The position numbers were made by a program, and so were the translations under genes. A model generated the notes under the pieces. The model did not search any database and was not told the DNA's origin. It worked only from the letters and a program-made list of their open reading frames with translations. A stretch of 61,820 bases of DNA from Bacteroidia bacterium (lineage in GTDB: Bacteria; Bacteroidota; Bacteroidia; NS11-12g; UBA9320), in the NCBI GenBank assembly GCA_017857855.1, contig JAFMCI010000007.1:1-61820 (forward strand), in the 5' to 3' direction. Every line of letters starts with the position of its first letter. Position 1 is the first letter of the stretch. Shown here piece by piece: positions 1 through 61,820 of this stretch.

Positions 1-3000
1 CAGGCACTACTACCACCAGTATCTTAGACACTGCCGACTTTAAAACCATTGGCAACAACGATATATATCTTGACCTAAACGAAACCTACATTTTTACAGA
101 TAGTATACAAGTGGTTTCATGTACTAATCTTAACGTAACTTATGGCCTTAGCTGGGGGTGTTATGGCAGTGCATGCCAAACGACATCTGCCGCCGCAAAT
201 ACTACATTGAATAATATATTACCTGCACTAACAATCACTCCTACTTCAAATACAACTAACTGCCTATCTGATAATACAGCGCATGACCAAAAACTAGTGA
301 TATACAACCGAGGCAATGATACCGCCAGAGATATCGATCTAAATGTATTCCAATCGTATGGTTCTGGTTATTATCAATATTCCATATCACAAATACTTAC
401 AAATACCTTTACCGTTCAAAAAGGGGTAAAAGATTCAGCAAAATCAATAACTCCGTATAAAACATCGAACACCGTTAGCACCGGAGTATATTCCTGCTTG
501 GGAGCTAATGCAAAAGGAGAAGCATATCTCAAACTGCAAAGTTTAGCACCTGGTGATTCGTTAATTATCAAATGGAAAACAAAATCTTGTAGCCCAGATA
601 TTTGCAATGTTGGTACTCTCTATAATCAGCGATGGAAATATAAAGCAACTTACAAAAATCAATGTGGCAGTCCTGTAAATTACAATGAAACCTATGGAAG
701 TTACGGGACCTACCAAAGCTTTCAGGTGCAAAAACTTATTCCTACAGATATAAATAGTAATGAAACAAAGGTTTTAGAGTTTACCATAAGTAGCGGTTAT
801 TTACTTGGAGTATCCGCAAAATCTCAGTTGCAGGTTCAGCTAAAATTACCATCACTCCTGAACCACTCTCTTACTGCCGCTGACGTACGATTTGAACATA
901 CCAATGGTACAAGTTGGTCTCCTACTCGAATAATTCAAAAATCAGACACCGTAATAGCTTTTTTTAACGGGGTACCTCAAGTAACATTATCGGGGAGTGA
1001 GTTACTTATCAAAATAAAAGGTATTTGCGGATCTGCGTCTAGTAGTCAAACTCAAAATTTAAAATTAAACATTGCCTATAACCCTGACACGACATGCAAC
1101 CCTGGATCTGCATTATTAATTTATTGTACCGATGATGATATTAAGATTCATTGTGCAACCGGTTGCTCGGCAGGTTTGCATTTTAACAGATTTACAGCGA
1201 AACGAATAAGTTACGGACAACCCGATAATAATAGTGATGGAATAGCAGATGCCACTGGCTCATTAAACTATAACAAGATAAAACTGAATAGAATCATGTA
1301 TGGGGATACCTTGCTAACCACCTTTTCAGGAAAAATTCACAACGCAGGTAGCATTACAAGCTGGAATTATAGTAAAGCAACCTCAACCCTAAACTATGGA
1401 AAATTTCTCTCCGTTAAGACTGCATCACTAAGTATTTACCGCAACGGAAATCATGTTGTAACTTGTTCAAATGTGCCGTTCTCTTATTCAACAAGTGGCA
1501 ATGCCAAGACTTATACGTTTGATTTAGGATTAAATAGTCTTTTGGCTTCGGGATGCCTTATTTACTCCTCATTTAATTACATCAATATTGATAGTTTGGT
1601 TTTAAACGTAAAATATGTGGTGGATCTAAACCCAGGTAATGCTGAATATCAATTACAAATTGACAATGACTTTTATGTCAGCAACGTCCCAAATCCTTCT
1701 GCAAGTCAACGCTATAGTTGCGATAATTTTTCTGCCAGATTAAAACTCATAGGTTATTATTTCACCAACTACGGCAGCAATACCTTCAATGCTGACGGAT
1801 GTTCTAACATCGGAATTAGCCAAAATTATTACCTGAGTGTAGGGGCATGTTGTTCAAACTATGCAGGCGGGAATATTTTTCCGTACGAATACCGCAAATG
1901 GGCTAAGCTAAAAGAAATTATCCTCACAAAACCCCTTGGTTTTGATATAATTACCAGTAATTTTAACCACAGTAGGACAAAGAGTACTGGAACCGTTGTT
2001 ACTCAATCTCTTTCTAACATTACCCCTTATTATACCACACAAAGCCAGCTTAAATACAGAACAGATTCTTTCTACACTGATCTTGGCGGAAGTATACTCA
2101 TTAGTGATGACGGTTTTTACGGAACATATTCCACTGTTTTAGCTCCCAATTGTAAAGCTGCCGATGGACCAAATTATTTCAATTATGCTTTCGTTTATGA
2201 AAAATTAGGATTTTTAGGCACTGGGCTTGATACCTTATATTCTACCAACACCTATGATATAATCAACTACAACAGGCCGAACTTAGCATTTACAGTAACT
2301 AATAACTACGTATACCCAGAAAAAGATACTGTAGAGTGGCAAATTAGAGTTTCAAATACTAATCCTAAAGCCGCAGCCAGTAATGTCTGGATAGGAGCAC
2401 TTAAGAATGCAAATACTGAAATTGTCGCTGTTAGAGATAAAGCGACAAACACGTTACTTTCTAAAAATATAGATCTCTACAAATTAGGTACTCTCGCATC
2501 CAATGGATACAAAGACCTAATAATTTATGCTAAATACATCTCTTGTAATAAAGACAGTATCTTGTTACGTATGGGGTACGATTGTGGCCAATATCCTGAT
2601 TCGATAAGGGCTAACCCATGTAGTTACTATACCACAAAGCTAAAATACGAGCCTATCAACACCCGACTAGACGCCAAAGTACTCACGAAACTCTCTGATA
2701 TTGACCTTTGCACCAAGCAAGCTTATCAGATTGAAATAAGTAACACAGGAAGTCCTAAGGTATATGACTCCTACTTGGATTTAGAACTCCGACCAGGTCT
2801 AACGCTATCAGATACCGCTTGGTTATATGTAGATGGCCGCTCAGATTCAATATGCATTAGTGGATTTATAAGCTTAGGGGGTAATGCCTACCGATGGAAT
2901 TTTGCCAATAGAGATAATCAACTAGACCTTAATGGCTTAAATAGTGTAAAAAGCACTTCGGGGTATAAAATGACTTTAAAGTTCTGGTTAGCTACGGATT

Positions 3001-6000
3001 GTAATTTCACCAGCTCTTCATCATTCCTCATAAGACCCGGAGGATTCTTAAAATGTGGATTGCCTGTAAATGCTCCATACTTGCTAGCTGACCCCATACA
3101 AATAAAAGATGTTGTTAAACCTTATTACTCTGCTATTGATTTTTATATGAATCCATTAGATGTATGTGGTTATCAAGACAGTACATACGCTAAATTTATA
3201 AACTTAGGCCCAGAAAAAACGGGAAGTACAGATAAGTTCATCCTCACATTACCGATTGGAGTTCTGGTAGACACCAGTTATATTGACACCCTACATAATG
3301 CCCCAAAATACAAGCCATCATGGAATAACACCAATGGTCAAAACATATTCAGTTGGGGAATACCCGCCAATATTAGCCCTGGAGACAGTTGTATATTCAA
3401 GATAAAGACTTACCTAAATAACAACACCCTCACCTGTGGCATCAAACAATATTATGCACAAGCGGTCGTAACTTCACCTGCTTATTGTGTAAGTTCAAAC
3501 TCCTATTGTGATATTAACGTAGCAACGAGTTCTTTAGAACTTGGAGATTCTGCCATAAAAGAATCTTATAATTTGTCATTTTTAAAGGCAGAATCTGTTC
3601 CAAGCGGGCTCAATGAAAAAGTCAAAATGAACTACGCCATAACCAATACCGGCAATGATAAAGTTGCTGGAACCGCTTTAGTAATTCAAATAGTATATGA
3701 CTCTAATGCAAACGGAAGAGTGGATTATGGAGAATTAGTGATAGATACCGATACAATATGGGACGGAGTGACTTCCGCTTCTAGCGTATATAAGACAAAA
3801 CAATTTGAGGTATTATCATCTTTATCATGTAATTTATTGCTCCATATTTCATCCAACAACTGTGTATGCGAAGAGACAACACAATCTATTAGCACAATAC
3901 AACTATTGAATGCTGGAAGAGATTCTATTCTCTGCCCCAATGAAATTATGAATCTCGGATTTGTCGGTAATTCAGCTAACTCTTACTCATGGAATAACAC
4001 TAACTACGTTAACCAATCAGATACCAGTATTACAGAATTTAAAGCTTTAAATTCTTCAACTGTAAGAGATACTGTTGAAATGATTTTAACTACAAATAAA
4101 GGATCGTGTAGTTCAAATGATACGGTTAAAATAATTATTTATGCTGGCATACAACTCGATATGCCAGACTCCGTAAATCTATGTATTGGATCAAGCATAC
4201 TTATTGGAGATATTGCTAAAGGTGGAGAATCCAAGTTAAAGAACACAATTTGGCAACCGACCAATAATCTATCAAATACAACAGGATATAAAACGAACGC
4301 CAATCCAACACAAAACACAACCTATACCTTAACCGTGACCGATACAAAAGGATGTTCTATATCTGATTCTAGCTCGATTAAGATCAAAGCAAAGCCTATC
4401 GCGTCCTTTAGTTTTAAGGATAGTTGTGCCGAAACCACTTTTTCATTCACCAATACTTCTGATTATAAGGGCACTATTGCAGATAGTTTACATTGGAGTT
4501 TTGATTACTTGGGTGAATCGCAGTTTAACACTATAAGTTACAAAATAGACTCTTCTCTTGTACTACCTGTTCAATTATACGTTTCTAACGAATTTGCTTG
4601 TTGGGATACACTTACTCAATTTATAGAAATTCAACCACTGCCAAATCCGAAAATTCTATATACCAGTGCGTGTGAAGAATCTAAAGCAACCATTTTATCT
4701 GGGAGCACTATAACCTATGGATCCATCACAAATCTATGGGTTGTGGATGGCATCTCTTATGCGGGAGATTCTATCATTACCACCGTACCTACGTCAGATT
4801 GGACATTCGTTTCTCTTACCACCACTTCCGATAAAGGATGTGCGCGCAGCCTATCCGATTCGTTTGTAACCCTTGATAAGCCAGAAATAGGTTTAAGCTT
4901 GCTAGACCAATGCTTTTTGGATTCGGTACAATTTAGCACAACCTCGTTAGGCGGTACTCGTGATAGTATTTCTTTTTATCAATGGATTCTAGGAGATGGA
5001 TTTACTTCAACCAAAGACAGTTTTAATCACCTTTACACAGATACAGGAACGTTTACAGTGAGTGTAATCGTCGGCAACCTTTCCAATTGCACGGATACGG
5101 CAACTGCTAGTGTTACTATTTATCCTAAACCTGTTAGCACCTTTGGCGTAAACAATATCTGTCTAGGCGATACACTTAGCATTTTTGATCGGTCTACCTT
5201 AAGTAAAGGACAGCGCAATATCTTTTGGAATACCGGACAAGGCTATTCTCCCGGAGACAGTACTTTAAAGATTACACCTTCAAGCATTGGAGATTTTATG
5301 GTTAAGCAAATAGTGGAATCTGATAAAGGATGTACAGACTCTTCTGCCCGAGACTATACTATATATTACAAAGAAAAACTAGCACAAAGTATACAAGGTG
5401 TATGTGAAAATACCGATATTATTTTTAGTGCAATTGGTTACAAGACTGACTCCGTATCTAGTCACAGGTGGACGGTAAATGGAGACACACTAACTACGTC
5501 AAATTTTAGTTATAGATTTCCTAAGGATAGTACGTATATCATCCAGCAACGTATAGTTACCAATCGTGGATGTATTTCTGATACGACATATTCGGTCATT
5601 ATTAGACCTGCCCCAATTGCTCAAATTATAGTTAGCAAGCCATGCGAAGATAATTTAGTGACGTTGGAGAGCGGCACGGCGCAAAACCAATACGAATGGT
5701 TTCTGGAAGACGGCACACAAAACACTACCAAGCAGTTTGATCACACGTTTACCAATTTGGGTACATATGACATTACACTGCGAGTAACTAATCAATATAA
5801 TTGTCAAACAACCATAAACGATAGTGTAACTATTAGCAACATCGTAAAACCAGATTTCGAGATAGTTAATATATGTGAAGGCGACGGCCAATGGATTATT
5901 AACACCTCAATAGGGCTAAATACCCCTATTACGTCGGTTGTCTTTAACATGGATAACGGAACTGTGAAGAATGAAATTGACTCGTTTGAATATACCTATT

Positions 6001-6596
6001 ATACATCTGGCAATTATGACGTCTCGTTGCAAATAAGCACCCTCCCTGGCTGTAATTATAGCATTACCAAAGCAATCGTCGTCTATCCTTTACCTACAGC
6101 AGACTTTCTGCTTAGTCCGGAAACACCAGATATATTTACTCCTGAAATTTTAGGAATAAACAATAGTTATGGGGCTGATTCCATTCGTTACATACTTAGT
6201 GATGGAACTAAATTCTTTACAGCCAATTTTGCTCATCGATTTTTAGATAGCGGCAACTATGAAATACAACAGTGGGTAAGCACGCAATTTGGATGTTTGG
6301 ACAGCATTACCAAACAATTATATGTAAACTTCGCATACCATCTATACGTTCCCAATGCGTATACGCCAAATTCTGACGCTTTGAATGACGGATTCAGACC
6401 TGTAGCTTTAGGCCTTAGGAGTTACGAATTAGAAATCTACAACCGTTGGGGAGAGAAAATATTTGTATCCTCAGATGCCGAACCTGCTTGGTTGGGCAGT
6501 GATGCAGAAACAGGTTACTACCTATACCAGATCAAAGCATTTGACTTCACAGGAAATGTTCATTACTACAAAGGGGTGGTGCACTTATTACGCTAA
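1..6596 (+). CDS. Giant secreted PKD-repeat protein with T9SS type B sorting domain, 5' truncated
   Basis: The frame is open from the left edge, so the true start lies outside the window; the first GTG at 111 is internal. About 2197 residues are visible. The first half is rich in Asn, Thr, Ser, Tyr and paired Cys and has segments like bacterial DUF11-type beta-sandwich repeats. From about nt 4400 there are several PKD-like repeats, each starting with a short Cys-containing strand and ending near a phrase such as 'GTYDITLRVTNQYNC'. The last 85 or so residues (nt 6330-6593) match the gliding-motility-associated C-terminal domain: 'VPNAYTPNSDALNDGF', then 'YNRWGEKIF', then 'GYYLYQIKAFD'. In Bacteroidota this domain directs export by T9SS to the cell surface. 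The role is probably adhesion or surface structure, which is inference. The stop codon overlaps the end of the convergent yqeY-like gene by 9 bases. Confidence 0.85.
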   Translation, partial: GTTTTSILDTADFKTIGNNDIYLDLNETYIFTDSIQVVSCTNLNVTYGLSWGCYGSACQTTSAAANTTLNNILPALTITPTSNTTNCLSDNTAHDQKLVIYNRGNDTARDIDLNVFQSYGSGYYQYSISQILTNTFTVQKGVKDSAKSITPYKTSNTVSTGVYSCLGANAKGEAYLKLQSLAPGDSLIIKWKTKSCSPDICNVGTLYNQRWKYKATYKNQCGSPVNYNETYGSYGTYQSFQVQKLIPTDINSNETKVLEFTISSGYLLGVSAKSQLQVQLKLPSLLNHSLTAADVRFEHTNGTSWSPTRIIQKSDTVIAFFNGVPQVTLSGSELLIKIKGICGSASSSQTQNLKLNIAYNPDTTCNPGSALLIYCTDDDIKIHCATGCSAGLHFNRFTAKRISYGQPDNNSDGIADATGSLNYNKIKLNRIMYGDTLLTTFSGKIHNAGSITSWNYSKATSTLNYGKFLSVKTASLSIYRNGNHVVTCSNVPFSYSTSGNAKTYTFDLGLNSLLASGCLIYSSFNYINIDSLVLNVKYVVDLNPGNAEYQLQIDNDFYVSNVPNPSASQRYSCDNFSARLKLIGYYFTNYGSNTFNADGCSNIGISQNYYLSVGACCSNYAGGNIFPYEYRKWAKLKEIILTKPLGFDIITSNFNHSRTKSTGTVVTQSLSNITPYYTTQSQLKYRTDSFYTDLGGSILISDDGFYGTYSTVLAPNCKAADGPNYFNYAFVYEKLGFLGTGLDTLYSTNTYDIINYNRPNLAFTVTNNYVYPEKDTVEWQIRVSNTNPKAAASNVWIGALKNANTEIVAVRDKATNTLLSKNIDLYKLGTLASNGYKDLIIYAKYISCNKDSILLRMGYDCGQYPDSIRANPCSYYTTKLKYEPINTRLDAKVLTKLSDIDLCTKQAYQIEISNTGSPKVYDSYLDLELRPGLTLSDTAWLYVDGRSDSICISGFISLGGNAYRWNFANRDNQLDLNGLNSVKSTSGYKMTLKFWLATDCNFTSSSSFLIRPGGFLKCGLPVNAPYLLADPIQIKDVVKPYYSAIDFYMNPLDVCGYQDSTYAKFINLGPEKTGSTDKFILTLPIGVLVDTSYIDTLHNAPKYKPSWNNTNGQNIFSWGIPANISPGDSCIFKIKTYLNNNTLTCGIKQYYAQAVVTSPAYCVSSNSYCDINVATSSLELGDSAIKESYNLSFLKAESVPSGLNEKVKMNYAITNTGNDKVAGTALVIQIVYDSNANGRVDYGELVIDTDTIWDGVTSASSVYKTKQFEVLSSLSCNLLLHISSNNCVCEETTQSISTIQLLNAGRDSILCPNEIMNLGFVGNSANSYSWNNTNYVNQSDTSITEFKALNSSTVRDTVEMILTTNKGSCSSNDTVKIIIYAGIQLDMPDSVNLCIGSSILIGDIAKGGESKLKNTIWQPTNNLSNTTGYKTNANPTQNTTYTLTVTDTKGCSISDSSSIKIKAKPIASFSFKDSCAETTFSFTNTSDYKGTIADSLHWSFDYLGESQFNTISYKIDSSLVLPVQLYVSNEFACWDTLTQFIEIQPLPNPKILYTSACEESKATILSGSTITYGSITNLWVVDGISYAGDSIITTVPTSDWTFVSLTTTSDKGCARSLSDSFVTLDKPEIGLSLLDQCFLDSVQFSTTSLGGTRDSISFYQWILGDGFTSTKDSFNHLYTDTGTFTVSVIVGNLSNCTDTATASVTIYPKPVSTFGVNNICLGDTLSIFDRSTLSKGQRNIFWNTGQGYSPGDSTLKITPSSIGDFMVKQIVESDKGCTDSSARDYTIYYKEKLAQSIQGVCENTDIIFSAIGYKTDSVSSHRWTVNGDTLTTSNFSYRFPKDSTYIIQQRIVTNRGCISDTTYSVIIRPAPIAQIIVSKPCEDNLVTLESGTAQNQYEWFLEDGTQNTTKQFDHTFTNLGTYDITLRVTNQYNCQTTINDSVTISNIVKPDFEIVNICEGDGQWIINTSIGLNTPITSVVFNMDNGTVKNEIDSFEYTYYTSGNYDVSLQISTLPGCNYSITKAIVVYPLPTADFLLSPETPDIFTPEILGINNSYGADSIRYILSDGTKFFTANFAHRFLDSGNYEIQQWVSTQFGCLDSITKQLYVNFAYHLYVPNAYTPNSDALNDGFRPVALGLRSYELEIYNRWGEKIFVSSDAEPAWLGSDAETGYYLYQIKAFDFTGNVHYYKGVVHLLR

Positions 6597-7034
6597 CAAA
6601 GCTTTAACCATATCAGCTATCATCTTGCCCTCGGCACGACCTTTCATTTTGCCATTGGCCATTCCCATAACCTTTCCCATATCCTTCATACCTGTGGCAC
6701 CTGTTTCAGCTATAATGGCTTTTATTTCAGCCTTTACATCTTCTTCATTTAATTGAGAAGGAAGAAATTTCTCGATTATAGCTAGTTCTTCTTCTTCTAT
6801 AACAGCTAAATCAGGTCTATTTTGCTCTTGATAAATGCCAAGTGAATCTTTTCGTTGCTTAGCCATTTTAACTAAAGTAGCCATTTCATCTTCTTCTGTA
6901 ATTACTTTACCCCCTTCTTGTGTAGCTAATAGCATAAGTGCAGACTTAATTGCTCTTAATCCTCTTAACGAAGTGGCATCTTTGGCTTTCATAGCCGTTT
7001 TCATTTGTTCTGATATTTGATCTGAAAGACTCAT
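6588..7034 (-). CDS. GatB/YqeY domain protein
   Basis: A 148-residue protein, the normal length for the YqeY family. It is almost entirely helical and charged, opening 'MSLSDQISEQMKTAMKAKD' and carrying the family phrase 'LRGLRAIKSAL'. The C-terminal half has 'FLPSQLNEEDVKAEI' and 'MGKVMGMANGKMKGRAEG', typical of the domain shared with the tail of GatB. The family is thought to act with tRNA or amidotransferases, but its exact role is not settled. The gene stands alone, convergent with the giant surface protein and 116 bases from the histidine kinase gene. A TACCTTTG box lies only 4 bases before the ATG. Confidence 0.9.
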   Translation of the reverse strand: MSLSDQISEQMKTAMKAKDATSLRGLRAIKSALMLLATQEGGKVITEEDEMATLVKMAKQRKDSLGIYQEQNRPDLAVIEEEELAIIEKFLPSQLNEEDVKAEIKAIIAETGATGMKDMGKVMGMANGKMKGRAEGKMIADMVKALLA

Positions 7035-7149
7035 TCAGCAAAGGTAGGTGTGTTATGCTAAAAATAAAATGGATAATAATGGTTACCTCACCCGACAGAA
7101 CGTCACTAAAAGTTATTCAACTGAAATAATAAAGGGTGGAAACCCGTCT

Positions 7150-8181
7150 CTATGCTTTTTTTAAGGTGAAGGCAAAAGTACTCCCTACCCCTATGGTACT
7201 GCGCACATTTATGGTTTGATTATGCGATTCAATAATATGTTTCACAATGGCTAATCCTAATCCCGTACCTCCTTGATCTCTACTACGTCCAGCATCAGTT
7301 CTGTAAAATCGCTCAAAAAGCCGAGGCAAATGTTCAGCTTCTATACCAAATCCATCATCCGCAATTTCAGTAAGTATATTCTTATCCATATCGAAAAACC
7401 GCACAGTAACCTTACCCCCGTTTTTACCATATTTAATGGCATTAACAATCAAGTTTACCAAAACTTGCCTAACTTTGGCTAAGTCAGCTTTTACCACTAC
7501 GCTTTTAGGATTATTTTTATTGAATGCCAAGGTAATTTCTTTCCCTTTAGCCTGATTCTCTACCATTTCGAATACCTCTTGAGTAAGCTTCAGTAAATCA
7601 ACATCCTTGATATCGAGCGAACTACTATCTTCTAAGGTGCTAATACTGGTGAGATCATTTACCATTTCTACTAACCTATCTGTGCTCTTAGCCGCTTTAT
7701 TTAAAAAAATTCGATTTACTTTTTTATCGTCTAGCGCTCCATCCAAAAGGGTGTGAATATACCCTTGAATGTTCTGAATTGGCGTTTTTAGTTCGTGCGA
7801 AACATTTCCTAAAAACTCCCGTCTAAAATTCTCTTGTTGCTTAAGCTCTTTGACTTCCTTGCGACTCTCAATCATCCACTCCACCACCTCTTTACCTACA
7901 GCGCCTATAGGATCTCTTTCTTTTTTATTAAGAACACCGTATCCCTTACCGCTTTCCGTCTTGAACCTGTATATATTTTTATAAATTAACTTAATACGAT
8001 CATGTATAAAGGCTTTAAGTAAGTAACTAAACACTAGATAACATACGACTAAAACCGCTATAAAATTAATTATAACAGCAGCAATGTCCAATGTAAGAAG
8101 TCCTAATCCTAGTGACGATAGGAAGGCTGCAACAAGGCTGGCCACGAAGGCAATGAACGTAGGGCTCGTGTTTTGACTCAA
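7150..8181 (-). CDS. PhoR-like sensor histidine kinase
   Basis: A 343-residue membrane histidine kinase. Two hydrophobic segments (about residues 8-30 and 32-56) form a short N-terminal anchor with almost no periplasmic loop and no PAS domain. The HisKA helix carries the phospho-acceptor His129 in 'SHELKTPIQ'. The ATPase domain has the N box 'NLIVNAIKYG', the G1 box 'DDGFGI', the F box 'LFERFYR' and the G2 box 'GGTGLGLAI'. Its start overlaps the response regulator stop by 4 bases (8178-8181), so the two are coupled and form a two-component pair. The lack of a sensory loop suggests it senses the membrane state or a partner protein; the stimulus cannot be read from sequence. Confidence 0.93.
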   Translation of the reverse strand: MSQNTSPTFIAFVASLVAAFLSSLGLGLLTLDIAAVIINFIAVLVVCYLVFSYLLKAFIHDRIKLIYKNIYRFKTESGKGYGVLNKKERDPIGAVGKEVVEWMIESRKEVKELKQQENFRREFLGNVSHELKTPIQNIQGYIHTLLDGALDDKKVNRIFLNKAAKSTDRLVEMVNDLTSISTLEDSSSLDIKDVDLLKLTQEVFEMVENQAKGKEITLAFNKNNPKSVVVKADLAKVRQVLVNLIVNAIKYGKNGGKVTVRFFDMDKNILTEIADDGFGIEAEHLPRLFERFYRTDAGRSRDQGGTGLGLAIVKHIIESHNQTINVRSTIGVGSTFAFTLKKA

Positions 8182-8849
8182 ACTACAAATTTATATCCTA
8201 CCCCTTTAATTGTTTGAATACGGTCATCTCCTATTTTTTCACGTATTTTACGAATATGTACGTCTATGGTACGATCCACCACACTTACATCCATACCCCA
8301 TACTTTATTTAGAATAGATTCTCTGGTATAAACCTTATCCGGTTTAGATGCCAATAAGTAAAGTAATTCAAATTCTTTTTTCGGCAAAACAAGCTTATTG
8401 CCACGTAGGGTAACGTTAAATGTATTCCGATCAATCTCCAAATCTCCTACTACTATGGTATCAGCCTTTGCTTCATTTTTTGTGCGACTAAGTATAGCCT
8501 TAACCCTACTTATCAAAACACGAGGTTTTATAGGTTTTGTTATGTAATCGTCTGCTCCTACTTCAAAACCTGCAATTTCAGAGTATTCTTCGGCACGAGC
8601 AGTTAAAAAAGAAATAAAAACCCCTTTTAGAGATTCTTCCAAACGTATTTGACGACATGCTTCAATTCCATCCATAACAGGCATCATGATGTCCAAAAGA
8701 ATTAAATCAGGTTTTTTATCCTTTGCTTTGAGAACGGCCTCTGCTCCGTTTTCTGCAGAGTAACATTTATAACCTTCTTTTTCTAAATTGTACTTTAGAA
8801 GTTCTACGATGTCACTTTCGTCATCTACTATGAGAATCTTTTGAACCAT
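8178..8849 (-). CDS. PhoB/OmpR-family response regulator
   Basis: A 223-residue regulator, first gene of a two-gene unit with the kinase. The receiver domain (about 1-120) has the acidic pair Asp9-Asp10, phospho-acceptor Asp53 in 'LILLDIMMPVMDG' and the conserved Lys in 'YITKPIKP'. The C-terminal winged helix (about 130-223) carries 'LPKKEFELLYLLASKP' and ends 'RIQTIKGVGYKFVV', the OmpR/PhoB signature. It should bind DNA as a phosphorylated dimer. I see no phosphate-uptake genes nearby, so a Pho role is not supported beyond similarity. Confidence 0.94.
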   Translation of the reverse strand: MVQKILIVDDESDIVELLKYNLEKEGYKCYSAENGAEAVLKAKDKKPDLILLDIMMPVMDGIEACRQIRLEESLKGVFISFLTARAEEYSEIAGFEVGADDYITKPIKPRVLISRVKAILSRTKNEAKADTIVVGDLEIDRNTFNVTLRGNKLVLPKKEFELLYLLASKPDKVYTRESILNKVWGMDVSVVDRTIDVHIRKIREKIGDDRIQTIKGVGYKFVV

Positions 8850-8920
8850 TATATTTTTTTTGCAACCCTAGAGTATTTACACCACCATATCATTATGCCA
8901 AAGTTAAGCTAAATTTAAAT

Positions 8921-9400
8921 TTATCTCGCCATCATAGGTCCAAGCCTTTTCTCGGGTCTCAGGTAGGTGGTATAAATTGTATCCTTATGTGCTGTCATGT
9001 TACTTGTGGCTACTTCCAAGTAGCTTGTTTGTCCAACTTGCTTCATCCAGCATTTACGCACCAAAGTATCCAATCCATTGGGCAAGCTTGTGCCCTGTGG
9101 ATTGGATACTAATCTTTTAAATGCCAAAGTATATGTACTATCAGTTTGCCATTCAATATTAAACTCTACCAGCATACCATTAGTCTTTAAAAATTCTTCT
9201 TGCATTGTGTCATTTCTATTCACCAAGAATATACCAAAAGGTCTCTCCTCATAGTAACATTGCGTATTACTCCAAGATTGGTAAAGTGCTTTTTTTTTGG
9301 CAGACCAATGAACTCTTGGAGTGTCCGACTCATTTTCATCTGAGACCTTGGTGCATGCCGACGCTATAAGTAGTAATCCTAATGCAAGAGCTTTATACAA
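8921..9400 (-). CDS. Small predicted lipoprotein
   Basis: A 159-residue protein of unrecognised family. The N-terminus 'MYKALALGLLLIASACTKVS' is a lipoprotein signal with lipobox 'ASAC', so the mature protein should be lipidated at Cys16. The rest is short and beta-rich, with Trp, Tyr and Thr in an alternating pattern such as 'MLVEFNIEWQTDSTYTLAFKR'; this resembles small lipocalin-like lipoproteins of Bacteroidota but I cannot assign it. The start codon is TTG, 4 bases after the stop of the TlpA-like gene, so it is probably translated from the same message. Confidence 0.75.
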   Translation of the reverse strand: MYKALALGLLLIASACTKVSDENESDTPRVHWSAKKKALYQSWSNTQCYYEERPFGIFLVNRNDTMQEEFLKTNGMLVEFNIEWQTDSTYTLAFKRLVSNPQGTSLPNGLDTLVRKCWMKQVGQTSYLEVATSNMTAHKDTIYTTYLRPEKRLGPMMAR

Positions 9401-9404
9401 TGTA

Positions 9405-10547
9405 CTAATCTAGTAAATCCTGTAATAAGGTTTCTAGCTCATGACTTCTAAAACCTGATTTTATAATCCGTCCTTCTTTATCCAATAAAAAAGTCTGTGG
9501 AATTGAATGAACTTGATATAGCTGAGCAGCACTAGATTTCCATCCGCCGAGGTCACTCACATGCTTCCATCCCAGCCCATCCTTTGCAATTGCAGCTTTC
9601 CATTGGTCGCCATTGTTATCAAGCGACACTCCATATATTTCGAATCCTTTGTCTTTATATTTATCGTAAATTCTTTTCACATTTGGATTTTCTTTTCTAC
9701 ACGGACCACACCAGCTAGCCCAAAAGTCTATTAGGACTACTTTTCCCCTAAGTGATGATAGTGCCAGGGTATTCCCCTCTGGAGTTTTTAGATTGATTTC
9801 AGGAGCCATCGCGCCTTCTATGGTTGGCCCGTAGCTATTTGCCAAGGTTACCAAATTTTTGGTGTATGAAGAATTGGGCAATTGTGCAGACATTACTTTG
9901 CTCCCTAAAATTACTAATTTTGGTTCAGGCTGATTGAACAAATACTTAATTGCAAAATAAGTCGCAGGAGAAGCCTCCTCATTCGCAATAAAATTTTGAA
10001 TATCCGTTGATCTACCTTGCATCAACGTGTTGTAGCGAGCACTTGTCTCCGCTCTTAATTCTTCAGTGGCTGAAGCTGGATCAATTTTAGCCACTTCATT
10101 GTTAAATGCAGCCATTTTATTCTCATAACCTGTATAGATTTTAAAAAGTTTGAGCATTTGACTATTGTATTTACCTCCAGTCATTTCAACATTATACGAA
10201 TCATCTTTAGTTACGTTCATATTTAACCTTGTACCGTTTTCTAGGACTACAGGAATGCCTGGAGGCTGTGTTGTACCAAAGGTAATATAGTACAATAAGC
10301 TTTCATCTGCGGCCATCCCTTCGAAGTTAAAAACTCCATTTTCGGAAATAATAACCGTATCAATGATTTCTAATTTGGTATCTGTAATCTTGCTAAGAAT
10401 GACTAAAGAGTTAGCATCTAAATTGGTTTTAGCAGAGATAGTATAGCCTTTGCCTTTTTCTACAAGCTCACCTGCAAATACAAAGGCTACAGAGAAGCCT
10501 AGTATACCTAAGGCAAGAAATATGTTTCTTACGTTTATTTTTTTCAT
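9405..10547 (-). CDS. TlpA-like thioredoxin with N-terminal DUF4369-like domain
   Basis: A 380-residue exported thiol-disulfide oxidoreductase. A signal peptide (residues 1-25, 'LGILGFSVAFVFAG') is followed by a beta-rich DUF4369-like region (about 30-125), a helical linker, and a C-terminal thioredoxin fold (about 245-380). The redox motif is 'FWASWCGPCRKENP' with Cys280 and Cys283, and the cis-Pro lies in 'VHSIPQTFLLD'. Proteins of this layout are common in Bacteroidota and are thought to reduce or isomerise periplasmic thiols; the substrate is unknown. It is followed after 4 bases by a small lipoprotein gene, which may encode a partner (inference). Confidence 0.92.
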   Translation of the reverse strand: MKKINVRNIFLALGILGFSVAFVFAGELVEKGKGYTISAKTNLDANSLVILSKITDTKLEIIDTVIISENGVFNFEGMAADESLLYYITFGTTQPPGIPVVLENGTRLNMNVTKDDSYNVEMTGGKYNSQMLKLFKIYTGYENKMAAFNNEVAKIDPASATEELRAETSARYNTLMQGRSTDIQNFIANEEASPATYFAIKYLFNQPEPKLVILGSKVMSAQLPNSSYTKNLVTLANSYGPTIEGAMAPEINLKTPEGNTLALSSLRGKVVLIDFWASWCGPCRKENPNVKRIYDKYKDKGFEIYGVSLDNNGDQWKAAIAKDGLGWKHVSDLGGWKSSAAQLYQVHSIPQTFLLDKEGRIIKSGFRSHELETLLQDLLD

Positions 10548-10585
10548 TTTAATTCTAGGTTTTATACATGCAATAGTCGTTCCTT

Positions 10586-12034
10586 TTATGATAACGCCTT
10601 AATTAGCAATTCGTTTGTTCTTTTGGGATCTGCTTTACCACTCGATTTCTTTTTTACTTGACCAATAAATAAACCAATCAGATTTGTTTTACCCGATCGG
10701 TAGTCTTCAACCTTATCTGGGAACTCAGCCAACACTTCGTTTATCCATGTTTGTAATGATTCATCGTCATCCATCAATGCTAGATTTTGATTAGCAATTA
10801 TCTCATTAACTTTTTGAGAAGGATTAATTAACAATGCAGGAAAAACTTGCTGCTCTGCGATACTGAAATTAATCACTCCTTGGTCAATAGACGAAATAAG
10901 CTCAGCAATAGTTGCAGCACTTAAAGGGAAAACAAGAATATGCGATGCGTTACTATTTACCCAATTTTTAACCGCACCCATCGTCCAATTGGCCGCAGCT
11001 TTATAATTTTGAGTATGGTCACATATGGCTAAGAAATACTCCGCTATCTCTCTACTTTCAGTAAGAATAGATGCATCATACTCTCCCAGTCCCATTTCGG
11101 TATTAAACTTGTTATATAGTTCTTTAGGCAAAGCAGGCATTACCGATTTTACATTTGATATCCATTCTTGGCTTACCACCAATGGAGGTAAGTCGGGTTC
11201 CGGGAAAAAGCGATAATCATTTACCAATTCTTTGCTTCTCATACTAAACGTAGTTCCTTTGAGTGCATCAAAATTTCGCGTTTCTGAATGTATTTCTTCT
11301 CCTGCATCGGCCATCTTACATTGACGTTCAAATTCATACTCTATGGCTTTTTTAACATTCGTCATAGAATTCATATTTTTCACTTCCACTTTGGTACCAA
11401 ATGCTGTTGTCCCAATAGCTCTGATAGAAACATTAGCATCACAACGAAGGCTTCCTTCTTCCATATTGCCGTCACAAACACCTAAATACCTAACTAACTT
11501 TCGTATCTCAGAAAGAAATGCATAAGCCTCGTCTCCACTTCTAAAATCAGGTTCGGTCACGATTTCTACTAGCGGTGTTCCAGCCCTATTATAGTCCATT
11601 AGGGTATTTTCTATATCCAAGTCGTGAAGCCCTTTACCAGTGTCTTCTTCCATATGAATACGGGTCAGATTTATCACTTTAGTGTGGCCATCAAGTAAGG
11701 TAATTTCCACTTTACCATTTAGACAAATTGGAGTACCCAATTGTGTTATTTGGTATCCTTTAGGTAAGTCCGCATAAAAATAATTTTTACGGTCGTAAGT
11801 ATTGTATTCTGTTATATCGCAGTCACACGCTAGACCCAGCATGATAGCCATATTTACTGCTTCTTTGTTGTGAACGGGCAAGGTGCCTGGGTGTCCTAAA
11901 CTTATCGGACTTACCAATGTATTGGCAGGCTCTCCAAAAGCCACTTTGTCAGAACAAAAAGCTTTAGATTTTGTAAGTAATTGAGAGTGAATCTCCAAGC
12001 CTACTATTACTTCGTATTTATCGTTTTTTAACAT
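10586..12034 (-). CDS. gatB: Asp/Glu-tRNA amidotransferase subunit B
   Basis: A 482-residue GatB, full length. It is the tRNA-binding kinase-like subunit of the GatCAB complex that converts Glu-tRNA(Gln) and/or Asp-tRNA(Asn) to the amidated forms in the cytoplasm. Clear signatures are 'YEVIVGLEIHSQLLT' at the start, 'YNRAGTPLVEIVTEPDF', 'SLRCDANVSIR' and 'DYRFFPEPDLPPL'. The C-terminal YqeY-like domain ends 'NLIGLFIGQVKKKSSGKADP', the tRNA-contacting tail. gatA and gatC are not in this window, so the complex is encoded at dispersed sites. A TATTTTTG box lies 13 bases before the ATG. Confidence 0.97.
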   Translation of the reverse strand: MLKNDKYEVIVGLEIHSQLLTKSKAFCSDKVAFGEPANTLVSPISLGHPGTLPVHNKEAVNMAIMLGLACDCDITEYNTYDRKNYFYADLPKGYQITQLGTPICLNGKVEITLLDGHTKVINLTRIHMEEDTGKGLHDLDIENTLMDYNRAGTPLVEIVTEPDFRSGDEAYAFLSEIRKLVRYLGVCDGNMEEGSLRCDANVSIRAIGTTAFGTKVEVKNMNSMTNVKKAIEYEFERQCKMADAGEEIHSETRNFDALKGTTFSMRSKELVNDYRFFPEPDLPPLVVSQEWISNVKSVMPALPKELYNKFNTEMGLGEYDASILTESREIAEYFLAICDHTQNYKAAANWTMGAVKNWVNSNASHILVFPLSAATIAELISSIDQGVINFSIAEQQVFPALLINPSQKVNEIIANQNLALMDDDESLQTWINEVLAEFPDKVEDYRSGKTNLIGLFIGQVKKKSSGKADPKRTNELLIKALS

Positions 12035-12156
12035 TTTAAAAGCACTACAAAAATAAGGTTTAGTTTGATATCCAACAGACCGTAAATGAACATCATATCA
12101 TTCTCAATTTGGCTACTGAACCGCTTAGAAGAGCTACACCATATTCTAGATTAGAG

Positions 12157-14775
12157 CTATGAGATAAACGCCTCCGCAAGTATTTTTACTTTTGGCAATC
12201 CGCTTACATCTGCACCTCCCGCTTGTGCAAAAAAGGGCTGACCACCACCGCCGCCTCTAACTTCTTTGGCCCAATCACGTATCAGATTTCCTGCGTTGTA
12301 TCCCTTTTCGCGAATTAGACTATCACTGATCATGATACTAATACTAGGCTTACCCTCAATGTCCGCTAACAATACACAAAAGAGATTTTCAACCTCTTCT
12401 TTCAGCTGAAAAGCTAAGTCTTTTGCGTGACCAGCATTGCTAACTTGAATAATTTGTATAATACTGTTAATGCCATTTGAAGACTTCATTGATTTCAATA
12501 AATACTCTTTTATATTACCTAGTTGAGTATTTTCAAATGATTCAACTTTGAGCTTTAAATCAGCATTTTCTTTTTGAAGCGCTTGTATAGCCTTAAAGAG
12601 ATCTTGCTGATTGCCCATTTCCATGCTAATTTGATCAATAAGTAATAATTTTTCCTTCACAAAAGCATCCGCTTTAGCTCCAGTTATGGCTTCAATTCGT
12701 CTTACTCCAGCGGCTACTGCGCCTTCGTGCACAATTTTTAAACTGCCAATTTGAGCGGTGTTACTTACGTGACAACCGCCGCAAAGTTCAACAGAATAAT
12801 CCTTGCCAAAAGTAATTACCCGTACGGTGTCACCATATTTTTCACCAAATAACGCCATAGCACCGCCTTTAGTAGCCTCTTCAAAAGGAACATTTCTAGC
12901 TTCATCTAAGGAAATAGCTTCTCGAATTTTCGCATTTACTATATTTTCAATTTGAAGAATTTCTGCCTTTTCTACTTTTTGAAAATGAGAAAAGTCAAAT
13001 CGTAAATTCTTCTCGTTTACCAAAGATCCTTTTTGTGCTACATGTTCACCTAAAACCTGTCTTAACGCAGCTTGTAACAGATGCGTTGCACTATGATTTA
13101 GGGTGGTATCTGTTCTTTTTTCCACGTTCACTTTTGCAAGGAACGGTTGGCTAAGATTGGCGGGTAATTGCTCCGTGATTTGAATACTTAGTTGATTTTC
13201 TTTTTGAGTATCGATAATACTAATTTTTTCATCATTTAATTTACCAATTAGCACGCCCTTATCGCCCACTTGTCCACCGCTTTCAGCATAAAAAGGAGTA
13301 AGATTAAGAACCAAATGATATTGCTTTTTACCTTTAACTATGACCTCTCTATATCGCGTAATTTTTACATTCGTTTCTAAATAATCATAACCGACAAACT
13401 CCTCTCGTTCGTCTTCCTCTAAAATTATCCAATCACCCGATTCCTTTTTAGCATCTGCACGGCTTCTATTTTTTTGCTGTTGAAGGGCCGCTTTAAAACC
13501 TTCTAAATCTACCTCTACATTATTCTCCTTAGCTAAAAGTTGTGTTAAATCTATCGGAAATCCAAATGTATCATATAGCTCAAACGCATTTTCACCACTT
13601 ACATTTTTGGTTCCCTTTGAAGAATAATCATCAAACAGTTTCAGACCCTTATTTAATGTATTTAAAAACGATTTTTCTTCTTGCTCCACTACCTTAATCA
13701 GGAAATCTTTTTGCTCTGACAAACCCGGAAACACATCCTGAAATTTGGTCACAAATGCAGGAACTAAGTCCTTCATAAATGGTTTTTCCAAGCCTAAAAA
13801 ACTATACCCGTACCGTACCGATCTTCTAAGGATTCGGCGAATCACATACCCAGCTCCATTATTGTCTGGCAATTGACCATCTGCAATAGCAAACGATACC
13901 GCTCTGAGGTGATCCGCAATTACTCTAAAAGCGATATCAATCTGCTCGTCGTTACCGTATTTTTTATTGCTTATCTTTTCTAATTCTTGGATGGTATCCA
14001 TAAAAAGATCAGAGTCATAATTTGATTTTTGACCATTGATAGCCCTTACTAGTCGCTCAAAACCCATTCCGGTATCAACATGCTGCGAGGGTAAATTAAC
14101 CAAGCTTCCATCCGCCTTGCGGTTAAACTGCATAAACACCAAATTCCAAATTTCTATGACTTGGTCGTGATCTGCATTAACTAAGGTTGCGCCATCTATC
14201 GCGGTTCTTTCTGCATCAGAACGCAAGTCAACATGTATTTCTGAGCAAGGACCACAAGGGCCTGTTTCGCCCATTTCCCAGAAATTATCTTTTTTATTCC
14301 CCAGAATAATTCTGTCTTCAGCAACATGTTTCAGCCATAAATCTTTAGCCTCAATATCTAATTCTAATCCCTCACTGCTATCACCTTCAAAAACAGACAC
14401 ATACAATCTGTCTTTATCCAACTTGTACACTTCCGTAAGTAACTCCCAAGCCCAGTTTATAGCATCTTCCTTAAAATAGTCACCGAAGGACCAGTTACCC
14501 AACATCTCAAACATAGTATGATGGTACGTATCGACTCCTACTTCCTCTAAATCATTGTGTTTACCGCTTACTCTGAGGCATTTTTGTGTATCCACTACAC
14601 GTTTTTCAATAGCCATTTTATCCCCTAAAAAAATGTCTTTAAATTGGTTCATTCCTGCATTGGTAAACATCAATGTAGGGTCATCTTTTACCACTATTGG
14701 TGCAGATTCTACTATTTTATGGCCTTTTTGTCTAAAAAATTCAAGGAATTGTCGTCTAACGTCTGCTGCGGTCAT
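12157..14775 (-). CDS. alaS: Alanyl-tRNA synthetase
   Basis: An 872-residue AlaRS, normal length. It charges tRNA(Ala) in the cytoplasm. The N-terminal class II catalytic core shows 'MFTNAGMNQFKDIFLG' (motif 1 region), 'HHTMFEMLGNWSFGDYFK' (motif 2) and 'DNNGAGYVIRRILRR'. The editing domain has the zinc ligands in 'NHSATHLL' and 'ELCGGCHVSNT'. The C-terminal DHHA1-like domain has the glycine-rich run 'EVRGGGGGQPFFAQAGG'. It is divergent from the M23 peptidase gene, sharing a 74-base promoter region. Confidence 0.98.
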   Translation of the reverse strand: MTAADVRRQFLEFFRQKGHKIVESAPIVVKDDPTLMFTNAGMNQFKDIFLGDKMAIEKRVVDTQKCLRVSGKHNDLEEVGVDTYHHTMFEMLGNWSFGDYFKEDAINWAWELLTEVYKLDKDRLYVSVFEGDSSEGLELDIEAKDLWLKHVAEDRIILGNKKDNFWEMGETGPCGPCSEIHVDLRSDAERTAIDGATLVNADHDQVIEIWNLVFMQFNRKADGSLVNLPSQHVDTGMGFERLVRAINGQKSNYDSDLFMDTIQELEKISNKKYGNDEQIDIAFRVIADHLRAVSFAIADGQLPDNNGAGYVIRRILRRSVRYGYSFLGLEKPFMKDLVPAFVTKFQDVFPGLSEQKDFLIKVVEQEEKSFLNTLNKGLKLFDDYSSKGTKNVSGENAFELYDTFGFPIDLTQLLAKENNVEVDLEGFKAALQQQKNRSRADAKKESGDWIILEEDEREEFVGYDYLETNVKITRYREVIVKGKKQYHLVLNLTPFYAESGGQVGDKGVLIGKLNDEKISIIDTQKENQLSIQITEQLPANLSQPFLAKVNVEKRTDTTLNHSATHLLQAALRQVLGEHVAQKGSLVNEKNLRFDFSHFQKVEKAEILQIENIVNAKIREAISLDEARNVPFEEATKGGAMALFGEKYGDTVRVITFGKDYSVELCGGCHVSNTAQIGSLKIVHEGAVAAGVRRIEAITGAKADAFVKEKLLLIDQISMEMGNQQDLFKAIQALQKENADLKLKVESFENTQLGNIKEYLLKSMKSSNGINSIIQIIQVSNAGHAKDLAFQLKEEVENLFCVLLADIEGKPSISIMISDSLIREKGYNAGNLIRDWAKEVRGGGGGQPFFAQAGGADVSGLPKVKILAEAFIS

Positions 14776-14793
14776 CGTGTATTGATCGGGTCT

Positions 14794-14823
14794 TTTGTTA
14801 TTGGTACAAAAAAATTATATTTG
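14794..14823 (+). promoter_or_regulatory. Bacteroidota promoter for the M23 peptidase operon
   Basis: TTTG at 14794-14797, an 18-base spacer, then TATATTTG at 14816-14823. This matches the Bacteroidota consensus TTTG-N17..20-TAnnTTTG exactly. The ATG at 14850 is 26 bases after the box, giving a leader of about 20 bases. Confidence 0.75.
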
Positions 14824-14849
14824 CTTTCTTTTAAAACGGCAAAAATACA

Positions 14850-15812
14850 ATGACAAAAGCGAAATTTAGATTTAATAAAGAAACTCTTGAATACGAAAGA
14901 GTTTCCACTAATTTTTGGGCTATTGCCGCAAGGGTTTTAGGCGTAGTTTCGTTAGCAGTTGTCATTGGGACAATTAGTGCATCTTATGCGTTAAGCGGAC
15001 AAGACACAGAAGAACTTCAAAGAGAAAATGCTGATTTTAAGCTACATGTGCAGCTTCTAGAAAAAAAATCAATTGAGATGCAAAATCGTTTAGATGATTT
15101 AGCCTCAAAAGATGATCACGTATACAGAGAAATTTTTGGAGCGGAACCTGTTTCTGAAGATGTTAGAAAAGCGGGTACTGGGGGAGTAGACAAATACACT
15201 TCACTAGACGGAATAAAAAATGGAGCTCGCTTTAAGGAACTTCATAAAAAGTTAGATGACATGTCTGCTCAGTATAAAGTGCAAGAGGATTCATACAAAA
15301 AGTTAATCTCAATGGCTCAGAATAAAAGTAAAATGCTTGCTTCTATCCCTGCCATTCAACCTATACCTAACAAAAAACTACGACGCATTGCATCTGGATT
15401 TGGTTACAGAATTGACCCTATCTACAGAACCCGTAAAATGCATAAAGGTATTGATTTCACTGCCCCTAAAGGTACCAAAATATATGCAACAGGTGATGGT
15501 GTAATTAAAAAAGTAGAATATGCCCGATGGGGTTACGGAACACATGTGATCATTAATCATGGTTACGGCTATACTACATTGTACGGCCACATGAGTCGTA
15601 TCAATGTTAGACCAGGTCAAAAAGTTACCCGTGGTCAACTGATAGGTCTTGTAGGTAGCACAGGAAAATCTACTGGAGCTCACCTCCATTATGAAGTTGC
15701 TAAAAACGGCGTAGAAGTAAATCCAGTTGGTTATTTCTATAACGATATTAGCAGTGCACAATACGAGGAAATTTTAAAATTATCTTCAAATCCCAACCAG
15801 TCATTTGATTAA
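14850..15812 (+). CDS. Membrane-anchored M23 peptidoglycan endopeptidase
   Basis: A 320-residue LytM/lysostaphin-type metallopeptidase. One transmembrane segment (about residues 24-47) is followed by a coiled coil (about 52-85), a second helical stretch (125-160), and the M23 domain (about 175-300). The zinc ligands and catalytic residues are all present: His198 and Asp202 in 'MHKGIDF', His247 in 'LYGH', and 'HLH' at 278-280. An active cross-link hydrolase in the periplasm is therefore likely, unlike degenerate EnvC/NlpD forms. It is the first gene of a plus-strand unit and overlaps the MerR gene by one base (TAATG). Confidence 0.93.
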   Translation: MTKAKFRFNKETLEYERVSTNFWAIAARVLGVVSLAVVIGTISASYALSGQDTEELQRENADFKLHVQLLEKKSIEMQNRLDDLASKDDHVYREIFGAEPVSEDVRKAGTGGVDKYTSLDGIKNGARFKELHKKLDDMSAQYKVQEDSYKKLISMAQNKSKMLASIPAIQPIPNKKLRRIASGFGYRIDPIYRTRKMHKGIDFTAPKGTKIYATGDGVIKKVEYARWGYGTHVIINHGYGYTTLYGHMSRINVRPGQKVTRGQLIGLVGSTGKSTGAHLHYEVAKNGVEVNPVGYFYNDISSAQYEEILKLSSNPNQSFD

Positions 15813-16138
15813 TGGCCTTAAAGGAGGGCAAATTATTCTACGGTATTTCTGAAGTCTCTGCACATTTTGATGTCACTGCATCATTATTGCGCTATTGGGA
15901 AAGTGAATTCCCGAGTATAAAACCCAGACGCAATCCAAAAGGCACTCGATTCTACAGTTCTAAAGATATCGATGAAATTAGAAAAATTTATTATTTAGTT
16001 AAAGAAAACGGTTATACATTGCAGGGCGCTAAGGACAAATTGAAAACTGATTCTAAGATTGTAGATGCAAATATTGAAGTCATCGAAAAATTAGAGCGTA
16101 TCAAGGCTTTCTTAACGCAACTAAAAAAAGAACTCTAA
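15812..16138 (+). CDS. MerR-family transcriptional regulator
   Basis: A 108-residue protein with one MerR-type winged helix: 'YGISEVSAHFDVTASLLRYW' followed by 'FPSIKPRRNPKGTRFYSSKD' (about residues 9-55) and a helical stretch 'GYTLQGAKDKLKT'. A short C-terminal helix could support dimerisation. There is no metal-binding or ligand domain after it, so the trigger is not visible. The ATG overlaps the peptidase stop, so the two are translationally coupled. Pairing with an M23 peptidase downstream of alaS looks familiar from other Bacteroidota (recalled, not checked). Confidence 0.92.
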   Translation: MALKEGKLFYGISEVSAHFDVTASLLRYWESEFPSIKPRRNPKGTRFYSSKDIDEIRKIYYLVKENGYTLQGAKDKLKTDSKIVDANIEVIEKLERIKAFLTQLKKEL

Positions 16139-16159
16139 AACCCTATTATCAGTTATTTC

Positions 16160-16963
16160 GTGCGTAAAATTGGCACAATACTATTACTGAGTGTATTAAC
16201 TAATTTATGTATAGCTGATTTACCCTCGGCTAACAATGCTATTACACTTTCACTAGGTGGCGCATCGGCTACCTATTTAAACGCGTTTGCTATTGAGAAT
16301 AATGTTGCGGCCCTCGCCTTCTCTAAAGCGGAATTCTCCTTAAATGCGGCCAATAGATTTGGTATGTCTGACTACTCTTCTATTATGGCGGTGTACCATC
16401 ATTCGATAGAGAATACTTCAATTGGATTTTCCTACCAAGTGTTACCTCTAGCATCGCTTACGCAGCAAAAAGCGCAAGTTGCCGTTGCCCGAAAACTAAA
16501 TAAAGATATCTCGGCAGGTGTAGCCCTTAATTACCATCACTTTTCATCAACAGATGTCTATTATCAAAAACGCAGCACCTTAACTTTTAATGCAGGGCTT
16601 TATTTTCAGGTGAATGAAAAGTTAACTATTGGCACTCAAATTTTCAATCCAAATAGAAGTGAGTTGACGCGTATTCCAAAAGAACGTATGGGCAGTGTTC
16701 TTAAGCTAGGCACCAATTATAAACTCGGACATAACATAGAATTATATGCTGATGCTTTGCAAGCTACAGATCGAAAATTAGCCATTCATGCGGGTGTTGA
16801 GTTATCTAAAGAGCACTACACCTTTAGAGGAGGATTTGGACTAAATCAGCTGGTTGCATTGGGTTTCGGATGGAAGTCCAGCAATCTAAAAATAGATATT
16901 GCCGCTTCATATCATAATCAACTTGGATTTTCACCATCCGTCAATGTAGGTCATGCGTTTTAA
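16160..16963 (+). CDS. Predicted outer-membrane beta-barrel protein, unknown role
   Basis: A 267-residue exported protein that I cannot assign to a named family. It starts at GTG, 22 bases after the MerR gene, with a signal peptide (about 1-20, 'GTILLLSVLTNLCIA'). The body is a run of alternating strands ('ISAGVALNYHHFSSTD', 'LTIGTQIFNPNRS', 'LKIDIAASYHNQ') and ends in Phe ('VNVGHAF'), the usual end of an outer-membrane barrel. The start 'TLSLGGASATYLNAFAIENN' recalls PorV/PorQ-like or FadL-like barrels. Its last 11 bases overlap the next gene, so the two products may work together in the outer membrane. Confidence 0.75.
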   Translation: MRKIGTILLLSVLTNLCIADLPSANNAITLSLGGASATYLNAFAIENNVAALAFSKAEFSLNAANRFGMSDYSSIMAVYHHSIENTSIGFSYQVLPLASLTQQKAQVAVARKLNKDISAGVALNYHHFSSTDVYYQKRSTLTFNAGLYFQVNEKLTIGTQIFNPNRSELTRIPKERMGSVLKLGTNYKLGHNIELYADALQATDRKLAIHAGVELSKEHYTFRGGFGLNQLVALGFGWKSSNLKIDIAASYHNQLGFSPSVNVGHAF

Positions 16964-19049
16964 AGGCCTAATTATACTTATTGTCGCTAGCTTTTCGAAG
17001 CTAAATGCCCAAACAGAAAACGAGTTCATTAATCAATTTATCGAGCGATATATAGAAAACACAACGGACGAAGTAGACATCCAACAATTTACAAGTGACC
17101 TGGTCATCTACCTTCAAAATCCACTTGATTTAAACAAAGCGACTGCCAGTGAACTGCTCACTGTTCCTTTTTTTTCTAGTTTTCAAGTATCAGAAATACT
17201 AGAACACCGCAAAACATTTGGGAATTTCATATGTATTTATGAACTTCAAGTTTTACCCAGTTTTGGTACTGAGGTAATTAAAAACATAATTCCTTTTATT
17301 AGTTTAAAAACCCAGACCCTAAAAATAGGCGATGTACGAGAAATATGGGAACAAGGTTCTCATCAGTTTTTAACCCTAACGGAAACAAGTTCACCAAGAA
17401 AAAAAGGAGCGCTTATAAGAGACACCTTAACAGACCTTACTGTGAATCATTATCTTGGTTCTGGCGTATACAATAATTTGCGTTATCGATTTGACTATGG
17501 CCGTCTCGTTTCTTATGGCGTCAATATGGAAAAAGATGCTTACGAATCATTCCTAAATGGGAATAATCCTCTGGGATATGATTATTTCTCCTATTATTTC
17601 TCCCTTAAAAACATGGGTAAACTTAAGTCATTACAGCTCGGCGATTACCAAGCAAGTTTTGGACAAGGACTTACGCTAAATACAGGAATAGCCTTTGGTA
17701 AGTCAAGCATCATTACCAATGCAAAACGTAATTTTAATGGTTTTGGAGCATACCGATCTTTGAGAGAGAATGCATTTTTAAGAGGTATAGCAACCACTTA
17801 TCAATTTAACCGCAGCACCGTTGGAGCCTTTGTATCCTACAAAAAATTAGATGGCAATGGGGTGTACCGTGCAGATTCCAATGATTTGGAAGGTTTAGGA
17901 TATATTATTTCTACAACTAATATTCAAGAAGATGGAGGATTACACCGTACTCCTTCTGAGTTAACTGATAAAGATGCTATTAAAGACTTTCAAACAGGGA
18001 TATTTACCGAATACAGTCTTCCTTTTGGAAAAATTGGAGCAGTGAGTTACCTGAGAAGACTAAATCAACCATTAGAACCAATACCACAGGTTTACAATCG
18101 ATTTAATTTCAGAGGAAATCAATACCTTAAAAACGGCATTTATTATGATTTTATTTATCGTAACCTTAACCTTTTTGGGGAAATAAGTATGAGCAGTTAT
18201 CAAAACAGCTTTGCACAAGTGCATGGAGCCTTAATTAGCTTGGGGAAGCCGCTGGATATTAGTCTGGTATATCGAAATTACGGCAAAAGCTTCATCACTA
18301 TGCAGAGTACTGGTTTTGGAGAGAGCGGCATTACCGCAAACGAAAACGGATTATATGTTGGATTTGAATCTAAATTATCACGACAATTTACCTTATTGGG
18401 TTATTATGACTTATTTCAAAATCCATGGCTAAGGTCTGCAACAGATGCGCCAAGCTCAGGCTCTGACTTTTGGAGTGAGATCCAATATAAACCCACTAAA
18501 GTATTTCAAGCGTATTACCGATACAGAACAGAAACAAAACAACGCTCATACGCTGCTTCCCAAACCAGTTTGCTTCAATTCACTACTACACAACGACATC
18601 GTTTTCATATTAATTACACCCTTAATAAAGGCATAGAGCTCAGGAGCAGAATAGAGTCGAGTATCTTTGCTACACCAATTTCGAGATCTTACGGAAGCAT
18701 GATTTACCAGGACTTTATTTACAAGCCCATGAAAAGTAAGCTTCAATTGAGTGGTAGAATAGCGTTCAGCAACATAGAAAATTTCAATAATCGAATTTAT
18801 AGTTTTGAACAAGTCCCGCTTTACGATTACCCTCTCTTTACCCATGGTTATTCAGGTCTTCGGTATTATCTTTTGACCCGTTACACCATAAAAAAAGGAA
18901 TAGATATTTGGTTTAGATACGCAATAAACCAATTGGATATCCCATTGGACCATTTAATGGATAATTTTGCAACCGGATCTGGATTAGATGAGATAAACAG
19001 TAATATAAAACAAACATTCACCCTTCAAATAAGATACCTTATACCATGA
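16953..19049 (+). CDS. Helix-hairpin-helix protein with C-terminal outer-membrane barrel
   Basis: A 698-residue exported protein. A signal peptide (1-20, ending 'LNAQ') is followed by a ComEA-like helix-hairpin-helix segment (about 56-118): 'DLNKATASELLTVPFFSS', 'ILEHRKTFGNFICIYELQVL' and 'LPSFGTEVIKNIIPF'. From about residue 170 to the end the sequence has the alternating aromatic pattern of a large beta-barrel ('YRFDYGRLVSYGVNME', 'LQLGDYQASFGQGLTLNTG') and ends 'TLQIRYLIP'. The hairpins lack the usual Gly-x-Gly turn, so DNA binding is uncertain. It overlaps its neighbours on both sides (11 and 4 bases), tying it to the small barrel gene and pdxJ. Function unknown. Confidence 0.82.
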   Translation: MRFKGLIILIVASFSKLNAQTENEFINQFIERYIENTTDEVDIQQFTSDLVIYLQNPLDLNKATASELLTVPFFSSFQVSEILEHRKTFGNFICIYELQVLPSFGTEVIKNIIPFISLKTQTLKIGDVREIWEQGSHQFLTLTETSSPRKKGALIRDTLTDLTVNHYLGSGVYNNLRYRFDYGRLVSYGVNMEKDAYESFLNGNNPLGYDYFSYYFSLKNMGKLKSLQLGDYQASFGQGLTLNTGIAFGKSSIITNAKRNFNGFGAYRSLRENAFLRGIATTYQFNRSTVGAFVSYKKLDGNGVYRADSNDLEGLGYIISTTNIQEDGGLHRTPSELTDKDAIKDFQTGIFTEYSLPFGKIGAVSYLRRLNQPLEPIPQVYNRFNFRGNQYLKNGIYYDFIYRNLNLFGEISMSSYQNSFAQVHGALISLGKPLDISLVYRNYGKSFITMQSTGFGESGITANENGLYVGFESKLSRQFTLLGYYDLFQNPWLRSATDAPSSGSDFWSEIQYKPTKVFQAYYRYRTETKQRSYAASQTSLLQFTTTQRHRFHINYTLNKGIELRSRIESSIFATPISRSYGSMIYQDFIYKPMKSKLQLSGRIAFSNIENFNNRIYSFEQVPLYDYPLFTHGYSGLRYYLLTRYTIKKGIDIWFRYAINQLDIPLDHLMDNFATGSGLDEINSNIKQTFTLQIRYLIP

Positions 19050-19771
19050 CAAAACTGAGCGTTAATATTAATAAAATAGCAACCATTCGTAATGCACGAG
19101 GAGGAAACACCCCGAATGTAGTACAAGCGGCTATAGACATTGAAAATTTTGGTGCAGAAGGCATTACGGTGCATCCTAGACCAGACCAAAGACATATTAC
19201 ATTTAGAGACGCGTATGACTTAAAAAAAGTAGTTAAAACGGAATATAACATTGAAGGGTATCCGAGTGATGACTTCATAGAAATGGTGCTTAACATAAAG
19301 CCCCATCAAGTTACATTGGTTCCTGACAAGCCTGACGCTATTACGAGTAATGCAGGATGGGATTGCATTAAAGAGAGAGTACACCTAACGCCCATTATCA
19401 AGCAATTTAAAGAGCAGAATATTCGCGTTTCCGTTTTTCTAGACCCTGAAGTATCGCAAGTAGAGGCAGCTTTGGCGTGCGGTGCCGATCGCATTGAGTT
19501 ATACACCGAAGCATATGCTTCTGGTTTTTCACACGATAAAATAGCAGCGATAGCACCTTACAAAGCAACGGCACAACGGGCCACCGAATTAGGCATAGGT
19601 CTTAATGCAGGACATGATTTAAACTTAGAGAACTTAGCCTATTTTGTACACGAAATCCCAGAGATTTTGGAAGTATCTATTGGTCACGCCCTTATTTCTG
19701 ATGCACTTTATTACGGTTTAAATAACGTAGTACAGATGTATAAAAGTAAATTAACGAAACATTCCAGTTGA
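19046..19771 (+). CDS. pdxJ: Pyridoxine 5'-phosphate synthase
   Basis: A 241-residue PdxJ, full length. It condenses 3-amino-2-oxopropyl phosphate with deoxyxylulose 5-phosphate to make pyridoxine phosphate in the DXP-dependent vitamin B6 pathway. Signatures are 'LSVNINKIATIRNARGG', 'GITVHPRPDQRHI', 'VTLVPDKPDAITS' and 'RIELYTEAYASGF', which form the phosphate and substrate sites of this TIM barrel. The start overlaps the barrel gene by 4 bases (ATGA), so it is the last gene of that unit. No other B6 genes are in the window. Confidence 0.97.
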   Translation: MTKLSVNINKIATIRNARGGNTPNVVQAAIDIENFGAEGITVHPRPDQRHITFRDAYDLKKVVKTEYNIEGYPSDDFIEMVLNIKPHQVTLVPDKPDAITSNAGWDCIKERVHLTPIIKQFKEQNIRVSVFLDPEVSQVEAALACGADRIELYTEAYASGFSHDKIAAIAPYKATAQRATELGIGLNAGHDLNLENLAYFVHEIPEILEVSIGHALISDALYYGLNNVVQMYKSKLTKHSS

Positions 19772-19860
19772 GCTTTTTTGGATAGCTAAGCTCCCGATTC
19801 GTTCGAGAAAAGCATAAGACAAAACACTAAAATAACCTTATTTAGAACAGCTCTACATAG

Positions 19861-21413
<1,553 letters not shown>

Positions 21414-21414
<1 letters not shown>

Positions 21415-21644
21415 TGATCGTAGAAGTAATAACACCAGACAAGGTGCTATTCTCTGGCGAGGCGGTTTCGGTGAAATTGCCCGGCAGTGGGGGCTCCTTT
21501 GAAGCACTGGCTAATCACGCTCCACTTATATCCAGTTTGGATAAAGGGAAAGTAGTGGTTCGTACTACCGCTGGCGAGCAAACATTTGATGTAACCGGTG
21601 GGATAGTAGAAATACTAAACAACAAAGTGGTAGTTTTGGCATAA
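21414..21644 (+). CDS. atpC: ATP synthase F1 subunit epsilon, short form
   Basis: A 76-residue epsilon subunit containing only the N-terminal beta-sandwich: 'IVEVITPDKVLFSGEAVSVKLPG', 'LANHAPLIS', and 'GGIVEILNNKVVVLA' at the end. The C-terminal helical hairpin that inhibits ATPase activity in longer homologues is absent; short forms are typical of Bacteroidota. It overlaps atpD by one base and is followed by a strong terminator. Confidence 0.95.
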
Positions 21645-21670
21645 CGCCTGCTACTCAGTCCATATAATAT

Positions 21671-21696
21671 AAAGGCTCTACGATGGTAGAGCCTTT
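21671..21696 (+). terminator. Terminator after atpDC
   Basis: A perfect 11-base stem, AAAGGCTCTAC (21671-21681) with GTAGAGCCTTT (21686-21696), a 4-base loop GATG, then a T-rich stretch. It lies 26 bases after the atpC stop. The flanking A and T runs could let it act in both directions, also ending the minus-strand SirB1-like gene. Confidence 0.85.
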
Positions 21697-21732
21697 ATTG
21701 TTTTATCTCATTTTATAATTTTTTTTGATGCG

Positions 21733-22644
21733 TTAGGCTTCTTTATTACTAAATAAAATAGCAACGAGCTGAGATACCAATTCTAATTTGCTCGTATTAT
21801 TTTCAGCAGCATAGGAAGTTTCTAAGTTCCTTAAGATACGCAGCAAGATATCTTTATTACTGCATGTTTTAAAGTATTCCCCGTTGGGCTCAATTTTGAG
21901 TTGTTGCAAAAACTGAATGATATTATCCTTATTGAAAATAATGCCTTTATTAAATGGATTTATATAAAACATAATTTCACTGCCTGAGCCGTCCAACAAC
22001 GATGAAGCGTCGTTAAACTTTAACAAAGGCATCCAATCGAATTCATTTACATATCCCAAAATAAAATGCTGGGGAAGATTAACCCCATATATAGGGATAT
22101 TAAGCCGTTGCGCCACTATTATATATAGTACTGACAAAGAAATAGGATTGCCTTTTTTACGCTCTAAAACAGATGATATAAACGAATTCTTACTACTATG
22201 GTAGCTCTCCGTATCTCCGCTAAAGCCGTGAACATCGAAAAATATTTGATTTAATATTTTAACCTTTTCAAATGAAGTGAGATCATAATTAAGTTCTAAC
22301 CAAGCATCCAGTTTAATTTTATCAATTTGATTTTCTATTAATTGTCTGTCCAGATTTGGATTTGCAATTTGATCAATAATGAGAACGCCTTCGAGTAAAT
22401 CTTGGGTTTCGGTAGCTTCCCAAATACGCAAGCTTTGTAACAATGATTGCTGATTTATCTTTTTAATAAGCAACACCATTCGTTCTTGCACGATTACGTT
22501 TGGTTCATCAGACCAATATTTTTCTAAGAGAGAAAGCGCATCCATACCCATCAGTGTTATTTGATTTTCTATGTGTTCTACTACACGCTCATCAGAGTCG
22601 TCTAGTAAATACAGCATGGATTGAAATTCTTTCTCGTTCATCAT
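21733..22644 (-). CDS. SirB1/transglutaminase-like family protein
   Basis: A 303-residue cytoplasmic protein. The middle part (about 145-215) carries the SirB1-type core: 'VLERKKGNPISLSVLYIIVAQ', 'RLNIPIYGVNLPQHFILGY'. The position of the transglutaminase catalytic Cys holds Ser/Leu, as usual in this family, so it is unlikely to be a transglutaminase enzyme. The N-terminal 120 residues are helical ('YLLDDSDERVVEHIENQI') and look like HEAT-type repeats. Role unknown. A TATCTTTG box lies 13 bases before the ATG. Confidence 0.85.
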   Translation of the reverse strand: MMNEKEFQSMLYLLDDSDERVVEHIENQITLMGMDALSLLEKYWSDEPNVIVQERMVLLIKKINQQSLLQSLRIWEATETQDLLEGVLIIDQIANPNLDRQLIENQIDKIKLDAWLELNYDLTSFEKVKILNQIFFDVHGFSGDTESYHSSKNSFISSVLERKKGNPISLSVLYIIVAQRLNIPIYGVNLPQHFILGYVNEFDWMPLLKFNDASSLLDGSGSEIMFYINPFNKGIIFNKDNIIQFLQQLKIEPNGEYFKTCSNKDILLRILRNLETSYAAENNTSKLELVSQLVAILFSNKEA

Positions 22645-22657
22645 CTTAATCGCAAAT

Positions 22658-22686
22658 CAAAGATAAATAACCAAAGCAAAAGCAAA
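22658..22686 (-). promoter_or_regulatory. Promoter for the SirB1-like gene
   Basis: On the minus strand, TTTG (22683-22686), a 17-base spacer, then TATCTTTG (22658-22665). The ATG follows after 13 bases, giving a leader of only about 8 bases. Confidence 0.5.
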
Positions 22687-22805
22687 ATAGGACCACTACT
22701 AAGAGTGTAAAGTATAGTGTACGGGTTTATTAAAAACGCCTTAAACGGCCGCTCAAAGCATCGGTTTAAATTAAAAATATTTAATACCAGCTACTTGCGA
22801 TGCTT

Positions 22806-25118
22806 CTATTTTTTCTTAGCAGGCGGTTTTCGTCCTTTAGCTGGCTGATTAGCCATAATATGTGTAACCTCTTCAAAGGTAAGTTTTGCAGGATCTTCCA
22901 AATCTTTGGGAAGTTTAAAATTTTCTTTTCCTGATTTGATATAAGGGCCCCATCTTCCATTTAGTATCTGGACGTTGGCATCTTCTTCAAAGATTTTGAT
23001 TAGTTTATTAGCGTCTGATTCTCTTTTAGCAAGGATTAACTCAATAGCCCTGTCTAAGTTTATTTCCATTACATCATCTTCTTTTGGAATAGAAACGAAC
23101 ATTTTAAGATGCTGAACATAAGGACCAAATCGCCCAATATTTGCTTTTACCACTTTTTCTTCAAAATCTCCTAAAACTCTTGGCATTTTGAATAAATCAA
23201 GCGCTTCATCCAGCGTTATACTATCTATATTTTGCCCCTTGCTCAAGCTAGCAAATTGCGGCTTTTCTTCATCATCCTGTTCGCCAATTTGAACCATAGG
23301 TCCAAATCTACCTATACGCGCTATGATAGGTTTACCTGATTTAGGATCAACTCCTAAGGCTCTTTCACCTGTCGCTCTTTCGGCAGTTTCCATGGTTTTC
23401 TCTACTTCCTTACTAAAAGGCTTATAAAAATCATCGATCATTTTTGACCAATTCACGACACCATTGGCTATTTCATCAAATTCCTTTTCTACGGACGCGG
23501 TAAAACCGTAATCCATAATATCTGCAAAATGCTCTACTAGAAACTCGGTTACTACTTTCCCAATATCACTTGGATGCATCTTATTCTTGTCTGCACCATA
23601 ATTTTCAGAAAATGTTTCTACCTTGATAACATCATTTTTAAGCGACAATAATTCATACTTTCTTGTTTTGCCTTCGATATCATCCTTTACCACATAACCT
23701 CGTTTTTGAACCGTACTGATAGTTGGTGCATACGTACTTGGTCTACCTATTCCTAGCTCTTCTAGTCTTTTAACCAAACTTGCTTCCGTATACCGTGGTG
23801 CGGGTCTTGTGTATCGCTGTGTAGCCGTAATTTCTTCTACTGGGAGAATTTCTCCGACAGTTACTTTAGGTAGCAATCCACTTTGCTCATCATCGTCTTC
23901 ATCATCTGTTCCTTCCAAATAAACTTTCAAGAAACCGTCAAATTTGATTACCTCACCTTTGGCTTTAAAGACGTCAGCATTTTTATTATTTTCAATATCA
24001 ATGGTGGTACGCTCTAATTGCGCATCTGTCATTTGTGAAGCGATAGAACGTTTCCATATCAGCTGGTACAAGCGATGTTGACCGTCGTCGTCTCCAGCAT
24101 CACTTACATTAAAATCCGTCGGTCTTATTGCCTCGTGTGCTTCTTGAGCGCTGGCATTTTTAGTAGCATATTTACGGGTATGGCTATATTCCGAACCGTA
24201 GTCTTTAGTAATAGTATCTTTAGCACTTGCCAAAGCAAATTCTGATAAATTTACAGAATCTGTTCTCATGTAGGTTATGTGACCGTTTTCATACAATCGC
24301 TGTGCTAGCAACATTGTTTTTGACACGTTAAAACCTAACTTTCTACTCGCTTCTTGCTGCAAAGTTGACGTAGTGAATGGCGCGGCGGGGGTACGTTTAC
24401 CTGGCTGTACCTTAACATCTCCTACTTTAAAGGTAGCTCCTTGGCAGGAGGTTAAGAATGCATTAGCCTCCTCAAACGTTTCTGGTCTTTTACTCAGTTC
24501 TGCCCTAATATTTTTCTTAGATGCTAAAAAATCACCTTGTATTTTAAAAGCAGAAGACGATGTAAATGCTGAAATTTCTTTTTCTCGTTCGACAATCAGT
24601 CTAACCGCCACACTTTGTACTCTTCCTGCGCTCAAACTTGGCTTCACTTTACGCCACAACACAGGAGACAACTGAAACCCAACTAATCTATCTAAAACCC
24701 TACGTGCTTGTTGCGCATTGACTAGATTTTCATCAATCATTCGAGGATTATCAATCGCATTTAAAATAGCCGTTTTGGTAATCTCATGAAATACAATACG
24801 TTTGGTATTACTTGCCTTTAAATTTAGCACTTCTGACAAGTGCCAAGAAATAGCTTCTCCCTCGCGGTCCTCGTCCGATGCTAACCACACCATATCAGAC
24901 TCCTTTGCTAATTTTTTTAGCTCGGCTACTATTTTCTTTTTATCTGGAGATATAATATAATTTGGCAAATAGCCTTTTTCTATATCTATAGCTCCATCAC
25001 CTTTAGCTAGGTCACGTATATGACCGAAACTAGATTTAACTGTAAAATCTTTGCCTAAATATTTTTCTATGGTTTTGGCTTTGGCGGGGGACTCTACTAT
25101 AACTAGGTTTTTTGACAT
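22806..25118 (-). CDS. topA: DNA topoisomerase I
   Basis: A 770-residue type IA topoisomerase that relaxes negative supercoils. The Toprim domain is at the N-terminus: 'NLVIVESPAKAKTIEKYLG' with Glu9, and 'WLASDEDREGEAI' (metal-binding acidic cluster, about 79-90). The active-site Tyr283 is in 'HITYMRTDS'. The C-terminal third lacks Cys4 zinc fingers and instead has repeats of the form 'GRFGPMVQIG', 'GRFGPYVQHL', 'GRWGPYIKSG', followed by a Lys-rich tail 'KGRKPPAKKK'. Its ATG overlaps the stop of the upstream M43 protease gene by one base (TAATG), an odd pairing. Confidence 0.97.
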   Translation of the reverse strand: MSKNLVIVESPAKAKTIEKYLGKDFTVKSSFGHIRDLAKGDGAIDIEKGYLPNYIISPDKKKIVAELKKLAKESDMVWLASDEDREGEAISWHLSEVLNLKASNTKRIVFHEITKTAILNAIDNPRMIDENLVNAQQARRVLDRLVGFQLSPVLWRKVKPSLSAGRVQSVAVRLIVEREKEISAFTSSSAFKIQGDFLASKKNIRAELSKRPETFEEANAFLTSCQGATFKVGDVKVQPGKRTPAAPFTTSTLQQEASRKLGFNVSKTMLLAQRLYENGHITYMRTDSVNLSEFALASAKDTITKDYGSEYSHTRKYATKNASAQEAHEAIRPTDFNVSDAGDDDGQHRLYQLIWKRSIASQMTDAQLERTTIDIENNKNADVFKAKGEVIKFDGFLKVYLEGTDDEDDDEQSGLLPKVTVGEILPVEEITATQRYTRPAPRYTEASLVKRLEELGIGRPSTYAPTISTVQKRGYVVKDDIEGKTRKYELLSLKNDVIKVETFSENYGADKNKMHPSDIGKVVTEFLVEHFADIMDYGFTASVEKEFDEIANGVVNWSKMIDDFYKPFSKEVEKTMETAERATGERALGVDPKSGKPIIARIGRFGPMVQIGEQDDEEKPQFASLSKGQNIDSITLDEALDLFKMPRVLGDFEEKVVKANIGRFGPYVQHLKMFVSIPKEDDVMEINLDRAIELILAKRESDANKLIKIFEEDANVQILNGRWGPYIKSGKENFKLPKDLEDPAKLTFEEVTHIMANQPAKGRKPPAKKK

Positions 25119-27190
25119 TATTTGCTGATTATCAATTTCTTAGACCATATTTTACCGTCGGCATTAACACGAACTGCATATACACCGTTGGTAAGATCAG
25201 TTGTATTTATGTAAGGGCTGCTTGGATCTAAATTTTGCTGCAAAAGTAATCTACCTGTGATATCTACAATAGAAACCACTGCATCATTTGCATTTGCTAT
25301 CATTTTTATATAAATAGAATTTTGCGCAGGATTAGGTATTAAGGCGAAATTAAGGTCGTTTTGGTAACTGGGAACAGACAGTGCATAAGAACCTATGTTA
25401 ATATCATCAAAAAACACAGAATTCCCAGACTTGCTAATTACATCAAACTTAAGAATTAGATTATCGCTACTTGCAAAATCAGACAAATCTAATTCAGTTG
25501 CACCCCAGTCTGAAGCATTGGTTGGAACCCAATTGGGAGAAATAGCAGATGTAGCCAAGTTATCTCCATTTACCACCTTAAGATTTCTCCAAGTCAAGCC
25601 ACAATCAGTGGATGTCCAAATTTGAAGTACTTCTGAAGTGATATTATCTCTTCTTGCGTAAGCCCACTTATAATGCAGTGAAACTGGTCCTGTATGCGTG
25701 GTCATATCGACTGGAGGCATAATAGCTGAAAATCGCTGAGAAGCAGGACCATTAGCGTCCGTTCTCATTTCTAAACACTCACTACCACTATACCCTCTTT
25801 GTGTATTCCGTTTCCATCCATAACTATTATAATCTGTTTGCAGACTCCAATTGCTGGTTGACGTCACCGCAGAAAAATCTTGACCATAGGGTGCCTTATT
25901 CCCTGCTATTGCGGGAAGTACATTTATAAAAAGAGCTTTTGTTACTTTATTAGAGCCAAATGAATTACTGGCTTCTAGCTCTACTTTATATACCCCTGGC
26001 GTATTGTAAACTACATTAGGATCGGTAAAAGTAGAAACCGACGGTGTTCCCCCTTCAAATGTCCAAACTCTATCTGTTATTGTACCATTATAGCTCAAAT
26101 CCTTAAAATTAATACTACCGCCTGCACATATTGTTTGACTTGGCGAGTCATACCAAAAATCTGCAATTGGGGCACAACTAGGTGTTGTATTAATTCCTGT
26201 CGCAGTTGCTGTTGCTAAAGATATATTGGTAGCTCTACCCTGTGATATACTGCCTAAAAAGCCATCCACACGCGTTTTTTGACCTGTCGAAAACATATTC
26301 ATGCAAGCTCCATTAGCGTAATCCATAAAATTTTCAACGTTATCTATTTCGTTTGGATTATCGTTTGAACACGTATTTGGATTGCTAATTGCCGTACAAC
26401 CATATGAAGGCGCAGCGACAGGAGGCGTATCGCTTACTCTATCATTTTGACTGCTGCATGCACCTTGAAAGGGATGATACAACCCCAACCAATGTCCTAT
26501 TTCGTGCGTCAGCGTTCTGCCTGCATCTCCAGCATTTGCTGTTCCGATGGTACCCACCCTATCATGAATCATTACTACTCCATCCGTAGCGGCGTTATCA
26601 CCAGGAAATTGAGCATAACCTAAAATTGTACCTGTAGTACTGGAGCTTACAATTTTGGTCACTACCCAAATATTTAAGTATTTGTTTCTATCCCAAGGCT
26701 TTACTGCATCCTTTACTTCTTCATTATTATCCTCAAAATTTTCAAAGGTATTCACAGCATCATAAGTTCTTGTGATGCCTTCTGTACAAGAGCCATCTGG
26801 AGCAATACGTGCTAACTTGAACTCTAAGTCCATATTCGCAGCTCTGCTTGTAAAAAAACTTCGGGTTTTAGACTTATCACTATTCAAACGCTGAAAATCT
26901 TCGTTCAAGATGCGAAGCTGGTCTTCTATTTGTGCTTTTGAGATGTTTTCAGGACCGTAAGAGTGCACTATATGAAAAACTACAGGTATCACTCGTGTAG
27001 CTTTTTTTGTTTTTGGATCAATAGATGTTTCGAACTCAAAATCTAGATTACGTTCGATATAATCAGCAAAGCTCTCTCCATTTTGAAGCTTATTTTCCAA
27101 TAATCGTCTATTGTATTCATCTGTTCCGCATTGTGCAGAAACAGTTTGTGATATTATTAAGGTTAAGAATAGATAAAGTATTTTTTTCAT
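25118..27190 (-). CDS. Secreted M43 (pappalysin-type) metalloprotease with PKD and T9SS sorting domain
   Basis: A 690-residue secreted protease. Signal peptide 1-19 ('LTLIISQTVSAQ'), a propeptide, then the M43 catalytic domain (about 65-320). The zinc motif is 'LTHEIGHWLGLYHPF' with His229, His233 and His239, and the Met-turn is 'NFMDYANGACMNMFS'. A PKD domain follows (about 345-425), then a jelly-roll segment resembling MAM or cleaved-adhesin domains (about 440-600), and a C-terminal type A sorting domain with 'FALIPNPAQNSIYIKM', 'VSIVDITGRLL' and 'YAVRVNADGKIWSKKLIISK'. T9SS export is thus likely. It sits directly upstream of topA with one base of overlap. Confidence 0.93.
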   Translation of the reverse strand: MKKILYLFLTLIISQTVSAQCGTDEYNRRLLENKLQNGESFADYIERNLDFEFETSIDPKTKKATRVIPVVFHIVHSYGPENISKAQIEDQLRILNEDFQRLNSDKSKTRSFFTSRAANMDLEFKLARIAPDGSCTEGITRTYDAVNTFENFEDNNEEVKDAVKPWDRNKYLNIWVVTKIVSSSTTGTILGYAQFPGDNAATDGVVMIHDRVGTIGTANAGDAGRTLTHEIGHWLGLYHPFQGACSSQNDRVSDTPPVAAPSYGCTAISNPNTCSNDNPNEIDNVENFMDYANGACMNMFSTGQKTRVDGFLGSISQGRATNISLATATATGINTTPSCAPIADFWYDSPSQTICAGGSINFKDLSYNGTITDRVWTFEGGTPSVSTFTDPNVVYNTPGVYKVELEASNSFGSNKVTKALFINVLPAIAGNKAPYGQDFSAVTSTSNWSLQTDYNSYGWKRNTQRGYSGSECLEMRTDANGPASQRFSAIMPPVDMTTHTGPVSLHYKWAYARRDNITSEVLQIWTSTDCGLTWRNLKVVNGDNLATSAISPNWVPTNASDWGATELDLSDFASSDNLILKFDVISKSGNSVFFDDINIGSYALSVPSYQNDLNFALIPNPAQNSIYIKMIANANDAVVSIVDITGRLLLQQNLDPSSPYINTTDLTNGVYAVRVNADGKIWSKKLIISK

Positions 27191-27294
27191 TTTTTTTTAA
27201 TTATTGCAAATAGAACTCTAATCTCAAACTTTTTACCTCTACCAAAGACATTTTATAGTAATGATTAAAGTTTGGTTGAATTATAAATAAAGAG

Positions 27295-28701
27295 TTAATG
27301 TATTTCTTCTATGTTTTCTGTTTCAGAAATAATTACGCTTACAGCAGCATCTCCTGTAACATTTACAACGGTACGGCACATGTCCAGTATTCTATCTACC
27401 GGAAGAATAATTGCAATCCATGCAGGATTTAATCCTACACTCTCAAGTACCACAATCATAAGTACCAGGCCAGCACTAGGTACGGCAGCGGCTCCTATAC
27501 TTGCCAAAGTAGCTGTGAGTACTATCACCATTTGTTGTGTAAAATCTAGATCTATCATATGAAACTGTGCAAGTGCTACAACAGCGACTGCTTGATAAAG
27601 GCTTGTGCCATCCATATTGACTGTTGCTCCTATCGGCAATACAAAGCTTGTAATGCTCTTAGGTACTTTCAAATTATCATGTACACAATCCATGGTTACT
27701 GGCAATGTAGCCATACTGCTACTGGTAGAAAATGCAGTAAGTTGTGCTTCACTCATTCCTTTAATGAATGTGCCAAACTTCATACCTTTTGCAAATAGAT
27801 GGATCAATAACGGATACAAGCCAAATGCAACTGCAACTAATGCCACAATTAACACCCAAGAATAATTCATTAAGAACACCAATTGCTCTTGTAACTTAGC
27901 TAAATCTTTACCCGCGGAAGCGACCAAACTACCTGCCATAAGCGCAAAAACAAAAAAGGGCATTATCTTGATAACGGCGTTTATCATTCCTATAAAAACT
28001 TCATTAAGTCCATTGACGAGTTTAGCCACAGGCTTCCTATCTTTTTTACCTATTTGCATTAGAATTACGCCAAAGAAAATGGAAAAGAAAATTACTTGAA
28101 GCATATTAGCTGATAGCAATGCATCAAAAATGTTACTTGGGAAAATATCAACTATCTTATCCAGAGGACCTCTCTTTTTTTCGGCCATCGCTTTGGCTAA
28201 TTTATCTGCAGTTGTTTCATCCATTTCTTGGATAGAAAGACGATTACGCACAGATGCTACTAATTGTGCATTTTCTGGCTTACTTATTTCATGTACATCA
28301 TCGAGCTGAGGCACATTTGGATGTTCACTTCTCCAAAGCTCGTATTCTACCCGTTTTTCTAGCCTAGATGCATCCGACGGGAAATTCCCTGGCTTTATTA
28401 TATTGACGAATAGTAATCCAATGAGTATAGCTGTGATGGTAGTTGCTAAATAAATACTCAACGTTTTTACCCCTACACGTCCTAATTGTCGGATATTTTT
28501 TAAGCTGCTGATTCCTGAAATAATGGAAAAGAGTACCATCGGAACCGCTATTAGCTTAAGTACATTTATAAATATGGTGCCAAATGGAGCAATATAGTCT
28601 GCGGTAAATTGTACCCAACCTTGTTGAACTGCTATTACAGAATATATGATCCCAATTATGAGCGCAATAATTACCTGCCAATGCAAGGCTATCTTTTTCA
28701 T
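27295..28701 (-). CDS. Dicarboxylate/amino acid:cation symporter (DAACS family)
   Basis: A 468-residue inner-membrane sodium- or proton-coupled carrier of the GltP/DctA family. Eight or so membrane segments are visible. The family signatures are the serine-rich hairpin 'AFSTSSSMATLPVTM' (HP1), 'LPIGATVNMDGTSLYQAVAV' (TM7 with the NMDG motif), HP2 'AAAVPSAGLVLMIVVLESV', and TM8 'DRILDMCRTVVNVTGDA'. A charged insert (about 120-190) between TM3 and TM4 is longer than in GltP. Substrate probably glutamate, aspartate or C4-dicarboxylates; the exact one cannot be told. The gene stands alone. Confidence 0.93.
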   Translation of the reverse strand: MKKIALHWQVIIALIIGIIYSVIAVQQGWVQFTADYIAPFGTIFINVLKLIAVPMVLFSIISGISSLKNIRQLGRVGVKTLSIYLATTITAILIGLLFVNIIKPGNFPSDASRLEKRVEYELWRSEHPNVPQLDDVHEISKPENAQLVASVRNRLSIQEMDETTADKLAKAMAEKKRGPLDKIVDIFPSNIFDALLSANMLQVIFFSIFFGVILMQIGKKDRKPVAKLVNGLNEVFIGMINAVIKIMPFFVFALMAGSLVASAGKDLAKLQEQLVFLMNYSWVLIVALVAVAFGLYPLLIHLFAKGMKFGTFIKGMSEAQLTAFSTSSSMATLPVTMDCVHDNLKVPKSITSFVLPIGATVNMDGTSLYQAVAVVALAQFHMIDLDFTQQMVIVLTATLASIGAAAVPSAGLVLMIVVLESVGLNPAWIAIILPVDRILDMCRTVVNVTGDAAVSVIISETENIEEIH

Positions 28702-28858
28702 AGGGTCAAATCAACGTATTTTTTTTCAATAAACAGATAAATGGGAAAATGTAACTCGCCTGAGTATATACATTTTTTATCTAGTTAGCGCACAGCTAAA
28801 CTATCATCCAATCAACGTTCTATCTAAAATAGAATATTTTATAATCTGCTAAGACTTG

Positions 28859-29683
28859 CTAATCCAAAAAACGAACTACATCATTGACCACGCTAATATC
28901 GCGCAGTTTATGACCTAAACCATTCGTAGTAATTAGTTCACTATTTGGCCATAATTGATTCACTCGAACCGCATGTGCATATGGCGCTTCTTTATCTCCA
29001 GTATCATGTATAATGAGTGCCTGTGAAGTTTGAGAAGGGGCAAATCGTATGGTAGAGTAATAACTTGGGTCTAATCCTGCGTATTCTGCAAAATAGGATT
29101 TCAAATTCGCCTTAACACGCGGCAATGTTTTCAGCACACGCGCATACTCATCAACAAACTCAGTCGCTTCACCAGGTGTGCCCAGAAGCGCTACCTTCTT
29201 TACTGCCAATTCTGGTTTCTCATAAAAGAGACACATGGTGGCGAAGGCACCCAAACTATGAGCAAGTATATAGGTGACCGAATAGGTTTCTAATAACAAT
29301 TCTATCAGTCTCGCATAAATAGGCACGTTGAATATTTGACCTTCCGATTTACCATGTGCTGGCGCATCAATGGCAATAACGGTATATTTTTCTTTGTCAA
29401 AAGCTTCCACAAACTTTTTCCAACGATAACTTTGACTCTGCCAACCATGTAAACACAAGATTGTTTGCGGTCCACTTCCCCACGAAAAACAGGCGATTTT
29501 CTTTCCTTCAAACTGAATAAAAGACTGTTTACTTGTTTCTAAAAACTTAGCTTGAGATGGTTTTAACTTGACTGGGAATGGGTAGCAAAACAATAAAAAA
29601 GCATGCCTCCCTCCTATCCTTTTAGAAACCAGGTTAATAAAATTAAGGTACGCCCCAAGGAGAAGAATAATCGCTTTTTGCAT
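28859..29683 (-). CDS. Alpha/beta hydrolase
   Basis: A 274-residue alpha/beta-hydrolase fold protein. The nucleophile is Ser143 in 'LAHSLGAFATM', the oxyanion loop is 'LCLHGWQSQSYRW', the acid is the Asp in 'HDTGDKEAP' and the base is the His in 'GLGHKLRD'. The first 25 or so residues ('AIILLLGAYLNFINLVSKR') are hydrophobic and may tether it to the membrane. It could be an esterase or lipase-like enzyme; substrate unknown. The gene stands alone between the symporter and the aro operon. Confidence 0.88.
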   Translation of the reverse strand: MQKAIILLLGAYLNFINLVSKRIGGRHAFLLFCYPFPVKLKPSQAKFLETSKQSFIQFEGKKIACFSWGSGPQTILCLHGWQSQSYRWKKFVEAFDKEKYTVIAIDAPAHGKSEGQIFNVPIYARLIELLLETYSVTYILAHSLGAFATMCLFYEKPELAVKKVALLGTPGEATEFVDEYARVLKTLPRVKANLKSYFAEYAGLDPSYYSTIRFAPSQTSQALIIHDTGDKEAPYAHAVRVNQLWPNSELITTNGLGHKLRDISVVNDVVRFLD

Positions 29684-29755
29684 TCAGAGTGCAATGTTAA
29701 TGCTAAAAAGGAATGGAATATATTTAAACCGATGAAGTTGAAGCATTAAGACACT

Positions 29756-29787
29756 AAAAACCAGTGTCCCCTGGGGCACTGTTTTAG
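29756..29787 (-). terminator. Terminator after aroBAC
   Basis: A stem of 8 pairs, CAGTGTCC (29762-29769) with GGGCACTG (29774-29781), one of them a G-T pair, and loop CCTG. On the minus strand it is followed by a T run (complement of the A run at 29756-29760). It lies 49 bases after the aroC stop. Confidence 0.7.
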
Positions 29788-29829
29788 GAACGTCAAAACA
29801 AGCAAAACATTTCTTGAAAATTGCTCACT

Positions 29830-30885
29830 TTATAAGAGAAAATCACCAAGCACAAGAGCCGCTAATGTCTCTATAATTGGAACTGCTCTGGGCACCACAC
29901 AAGGATCATGACGTCCTGTTGCTTCTAGGCTTATTTCCTCTCCTGAATTTGTGATGGTTTGTTGTGCCACGCCAATGGTAGCCGTTGGTTTAAATGCCAC
30001 TCTAAATACAATGTTCATTCCATTGCTTATACCACCTTGAATGCCACCTGAATTATTGGTGTCCGTAATCGGTTTTCCATTTTCAATATAAAAAGCATCG
30101 TTTACTTCTGATCCTCGCATACTACTCATTTCAAACCCACCTCCTATTTCAAAACCCTTAACCGCATTAATGCTCATCATGGCATGAGCTAAGGCTGAAC
30201 TTAATTTATCAAACACCGGATTACCTAGTCCTGCTGGCACTCCTTTAATCACACATTCTATTACACCACCAAGACTATCTTTATCCGCTTTAGCCTGCTG
30301 AATGGCGTCAATCATTTCTATGGCTACTTTGGTGTCAGGACAGCGCACCATATTGGATTCTACTATATCTGGGCTGTAATACAAAGGCTCATTTATTAGC
30401 TTAATGGTACCGATTTGTTTTACATATGCTCCAACGCAAATCCCTTTCTCTTTAGCCAATAAATCTTGCACTAAAGATCCTGCAGCCACCCAGCCCGAAG
30501 TAACTCTAGCACTGCTGCGTCCTCCTCCTCGATAATCTCTTACACCATACCTAGCTTCATAAGTATAGTCTGCATGACTCGGTCGGTAAACATCTTTTAG
30601 ATGCATGTAATCCTTAGGGTTTTGATTTGTATTCTTAATCTGAAAATGAATAGGCGCTCCGGTGGTTTTACCTTCGAAAACACCGCTATTGATAATCACT
30701 TCATCATTTTCGGTTCGTGGAGTTGATATACTACTTTGACCTGGCTTTCTTCTATCTAATTGATATTGTATGAAGCTTTTGTCTACAGTAAAGCCAGCAG
30801 GAAAACCGTCTAATACTGCTCCTATCACCTCCCCGTGTGACTCGCCATAGCTTGTAAGCCTAATATTTTTTCCTAAGGTATTCAA
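29830..30885 (-). CDS. aroC: Chorismate synthase
   Basis: A 351-residue chorismate synthase, full length. It converts 5-enolpyruvylshikimate 3-phosphate to chorismate with reduced FMN, the last step of the shikimate pathway. Signatures: '[19 protein letters not shown]' at the start, '[23 protein letters not shown]' region, '[19 protein letters not shown]' and '[18 protein letters not shown]' near the end. The start overlaps the aroA stop by 4 bases; it is the last gene of aroB-aroA-aroC. Confidence 0.98.
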
Positions 30886-32168
30886 ATTGGGTACGAAGAT
30901 ACATTAGAGTTTTTAGATGCGTCTAACATATCCGTCACCTCTTCTAATACAAAGCCAACCCGCTTTAAATCTTCCCAAAAATGAGGGTAAGATTTTTTAA
31001 CAACCTCGCTATCCTCGATTATTATGGGCTGCAGCAAAGCCAATGGGGCCACGCACATAGCCATTCTATGGTCGTCATAGGTTTCAAAGTAGGTTTCTGG
31101 CCTAAGATTATATTCAGTAGCGTCTAACCTCCAAAACTCTTCATCTGTAGTTAACTGTACACCTATTTTAGATAAGTGGTTCTTAAGTGCTTCTTCGCGA
31201 TCACACTCTTTGTATTTTAAGCTATCTAGACCTCTTAGATTGGCATGTTTTTTACCAACGGCAGGTATTAACATGGCAAAAGTCATAGCCGAATCGGGAA
31301 ATTGCGTGTAATTTAAGTCAGATACTATTTCGATGAAACCTTTTTCCTTTTTAGTGATGTGAATACCGCCATTTATTTCTTCAAAAAACATGGCCTTATT
31401 GCCTACATCGTAAAGTTTTGTGCGCTCTCTTGACATATTTTCCAATCTTAAACCCGGAAAAAATAGATCTACTTCTTTGGCAAGGTGAGCGATACTCAAC
31501 CAATAGTAAAAAGAGGTCCAATCTGGTTCTATCTGAAAGTACTCCCCATCAAATCTTTGTTGCTTACTTACGCTCAGGTATTGACCTTTTATAAATACGG
31601 TAAAACCCATTCTTCGTAAGCATGATATGGTAAGATGCACGTATGAATAGGAAGACATTTTAGTATTTACTTTTAAGTTAAAATCGCCCTCTATAAGTGG
31701 AGCTATGAGTAAGAGGGCAGATACAAATTGACTGCTTTTTACATTAGTTACATCTATTAAAGAAGTGCTTGCTAAAAGCTTTTTTCCATTAACCTTTAGA
31801 GGAGCGCAACCCTCATTTTCTAAGTATTCTATATCTGCACCAAAAAGCCTTAAAGCGTCTACTAATTCTGCAATAGGTCTTTGATGTAGCCTTTCAGTCC
31901 CTTTAATAATCCATTCGCCTGGTGTTACCGAAGTATATGCTAATAAAAATCGCAGTGCAGTTCCTGCATCTTCAACATCCATCAGACTACATTCATCTGA
32001 TAGAATACGGGCCAATAATTGTGTATCATTTGCCTCCGAAAGATTATCTAAAAACATACTCGGCTCATATAGTTTTTGTAATACGAGCAACCTATTACTT
32101 ATACTTTTTGAACTAGGCAATTTTACCTCTCCTTTTACAATAGCCGAAGGATGTGAAAGTCTAATCAT
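30882..32168 (-). CDS. aroA: 3-phosphoshikimate 1-carboxyvinyltransferase (EPSP synthase)
   Basis: A 428-residue EPSP synthase. It transfers enolpyruvate from PEP to shikimate 3-phosphate. Visible signatures are '[15 protein letters not shown]' (substrate Lys and Ser), '[15 protein letters not shown]' (PEP site), '[15 protein letters not shown]', '[14 protein letters not shown]', and '[15 protein letters not shown]' near the end. The first motif reads '[12 protein letters not shown]' before the DAGTALRF block, as in diverged Bacteroidota forms. It overlaps both neighbours in the aro operon by 4 bases. Confidence 0.96.
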
Positions 32169-33187
32169 TTAAGATTGGCTAAAAAATCAAGTCCTTCTTT
32201 GATGAGCGAAACCTCCACATACTGATCATGTAGGCCTCTACCAATGCTTGTTATTAAGGAGCAGTTTATTCCTTGTTCTGTATTTTTTTTATCTTTAACT
32301 AAATAAGGCTTTAGTTCATCGTATGTAGGAATGTCATCACTTACCCCACTTACTACTCGTTGTAATACAATGGTTAATTCATGCAATTCATCTTTGCTTA
32401 AACCTGCCATCTTGGTACTGATATAACCTTCCACAATCATACCCAAAGCTACCGAAACACCATGAGAAAGCGATTCGTTTTCGTCATTTATATTAAGGCT
32501 AAGTGACTCAATTGCATGACCTATCGTATGCCCATAATTGAGTCGTTTACGTATCCCTTGATCTCTAAAATCTTGATCCACATGATTTTTCTTAATAGCA
32601 ATAGAATCAAGTATTAGTTGATCATCTAGATTTTGGTTCTCTTGTAAAAAGAGCATTTTTACCTTATCGTAATGTGACCGATCAGCAATAAGGCCGTGTT
32701 TAAGCATTTCAACGTATCCATTTACCTTTTCTTTGTAAGGCAAAGTTTCTAGGAATATATCGCAAATGAATATTTCCTCCGCTTCACAAAACGAACCAAT
32801 GTAGTTTTTATAACCCATAAAATTGACTCCATTTTTGCCACCTATTGATGCATCTACCATTGCCAACAAGGTAGTAGGAACAAGTACCGTTTTTATACCT
32901 CGCTGAAAACAACCTGCAGCAAAAGCCCCCATATCACAAACCACCCCGCCTCCAAGACATAGTAAAATCGTTTCTCTTGTTGCGCCAAACTCCGTAAGTT
33001 TTTTCCATATAAACTCACAGCTGTCAAGATTTTTATACCCTTCACCGTATGGAACAATAAAATAGGAAACTTCCTCCAAAAGAAGAGGATAGCAGTAATC
33101 CATGGTATGCTTATCAGCCAGAACAATGATGTTGGCCTGATTTTTTTGCACATAGGTTTGTAGGTTAAATATACCTGTTTTCAACAT
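32165..33187 (-). CDS. aroB: 3-dehydroquinate synthase
   Basis: A 340-residue dehydroquinate synthase, second step of the shikimate pathway, using NAD and a metal. The NAD-binding part has 'LCLGGGVVCDMGAFAAGCFQRG' and 'VPTTLLAMVDASIGGKNGVNF'. The metal ligands lie in 'GYVEMLKHGL' (Glu), 'LNYGHTIGHAIESLS' (His) and 'SHGVSVALGM' (His). It is the first gene of aroB-aroA-aroC. A TACCTTTG box sits just 2 bases before the ATG (33190-33197), so the message may be leaderless or the box may be chance. Confidence 0.96.
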   Translation of the reverse strand: MLKTGIFNLQTYVQKNQANIIVLADKHTMDYCYPLLLEEVSYFIVPYGEGYKNLDSCEFIWKKLTEFGATRETILLCLGGGVVCDMGAFAAGCFQRGIKTVLVPTTLLAMVDASIGGKNGVNFMGYKNYIGSFCEAEEIFICDIFLETLPYKEKVNGYVEMLKHGLIADRSHYDKVKMLFLQENQNLDDQLILDSIAIKKNHVDQDFRDQGIRKRLNYGHTIGHAIESLSLNINDENESLSHGVSVALGMIVEGYISTKMAGLSKDELHELTIVLQRVVSGVSDDIPTYDELKPYLVKDKKNTEQGINCSLITSIGRGLHDQYVEVSLIKEGLDFLANLK

Positions 33188-33401
33188 TTCAAAGGTATTA
33201 CACTATATTTTATTCGTTCTATCCTTTTTTGCGGATTTTATGAACAGCATAGCTCACCACCATAGAGATGAAAAATACAAAAAGTCATTTTACCTTTCTT
33301 TGAGAGACCTGTTCAGGTGGTCCACGATTTAAATTTAAGGTTAATCATAATTTTGTTATTTCACACATTCGTACACAACCACTTTTAACTTGATTCAGCA
33401 C

Positions 33402-33431
33402 TTTGACCAAAAAGCTTTGCATTTATGCTTC
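33402..33431 (+). promoter_or_regulatory. Possible promoter for the DUF4340 gene
   Basis: TTTG at 33402-33405, an 18-base spacer, then TATGCTTC at 33424-33431, which departs from TAnnTTTG at two bases. It lies 26 bases before the ATG at 33458, the same distance as in better promoters of this window. Confidence 0.35.
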
Positions 33432-33457
33432 ATTCCGCTGTTACTTTGAACCATTAT

Positions 33458-34468
33458 ATGAAGAATTACGTTTGGATCATCATACTTCTGTTAGCCGCTG
33501 TTGGGGCGTACTATCTGGTTGGAAGCAGAAATGGCGAAGCTCATCTACGCGACGCAAGTAATTTTGCTGTAAATGACGTAAGAAAAATAGATCTTATAAC
33601 CATTAAAGATCGCGAAGGGAAGACTATCGTTTTAGAAAAAAAAGATGGATCCTGGATATTAAATAAAGAGTACAATGCCAGTCAAGCAGCCATTAACTTA
33701 TTACTCAACGAAACAATAAGCCAGATACGCATAAAAGGCCCCGTGCCTAGCGCAAGTCGCGAAACTGTAATTCGTCGTATGGTAGGCAATTCTAAACATG
33801 TTAAAATATACGAAGACGGCGAGTTAATCAGGGATTACTACGTAGGGCCACCTAACTCTGATCAATCGGGTTCTTTTCTTCATATTGAAGGCTCTAACAC
33901 TCCTTACGTTGCCCACGTACTTGGTTTTGACGGTGTGTTAGATCCTAAGTATAGCACAGATATTCAAGATTGGTACGACCGCACTGTGTTTGACTATAAA
34001 CAAGGTGAAATTGCCAAAATAACCGTTACTAACTATGAAGTGCCATCGGAATCTTTTACCCTATCTCGCATTGATAGTATTTACCAAATACAGCCTGCGA
34101 TTGGTCATCTTTCACAATCAGCAGCCAGAAGTTACTTCTCCCTTTTTACCTTTAAAAATTTTGAAGGATTTGCCAATTACCTAACGCCTAAAAGTAAAGA
34201 TTCAATAGCTAAAGCAATGCCTTTTATGACCATTTCAGCTGTGCTTACCAATGGGAAAACAAAAGAACTGCGACTTCACCGAAAAGGGGGAATAACAGAT
34301 GGTCAAACATTATTTGACAAGGACGGTAACACCATTATTCAAGATACCGAACGCTATTTTGCCACCTTTACAGGTTTTAAGCAAATAGTTACCGTTCAAG
34401 AATACGTTTTTGGTAAATTAATTACTAGACGTAGCTATTTTGATTCTAGTTTTGGTCAGAAACCGTAG
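33458..34468 (+). CDS. DUF4340-like membrane-anchored protein
   Basis: A 336-residue protein. I place the start at the ATG 33458 ('MKNYVWIIILLLAAVGAYYL'); an in-frame ATG at 33425 would lie upstream of the likely transcription start. One N-terminal membrane helix (about 4-21) anchors a periplasmic, beta-rich body with repeated 'IDLITIKDREGKTIVLEKKDG SWIL'-type strands, as in DUF4340 proteins. In many bacteria DUF4340 genes sit beside gliding or ABC-transport genes (GldG-type), but none are here. Role unknown. Its 3' end overlaps the convergent pseudouridine synthase gene by 13 bases. Confidence 0.82.
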   Translation: MKNYVWIIILLLAAVGAYYLVGSRNGEAHLRDASNFAVNDVRKIDLITIKDREGKTIVLEKKDGSWILNKEYNASQAAINLLLNETISQIRIKGPVPSASRETVIRRMVGNSKHVKIYEDGELIRDYYVGPPNSDQSGSFLHIEGSNTPYVAHVLGFDGVLDPKYSTDIQDWYDRTVFDYKQGEIAKITVTNYEVPSESFTLSRIDSIYQIQPAIGHLSQSAARSYFSLFTFKNFEGFANYLTPKSKDSIAKAMPFMTISAVLTNGKTKELRLHRKGGITDGQTLFDKDGNTIIQDTERYFATFTGFKQIVTVQEYVFGKLITRRSYFDSSFGQKP

Positions 34469-35493
34469 GTAGCGGCAGCGGTTCTCCATTTTTCCAGTAC
34501 TGTCAACATATCATGTGGCAATTCAGAATCAAACTGCACCCATTCTTTGGTGGTAGGGTGAATAAAACCAAGTGACTTAGCATGTAAACCTTGTCTAGAC
34601 ATTATACTAAAGCAATTGTCTACAAACTGTTTGTATTTGCTAAAAATAACACCTTTCAAAATTCGATTCCCTCCATATTTTTCATCACTAAAGATAGGAT
34701 GCCCCAAATGCTTAAGATGCACCCTTATTTGGTGTGTACGCCCTGTCTCTAAGTTACATTGCACAAGTGAAGTGTATACAAAATCTTCTAGCACTTTATA
34801 ATGCGTAACGGCATGTTTTCCTCTTTCCTCACTAGGCTCCGTTACCACAAAGCGTTTACGATCATACTCATCTCTACCGATAAACGACTCTACCGTCCCC
34901 TGTTTAGGCTCAACACTACCCCAGGCTAAAGCTAAGTAAGTCCGTTCAATAGTGTGATCTTTAAACTGCTTACTTAGATGCGCCATCGCTTCATCTGTTT
35001 TGGCTATCACGAGTAGTCCACTGGTATTTTTATCAATACGGTGCACCAGCCAAGGACGCTTTCCTTTGTGAGTTACTTTGTCGTTTAGTAGATAAGCAAG
35101 AGCGTTTATTAATGTGCCGGTTTTATTGCCAAAACCAGGGTGCACTACCATGCCTGCGGGTTTATTCACAATCATAATCGCATCATCTTCGTAACGAATA
35201 TCCAATGGTATGTCCTGCGCAATAACCTCTAAATCTTCTGGCTCTTTGTCTACGAGTACTTCAATAAAATCTCTGGGTTTTACCTTGTAATTAGACCTAA
35301 CAGCCTTGCCACCCACAATAACTTGTTTGCGTTCTATAGCCTCTTGCAGCTTATTTCTAGAGGCACGCTCTATTCTGTCTACTAAGAATTTATCGATTCG
35401 TAAAGGCTCTTGTCCTTTGTCAACAGTAAATGAGTATTTCAAGAAAAGGCCATCTTCCTGTACCTCTATATTTTCCTCTGAATTAATGGGCAT
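34456..35493 (-). CDS. RluD-family 23S rRNA pseudouridine synthase
   Basis: A 345-residue RluA/RluD-type synthase that converts uridines in large-subunit rRNA to pseudouridine. An N-terminal S4 RNA-binding domain (about 20-80, 'RIDKFLVDRIERASRNKLQEAI', 'VRSNYKVKPRDFIEV') precedes the catalytic domain. The catalytic Asp is in 'LVHRIDKNTSGLLVIAK'; other blocks are 'VNKPAGMVVHPGFGN', 'LETGRTHQIRVHLKHLGHPI' and 'HAKSLGFIHP'. The exact target uridine cannot be told, so I leave the symbol empty. It is divergent from the sugar-phosphate isomerase gene. Confidence 0.95.
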   Translation of the reverse strand: MPINSEENIEVQEDGLFLKYSFTVDKGQEPLRIDKFLVDRIERASRNKLQEAIERKQVIVGGKAVRSNYKVKPRDFIEVLVDKEPEDLEVIAQDIPLDIRYEDDAIMIVNKPAGMVVHPGFGNKTGTLINALAYLLNDKVTHKGKRPWLVHRIDKNTSGLLVIAKTDEAMAHLSKQFKDHTIERTYLALAWGSVEPKQGTVESFIGRDEYDRKRFVVTEPSEERGKHAVTHYKVLEDFVYTSLVQCNLETGRTHQIRVHLKHLGHPIFSDEKYGGNRILKGVIFSKYKQFVDNCFSIMSRQGLHAKSLGFIHPTTKEWVQFDSELPHDMLTVLEKWRTAAATYGF

Positions 35494-35547
35494 TTCTATT
35501 CTTTATATTTAACGCAGGCTTAATATACGTGAAACGCCTATTAAGTT

Positions 35548-35555
35548 TATTTTTG
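35548..35555 (+). promoter_or_regulatory. -7 box for the phosphoglucose/phosphomannose isomerase
   Basis: TATTTTTG matches TAnnTTTG and lies 27 bases before the ATG at 35583. It falls downstream of an in-frame GTG at 35529, which supports the ATG as the true start. Confidence 0.5.
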
Positions 35556-35582
35556 CGGCCACAAAGGTATTACGAAATTTAC

Positions 35583-36581
35583 ATGATAACACACGAATCG
35601 TCTTTAGAGAATTTTACAGAGCAATTTGACTACGTTTTAGAAAACTACTCAGCCCATGGTTTAGAGGTAAACAATTATAACAACATCGTTTTAGGTGGAT
35701 TAGGCGGCAGCGGTATTGGTGCAGTGATAATCAAAAATTGGTTATTTGACAAATGTCCAATTCCTATAGAAACGGTAGCAGATTATCATTTACCTACTTT
35801 TATTTCAGCTAAGACATTAGTAGTTTTAAATTCTTATTCAGGAAATACAGAAGAGACTATCAGTCTTTTTCATGAAGCAAAAGAAAAAGGATGTCACATC
35901 ATAGTAATTGCTGGAGGCGGAACCATGAAAGCACTTGCAGAGGCTAATAACGTAAAACATTACGGATTAAAAGGTGGATTCCAACCACGTATGACTATTG
36001 GCTTAGGTCTTAGTTATCTTGCGCTTATCTTGGGTGAACTTATGGGTGATGACCAGCGTGCTGAGCTACAATCTATAAGAGCCTATTTTGAAGCTGAAAT
36101 GCCACGTATGCAAGAAAGCGCTCAACGTATTTTTGATTTCTTTAAAAGTACCCCAACTAAAAAATTTGTAATTGTAGCTGATAGACAGTTTGCACCAGTG
36201 GCAGTTCGTTTCACACAACAATTACAAGAAAATGCAAAATTAGAAGGTTTTGTAAGCGTATTACCCGAAGCAAACCACAATATGATTGAGTCTTACACTC
36301 AAAAATTAGATACTAATTACGTTATGTTGTACTCTACATTAAATCCTAGAGTAGAAGCAAGGTTTGATTTCTTGATTTCTCACTTAGAGCTAGAAAACAA
36401 CAAAGTTTTCCCGTTACAAGTACCAGAATTTACACTCCAATCTATGTTTGACATTATTTATAGACTAGACTGGGTGAGTATTCATTTAGCTAACGAACTA
36501 GGTGCAGACCTGATGAATGTGCCCATCATTATGAATCTGAAAGGATTTTTAAGTGATTTGGAACTAGTAGACGGCGAGTAA
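35583..36581 (+). CDS. Bifunctional phosphoglucose/phosphomannose isomerase
   Basis: A 332-residue sugar-phosphate isomerase of the SIS fold. It begins 'MITHESSLENFTEQFDYVL' at 35583; the longer GTG form (35529) would start upstream of the promoter box. The first SIS half has 'LGGLGGSGIGAVIIKNWL' and 'VLNSYSGNTEETISLF', the phosphate-binding Ser/Thr run, and 'KGGFQPRMTIGLG'. The C-terminal part has 'LPEANHNMIESY', where the Glu and His fit the catalytic pair of this family. It interconverts glucose 6-phosphate or mannose 6-phosphate with fructose 6-phosphate. Followed by a strong terminator. Confidence 0.92.
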   Translation: MITHESSLENFTEQFDYVLENYSAHGLEVNNYNNIVLGGLGGSGIGAVIIKNWLFDKCPIPIETVADYHLPTFISAKTLVVLNSYSGNTEETISLFHEAKEKGCHIIVIAGGGTMKALAEANNVKHYGLKGGFQPRMTIGLGLSYLALILGELMGDDQRAELQSIRAYFEAEMPRMQESAQRIFDFFKSTPTKKFVIVADRQFAPVAVRFTQQLQENAKLEGFVSVLPEANHNMIESYTQKLDTNYVMLYSTLNPRVEARFDFLISHLELENNKVFPLQVPEFTLQSMFDIIYRLDWVSIHLANELGADLMNVPIIMNLKGFLSDLELVDGE

Positions 36582-36602
36582 TCATCTAGTATAACTCATA
36601 TA

Positions 36603-36634
36603 AAAAAATGCCAAGTAAAAGCTTGGCATTTTTT
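36603..36634 (+). terminator. Terminator after the isomerase gene
   Basis: A perfect 13-base stem, 36603-36615 with 36622-36634, core ATGCCAAG/CTTGGCAT, flanked by an A run and a T run, with a 6-base loop. It lies 22 bases after the stop codon. Confidence 0.88.
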
Positions 36635-36897
36635 GTTCTAGTAAATCTTCACAGTGAAATACCCCTCACTAATCTAACAGATAAAAAGTATTCGCCTGAA
36701 AGGCACTGGAGTTAATAGATACTTGTGTTTTGTAACTCTAGAACAGCACTTAAATTTGCGTGAATTGCATAGTTTTTATCTTTTTTTAAACCTTTTTACC
36801 CTTTGCATTAATAATTGACTAAAATTTGCAGTGAATAAAAAAAACGAGCATCTACAGCACAGTTATGAAAAAGTAGATTCTTGTTTAGATAATAATA
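36635..36897 (+). promoter_or_regulatory. kup promoter and long 5' leader
   Basis: This gene-free stretch holds a strong promoter: TTTG at 36729-36732, an 18-base spacer, TAAATTTG at 36751-36758. Transcription should start near 36763, leaving a leader of about 135 bases before the kup ATG at 36898. Within the leader are a T-rich tract, a possible short stem ATCTAC/GTAGAT (36850-36855 with 36873-36878) and a tiny open frame, ATG AAA AAG TAG, at 36865-36876. I recognise no known riboswitch in it. Confidence 0.6.
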
Positions 36898-38829
36898 ATG
36901 AATAAATCTCAATTTACCAAAGGCGGCGCTCTTGTAGCCTTAGGTATCGTTTTTGGTGACATAGGCACCTCCCCTCTTTATGTAATGTCAGCCATAACCC
37001 ATGGCCAACCTTTCTCAGAACAACTGGTTCTAGGCGGACTTTCTTGTGTACTTTGGACATTAATACTTCTTGCTACAGGGAAATATGTGCTTTTAGCACT
37101 TAATGCTGATAACCATGGCGAAGGAGGAATATTTGCGCTGTATGCCAAGCTAAAAAAACGTGGACCAGCATGGATTATAGTGCCATCACTCATAGGTTGC
37201 GCTACGCTGATGGCAGACGGTTTTATTACGCCAGCTATATCCATCTCTTCGGCTATAGAGGGTCTGAACGTAAAAATGCCCAACCTACCCACCATTCCTA
37301 TTGTTATAGCTATCATATCTGGTCTTTTCTTTATACAAAAATTTGGTACAGAGTCCATTGGCAAATACTTTGGCCCTGTCATGATTGTATGGTTTACGCT
37401 CATCGCAGGTTTAGGTTTACGTCAGATCATGATAGAACCAAGTGTGCTCGTTGCTCTAAGTCCTTACTACGCTTTCACCTTTTTAATTAGTTACCCAGGC
37501 GCAATTTGGATTATGGGAGCCGTTTTCTTATGTACTACAGGAGCCGAGGCAATGTACTCCGACCTTGGTCATATAGGTAAGAAAAACATACGTGCATCAT
37601 GGATATATGTAATCATTTGTCTATTCCTTAGCTACTTAGGACAAGGTGCTTTTTTACTTAATACAAAAGCAAATCATACCAGTGTATTTTATTCTCACGT
37701 GCCGGACGCACTACTACCTTATGTCATTTTCATAGCGACTTTAGCCGCTATTATTGCTAGCCAGGCGCTTATCACTGGGGTTTTTACACTAGTGAGCGAG
37801 GCAATAAAATTAAAACTTTGGACCAACCTAGCAATTAAATACCCCGCCACTGAAAAAGGACAGGTGTATGTACCCGCTATTAATACGCTACTTTTTGTAG
37901 GTTGTCTTTTAGTTGTTGCTATTTTTAAACGTTCTGCAGACATGGAAGGTGCTTATGGTTTAGCTATTTCCATAGATATGTTGATGACCAGTTTGCTCCT
38001 ATTTACGCTCTTTTTTGTGGGAGTTAAGAAAAAAACAAAGTGGTGGATATTATTATCTATTCTAGTTTTTGTGAATATCGAGCTTATTTTCTTGGTTTCT
38101 AACTTATCTAAATTTGCCCACGGAGGCTGGTTCCCACTGGCTGTGTCGGTGCTTATTTTTGGATTATTATACTTGTACTACAAAGCACGTCAACTACGAG
38201 GCAAATACGAAGACTTTACTACGGCTGACAAACTCGTTCCGGTATTAGACCAAATCCAACAAGATAAAACCCTTCCATATGATTATACCAACTTGGTTTA
38301 TTTTACCCGTTCGTCATTTTCGAAAAACATCGAGAAGGCTATATTGCATTCCATCACTATTTTTAGACCGAAAAAAGCAAGATTTTATTGGTTACTAAAT
38401 ATTAATACCACCGACAACCCAAGAGGGATCAGTTATAAAGTTGAAGAGTTGTCAAAAAATTCTTCCTATTTTATCAATGTGTGCTACGGTTTTAAGGAAG
38501 AGCATCATATTGAGTACTTAATGCGCAAAATATATGCAGATTTAGGATTATCTGAACTCGAAGACAGTGTAGTTTTCAAGACTAAGGAATATAAGCGTTT
38601 TGAGCCCGATTTTAAATTCATAGTACTGAATACTAGACTTTCGGCTTTAAATCGCTTATCAGTGATTAATAGCATGGCTGTTCGCACTTATAGAGCTATT
38701 AAATCAATTGGATTATCTTCTCAATCTGATTTTGGCTTACATCCAAGCGTTTATAGTCAAGAATTTTTTCCTTTGGTTTTAGGACGTACTATCAGCCAGA
38801 AAATAAAAAGAGACGGAGAGGATAATTAA
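36898..38829 (+). CDS. kup: Kup/HAK/KT-type potassium transporter
   Basis: A 643-residue KUP-family potassium uptake protein. It begins 'TKGGALVALGIVFGDIGTSP LY'-like, the N-terminal KUP hallmark, followed by 'NADNHGEGGIFALYAKL' and 'MADGFITPAISISSAIEGL'. About 12 membrane segments span residues 12-440. The C-terminal 200 residues are a soluble cytoplasmic domain. 'CTTGAEAMYSDLGHIG' is another family block. It likely brings K+ in by proton symport at the inner membrane. It has its own promoter with a long leader and ends at a hairpin terminator. Confidence 0.95.
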   Translation: MNKSQFTKGGALVALGIVFGDIGTSPLYVMSAITHGQPFSEQLVLGGLSCVLWTLILLATGKYVLLALNADNHGEGGIFALYAKLKKRGPAWIIVPSLIGCATLMADGFITPAISISSAIEGLNVKMPNLPTIPIVIAIISGLFFIQKFGTESIGKYFGPVMIVWFTLIAGLGLRQIMIEPSVLVALSPYYAFTFLISYPGAIWIMGAVFLCTTGAEAMYSDLGHIGKKNIRASWIYVIICLFLSYLGQGAFLLNTKANHTSVFYSHVPDALLPYVIFIATLAAIIASQALITGVFTLVSEAIKLKLWTNLAIKYPATEKGQVYVPAINTLLFVGCLLVVAIFKRSADMEGAYGLAISIDMLMTSLLLFTLFFVGVKKKTKWWILLSILVFVNIELIFLVSNLSKFAHGGWFPLAVSVLIFGLLYLYYKARQLRGKYEDFTTADKLVPVLDQIQQDKTLPYDYTNLVYFTRSSFSKNIEKAILHSITIFRPKKARFYWLLNINTTDNPRGISYKVEELSKNSSYFINVCYGFKEEHHIEYLMRKIYADLGLSELEDSVVFKTKEYKRFEPDFKFIVLNTRLSALNRLSVINSMAVRTYRAIKSIGLSSQSDFGLHPSVYSQEFFPLVLGRTISQKIKRDGEDN

Positions 38830-38858
38830 TCATCCGTAAATCATATACGCATACCTCA

Positions 38859-38902
38859 TTTAAGCCTTTAATAGAACTACTTGTTTTTGTTAAAGGCTTA
38901 AA
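38859..38902 (+). terminator. Hairpin terminator after kup
   Basis: A perfect 13-base stem, TTTAAGCCTTTAA (38859-38871) with TTAAAGGCTTAAA (38890-38902), around an 18-base loop, 29 bases after the kup stop. The T-run after it is poor, so strength is uncertain. Confidence 0.65.
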
Positions 38903-39317
38903 TATTTATGACACCTGAGTAAGTTATCTATCTTGATAAATCTTATCATGCAAACCAGCTTATCACCCTCAGGATTAAGCTAATCTATTCAAATCATTAC
39001 CATCTTTTTTACTTCAAATACCAAATAAGCGATTGATTTTAACAATATTGAACTGTAATCAACCTTGCAGCTTATAAGTTAATGTTGAACATATAAAATT
39101 CGTAGATACACCCAAAGAAAGACCGTTATTATGTTCCTTTAAAGGTGCCCCACTCATTTCTAAAGCAAAAACTATAAGTTTACTTTCACATTTATGTATA
39201 TCCTAGCTAAATGGCAATTGGGCTAACCGCTGAAATTGTTCTACTCAAGCCTTAGCGTACAGAGCTAATTACGCTAAGAGCTTATGATATTTTTTTTACA
39301 GGGTCAACTAAACGAAA
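38903..39317. other. Gene-free stretch between kup and secDF
   Basis: About 415 bases with no credible open frame, no TAnnTTTG box on either strand and no recognised RNA. Its one clear structure is a hairpin on the plus strand: CTTAGCGTA (39251-39259) and TACGCTAAG (39270-39278), extendable by AAGC/GCTT past a one-base bulge, then eight T at 39290-39297. That looks like a terminator for a plus-strand transcript, either kup read-through or a small RNA. Confidence 0.5.
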
Positions 39318-39345
39318 AAAGGCCAACTCATCGGAGTTGGCCTTT
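39318..39345 (-). terminator. Terminator after secDF
   Basis: A perfect 12-base stem, AAAGGCCAACTC (39318-39329) with GAGTTGGCCTTT (39334-39345), loop ATCG. On the minus strand it is followed by six T (complement of 39315-39320, partly in the stem). It lies 27 bases after the secDF stop. Confidence 0.85.
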
Positions 39346-39371
39346 AATGCATTTATAAGATTATGATGTGA

Positions 39372-42368
39372 TTAATCTTTTTTCTTTTTTTGTAATTTTA
39401 ACATGTCCAACACGATAGGTGTCGCTATGCAGATAGACGAATAAGTACCTACACCGATACCTACTAGTAATGCAAACGTAAATCCTTTAAGTCCTTCACC
39501 ACCGAAGGCAAAAAGAATAGCTACAACTAGGAATGTGGTTAGTGAAGTAATTAATGTTCTACTCAAGGTAGTGTTAATAGCATCGTTAATCACAGGTCCC
39601 ATATCGTCTTCTCTTTTGTTTAAACCAATGAACTCCCTTACACGGTCAAACACAACCACGGTATCATTTATCGAATAACCTACTACAGTAAGGATCGCAG
39701 CTATAAATGCTTGATCTATAGACAATTCAAATGGCATAATCTTCCATAAAATAGAGTATAAAGAGAATACAATTAATACGTCATGGAATAATGCTACGGT
39801 AGCACCTAAACTAAATCCAAGGTTTCTAAACCTAACCAAAATGTATAAGAACATACCAATGATGGCCAAGGCAATTGCCCAAGTAGATCTGACCGTTATA
39901 TCTTTTGCTATGGTTGGTCCAACCTTACTAGAAGACATAATGTTAGCTTCTTTGACATTGAAAGCTGATAACGAATTAATAATAGCACCTCTTACTACCG
40001 TATCAATACCTTCGACTTTACTGCTGATCATGTAAGTAGTTGTTATTTTATACTCATTCGCGGCTCCGTATGTTTTAACTTCTGTATTTGCTCCCTTAAG
40101 GTTGGCACTCAACGCTTCTTTTATAGAACTAGCAGAAGCATTTTCTACGTCTATCACATAACTCCATCCACCTTTAAAATCAACACCTGTAGAGAGTCCG
40201 TTCACACCCAAGGATATAACACCAGCTATAATAATTACGCCAGAGATCATATAGAATAATTTACGTTTACCAATAAAATCTCTGTTGATCACATTTAACT
40301 TACGTCCGATTTTCTCTGAAGAACCAGTGTAGAAAGTAGTATCCTTACCTTTTTCGATATCTCTGTCTATCAACAGACGAGTTAGGAAAATGGAGGTAAA
40401 TAATGAAGAAAGTATACCAAAAAATAAGATAACCGCGAAGCCCATCACAGGACCTTTTCCTAAGGTCCAAAGAATAATTGCCGCAATTAGCGTAGTAATA
40501 TTCGCATCTATGATAGAAGAATAAGCACCCGAATAACCGTCTTTTACAGCCATTTTAAAGGACTTACCTGATCCCAATTCTTCTCGGATACGTTCGAAAA
40601 TTAGTACGTTAGCATCTACTGCCATACCGATTGTAAGAACAAGACCTGCCATACCGGGTAAGGTAAGGGCTGCGTGCATACCTGCTAGTATACCTACGAT
40701 AAATAGTAAGTTAAATAATAATGCGATATCTGCATAAATACCTGCTTTACCGTAGTAAAACGCCATAAACGCAATAACCAGTAAGAACCCTACTATCAGT
40801 GATATTTGACCTGCTTTTATTGCTTTCGCGCCTAATGTTGGCCCAACTGTACTTTCACCTGCGATTTTAGTAGGTGCTGGTAGTTTACCCGCTTTTAGTA
40901 TGTTCGATAAATCTGTTGCTTCTGCTTGATCAAATCCACCGGTAATCACTGAGCTACCGTTAGGTATTTCAGATTGTACTGTTGGCGCACTGTATACTTG
41001 CCCGTCTAGTACTACTGCTACGCACTCCTTAGGACTTGCAGACGATGCCGCTTTTGTAATTCGTTTCCATGCAGATGTACCTTCTTGGTTCATTTGCATA
41101 TTTACCGCTAGTTTGAAATTATCTTGACGAGAAGGGCGAGCATCTGTAATTACGTCACCTTGTAATGCTGGCTCACCGTCTCTACCACTTTTAAGTGCAT
41201 AAATAGCGCGGTAATCTTTACCTTCCATTTTAACTGGCTTAAAGCCGAACTTGAACACTAAATTAGAAGGAAGTGCATTTTTAACATCTTCTCTATTAAA
41301 GTATTCAGTGAAATTTTTCATTTCATTTTGATCGATGTAGCCTATTTCTGCTGACTCTGCCCAGTTTTTACCTTCGTTAGCCAGGTTAGGAATAATCTTA
41401 GATAGCACAGGATTCTCTGCTACAATCTCTTCTCTAGACTTGGTCGTATCGTTTGCTGCAGTATCATTATTAACTGCTAAAGTACCATCAAGAGACCCGT
41501 CAACTGCGGTTGAATCTTTAACATCACTAGCTTTAGAATTAGTATCTTTTACCTCATTCAATTTAGCTCCACCGTAAATCACTTTATTTACTTGCTCTAA
41601 ATACTCAAATCCCTTATAGTTAGGAAACACATTCCAAAACTCAAGTTTTGCTGAGCTAGTGATCAAATCTCTAACACGTTGAGGATTATCCACGCCTGGA
41701 AGCTCTACAAGGATTCTTCCATTGTCTAATCGCTGAATATTAGGCTGTGCCACCCCAAATTTGTCTACACGTGTGGTGATAATTTCAAATGCTCTACCTA
41801 TAGCACTTTCACTTTCTTTTTTCAAGTATTCATATACCTCTGCATTGGTTGAGTTGTAACCCTTAGGCAAATCTTGCTCTAGACCTCTACCATAAAAAAT
41901 ACCTGCTATTTTACCATTTGGAGATTCTTTAGCATATTCTCTGGCTAATGCATCTACAAAGTTTTCTTGTCCTAAATAATTTGCTTTTGCTCTATTGAAA
42001 GCCGCAAGGTAAGCTTGATCCGTGGTTTTACCTGCCATAGCTTCAATCACTGCAGGAGTCTCTACCTCTAAGGTTACGTTCATACCACCTTGTAAATCCA
42101 GACCGAGGTTTAATTCGTTCTCTTTACATTGTTGGTAGGTAAATCCTAATCCAGGATAAACTTCAACAGGTCCAATGGAGTCTAAGTAATTTCGTTCGTA
42201 CTCAGAACGAAGCAACTTATAGTCTGCGACACTTTCTGGGTAAAGTTTTACAGCAGCTTCCTCTGCCTTACCTTCTACTGAATTGGTTACTGCTGTAAAT
42301 GATAGCTGGTAGATACTAGCTAGTAAAAGCAATACGGTTACTATTTGGACGAATCCTTTATTATTCAT
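39372..42368 (-). CDS. secDF: SecD-SecF fusion protein translocase subunit
   Basis: A 998-residue fusion of SecD and SecF, which use the proton gradient to help pull proteins through SecYEG. SecD begins at the N-terminus with one membrane helix, then 'LGLDLQGGMNVTLEV' and the periplasmic P1 domain; its membrane part has 'GMAVDANVLIFERIREEL'. SecF starts near residue 690 with 'GVDFKGGWSYVIDV' and has 'VVGYSINDTVVVFDRVREF'. The P1 domain carries a long Asp/Ser/Thr-rich, low-complexity insert (about residues 275-325), probably a flexible loop. SecDF fusion is usual in Bacteroidota. Promoter: TTG-N20-TACTTTTG upstream. Confidence 0.97.
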   Translation of the reverse strand: MNNKGFVQIVTVLLLLASIYQLSFTAVTNSVEGKAEEAAVKLYPESVADYKLLRSEYERNYLDSIGPVEVYPGLGFTYQQCKENELNLGLDLQGGMNVTLEVETPAVIEAMAGKTTDQAYLAAFNRAKANYLGQENFVDALAREYAKESPNGKIAGIFYGRGLEQDLPKGYNSTNAEVYEYLKKESESAIGRAFEIITTRVDKFGVAQPNIQRLDNGRILVELPGVDNPQRVRDLITSSAKLEFWNVFPNYKGFEYLEQVNKVIYGGAKLNEVKDTNSKASDVKDSTAVDGSLDGTLAVNNDTAANDTTKSREEIVAENPVLSKIIPNLANEGKNWAESAEIGYIDQNEMKNFTEYFNREDVKNALPSNLVFKFGFKPVKMEGKDYRAIYALKSGRDGEPALQGDVITDARPSRQDNFKLAVNMQMNQEGTSAWKRITKAASSASPKECVAVVLDGQVYSAPTVQSEIPNGSSVITGGFDQAEATDLSNILKAGKLPAPTKIAGESTVGPTLGAKAIKAGQISLIVGFLLVIAFMAFYYGKAGIYADIALLFNLLFIVGILAGMHAALTLPGMAGLVLTIGMAVDANVLIFERIREELGSGKSFKMAVKDGYSGAYSSIIDANITTLIAAIILWTLGKGPVMGFAVILFFGILSSLFTSIFLTRLLIDRDIEKGKDTTFYTGSSEKIGRKLNVINRDFIGKRKLFYMISGVIIIAGVISLGVNGLSTGVDFKGGWSYVIDVENASASSIKEALSANLKGANTEVKTYGAANEYKITTTYMISSKVEGIDTVVRGAIINSLSAFNVKEANIMSSSKVGPTIAKDITVRSTWAIALAIIGMFLYILVRFRNLGFSLGATVALFHDVLIVFSLYSILWKIMPFELSIDQAFIAAILTVVGYSINDTVVVFDRVREFIGLNKREDDMGPVINDAINTTLSRTLITSLTTFLVVAILFAFGGEGLKGFTFALLVGIGVGTYSSICIATPIVLDMLKLQKKKKD

Positions 42369-42414
42369 TATATCTATTCGTTGGTTAGATTATTTGCAAA
42401 AATTTCAAAGGCTG

Positions 42415-42445
42415 CAAAAGTAAATTTATTCACTTAACTTAACAA
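42415..42445 (-). promoter_or_regulatory. Promoter for secDF
   Basis: On the minus strand, TTG about 20 bases before TACTTTTG (42415-42422), 46 bases before the ATG. Confidence 0.5.
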
Positions 42446-42509
42446 TAATTCTTTACACGATGGTTTAAGTTCTTTCTGATTTAAACTTTTGCGCTTTATC
42501 TACGCCAAC

Positions 42510-43169
42510 TTATTTGGCGATCACTTCATTAAATTTTTGAATAATTTGCTTTAAGCAAGCATCAAAATTATTATTGTTTTTGATAATATAATCGGCTGTT
42601 TCTTTGTGCGGCTTTAAGAATTCTGAGTAAGCTGGTTTTACATGGTTTTCCCATTGATACATAACCTCTTCTTCTTTCATGCCGCGCTCTACCGTATCCC
42701 GGCTCAGCCTCCTTTGCAATGTAATATCATCGTCAGCATCTATATATAATCGATAATCATACATTTTATTTAGGCCTTTGTCTGCGTATACAAACAACCC
42801 CTCCACTAATATAATTGGAGCAGGATTGTAAACGATTTCTTTGGGAAAAACATCCGGATTATTGAAGGTGTATTCTACCATTCTGACTGTCTTACCCTTT
42901 AATAAAGCACGTAAATCTTTTTTGATACGATTAAAATCAATCCCCGTAGGATGGTCAAAATTTACTACCCCATTGGCATCTCTCATTTGCTCTGAAAGAC
43001 CTTTATAATAATTATCCTGTGTGATGACACACACCTTATCAGCACCAAATTCTTCGCTCAATTTACGAATAAAGGTCGTTTTACCTGAAGCACTGCCTCC
43101 TGCTAAACCCACTAAAAAAGATGGCGAACTACTCACGGTGCGAATGTATATGAATTCTTCTTTTGTCAC
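42510..43169 (-). CDS. udk: Uridine kinase
   Basis: A 219-residue uridine/cytidine kinase of the pyrimidine salvage pathway. The P-loop is 'GLAGGSASGKTTFIRKL', followed by 'VCVITQDNYYKGL', 'NFDHPTGID' and 'PIILVEGLFVYADKGL' (Walker B region), and the lid 'RRLSRDTVERGMKEEE'. The start codon is GTG ('MTKEEFIYI'), supported by a TACGTTTG box (43195-43202) 25 bases upstream. It lies upstream of secDF on the same strand but with its own spacing of about 140 bases, so probably separate. Confidence 0.94.
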   Translation of the reverse strand: MTKEEFIYIRTVSSSPSFLVGLAGGSASGKTTFIRKLSEEFGADKVCVITQDNYYKGLSEQMRDANGVVNFDHPTGIDFNRIKKDLRALLKGKTVRMVEYTFNNPDVFPKEIVYNPAPIILVEGLFVYADKGLNKMYDYRLYIDADDDITLQRRLSRDTVERGMKEEEVMYQWENHVKPAYSEFLKPHKETADYIIKNNNNFDACLKQIIQKFNEVIAK

Positions 43170-43194
43170 TATTTAAGACCAATTAAAAATACCC

Positions 43195-43202
43195 CAAACG
43201 TA
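43195..43202 (-). promoter_or_regulatory. -7 box for udk
   Basis: TACGTTTG on the minus strand, 25 bases before the GTG start. The -33 element is not clear (TTG at 16 bases). Confidence 0.45.
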
Positions 43203-43326
43203 AACAGAAATGAATCATCAAGACTTCAAACACTTTATTATTGACTGAAATTCTGGCTTTCACATCTACAAAAAAAATCATCCGTTGCGCCAGTTAACGC
43301 ATAAACCAGCTAACTCACTTTTACCT

Positions 43327-43334
43327 TAATTTTG
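43327..43334 (+). promoter_or_regulatory. -7 box for the exported dikinase-like gene
   Basis: TAATTTTG, 25 bases before the ATG at 43360. No clear -33 element. Confidence 0.45.
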
Positions 43335-43359
43335 CGCTATCAATAATTATCGCTAGCAC

Positions 43360-45273
43360 ATGTCAAGACGACTTGCCACCTACATACCTTTTCCTAAAAT
43401 ATGGTTGCTTCTGGTCGTCCTCTTTTTTGTGCAATGCAACGCTCAAGTGAGTGAACTTACGCTCACAGATTCAGAGATGTTCGCGAAGATGAGTGGGCCT
43501 CCGCTTACCGATAAATATGGCGAGATAAGCAGTATAAAAGTAGTTTATGACTATAAGACTAAAAGCATATACTTCATCAATCATCACCGCTATAAATTGC
43601 ACCATGAGTTTTGTGACTATTTACGCGGATACGAGCAAGATTTAGCCACTTTTAATCGTATGAATTACGGTGCTGATGGCCAAAGACAATATTTACTTGG
43701 CAATATTAATTATGTAAAGTCTATGGATAAATATGCCTTAGAACTATCTCCAACGGACCAAATGCCGGTTTCGTCACTGGTCTTTTTTTACCACAAGATA
43801 TCGGAGAGTAGTTTTATAGGGGATGACCTTACTGTGCTTTTAAATAATACGCGACTCATAGCGATGGAAGAAAACTTAAAATCACTATTCCCGGTGATCT
43901 TACCCTCAGAAATTTATAAAAACATACAGTACCAGGGCATCAGTAAATATACTGGATTTGGCACCATTCGATTTATAGACAACATAGAGAAAAACCACGA
44001 ACCTCTCCAACCTACCGACATTTTAGTATTAAAGCATACACCGCTTACACTTCCTCGTGTTGCTGGGATTATAGTTTCAGAATTGCAAACCCCATTGAGT
44101 CACCTTACTATTTTAGGTCAAAATCGTAAAATACCTATAAGCGCTCTGAAAGGTGCTTTTGATAATGCAACAATCCGACAATGGGATGGTAAGCTAGTCC
44201 GATATGAGGTAAGGTCAGATTCATTTTCCATTCAAAAGATAAGTGAATTGCCCAAAACATCCATGACCACTGCTAAGGTTAAGCTACAAGCGAGTTTAAC
44301 TAAGAACACCTTATTGGACATAGATTTCGTTACCCGAAACTCCAGTAAAGATGTCGGGAATAAGGCTGCTAATTTTGGAGTTCTTTATCACTTGAGCAAA
44401 AAATACGATTTCAAAACACCGGAAGGAGCATTCGCTATTCCATTTTATTTCTACGACCAGCACCTGAAAAGTAGCGGCGCTCAAGCACTTTTAGATACAT
44501 TATTTGCTCACCCGTCATGGTCCGATAAACAGATAAAAGAAGCCTTAACCAAAATTCGAAAACAGATTAAGGAAGGCACATTAAATACAAAACTCTTATC
44601 TGAAGTAAAACAGAGGATGACATCTGATCCCTTATTTAATTCTATGCGATTTCGATCTTCAACCAATGCCGAAGATGCACTTGGGTTTTCTGGCGCTGGA
44701 CTATATTCTTCTAGAACAGGAAGTTTGACTGATATATCTAAACCGGTAGATAAAGCCATCAAACAGGTTTGGGCTAGCTTGTGGTCTTATGCAGCGTTTA
44801 TGGAACGGAGCTATTATAAAATAGACCAAAGCAAGGTGTATATGGGTGTACTTGTGCATCGCAACTTCCCAGACGAAGCCGTCAATGGAGTAGCAATCAC
44901 CAAAAATATTTACCGACAAGGAAACCATGGTTTTGTGGTAAATGTGCAATTAGGCGAAGAAAGTGTAGTGCAACCTACACCAGGTGTTACTTGCGATCAA
45001 TTTATTTGTTTCCCAAAGTCCGACGCTACTTTGTACCACAATAAGACCATTATTGACGTCTTGACTATTTCAAACCTAAATAACGGCTCACTCGTAATGA
45101 CAGAAAAGGAAATAACCCATTTGGCAAATCAGCTGGATTTGATAAAAAGGTATTATGCCTTGCGCAATATGACGGGCGGCAGCTATTTAGATTTTGGATT
45201 AGATCTAGAATTCAAACTACAGGGCCCAAAAAGAGACTTGTATATCAAGCAAGTAAGACTTTATAACGACTAA
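43360..45273 (+). CDS. Exported phosphohistidine/ATP-grasp dikinase-like protein
   Basis: A 637-residue protein with a signal peptide (about 1-29, 'WLLLVVLFFVQCNAQVSE'). After a unique region (30-220) comes a swivelling phosphohistidine domain with 'TPLSHLTILGQNRKIP' (His248), matching the catalytic His of PEP synthase and pyruvate phosphate dikinase. The C-terminal half is their ATP-grasp domain: 'VGNKAANFGVLYHL' (Lys335), 'MRFRSSTNAEDALGFSGAGLY' block (432-450) and 'LDLEFKLQGPKRDLYIKQVR' at the end. The PEP/pyruvate TIM barrel is absent. The order His domain then ATP-grasp is that of glucan water dikinase. All key residues seem intact, which is odd for an exported protein. Substrate unknown. 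Confidence 0.8.
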   Translation: MSRRLATYIPFPKIWLLLVVLFFVQCNAQVSELTLTDSEMFAKMSGPPLTDKYGEISSIKVVYDYKTKSIYFINHHRYKLHHEFCDYLRGYEQDLATFNRMNYGADGQRQYLLGNINYVKSMDKYALELSPTDQMPVSSLVFFYHKISESSFIGDDLTVLLNNTRLIAMEENLKSLFPVILPSEIYKNIQYQGISKYTGFGTIRFIDNIEKNHEPLQPTDILVLKHTPLTLPRVAGIIVSELQTPLSHLTILGQNRKIPISALKGAFDNATIRQWDGKLVRYEVRSDSFSIQKISELPKTSMTTAKVKLQASLTKNTLLDIDFVTRNSSKDVGNKAANFGVLYHLSKKYDFKTPEGAFAIPFYFYDQHLKSSGAQALLDTLFAHPSWSDKQIKEALTKIRKQIKEGTLNTKLLSEVKQRMTSDPLFNSMRFRSSTNAEDALGFSGAGLYSSRTGSLTDISKPVDKAIKQVWASLWSYAAFMERSYYKIDQSKVYMGVLVHRNFPDEAVNGVAITKNIYRQGNHGFVVNVQLGEESVVQPTPGVTCDQFICFPKSDATLYHNKTIIDVLTISNLNNGSLVMTEKEITHLANQLDLIKRYYALRNMTGGSYLDFGLDLEFKLQGPKRDLYIKQVRLYND

Positions 45274-45380
45274 GGTTTTAAGCTGATTTTATTTATGCCC
45301 GACCAACGACGCATTAATTCGACAAAACGACACAAAAACTTTGGAAACTATTAGGCTATTTAAAGTTTCCTGGGTTTTCT

Positions 45381-46010
45381 TTGCAGCGCATTTTGGACGA
45401 ATCACAAAAAATATTACTAGGGGCACTCGAGCTTTTTATGCGAATAGGCGTAAAAAGTGTGAGTATGGATGATCTTGCACGTGAACTAGGCATTAGCAAA
45501 AAAACGATATACAAACATTTTTCAGACAAAAGAGAACTCATTGCCTCGGTAATGAAAGCAGAAATCGCAAATGACGTAAAGTCATGTAACGAATGCTACA
45601 GCTCGCACGAAAATGCGGTTCAAAAAATGATTAATATAAGTCGTCATGTCAGTCGTCAGCACAAAGACATTAACCCAACGGTAATATATGATTTACAAAA
45701 ATATTATCCTGCCGAGTGGGGTCTTTTAGATAAACACAGGACGGAGTTTGTGCAAGAACTTATAGCCAGGAATGTACAAGAAGGACAAACAGAAGGGTTT
45801 TACCGTGACGATCTAAGCCCACTAACCGTGTCATCCATGTACGCAACGCTCATACAAGGAATGATGCATCAACTAGCATCCAAGGACAATACTTTCAAAT
45901 TTAAAACCCTACACTTAGAGATGGTTAGCTACCACTTGAATGGTATTTGCACGGACGCGGGAAGAGAATATTTACAACAACACATAACCGAAATAACAAA
46001 CGATCAATGA
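45381..46010 (+). CDS. TetR/AcrR-family regulator
   Basis: A 209-residue TetR-type repressor. The N-terminal helix-turn-helix is 'VSMDDLARELGISKKTIYKHF' (about 27-48); the C-terminal region is a diverse helical ligand domain. No in-frame ATG precedes it, so the start is a TTG at 45381 or a second TTG at 45393 that would give 'MDESQKILLGALELF'. The stop overlaps the TolC gene start (ATGA), so it heads the efflux operon and probably represses it, as TetR regulators of RND pumps do (inference). Confidence 0.88.
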   Translation: MQRILDESQKILLGALELFMRIGVKSVSMDDLARELGISKKTIYKHFSDKRELIASVMKAEIANDVKSCNECYSSHENAVQKMINISRHVSRQHKDINPTVIYDLQKYYPAEWGLLDKHRTEFVQELIARNVQEGQTEGFYRDDLSPLTVSSMYATLIQGMMHQLASKDNTFKFKTLHLEMVSYHLNGICTDAGREYLQQHITEITNDQ

Positions 46011-47329
46011 GATATATACTATCTTTTACCCTAGCACTCACGGCACTTTTTGGAGTGGCACAGCAAAACGAAAAATTATCATTAAGTATTGACGAAGCAA
46101 TTGCTCTCGCGAAGGCTAACAATGTAGCACTAAAAAATGCAGAGCTGGACATCGATTTTGCGAACAGCCAAGTGAACGAGATTAAATCACAAGGGCTTCC
46201 ACAAGTTAATGGAAATGCAAGCTTTGCACATACCTATCAAATACCTACGCAACTTATTCCTGGAGATTTCGTCGGGCAGCCAGGCACCGTTATTCCAGTA
46301 CAATTTGGCGTTCCTTTTAATGTAAATGCAGGAATAGGCATAAGACAACTACTATTTGACGGGACTTTTTTCTTGGGACTAAAAGCAGCATCCGAGTTTG
46401 TGAACATTAGCAAACTAAGTGCATCATCATCCGAGATTGATGTTAAAGAAAGTGTTATCAAAGCCTACTATATGGCTTTAATCTCTGAAAAAAACCTTTT
46501 ACAGCTTGAGGCAAGCTGGAAAAACATGCAAAAGGTAAGAGACGAAACCCAAGCAATGTATAATGAAGGCTTTGCAGAAAAACTCGATGTAGATCGAATT
46601 ACATTATCGGCTTCTAATTTGGAACTAAGTATTAGCCAACTTCAGAATCAAGCAAAGCTTGCTAAGCAATTACTCTTAAATAGTATTGGGGTAAACTTAA
46701 ACCAAGAGCTTGAATTAACCTCTAATCTACCTACCGAAACTTCGTTGGATTTAGAAACCGTAACATTTGACCCGAATAATAGAATTGAGATGAAATTATT
46801 GGATCAACAACAATCGTTGAACGAGCTAGACCTGAAACGTTACAAAGTAGGATATCTTCCAAGCTTATACGGTAATTTCTCCTATGGTACTAGCACCTTT
46901 GCCACCAAAGGTCAAGTTGGAGATTTAGGAAACGACTGGTATGCCAATGGTAGCTACAGTCTCGGATTAAGCGTTCCTATTTTTGATGGTTTCTATAAAA
47001 AAGCCAAAGTAGATCAAGCTGAAATCGAGATTACCAAAACTAAAAACACTAAAAAACAAGCTGTACTAGGAATGAACTTACAAGTAAGTCAAGCCAAAAC
47101 AAATTATGCCAATGCGCTGAAAGGCCTCGAAATTCAGAAAAAAAGTCAAGCACTTGCAGAATCGATTTTTAACACAACCTCTATCAAATTTAAAGAAGGA
47201 TTAGGAAGCAGTTTCGAAATGATTAATGCCGAGAATGAACTTACACAAGCTAAGACCAACTATCTCAACGCCCTTTATAATCTAAATGTAGCCAAAATCG
47301 ACTTTGATAAAGCCCTAGGAAATCTATAA
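46007..47329 (+). CDS. TolC-family outer-membrane efflux protein
   Basis: A 440-residue TolC-like protein. I start it at the ATG 46007 ('MRYILSFTLALTALFGVAQQ', a signal peptide), which overlaps the TetR stop by 4 bases; a longer upstream start at 45947 lacks a signal. Two repeats of long helices and beta strands are seen: 'LSIDEAIALAKANNVALKNAELD' and 'NRIEMKLLDQQQSLNELDLKRY', each starting a TolC half. 'YSLGLSVPIFDGFYKKAKVDQ' and 'EMINAENELTQAKTNYLNALY' are family phrases. It should form the outer-membrane channel for the adaptor and RND pump encoded downstream. Confidence 0.94.
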   Translation: MRYILSFTLALTALFGVAQQNEKLSLSIDEAIALAKANNVALKNAELDIDFANSQVNEIKSQGLPQVNGNASFAHTYQIPTQLIPGDFVGQPGTVIPVQFGVPFNVNAGIGIRQLLFDGTFFLGLKAASEFVNISKLSASSSEIDVKESVIKAYYMALISEKNLLQLEASWKNMQKVRDETQAMYNEGFAEKLDVDRITLSASNLELSISQLQNQAKLAKQLLLNSIGVNLNQELELTSNLPTETSLDLETVTFDPNNRIEMKLLDQQQSLNELDLKRYKVGYLPSLYGNFSYGTSTFATKGQVGDLGNDWYANGSYSLGLSVPIFDGFYKKAKVDQAEIEITKTKNTKKQAVLGMNLQVSQAKTNYANALKGLEIQKKSQALAESIFNTTSIKFKEGLGSSFEMINAENELTQAKTNYLNALYNLNVAKIDFDKALGNL

Positions 47330-47360
47330 TAAGTACCCAATAAAACACTAAAATAAATCA

Positions 47361-48503
47361 ATGAAAAATACACTATTCATACTCTCGCTGGTAACCCTTA
47401 TTTCAGCTTGTGGAAGTAAATCCGAGAATGCACTGGAAGCTAAAAAAGCTGAACTTGAGACGCTAACCACTGAAATGAATGATCTAAAGGAAACTATTGC
47501 CAAGGTTAAAGGCGAAATAGAATTATTAGATACTGCAGCACGAACCAACGCTATAGCCGTTATGGCTCTAGAAATAAATAAAAGTGGATACAAAAATTCT
47601 TTCCAAGTACAAGGTCTTGTGGAATCGGACCAAAATGTACTCGTACGTCCTGAGGTGCCTGCACGCATTCTTAAAATTCTGGTAAAAGAAGGACAGCATG
47701 TATCCAAAGGTCAAATTATAGCCAACCTAGATGGTTCTGTGGCCAGCGCTCAAATTGCAGAGCTAGAAGGTGCACTTGGTTTAGCCAAACTTAATTTTGA
47801 AAAAACAGAAAAGCTTTGGAAACAAAAAATAGGCAGTGAAATGCAATACCTACAGGCTAAAAATCAATTTGAAAATTTACAAAACAGTATAAAAACGGCT
47901 CGTACGCAATTAGGCAAATACTCGTTACGCTCACCCATCAGTGGCACTGTAGACGAGCTCATGATTAACGAAGGCGAAATAGCTGGAGGTATGACTAGCG
48001 GTCCAGTTGCACGCATCATAAATCTAGCAGACATACAAGTAAAAGCAAATGTGTCTGAAAGTTATCTTGGTAAACTAAAAAAGGGTCAGACTGTAGACTT
48101 AAGCTTCCCTTCTATTGGGCTGACTATGACAGAGAAAATTTCTTCTGTAAGCAATGTTGTAGACCCAAGTAACAGGACTTTCGTAATATATGTGGAGCCA
48201 AGTAAGAATTTAGATAAATTAAAACCAAACCTCCTAGCTATGGTTACTGCTTATGATTTTGATAATGCCGATGCCATTGTTGTTCCTACTAAACTAGTTA
48301 GAAATGACGGAAAGCAGCATTTTGTGTATACCATTAAAAGCAACGGCGGTAAGAAAACTGTAGAGAAACGCTACATAGAAATAGCGCAACAATTCCCTAG
48401 TGAAACAGTAGTAAAATCTGGACTAGAGACCGGTGACTTGGTAATAACCGAAGGAGTAAATAGTGTAATTGTGGGTGACGAGGTAAAAATCATCACAAAA
48501 TAA
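47361..48503 (+). CDS. RND efflux periplasmic adaptor (membrane fusion protein)
   Basis: A 380-residue adaptor lipoprotein: signal 'ILSLVTLISACGSKSE' with the lipid Cys in 'ISAC' (residue 17). An N-terminal coiled coil (about 22-60) precedes the lipoyl half 'VRPEVPARILKILVKEGQHVSKGQIIANLDGS', a helical hairpin (about 130-190), the second lipoyl half 'YSLRSPISGTVDELMINEGEIAG', a beta barrel and a membrane-proximal domain ending 'VNSVIVGDEVKIITK'. The extra N-terminal coiled coil before the lipoyl half is a feature of some Bacteroidota adaptors. It bridges the TolC channel and the RND pump. Confidence 0.94.
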   Translation: MKNTLFILSLVTLISACGSKSENALEAKKAELETLTTEMNDLKETIAKVKGEIELLDTAARTNAIAVMALEINKSGYKNSFQVQGLVESDQNVLVRPEVPARILKILVKEGQHVSKGQIIANLDGSVASAQIAELEGALGLAKLNFEKTEKLWKQKIGSEMQYLQAKNQFENLQNSIKTARTQLGKYSLRSPISGTVDELMINEGEIAGGMTSGPVARIINLADIQVKANVSESYLGKLKKGQTVDLSFPSIGLTMTEKISSVSNVVDPSNRTFVIYVEPSKNLDKLKPNLLAMVTAYDFDNADAIVVPTKLVRNDGKQHFVYTIKSNGGKKTVEKRYIEIAQQFPSETVVKSGLETGDLVITEGVNSVIVGDEVKIITK

Positions 48504-48598
48504 ATTTTTTGATTTGAGATTACAAAAAGGTGCAATGCTGCAACAGAAAAGACTTCTAATCTAATTGCATAGCTTACATCATAAATCATCTAAAAAAC

Positions 48599-51500
48599 AT
48601 GAGTAAAATACAAGAAATAATAAAAGAGTTTAAGCTCTCCACCTGGGCGGTGAATAATAAAACCAGTGTTTATGTAATCATGGGCATTATACTTATTATT
48701 GGTTTCAAGAGCTACACTACGATGCCTAAGGAAAGTTTCCCTGAGGTTAAGCAGCCCATTATATACATCAATACAGCCTACCCAGGTAACTCTCCAATTG
48801 ATATGGAGAATTTGGTAACTCGCGCTATTGAAAAAGAAATAAATACAATTACTGGCCTTAAAAAACTTACCTCTACCAGTATCCAAGATTTCTCTATTAT
48901 CATAGCGGAGTTTGAATTTTCGGTTAAAGGCGAAAAGGCGTTGTTAGAAGTAAAAGACGCTATAGATAGGGCCAAAATGGACTTACCAAATGATCTACCC
49001 GCAGATCCAAGTGTGATGGAAATGGACTTTTCACAGTTTCCTGTAATGAACGTAAATGTAAGTGGTGACTATGAAGAAGATAAGCTTAAAGAATACGCGG
49101 AATACCTACAAGAAGAGATGGAAAACCTCTCCGAAGTATCTTCTGTAGACATCTCAGGGCTAACCGATGAAGAAGTGGAAGTATCCATAGACAGAGTTAA
49201 AATGGAAGCACTAGAACTTTCCTTAAATGATGTTGAACAAGCCATACGTGGAGAAAACATTACCATGTCTGGTGGTGATATTAAAAGCATAGAAGGCAGT
49301 GATATTACCCGTCGAAACATCAGAATAGATGGGGAGTTTAAAAACTGGAGAGACATTGAAAATGTAATCGTCAAAAATGAATTTCAGAACATTGTATACC
49401 TTAGAGACATAGGCACGGTGAAATTTGGGCCCAAGGAATCTACAAGTTTTGCTCGCTTAAATGGAGAAACCGTGGTAACCCTTGACATCAAAAAGAAAAG
49501 TGGAGGAAACCTAATAGCTGCTGCAGAAAAAATTCAAGAAATAGTTAAGAAAGCGAAGCAAGACGTTTTACCAAAAGACTTGGAAGTGGTAATTACCAAT
49601 GACCAAAGTAAAATGACCAAGAACATGGTTAATAACCTGGAGAACAGCATTATCATGGGTGTGCTTTTAGTTGTTGGCGTTCTTGTTTTCTTTTTAGGCG
49701 TACGTAACTCACTTTTTGTAGGAATAGCTATTCCTTTATCCATGTTAATGGGTATTGCCATTTTAAATTATAGTGGGACTAGCTTAAATATGATGGTATT
49801 ATTCTCATTAATACTAGCATTGGGAATGTTGGTAGATAACGGAATTGTAATAGTTGAAAACGTATACCGACAATTTTCTGAAAAAGGTAAATCTAGAGAC
49901 GATGCATCTAAAGAAGGAACCGGAGAAGTGGCCACTGCGATAATAGCATCTACAGCCACTACGGTCGCAGCATTCGTTCCATTAATGTTCTGGCCAAGTT
50001 TGATGGGTGAATTCTTTAAATACCTGCCTATCACGCTTATTATAGTGCTTTCTTCATCTCTGTTTGTAGCATTGGTTGTAAATCCAGTACTTACCGCAGA
50101 TTGGATTAAGATAGGTAACGCTGAAAAATCTAAAAATGGCAAGTTTTGGGTAAGAAATGCCATTCTTCTGCTTGTAGCTGTCTTACTCTATGTCATCAAT
50201 CAAAATATCATTGGAGGACTATTTATTGCCGCAGTTGTGATTTCCATTGTCAACAGATATGTGCTTACACCAGGAGGTAATTATTTCATGGAGTACTCCA
50301 TGCCACGCATTGAAAACACCTATGCTAAATTTCTTCGCTTTGCGCTGGAAGGAAAGAAGCCTATTTTCTTTCTAATTGGCATTGTATTGTTCTTTGTATT
50401 TACTTTAGCACTTTTTGCAATAAAAACTCCCCCGGTAGTTTTCTTCCCAGACAGCGAACCTAATTATGTAAATATATATATAGAAACACCATTAGGTACA
50501 GATATAGAAAAGACAAACGAAATAACAAAAAAACTAGAACAACGCATACTACCCGTTATAGCTAAAGACAGTGCAATTGTAGAAGCGGTTCTAGCTCAAG
50601 TAGGAGAAAAAACAGCAGACCCAAATGCAGGACCACAAAGTGGGTCCTCACCTAACAAAGCACGTATAACCGTTTCTTTCTTTGAATTCGAAAAACGTGT
50701 TTTCCTGTCAGAGACTAATACCAGCGAAATTATGAAAAACATAAAAGCTGCTTGTGCCGATTTCCCTGAAGCTCAACTCACCTTTGCTAAAGACAATATG
50801 GGCCCTCCTGTAGGGAAACCTATAAATGTAGAAGTAAAAGGAGAAGACTATCTTACCCTAATAGCAGAGGTAGAAAAGATAAAAGCAAAAATGGAAGCCG
50901 AAAACTTAGATGGAGTTGACCAACTAAAAACAGACCTAGAACTAGGAAAGCCTGTACTAGAAATTAATGTGAATCAAGAAGCAGCCCGCCGTTTTGGATT
51001 GAGCACTATGCAAATAGCTGGTACCATTAGAACTGCTTTATTGGGTAAAGAAATTTCTAAATATAAAGATGGCGAGGATGATTATGAAATACAGCTTCGT
51101 TTTCAAGAAGAATACCGATACAACCTAAACAATTTAATGAACACCAGAATCACGTTTAGGAATATGGCCACCGGCAAAATAAGTCAAGTACCTATAAGTG
51201 CAGTAGCAGATGTTTCATATAATTCTACCTATGGTTCTGTAAAACGAAAAGATCTAGACCGTGTGATTACCATCTATTCTGAGGTAGAGGAAGGGAAAAA
51301 TGCCAATGCCTTGGTTGCTCGATTTAAAGAACTTTTGGCAGACCACGAAATGAAGCAGGGATACGAATTTAGCTTTACTGGAGAACAGCAAGAGCAAGAT
51401 GAATCAATGGCCTTTTTGGGCGGAGCAATGATGTTAGCTATGTTTTTAATATTTCTAATTATCGTGACCCAATTTAACTCGATTGGCGGTCCTTTTATTA

Positions 51501-52027
51501 TCATGCTTTCTGTCGTATTCAGCACCATTGGAGTATTCCTAGGTTTTTCACTAACCGGGACAACTTTCTCGATTATGATGACGGGTATCGGGATTATCTC
51601 GCTAGCGGGGATTGTGGTAAATAATGCCATTGTTTTAATCGATTATACCAACCTACTTAGAGAACGAAAAAGAGGTGAACAAGGACTAGACAGTAACGAT
51701 AGGCTTACTCTCCCCGAAATTGTTGATACTATTGTAGAGTCAGGTCAAACCAGATTAAGACCTGTATTACTTACAGCTATCACTACAGTTTTAGGTCTAT
51801 TCCCTCTTGCAGTAGGTTTCAATGTCAACTTCGCTCGTTTACTTAGAGAAGGTAATGCTGAATTATATTGGGGAGGCCAAAATGCATCATTCTGGGGTCC
51901 TATGGCATGGGCTGTAATATACGGTTTGATATTTGCTACATTCTTAACCCTTGTAATTGTTCCTGTAATGTATTTTTTAAGTGATAAGTTAGGAATTTGG
52001 ATAAAGTCTAAATTCCAAAATAACTAA
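48599..52027 (+). CDS. RND-family multidrug efflux permease (AcrB-type)
   Basis: A 1142-residue proton-driven inner-membrane pump, slightly longer than AcrB (1049). Each half has the RND pattern: one helix, a large periplasmic porter domain, then six helices. 'MPKESFPEVKQPIIYINTAYPGNSP' region and 'ITVSFFEFEKR' mark the porter repeats. The proton-relay site in TM4 reads 'GMLVDNGIVIVENVYRQ', so only one Asp of the AcrB Asp-Asp pair is kept, and TM10 has 'IVVNNAIVLIDYTN' where AcrB has Lys. This fits a non-AcrB RND subgroup. Last gene of the TetR-TolC-adaptor-pump operon, with a terminator after it. Confidence 0.95.
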   Translation: MSKIQEIIKEFKLSTWAVNNKTSVYVIMGIILIIGFKSYTTMPKESFPEVKQPIIYINTAYPGNSPIDMENLVTRAIEKEINTITGLKKLTSTSIQDFSIIIAEFEFSVKGEKALLEVKDAIDRAKMDLPNDLPADPSVMEMDFSQFPVMNVNVSGDYEEDKLKEYAEYLQEEMENLSEVSSVDISGLTDEEVEVSIDRVKMEALELSLNDVEQAIRGENITMSGGDIKSIEGSDITRRNIRIDGEFKNWRDIENVIVKNEFQNIVYLRDIGTVKFGPKESTSFARLNGETVVTLDIKKKSGGNLIAAAEKIQEIVKKAKQDVLPKDLEVVITNDQSKMTKNMVNNLENSIIMGVLLVVGVLVFFLGVRNSLFVGIAIPLSMLMGIAILNYSGTSLNMMVLFSLILALGMLVDNGIVIVENVYRQFSEKGKSRDDASKEGTGEVATAIIASTATTVAAFVPLMFWPSLMGEFFKYLPITLIIVLSSSLFVALVVNPVLTADWIKIGNAEKSKNGKFWVRNAILLLVAVLLYVINQNIIGGLFIAAVVISIVNRYVLTPGGNYFMEYSMPRIENTYAKFLRFALEGKKPIFFLIGIVLFFVFTLALFAIKTPPVVFFPDSEPNYVNIYIETPLGTDIEKTNEITKKLEQRILPVIAKDSAIVEAVLAQVGEKTADPNAGPQSGSSPNKARITVSFFEFEKRVFLSETNTSEIMKNIKAACADFPEAQLTFAKDNMGPPVGKPINVEVKGEDYLTLIAEVEKIKAKMEAENLDGVDQLKTDLELGKPVLEINVNQEAARRFGLSTMQIAGTIRTALLGKEISKYKDGEDDYEIQLRFQEEYRYNLNNLMNTRITFRNMATGKISQVPISAVADVSYNSTYGSVKRKDLDRVITIYSEVEEGKNANALVARFKELLADHEMKQGYEFSFTGEQQEQDESMAFLGGAMMLAMFLIFLIIVTQFNSIGGPFIIMLSVVFSTIGVFLGFSLTGTTFSIMMTGIGIISLAGIVVNNAIVLIDYTNLLRERKRGEQGLDSNDRLTLPEIVDTIVESGQTRLRPVLLTAITTVLGLFPLAVGFNVNFARLLREGNAELYWGGQNASFWGPMAWAVIYGLIFATFLTLVIVPVMYFLSDKLGIWIKSKFQNN

Positions 52028-52126
52028 AAAATGAAGGACTATTAGGTCGTGTATGCAAACTAAATTAGTTCCTTTGAATCACAAAAGAACTCAAACTATG
52101 GTTTTTTAGTTTTTGGTTAGACTAAG

Positions 52127-52156
52127 CCCCTATTGCGCAAGAAATAGGGGTTTTTT
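52127..52156 (+). terminator. Terminator after the efflux operon
   Basis: An 8-base stem, CCCCTATT (52127-52134) with AATAGGGG (52143-52150), an 8-base loop, then six T (52151-52156). It lies 99 bases after the pump stop codon. Confidence 0.85.
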
Positions 52157-52191
52157 ATTGAATAGAATCTATCTTTGATTCTATATCTATT

Positions 52192-52656
52192 ATGAGCCAT
52201 CAATTGAATTGGGAGATAAACACTTTGCATGACCTATCCGTCACAGATTATCATCACTTACTCGCATTAAGAGCTTCTATTTTTATAGTAGAACAAAACT
52301 GCCCCTACCAAGATATAGATGATAAAGACTTATCTGCCTTTCATGTTTATGGGAAAATAGACCAAAATATAGTCGCAGTATGCCGGATTTTACCTCCAGG
52401 TATTTCATATGCAGAAATATCCATAGGTCGCGTCGCTGTATCCATGGGCTACCGTGGGACCAACGTTGGCAACGACCTCATGCATCAAACTATTTATTTT
52501 ATAGAAAACCGATGGGGTGAAAAAGACATTCGAATTTCAGCACAACAACATCTAACCTCTTTTTATGGTCGATTTGGTTTTATTCAAGTATCCGAAATGT
52601 ATTTAGAAGACGATATTCCCCATGTAGAGATGCTCAGAACCACTAAAAATCAGTAG
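52192..52656 (+). CDS. ElaA-type GNAT acetyltransferase
   Basis: A 154-residue GNAT protein close to E. coli ElaA in length and phrases: 'LLALRASIFIVEQNCPYQDID', 'CRILPPGISYAEISIGRVAVS' and 'GYRGTNVGNDLMHQTI' (the acetyl-CoA loop), then 'ISAQQHLTSFYGRFGFIQVSEMYLEDDIPHVEM' region. Substrate of ElaA is unknown; it may acetylate an amine on a small molecule or protein. The gene follows the efflux terminator with a TATCTTTG box at 52170-52177 and stands alone. Confidence 0.93.
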   Translation: MSHQLNWEINTLHDLSVTDYHHLLALRASIFIVEQNCPYQDIDDKDLSAFHVYGKIDQNIVAVCRILPPGISYAEISIGRVAVSMGYRGTNVGNDLMHQTIYFIENRWGEKDIRISAQQHLTSFYGRFGFIQVSEMYLEDDIPHVEMLRTTKNQ

Positions 52657-52743
52657 CTATCTTTTATTAATTCTAATTATCTCACTAAAGACTAAAATCC
52701 GGAGCTCACTTCTTCATCAAACAAAAAAATTATCTTCGCCCCA

Positions 52744-53814
52744 ATGAGAAAAGAAAGTAAAAAATTCCTGAGAGATTATCTAAATGCCAACTCTCCTACT
52801 GGTTTTGAAACTGCAGGTCAGAAAATATGGCTTGAATATATGAAGCAATATATAGATGAGTACGAAGTAGATGTATATGGTTCAGTTGTAGGCGTAATTA
52901 ACCCCGGACAAAAATACAAAGTGGTTATTGAAGCTCATGCTGACGAGATAGCTTGGTTTGTAAATTATATAGATGACAAAGGCTATATATATGTGATTCG
53001 AAACGGCGGAAGCGATCATCAAATTGCACCCAGCATGCGCGTTCACTTGCATACACCAAAAGGAAAAGTAGATGGTATTTTTGGCTGGCCAGCTATACAC
53101 GTACGTAATAAAGACAGAGAACCTTCGCCGTCATTAGCTAATCTAACAATAGACGTGGGCGCTGCCGATAAAAAAGAAGTTCTAGCTATGGGTATAGACG
53201 TAGGAACTGTGGTAACCTTTGATGCCGAGATGATGGAGCTTAATAAAAAATATGTAGTGGCTCGTGCGATAGACAATCGAGGCGGGGGTTTTATGATTGC
53301 AGAAGTTGCTCGATTATTAAAAGAAAACAAGATAAAATTACCCTATACATTGTACGTAGTAAATGCCGTGCAAGAGGAAATAGGTTTGCGAGGAGCTGAA
53401 ATGATCAGTAGAAGATTAAAACCAGACGTAGCAATCGTAACAGATGTAACTCACGACACACATAGTCCAATGTATGATAAAAAAACACAAGGAGATACTA
53501 AATGTGGTGGCGGGCCTGCAGTAACTACAGGCCCGGCTGTTCAAAACAATCTCCTAAAAATGATTATAGATGTAGCTAACGAAAACAAAATTGCCATTCA
53601 ACGACAAGCCGCTAGTAGAAGTACCGGCACTGATACGGATGCATTTGCATATAGTGATATAGGTGTAGCGAGCGCACTTATATCTTTACCACTTAAGTAT
53701 ATGCATACTACCGTTGAAACCGTAGCATACTCAGATATAGAAGATTGCATTCAACTAATGTACCACACACTTTGTCAGCTGCAAGCTGGACACGATTTTC
53801 GATATTTCAAGTAA
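52744..53814 (+). CDS. M42-family aminopeptidase
   Basis: A 356-residue M42 metallopeptidase (glutamyl/lysyl aminopeptidase type, often mislabelled endoglucanase). Dinuclear metal site residues are seen in 'KVVIEAHADEIAWFVNYI' (His and Asp), 'RAIDNRGGGFMIAEV' (bridging Asp), 'NAVQEEIGLRGAEMI' (catalytic and metal Glu), 'AIVTDVTHDTHSPM' (Asp) and 'LPLKYMHTTVETV' (His). It trims peptides in the cytoplasm, probably as a dodecamer. It ends at a strong terminator. A TATCTTCG element lies 5 bases before the ATG, so a leaderless message is possible. Confidence 0.95.
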   Translation: MRKESKKFLRDYLNANSPTGFETAGQKIWLEYMKQYIDEYEVDVYGSVVGVINPGQKYKVVIEAHADEIAWFVNYIDDKGYIYVIRNGGSDHQIAPSMRVHLHTPKGKVDGIFGWPAIHVRNKDREPSPSLANLTIDVGAADKKEVLAMGIDVGTVVTFDAEMMELNKKYVVARAIDNRGGGFMIAEVARLLKENKIKLPYTLYVVNAVQEEIGLRGAEMISRRLKPDVAIVTDVTHDTHSPMYDKKTQGDTKCGGGPAVTTGPAVQNNLLKMIIDVANENKIAIQRQAASRSTGTDTDAFAYSDIGVASALISLPLKYMHTTVETVAYSDIEDCIQLMYHTLCQLQAGHDFRYFK

Positions 53815-53831
53815 AATCTAGTGATTTAAAT

Positions 53832-53859
53832 AAAAAGGCTTCCAATTGGAAGCCTTTTT
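53832..53859 (+). terminator. Terminator after the M42 gene
   Basis: A perfect 12-base stem, AAAAAGGCTTCC (53832-53843) with GGAAGCCTTTTT (53848-53859), loop AATT, 18 bases after the stop. The A and T runs let it work in both directions. Confidence 0.9.
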
Positions 53860-53948
53860 TAGTAGTGCTTACTAATAGACACTTAGCGATTCGTGCTGTT
53901 CAAATCCAAAATAAAAGTGTACATTGGGTATATAATAAGGTAAACGCT

Positions 53949-54314
53949 ATGCACAAAACTAATTCATACAGCACTGAGATACTGCTATTACTTAAGTCAG
54001 ATTGCTCAAAATCAAAAAAAGTATTTGCCTATGCAAAAAGCATAAGTAACCAAGTAAATGTAATAGACTTACTTAAGACCAAAAGCACTGGGACCATATG
54101 GCAAAATATTCTATCTAAACTAGATATGTCACCTAAAGAACTATTAGATAAGTCAAGTCCATACTATCAAGCGAATATAAGAGGACGCGATTTTGAAGAA
54201 AGAGATTGGACCATTTTACTAATGAATAATCCAAGTTTAATAAGGGGGCCTATCGTGATAAAAGGAAATAAAGCTAGGCTAATAGACAATCCTACAGATA
54301 TTTATAAAATGTAA
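53949..54314 (+). CDS. ArsC/Spx-like thioredoxin-fold protein
   Basis: A 121-residue protein of the ArsC family. I start it at the ATG 53949 ('MHKTNSYSTEILLLLKSDC'); the frame is open further upstream, through the M42 terminator, but nothing supports using it. The catalytic Cys19 lies in 'SDCSKSKKVFAYA', equivalent to ArsC Cys12. The C-terminal block 'NPSLIRGPIVIKGNKARLIDNP' holds the ArsC Arg94 and Arg107 equivalents. In 'LDMSPKELLDKSSPYY' the usual third Arg is Lys. No ars genes are nearby, so arsenate reduction is doubtful; an Spx-like or thiol role is possible. Confidence 0.78.
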   Translation: MHKTNSYSTEILLLLKSDCSKSKKVFAYAKSISNQVNVIDLLKTKSTGTIWQNILSKLDMSPKELLDKSSPYYQANIRGRDFEERDWTILLMNNPSLIRGPIVIKGNKARLIDNPTDIYKM

Positions 54315-54421
54315 GAAACCCAGCAATCTACTTTTATCACATACGAATAATTTGGATAACTATTTATGAACTATGCCTTGTTGCAAAGTTCTTACTTTAG
54401 TCCACCTTTGCAGTATTCAAC

Positions 54422-55333
54422 ATGAATTTTAAAAAATACACGACTTGGGGTCTTGCCATAAATCTTTTACTAATTACAAGTACATCTGTTGCACAAACCT
54501 ACAAAAGCTCAAGCTGGTCAACCAATTTTTATCTTGGCGGGAGCAACTTGCTAGGGGATTTGGGAGGGAGTCGATTTATAGGGAATAGAGGGGTTTTTGA
54601 TTATAATATAAGAGCTAATCGAATGGCACTAGGAACTGGCTTAACTATGAACACAGGTGCTTTTTCAGTTGGACTTAATGTTCTAGGCACCCGATTAGTT
54701 AGCAATGACGCCTATTCTCGTCAAAATTTCCAGGTTGCTCGTAATTTAAATGTGAGAACTAACCTCGTCGAAGTAAGTATATTAGGGGAAATAAGACCAT
54801 TTAGCAGATCTGCGGGTTTTAATCGATTTTATGTTTATTCAGGTATAGGTGGTATTTATTTTAAACCTATGAGTAAGCTAAATGATGAATGGTATGATTT
54901 AAGAAAAGCAGGAACAGAAGGCCAATATTTGGAAAATGGGCCAGGACCTTATAGTGAAATAGACATCGTAATCCCATACGGCATTGGATATAAATTTAGA
55001 CTTGCCAAAAGCACTTCATTACTCCTTGATTTGGGTTTTAGAAAAACTTTTACGGATTATCTGGATGATGTAAGTACTGTATATGCAGACCCTGCACAAC
55101 TGAATGCAGCTCAACCCAATATTCCTGTATCACAACTTGCCGATAAATCTGAGGTACCTAACGCCATAGGTTATGAGCGTGGTAATCCTAAAAATGATGA
55201 TCAGTATTTTATTATCGGATTAAAATTTGAGTATATCCTAGGAGGAAAATCTGGAGATGGATGTTATTACAACCGCAATCCTCCCAAAACCAGAAGCACA
55301 CGAATAAATCAACGCAAAATGTTTACCCGTTAG
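54422..55333 (+). CDS. DUF6089-like outer-membrane beta-barrel protein
   Basis: A 303-residue exported protein. Signal peptide 1-24 ('LAINLLLITSTSVAQ'), then 'STNFYLGGSNLLGDLGGS', the usual start of DUF6089-type barrels of Bacteroidota. Alternating strands follow ('ALGTGLTMNTGAFSVGLNVLG', 'VEVSILGEIRPFSR', 'SLLLDLGFRKTFTDYLDDV'). The barrel ends 'YFIIGLKFEYIL' and has a basic tail with 'RSTRINQRKMFTR'. Function unknown. It converges on pth with a 6-base gap. Confidence 0.8.
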   Translation: MNFKKYTTWGLAINLLLITSTSVAQTYKSSSWSTNFYLGGSNLLGDLGGSRFIGNRGVFDYNIRANRMALGTGLTMNTGAFSVGLNVLGTRLVSNDAYSRQNFQVARNLNVRTNLVEVSILGEIRPFSRSAGFNRFYVYSGIGGIYFKPMSKLNDEWYDLRKAGTEGQYLENGPGPYSEIDIVIPYGIGYKFRLAKSTSLLLDLGFRKTFTDYLDDVSTVYADPAQLNAAQPNIPVSQLADKSEVPNAIGYERGNPKNDDQYFIIGLKFEYILGGKSGDGCYYNRNPPKTRSTRINQRKMFTR

Positions 55334-55339
55334 GTTTGT

Positions 55340-55945
55340 CTAACCGCTAAATTCGTTCATTGCACCATTTAGCCCTTTTATAATCCAAGCTTCTATAGCT
55401 AAACACGTCCGGTCTTTTTGCAAGGCTACCTCTATTGCCTCGCTCTCTCCCCACTGCCCGAGTACAAATTCTACTTGTCGCCCTTTGGGGTAATCATTTC
55501 CTGCCCCAAAACGAATTCTATCATAGCTATCTGTGCCTAACTGAGCTTCTATATCCTTTAAACCATTATGCCCGCCAGGACTGCCTTTACCTCGTATTCT
55601 AAGTTTTCCTACATCTATGGATATATCATCAGTAATAATCAAAAGATTCTTAGGGCTTATACTTTCAGAGCTTATCCAATGTTTTACAGCCTTCCCGCTT
55701 AAGTTCATGTAAGTAGTTGGCTTTATACAAACTATTTGTTTCCCTCGAAATTTAAATCTTGCGACAAAAGCATGCCTGCCAGTCTCCCATTCTGCACCAT
55801 ATGAAGCCACCCATTGATCCAATACATCGAAACCAATGTTATGTCGGGTATTCGCATATTCTGCACCTATATTTCCTAAACCTGCTATTAAAAATTTCAT
55901 TTCATCTACTTCTTTTGAGTTGAATAAAGACTTCCAATTCCACAT
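55340..55945 (-). CDS. pth: Peptidyl-tRNA hydrolase
   Basis: A 201-residue Pth that frees tRNA from stalled peptidyl-tRNA. The core begins 'MKFLIAGLGNIGAEYANTRHNIGFDVL' region with the catalytic His in 'TRHNIGFD', the Asp in 'LLIITDDISIDVGKLRIR' and 'GSPGGHNGLKDIEAQLG'. I keep the upstream ATG at 55945, which adds 15 residues ('MWNWKSLFNSKEVDE'), because it overlaps the stop of the permease gene by one base (TAATG). The shorter start at 55900 is also possible. Confidence 0.95.
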   Translation of the reverse strand: MWNWKSLFNSKEVDEMKFLIAGLGNIGAEYANTRHNIGFDVLDQWVASYGAEWETGRHAFVARFKFRGKQIVCIKPTTYMNLSGKAVKHWISSESISPKNLLIITDDISIDVGKLRIRGKGSPGGHNGLKDIEAQLGTDSYDRIRFGAGNDYPKGRQVEFVLGQWGESEAIEVALQKDRTCLAIEAWIIKGLNGAMNEFSG

Positions 55946-57159
55946 TAATTAATTTTATTGATATGAGTCATTGCCGCTTTATGGGCAGGATAAAGCGATA
56001 TTAAATACCCTAAAGTACTGACGGTACCAAAGGTGAGTAAAATATCTGTCCAGATAAGTTTAACAGGATACGCATCGACGATGGCATTTTCTAGCTGTAA
56101 CCACCCAAACTGTTCTTGACAAATGACCAAAATACTTGCTAAAATAATACCGACTCCTCCACCTAAGATAGCAATATAGCTTCCTTGCCACAAGAAAACA
56201 TTGCGGATTGTGTGTTCTTGAATACCCATACTTTTTAAGATCCCAATATCCTTTTTCTTATCCAACACTAGCATAATCAATGACCCAAAAATATTAAATG
56301 AAGATATCACCAATACGAGTGCAAGAATGGCAAAAGTGAACCATTTTTCGCTACTCACTATTTTGTAAATCATCTCATTTAACTCTCGTCGTGTTTTGAC
56401 AACCCATTTGTTACCGAGTGTATTTTCAAGTTCCTTTTTTACTTCACTTGCATCTGCACCATTTTTTAAGGATAACTCTAGAGAACTAATAGCTCCCGGA
56501 TAAGTCAATAGTTTTTGAGCAAAGGCTAAGGATGTAATGAAAGTTTCATTGTCTTTTTCTTCATTAACCGTAAAAATACCACTTGCTCTTAAGTAACCCG
56601 CACTTAATGATGCCATAGGATTCAGCGCGTTATAGTCAACATCCCTTCGTGGAACAAAAATTGTAACCAGCTCAGGACTGCCTGGAAAAAGATTTAGCTT
56701 ACGGGATAATCCTCCACCAAAAACACCATAATACTGTGAAGAATCGCCTAAATTATAATTTCCTAAAATTATCAATGAATCTAATTTAGCAGATTCAAAA
56801 TTTTCACTAACTCCCTTTATTCTTCCAATCTCTTGATGTTGATTGTATTTAACAACCACCTTTTCTTCCAAAGCTTGAGCCACATTTTGAACATTTTTAT
56901 GTGACGTTAACTTTGTCTTTATTTCTTGGTTGTAGTAAAATATTTTTTGTCCACTAGATGTAATTGTTATCTCAGGATCATACTTATTGATAGTGAGTTC
57001 CAGAATCTTTTCAAATCCGTTGAGCGTAGATAAAATCACAATCATTGCGAAGGCACCTACTCCAAATCCCAGCATTGCAATACCTGTAATTACATTAATG
57101 GCATTCACTTTTTTCTTAGAAAAAAGATACCTGAATGCTATAAAAAGAGGAAGTCTCAC
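55945..57159 (-). CDS. LolC/LolE-like FtsX-type permease
   Basis: A 404-residue FtsX/MacB-fold permease: one N-terminal helix ('AINVITGIAMLGFGVGAFAMIVIL'), a periplasmic domain (about 50-265), then three helices ('FAILALVLVISSFNIFGSLIM', 'GSYIAILGGGVGIILASIL', 'ILLTFGTVSTLGYLISLYP'). 'DKKKDIGILKSMGIQEHTI' is the coupling-helix region typical of LolC/LolE. With an ATPase encoded elsewhere it should release lipoproteins from the inner membrane. It overlaps rbfA by 4 bases and pth by one base, forming a tight rbfA-permease-pth unit. Confidence 0.9.
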   Translation of the reverse strand: MRLPLFIAFRYLFSKKKVNAINVITGIAMLGFGVGAFAMIVILSTLNGFEKILELTINKYDPEITITSSGQKIFYYNQEIKTKLTSHKNVQNVAQALEEKVVVKYNQHQEIGRIKGVSENFESAKLDSLIILGNYNLGDSSQYYGVFGGGLSRKLNLFPGSPELVTIFVPRRDVDYNALNPMASLSAGYLRASGIFTVNEEKDNETFITSLAFAQKLLTYPGAISSLELSLKNGADASEVKKELENTLGNKWVVKTRRELNEMIYKIVSSEKWFTFAILALVLVISSFNIFGSLIMLVLDKKKDIGILKSMGIQEHTIRNVFLWQGSYIAILGGGVGIILASILVICQEQFGWLQLENAIVDAYPVKLIWTDILLTFGTVSTLGYLISLYPAHKAAMTHINKIN

Positions 57160-57509
57160 TCCTCTCCTAAATCAAGATTATCTAAGATTTTATTGATACG
57201 TTGAGCGTAGTCTAAAGTACTATCTAAGTAGAAATTAAGTTCTGGTATTTTACGAATACGCTTACCAATGACCGTGGCTAACTCCCTTCTTATTTCTTTA
57301 TTATGAAATTCGATAGTTCTTAGACTAACCTCTCTATCCTTTGAGCCTAAGACACTTATGTAAATCTTAGCTAAGCCTAAGTCTGCTGTTGCTACTACTT
57401 CCACTACAGTAATGAGTTCTCCTGGAAGAATCTTACTACCGTAACGAGATAAAATAGGAGCTAAATCTCGTTGGATGGAACGTGATATCTTCTCGGTGCG
57501 TATGCTCAT
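57156..57509 (-). CDS. rbfA: Ribosome-binding factor A
   Basis: A 117-residue RbfA that aids 16S rRNA 5'-end maturation and 30S assembly. It is a KH-fold protein with the typical phrases 'RTEKISRSIQRDLAPILSR', 'ITVVEVVATADLGLAKIYISVL' and 'IPELNFYLDSTLDYAQRINKIL'. Length is normal. It lies 3 bases after the coiled-coil protein gene and overlaps the permease start by 4, so it is within one operon. Confidence 0.95.
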   Translation of the reverse strand: MSIRTEKISRSIQRDLAPILSRYGSKILPGELITVVEVVATADLGLAKIYISVLGSKDREVSLRTIEFHNKEIRRELATVIGKRIRKIPELNFYLDSTLDYAQRINKILDNLDLGEE

Positions 57510-57512
57510 TTA

Positions 57513-58427
57513 CTATTTCAGAGTAAACTCAGAGCTTCCCATTTTGTGGTCATCGCTAAACACATTAAGAATGTATTTACCAGCGCTCATTCCATCTGTT
57601 TTCGGGATGCTCACGCTACCTTTTTCATTTGAGTTTTGAAAATTAACTCCTTTTTTAACCGTGTACATTCTCTCACTTCCGTCGAAATTAAATGTACCAG
57701 AACCAGCTAAGCTATTGTGCAATGTACTTTTGTTTGGCGTTATTACTTGAAAATAAAGCATTTTCTCTCCTTTACCAGCTAAGTCATTATTCGCAATAAC
57801 ATAGTTCACGTCTATTTTCTCCAGTTTGCTAATTTTATCTGTAGTTTTAAAGTCACCAAATACGGCATCTCTAAGCGGTAATACGTCCAAGGCTTTAAAG
57901 AAGATACGAGACCCAACAGCAACTTGCTTTGTAAGTTCTGTATTCACGACAACCATTTCTGCTACTTTTTCTTGCTCTGCCTCCACTTGCTTTTGAATTA
58001 CGTAGTTTTCGTCTTTCAAGTATTGGTTTTCTTTGCTTAATCTTTCTATTTCAGCGGTCAAAGCTTCTATCTCGCCTCGTAAATTAGCAATTTCACTTTT
58101 TGCTTTGGCAGCAGTCAATTTACCGCTTTTTAACATTTTACGAATTTCAGCAACTTTAGCCTGTAATTCCGCATCTCTAATTCCAATAATACTATCTAAT
58201 TGTGCATTTTGGCCAGTTTTCTCTGCTAAATTAACCCTAAGTTCTGCCTCCAGTAATTGAAGTTCTTCGAGGTCAGCAGAAGTGCTCTGCAACTCCGTAG
58301 TGGTCTCATTTAGTTGGTCACTTTTTGTAATTAACTTATATATTAAACCAACGTTTAATAGCAATAATCCGAATATCATTGCAAACAATAATCTTCTACT
58401 TTTTTGATCTTTAACTTCTAATGTCAT
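57513..58427 (-). CDS. Membrane-anchored coiled-coil protein, unknown role
   Basis: A 304-residue protein of no family I can name. One membrane helix near the N-terminus ('LLFAMIFGLLLLNVGLIYKL', about 12-31) is followed by a long coiled coil (about 35-165) with clear heptads, 'AKSEIANLRGEIEALTAEIERL'-type. The last 130 residues form a beta-rich domain with 'MLYFQVITPNKSTLHNSLAG', 'MYTVKKGVNF' and 'GKYILNVFSDDHKMGSSEF'. This looks like a periplasmic rod ending in a beta-sandwich. It is the first gene before rbfA (3-base gap). I recall such genes being labelled chromosome-partition proteins, which nothing here supports. Confidence 0.82.
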   Translation of the reverse strand: MTLEVKDQKSRRLLFAMIFGLLLLNVGLIYKLITKSDQLNETTTELQSTSADLEELQLLEAELRVNLAEKTGQNAQLDSIIGIRDAELQAKVAEIRKMLKSGKLTAAKAKSEIANLRGEIEALTAEIERLSKENQYLKDENYVIQKQVEAEQEKVAEMVVVNTELTKQVAVGSRIFFKALDVLPLRDAVFGDFKTTDKISKLEKIDVNYVIANNDLAGKGEKMLYFQVITPNKSTLHNSLAGSGTFNFDGSERMYTVKKGVNFQNSNEKGSVSIPKTDGMSAGKYILNVFSDDHKMGSSEFTLK

Positions 58428-58508
58428 TATGTTTTATTTTTTATAGTTAGCGTTTTAGTAATTTATACAATAAGTGCAATATTACAATAAAATTACTTAA
58501 CGTCTCTT

Positions 58509-60785
58509 TTACGCGTTTTGTTGTTTGATTAAGTTCAACGCACTGCCCGCTTTAAACCAAGCTATTTGGGCTTCGTTGTAAGTGTGATTAGCCGTAATAT
58601 CATCTCTTGTTCCGTCTGCATGATGTGCTACTATAGTTAATGGGACACCCGCTGCAAAAGACTCTAAGCCAAGGATATCAAACGTATCTGTTTCTTGTAT
58701 TAAATCGTAATCCGCAGAATTGGCAAACGTCAATCCTAGCATTCCTTGTTTTTTAAGGTTTGTTTCGTGTATACGTGCAAAGGATTTAACAACTACCGCT
58801 CTTACCGCCAAGAATCTTGGCTCCATGGCTGCATGTTCTCTACTTGAACCTTCACCATAATTTTCTTCTCCAAAAACGATGGAAAATTCACCTGAAGCTT
58901 TTATTGCTCTTGCTACCTGTGGAACACCTTCGTACTGACCCGTGTAAGGATTTAAGATTGAATCTGGCATTCCATTAAATGCATTTTCTGCACCAATCAA
59001 ACAGTTATTTGAAATATTATCAAGATGACCTCTGTAGGATAACCATGGACCAGCCATAGAAATATGATCGGTAGTACATTTACCTTTTGCTTTAATAAGT
59101 AATTTAAGCCCTTTCAAATCTCTTCCTTCCCAAGGCAAGAAACTTTCTAATAACTGTAATCTCTTAGAATTTGGATCTACTTTTACACTTACCCCACTGC
59201 CGTCCTCTGATGGAGCAAGGTAACCATTATCTTCTACGCCAAATCCTTTTGGAGGCAATTCAAATCCAGTAGGTTCGTCTAGCATTACCGCTTCCCCTTT
59301 GTTATTGATAAGCGTATCAGTAGCAGGATTAAAATCTAAGCGACCTGAAATAGCGATTGCAGCTACGATTTCTGGCGAAGCAACAAAAGCGTGGGTATTA
59401 GGATTACCGTCAGCTCGTTTGCTAAAGTTTCTATTAAATGAGTGAATGATACTGTTTTTAGGCGCATTTTTCGGATCACTATATCTAGCCCATTGACCAA
59501 TACAAGGACCACAAGCATTGGTAAAAATAACGGCATTTAGATCTTCAAAAATACCCAACAAGCCATCTCGCTCTGCAGTATATCGTACTGTTTCAGAACC
59601 TGGATTGATGCCCAGTTGCGCTTTCATAGTTATCCCTTTATCTACGGCTTGTTTAGCGATAGATGCAGCTCTACTCAAATCTTCGTATGAAGAGTTGGTA
59701 CATGAACCTATAAGTCCCCATTCTACATCGAGAGGCCAACCGTTAGCTTCTGCTTTTTCTTTCATTTCACCAACTTTGGTATCTAAATCTGGTGTAAAAG
59801 GCCCGTTCATGTGCGGTTTTAGTTCACTTAGATTTATTTCAATCACCTGATCAAAGTATTGCTCTGGATTAGCATACACTTCATCGTCACCCGTTAAGTG
59901 CTCTCTTACCTGATTAGCAAGATCGGCAACTTCGGCTCTGCCTGTAGCTCTAAGATAACGCTCCATGCTATCATCATAACCAAAAGTAGATGTAGTAGCT
60001 CCAATCTCTGCCCCCATGTTGCAAATAGTACCTTTACCCGTACATGACATAGAGGTAGCACCTTCACCAAAATATTCTACAATAGCGCCTGTACCACCTT
60101 TTACAGAAAGTATTCCTGCTACTTTTAAGATAACATCTTTAGGTGCTGACCACCCGCTAAGCTTACCAGTTAATTTTACACCAATTAACTTAGGAAACTT
60201 AAGTTCCCAAGCCATACCAGCCATCACATCTACCGCATCAGCTCCACCTACACCTATGGCTACCATTCCCAATCCACCTGCATTTACCGTATGAGAATCG
60301 GTCCCTATCATCATGCCACCTGGGAAAGCATAGTTTTCTAGGACCACTTGATGAATAATACCTGCTCCTGGTTTCCAAAAGCCAATTCCGTACTTATCCG
60401 AAACAGATTCTAAAAAGTTAAAAACCTCATTAGAAGTGTTAATAGCGTTCTGTAAATCTTCGTCTGCACCTATTTTAGCTTGAATTAGGTGGTCGCAATG
60501 TACCGTAGTAGGAACAGCCACTTTCTTTTTACCCGCTTGCATAAACTGTAAAAGAGCCATTTGAGCCGTAGCATCTTGACAAGCGATTCTATCTGGAGCA
60601 AAATCTACATAATCTTTACCTCTTACGAAAGCCTTAGATGCATTGCCATCCCAAAGATGACTGTATAATATTTTTTCTGAAAGTGTAAGTGGTTTTCCTA
60701 CTACAGCTCTAGCTGCGGCTACTTTACTTTCTAAATTTTGATACGTTTTTTGAATTAAATCGATGTCGAATACGGTGTTGCTCAT
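58509..60785 (-). CDS. Aconitate hydratase
   Basis: A 758-residue aconitase that turns citrate into isocitrate in the TCA cycle. The 4Fe-4S ligands are in '[11 protein letters not shown]' and '[14 protein letters not shown]'. Other blocks are '[13 protein letters not shown]', '[20 protein letters not shown]' region, and in the C-terminal swivel domain '[20 protein letters not shown]'. Length and order fit the mitochondrial-type enzyme found in Bacteroidota. A TAAATTTG box with TTG 21 bases upstream lies just before the ATG. Confidence 0.97.
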
Positions 60786-60796
60786 GATTGTGTTTG

Positions 60797-60828
60797 CAAA
60801 TTTATTCTTTTTGTTTTTTTATGAGCAA
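60797..60828 (-). promoter_or_regulatory. Promoter for the aconitase gene
   Basis: On the minus strand, TTG, a 21-base spacer, then TAAATTTG (60797-60804). The ATG follows 11 bases after the box, so the leader is very short. Confidence 0.5.
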
Positions 60829-61028
60829 GTGAGAGACAGATAGATTCATTAAAAAGATGAAAAAAAATCATGCGATAAATTATCATTTCTGAACTTGGGG
60901 TCTCAATTCAATTTTACCATACATATTCTATCTGCGGAATTACGCATTTCGCTACATCCAATTCATATACCACATGCAGTGTGAATTGCTAAGGCTTAAG
61001 AACTTAGCCTAATCGTCACTGACCTTTC

Positions 61029-61820
61029 TTAAAAACCTAAGACTACTTTACCCTTAGCTATTTCGTCCCCATCTCTGGTAAGCTGGTAAATAAAAGCACC
61101 ATGTAATCCAATAATACCATTTACCGCCTGATATGCTTCATTGCTTAGTGCTGCTTCATGAACGACCTGACCTAAAGGGGTAAAGAACTTTATAACATAC
61201 TGCGATGCGTCATCTTCGGGCAACTCACCAAGACTCACGAATACATCGTTGGTAAGTGTGCTGCTAAATACACCAAACGGATATATAATTGGAGGCGCTG
61301 GTGGTGCAGGAATATACGTAGAAAATATAGTTGCTCTAAAAACCGTAAGGTTGGCTCGCATCTGGGCTGCCTGCTGCTGGGTAAACATATTTTGACATGA
61401 CCCTGGTGTATAATCCATATAATTTTCAATCATATCTGGCAAGTCATCTGGTTGAGCACTGTAGCAAGAATTAATGGATGGATAACAATTTTGATTGGCA
61501 GCACTAGCCAGTGGAGTATCTTCCATATAGTCATCTACGGTGCATCCTCCATCTCCCCAAATATGGCGTAATCCAAGGTAATGACCCACTTCATGTACGG
61601 CTGTTTTCTCACCTGTAGCTAACGAAGAAGGGTTATTCTCTCCTACTATTTTGTAATGCAATACTACCCCTTGTCTATCTGCTGTTGCAAATGAACTGGA
61701 GCCTGGCCAATTATCAACACCTGTAGGCGGATACGCATACCCCAACAAACCGTCACGACCGCGTGAAGACAAGTCACAAACCCATATATTTAAATATTTA
61801 TCCGTATCCCAAGCTTCGCT
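61029..61820 (-). CDS. M43-type metalloprotease, N-terminus cut by right edge
   Basis: The frame is open to the right edge ('WDTDKYLNIWVCDL' just inside it), so the signal, propeptide and first part of the catalytic domain lie outside; a TTG at 61772 is internal. The visible 263 residues hold the zinc motif 'AVHEVGHYLGLRHIW', the Met-turn 'NYMDYTPGSCQNMFT' and a C-terminal beta domain with 'VIKFFTPLGQVVHEAAL' and 'YQLTRDGDEIAKGKVVLGF'. That end resembles a diverged type A sorting domain, so T9SS export is likely. It is a second M43 protease, separate in sequence from the one at 25118-27190 and without its PKD domain. Confidence 0.9.
   Translation of the reverse strand, partial: SEAWDTDKYLNIWVCDLSSRGRDGLLGYAYPPTGVDNWPGSSSFATADRQGVVLHYKIVGENNPSSLATGEKTAVHEVGHYLGLRHIWGDGGCTVDDYMEDTPLASAANQNCYPSINSCYSAQPDDLPDMIENYMDYTPGSCQNMFTQQQAAQMRANLTVFRATIFSTYIPAPPAPPIIYPFGVFSSTLTNDVFVSLGELPEDDASQYVIKFFTPLGQVVHEAALSNEAYQAVNGIIGLHGAFIYQLTRDGDEIAKGKVVLGF

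Follow-up and report, generated by a model that had tools for sequence, protein, structure and literature searches.

The window (the whole 61,820-nt stretch of Bacteroidia DNA analysed here) contains a gene that, judging from its sequence and genomic context, would on balance encode an exported dikinase phosphorylating an acceptor that is secreted or at the cell surface, with a donor dependent on a VTC (polyphosphate polymerase)–DUF4956 cassette. The gene belongs to a widespread, apparently undescribed Bacteroidota family; in the open-access literature searched, no title or abstract opening describes an exported dikinase. An extracytoplasmic location is very likely and catalytic activity as a dikinase, predicted from the conserved residues, is likely, while a functional link with VTC, DUF4956 and CotH is fairly probable.

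Architecture and catalytic conservation

The gene and its features are as follows (window coordinates, strand, description):

43360..45273, +, whole gene, exported pHis–ATP-grasp dikinase-like protein of family A (637 aa, ATG start, PPDK_N E 9.6e-20)
43360..43443, +, signal peptide, residues 1-28, KIWLLLVVLFFVQCNA followed by Q (inspection and comparison with relatives)
43462..43929, +, N-terminal alpha/beta domain without known family, residues ~35-190 (alignment, AlphaFold, Foldseek)
43930..44259, +, phosphohistidine swivel domain, residues ~191-300 (Foldseek match to the RPH swivel region; weak GWD1_pHisD)
44101..44103, +, His248 in TPLSHL, phosphate-carrying histidine (invariant in 51 aligned sequences)
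44350..45258, +, ATP-grasp domain (PPDK_N), residues 331-633 (Pfam, profile search)
44362..44364, +, Lys335, equivalent of RPH/PPDK Lys22 (alignment of the GxKAAN motif)
44653..44676, +, RSSTNAED, residues 432-439, putative triphosphate-binding block (alignment)
45208..45258, +, E617 ... Q631 x R633, putative C-terminal metal/triphosphate motif, EFKL...IKQVR (alignment)

PPDK_N, which scored above its cut-off on residues 331-633, is the sole such Pfam domain in the window protein. GWD1_pHisD aligned with residues 233-296 below threshold (14.1 bits against a cut-off of 27, E 0.036), with a best E of 0.006 among the nine relatives checked. Pfam and alignment place the pHis domain first and the ATP-grasp at the C-terminus, after which the ORF stops, and neither Pfam nor NCBIfam matched a PEP-utilizers_C barrel in the protein. 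The initial annotation had described precisely this combination of pHis and ATP-grasp domains without a PEP barrel, and the ORF and the catalytic sites it had named (His248, Lys335, RSSTNAED and the terminal KQVR, residues 630-633) were all found where it had placed them. With a PPDK_N domain carrying the Lys, Arg and Glu and a swivel domain carrying the His both present, the sequence assigns the protein to the pHis–ATP-grasp dikinase superfamily.

The full-length AlphaFold model was poor (pLDDT 56), and the structural conclusions are drawn from a model of residues 31-300 (pLDDT 81, pTM 0.76). In Foldseek, the pHis part of this model aligned with the rifampin phosphotransferase (RPH) swivel region (E 1.9e-4, prob 1.00), a comparison proposed earlier. 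Pfam, NCBIfam and PDB sequences contained nothing matching the N-terminal ~160 residues, and Foldseek gave no credible PDB fold, so that their earlier description as unlike anything known holds for these sequence and fold libraries. H81, F98, Y103 and R109 are shared without exception by families A and B and retained by a Streptomyces homologue, and by alignment this stretch is a conserved domain despite matching no known family. We propose it as a candidate acceptor-binding or docking domain.

H248, K335 and R432 are invariant in an alignment of 51 sequences spanning families A to D and the Streptomyces homologue; E617 and R633 do not vary among the sequences that extend to them, and Q631 is conserved in all but one fragment at a contig end. 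The RPH lysine equivalent to Lys335 is essential (PMC4844700), as is the histidine of HpeH (PMC12167813); the metal-site Glu of RPH is dispensable upon mutation (PMC4844700), which makes E617 weaker evidence than the other residues. Compared with two congeners, the window gene showed a dN/dS of ~0.10 overall and of 0.07-0.10 in each mature domain, and is thus under purifying selection. The invariance of the catalytic residues and this selection reject a pseudogene, as the initial annotation had judged in reading the gene as no dead copy, and a loss of the catalytic His and Lys in most relatives, which it had named as a ground for abandoning its reading, was not seen. An exported binding protein that has retained the fold as a pseudoenzyme would fit the lack of a recognised acceptor site, but is very improbable given the lack of variation at the His, Lys, Arg and Glu in all sequences covering them and the purifying selection. 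As a separate observation, synonymous divergence between the window gene and the two congeners is ~0.39 in the pHis part (43930-44259) versus ~1.0 in the flanking domains, which suggests recombination or constraint.

Among known systems, the closest PDB sequence relative in single-sequence and profile searches is PEP synthase; PEP synthase and PPDK share the homologous ATP-grasp (the best sequence matches) and a pHis domain. Membership of that group was rejected on domain content and order, the window protein having no PEP/pyruvate TIM barrel and, by its predicted signal, being exported. In GWD the pHis domain precedes the ATP-grasp, and GWD/PWD resemble the window protein in this order, with the ATP-grasp C-terminal and no PEP barrel, in an LSH-type histidine motif and, as we propose, in using the N-terminal part to bind the acceptor. 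However, GWD is an intracellular, plastidic enzyme with a glucan-binding N-terminus, while the window protein carries a signal peptide ahead of an N-domain unrelated to that part; GWD membership was rejected because GWD1_pHisD lies below its cut-off and there is no starch-binding domain. More generally, no carbohydrate-binding Pfam domain was found in the window protein or the relatives searched. RPH shares the ATP-grasp, the swivel pHis fold and presumably small-molecule dikinase chemistry, but is cytosolic. Its domains run ATP-grasp, rifampin domain, pHis (PMC4844700); the opposite order in the window protein, which lacks a rifampin-binding domain, and an NCBIfam RIF_Ptrans score of 45 bits against a cut-off of 999 exclude membership. 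The aryl dikinases HpeHI, CreHI and PpsAB likewise combine ATP-grasp and pHis without a PEP barrel and have an acceptor domain of their own, but they are split over two polypeptides, serve cytosolic aromatic catabolism and carry a different acceptor domain. The window gene had no PADLOC match and no phage match, and roles in anti-phage defence or as a phage gene were rejected.

Family distribution and export

A relative from families A, B or C was present in 22 of the 395 sampled Bacteroidia genomes, with further ones in named contigs. Family A (~630 aa) includes the window protein; family B (~720-850 aa) has an extra CarboxypepD_reg-like stretch and another stretch; family C spans 830-1320 aa; and the more distant family D (~970 aa) has only the pHis–ATP-grasp core in common. 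Relatives occur in 4/19 genomes of the genus, the window genome counted, and three close relatives share 84-85% identity with the window protein (entries L003-L008 are three organisms, each present in two collections). The Streptomyces homologue (L065, 3517-6890, on a plasmid of Streptomyces sp. NBC_01471) has the same N-domain and no signal peptide, so the architecture is not everywhere tied to export. It adjoins an ATP-grasp ligase and an MFS transporter, and is probably a cytosolic form of the N-domain–pHis–ATP-grasp architecture, perhaps as part of a biosynthetic cluster for secondary metabolism.

Inspection of the window protein and comparison with its relatives back the clear signal peptide reported initially, with a likely signal peptidase I site between CNA and Q. 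The sequence FVQC26 resembles a lipobox but is non-canonical, with Gln at -1 (consensus [LVI][ASTVI][GAS]C), while several relatives have canonical or near-canonical lipoboxes. Among the relatives checked, 49 have a complete 5' end, and every one of these has a signal peptide, a lipobox or an anchor in the membrane at its N-terminus, the anchors of two of them (L016 and L022) appearing uncleaved; the sole exception, L010, is cut near a contig end. Since start codons were picked near a hydrophobic stretch, this comparison is a consistency check rather than a blind prediction. Hydrophobicity alone is also weak evidence, as 46% of a background set of unrelated neighbours had a hydrophobic N-terminus at the lower threshold of this crude measure.

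Support for export independent of the N-terminus comes from two long relatives, L029 and L031, in which Por_Secre_tail scored above the curated Pfam cut-off (the NCBIfam T9SS tail model was listed for L031 only) and which therefore carry a signal peptide plus a T9SS sorting signal. Pfam also identified extracellular add-on domains in some relatives. The window protein itself has no T9SS C-terminal sorting domain by Pfam. A T9SS-sorting-like stretch just under threshold (22.2 against 23 bits) was noticed in residues 76-142 of a family B member (L025, 853-3327), in an unusual N-terminal position before the core.

Cytosolic action, with the hydrophobic N-terminus being an anchor that faces inward or the product of a misplaced start, could draw on the signal-less Streptomyces homologue and on the two uncleaved-looking anchors. 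We regard it as highly unlikely in view of the signal shared by all members whose 5' end is complete, by which a wrong start codon was rejected, and of the T9SS tails, add-on domains and lipoboxes in several relatives. Homologues lacking the signal or starting further downstream, which were to count against export, were not seen in the Bacteroidota family, where signal and catalytic residues are conserved together.

Exported proteins of the histidine-phosphatase superfamily (branch 1) adjoin dikinases of family C and also occur close to one from family D (L085, 7135-7674; L088, 10743-11264; L098, 15073-15585). They are possible counter-acting phosphatases.

Genomic context and the VTC–DUF4956–DUF2490–CotH cassette

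The window gene has a divergently oriented udk on one side and, downstream, a run of tetR and efflux genes. Comparison of window positions 42510-46010 among 19 congeneric genomes showed that the dikinase is absent from 15; where both neighbours were seen in dikinase-free congeners, udk and tetR mostly stand head to head with ~90-170 bp between the matched parts, with wider gaps in L110 (~600 bp) and L111 (~1 kb). The dikinase is thus a single-gene gain or loss between udk and tetR, so the window neighbours say little about function, and conserved functional partners at this locus were rejected for a lone insert of this kind. Elsewhere in the window genome, VTC and DUF4956 are present with a DUF2490-cluster ORF beside them, together with three CotH matches.

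Clustering of neighbouring ORFs returned one informative recurrent neighbour for families A to C, DUF4956 (PF16316). It directly adjoins the dikinase, in convergent orientation, in G182 and six g81 genomes (a genus of another family), and hence is not co-transcribed with it there. In G141, Pfam places VTC, DUF4956, DUF2490 and the dikinase in this order on one strand, the likely dikinase start lying a few nucleotides past DUF2490. The order VTC, DUF4956, DUF2490, CotH recurs in G007, G018 and G020 (assigned with Pfam in G020 and in parts of G007, elsewhere through homology clustering), and in L100, L101 and L102 CotH holds the position taken by the dikinase in G141; given this equal gene order with CotH last elsewhere, the G141 dikinase stands in the slot of CotH. 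G483 has a CotH+LTD+T9SS protein divergently oriented next to the dikinase. Exported dikinase and CotH thus share an operon position and occur in the same genomes, but the likeness is one of place only, CotH having an unrelated protein-kinase-like fold, and Pfam found no CotH domain (PF08757) in the window protein. A CotH–polyphosphate polymerase–DUF4956 set has been described beside Pel exopolysaccharide loci (PMC7112168), in passages that make no mention of a dikinase.

In the tree, the dikinases of G182 and g81 group together, so adjacency to DUF4956 or the cassette represents at least two events rather than seven, and probably only two. A rough estimate for two chance adjacencies gives P about 4e-4 (7 slots in 3500 genes, 15 lineages). 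DUF4956 occurred in 210/395 sampled Bacteroidia genomes: in 22/22 with a family A, B or C dikinase versus 188/373 others (50%; Fisher P 5e-7, ignoring relatedness). Within g81, it was found in 6/6 dikinase genomes and in 0/4 genomes without the dikinase. In a hand-chosen set, relatedness again ignored, DUF4956 was found in 26/27 dikinase-positive versus 14/36 negative genomes and VTC in 20/27 versus 12/36. Family D served as a control and displayed no such link (DUF4956 in 3/8 genomes).

A rather unlikely alternative is an exported GWD-like enzyme that uses extracellular or released nucleotide and is unrelated to VTC and DUF4956, the co-occurrence reflecting lineages rich in exported proteins. 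It would accommodate the location of the dikinase away from the cassette in most genomes, the lone insertion in the window and the absence of VTC from 7/27 dikinase genomes, but it is at odds with the 22/22 versus 50% contrast, the two independent adjacencies, the replacement of CotH in G141 and the within-genus pattern of g81. The VTC–DUF4956–CotH link is new relative to the initial annotation, whose sequence-only view could not show it.

Candidate mechanism and phosphate donors

By homology, the ATP-grasp would bind a nucleoside triphosphate, the beta-phosphate would pass to His248, the gamma-phosphate would be released and AMP would leave; the pHis domain would then swing and hand the phosphate on to an acceptor bound by the N-domain, by analogy with GWD, RPH and HpeHI. 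From the context, the enzyme would work beyond the inner membrane, its acceptor being a glycan or protein that is secreted or at the surface, and would fill the functional niche of the CotH secreted kinase; its donor, nucleotide or polyphosphate, would be made available via the VTC–DUF4956 cassette. A role in phosphorylating a surface glycan is plausible, with glycan and protein about equally probable as acceptors.

ATP is scarce outside the cytoplasm, which weighs against the main reading and, together with the G141 operon, would suit a donor of polyphosphate instead of ATP, VTC making and threading out polyP from which the ATP-grasp draws phosphate. We consider this improbable, as several family members exist without VTC and we know of no ATP-grasp enzyme that uses polyP. 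In yeast, the polyP that VTC makes is moved across the membrane in a step coupled to its synthesis (PMC9911596), a precedent in favour of a polyP donor, by which the bacterial cassette could bring polyP or, less directly, nucleotide outside; the equivalents of the RPH residues that bind the alpha and beta phosphates of ATP (PMC4844700) are, however, invariant. A nucleotide is therefore favoured as the putative direct donor, from the conserved nucleotide-phosphate residues.

At the loci of the exported family D dikinases (L091-L095, L097 and L098), a pair of exported Beta-lactamase2-like hydrolases occurs together with a TLC ATP/ADP-transporter-like protein that contains HEAT repeats. TLC occurs in 9/12 family D genomes versus 2/63 without family D (1/27 A/B/C genomes and 1/36 others), and was accordingly rejected as a partner of the window's family. 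The family D loci offer an independent hint of donor supply to an exported dikinase, nucleotide transport by TLC being putative. A tentative scheme for Bacteroidota is that VTC–DUF4956 moves a high-energy phosphate carrier across the membrane, to be spent by either CotH or the exported dikinase on glycans or proteins that are secreted or at the surface, with family D as a parallel system that pairs a TLC-type carrier with a different exported dikinase.

Dikinase-type use of ATP is known from intracellular enzymes. Here, the operon that some relatives form with the polyphosphate-polymerase cassette suggests a phosphorylation system outside the cytoplasm. Conserved, apparently intact dikinases built for export raise the question of what powers periplasmic or surface phosphorylation in bacteria, and the operon that ties them to a polyphosphate polymerase and the small membrane protein DUF4956 makes one answer directly testable; it could assign roles jointly to DUF4956, DUF2490 and the exported dikinase.
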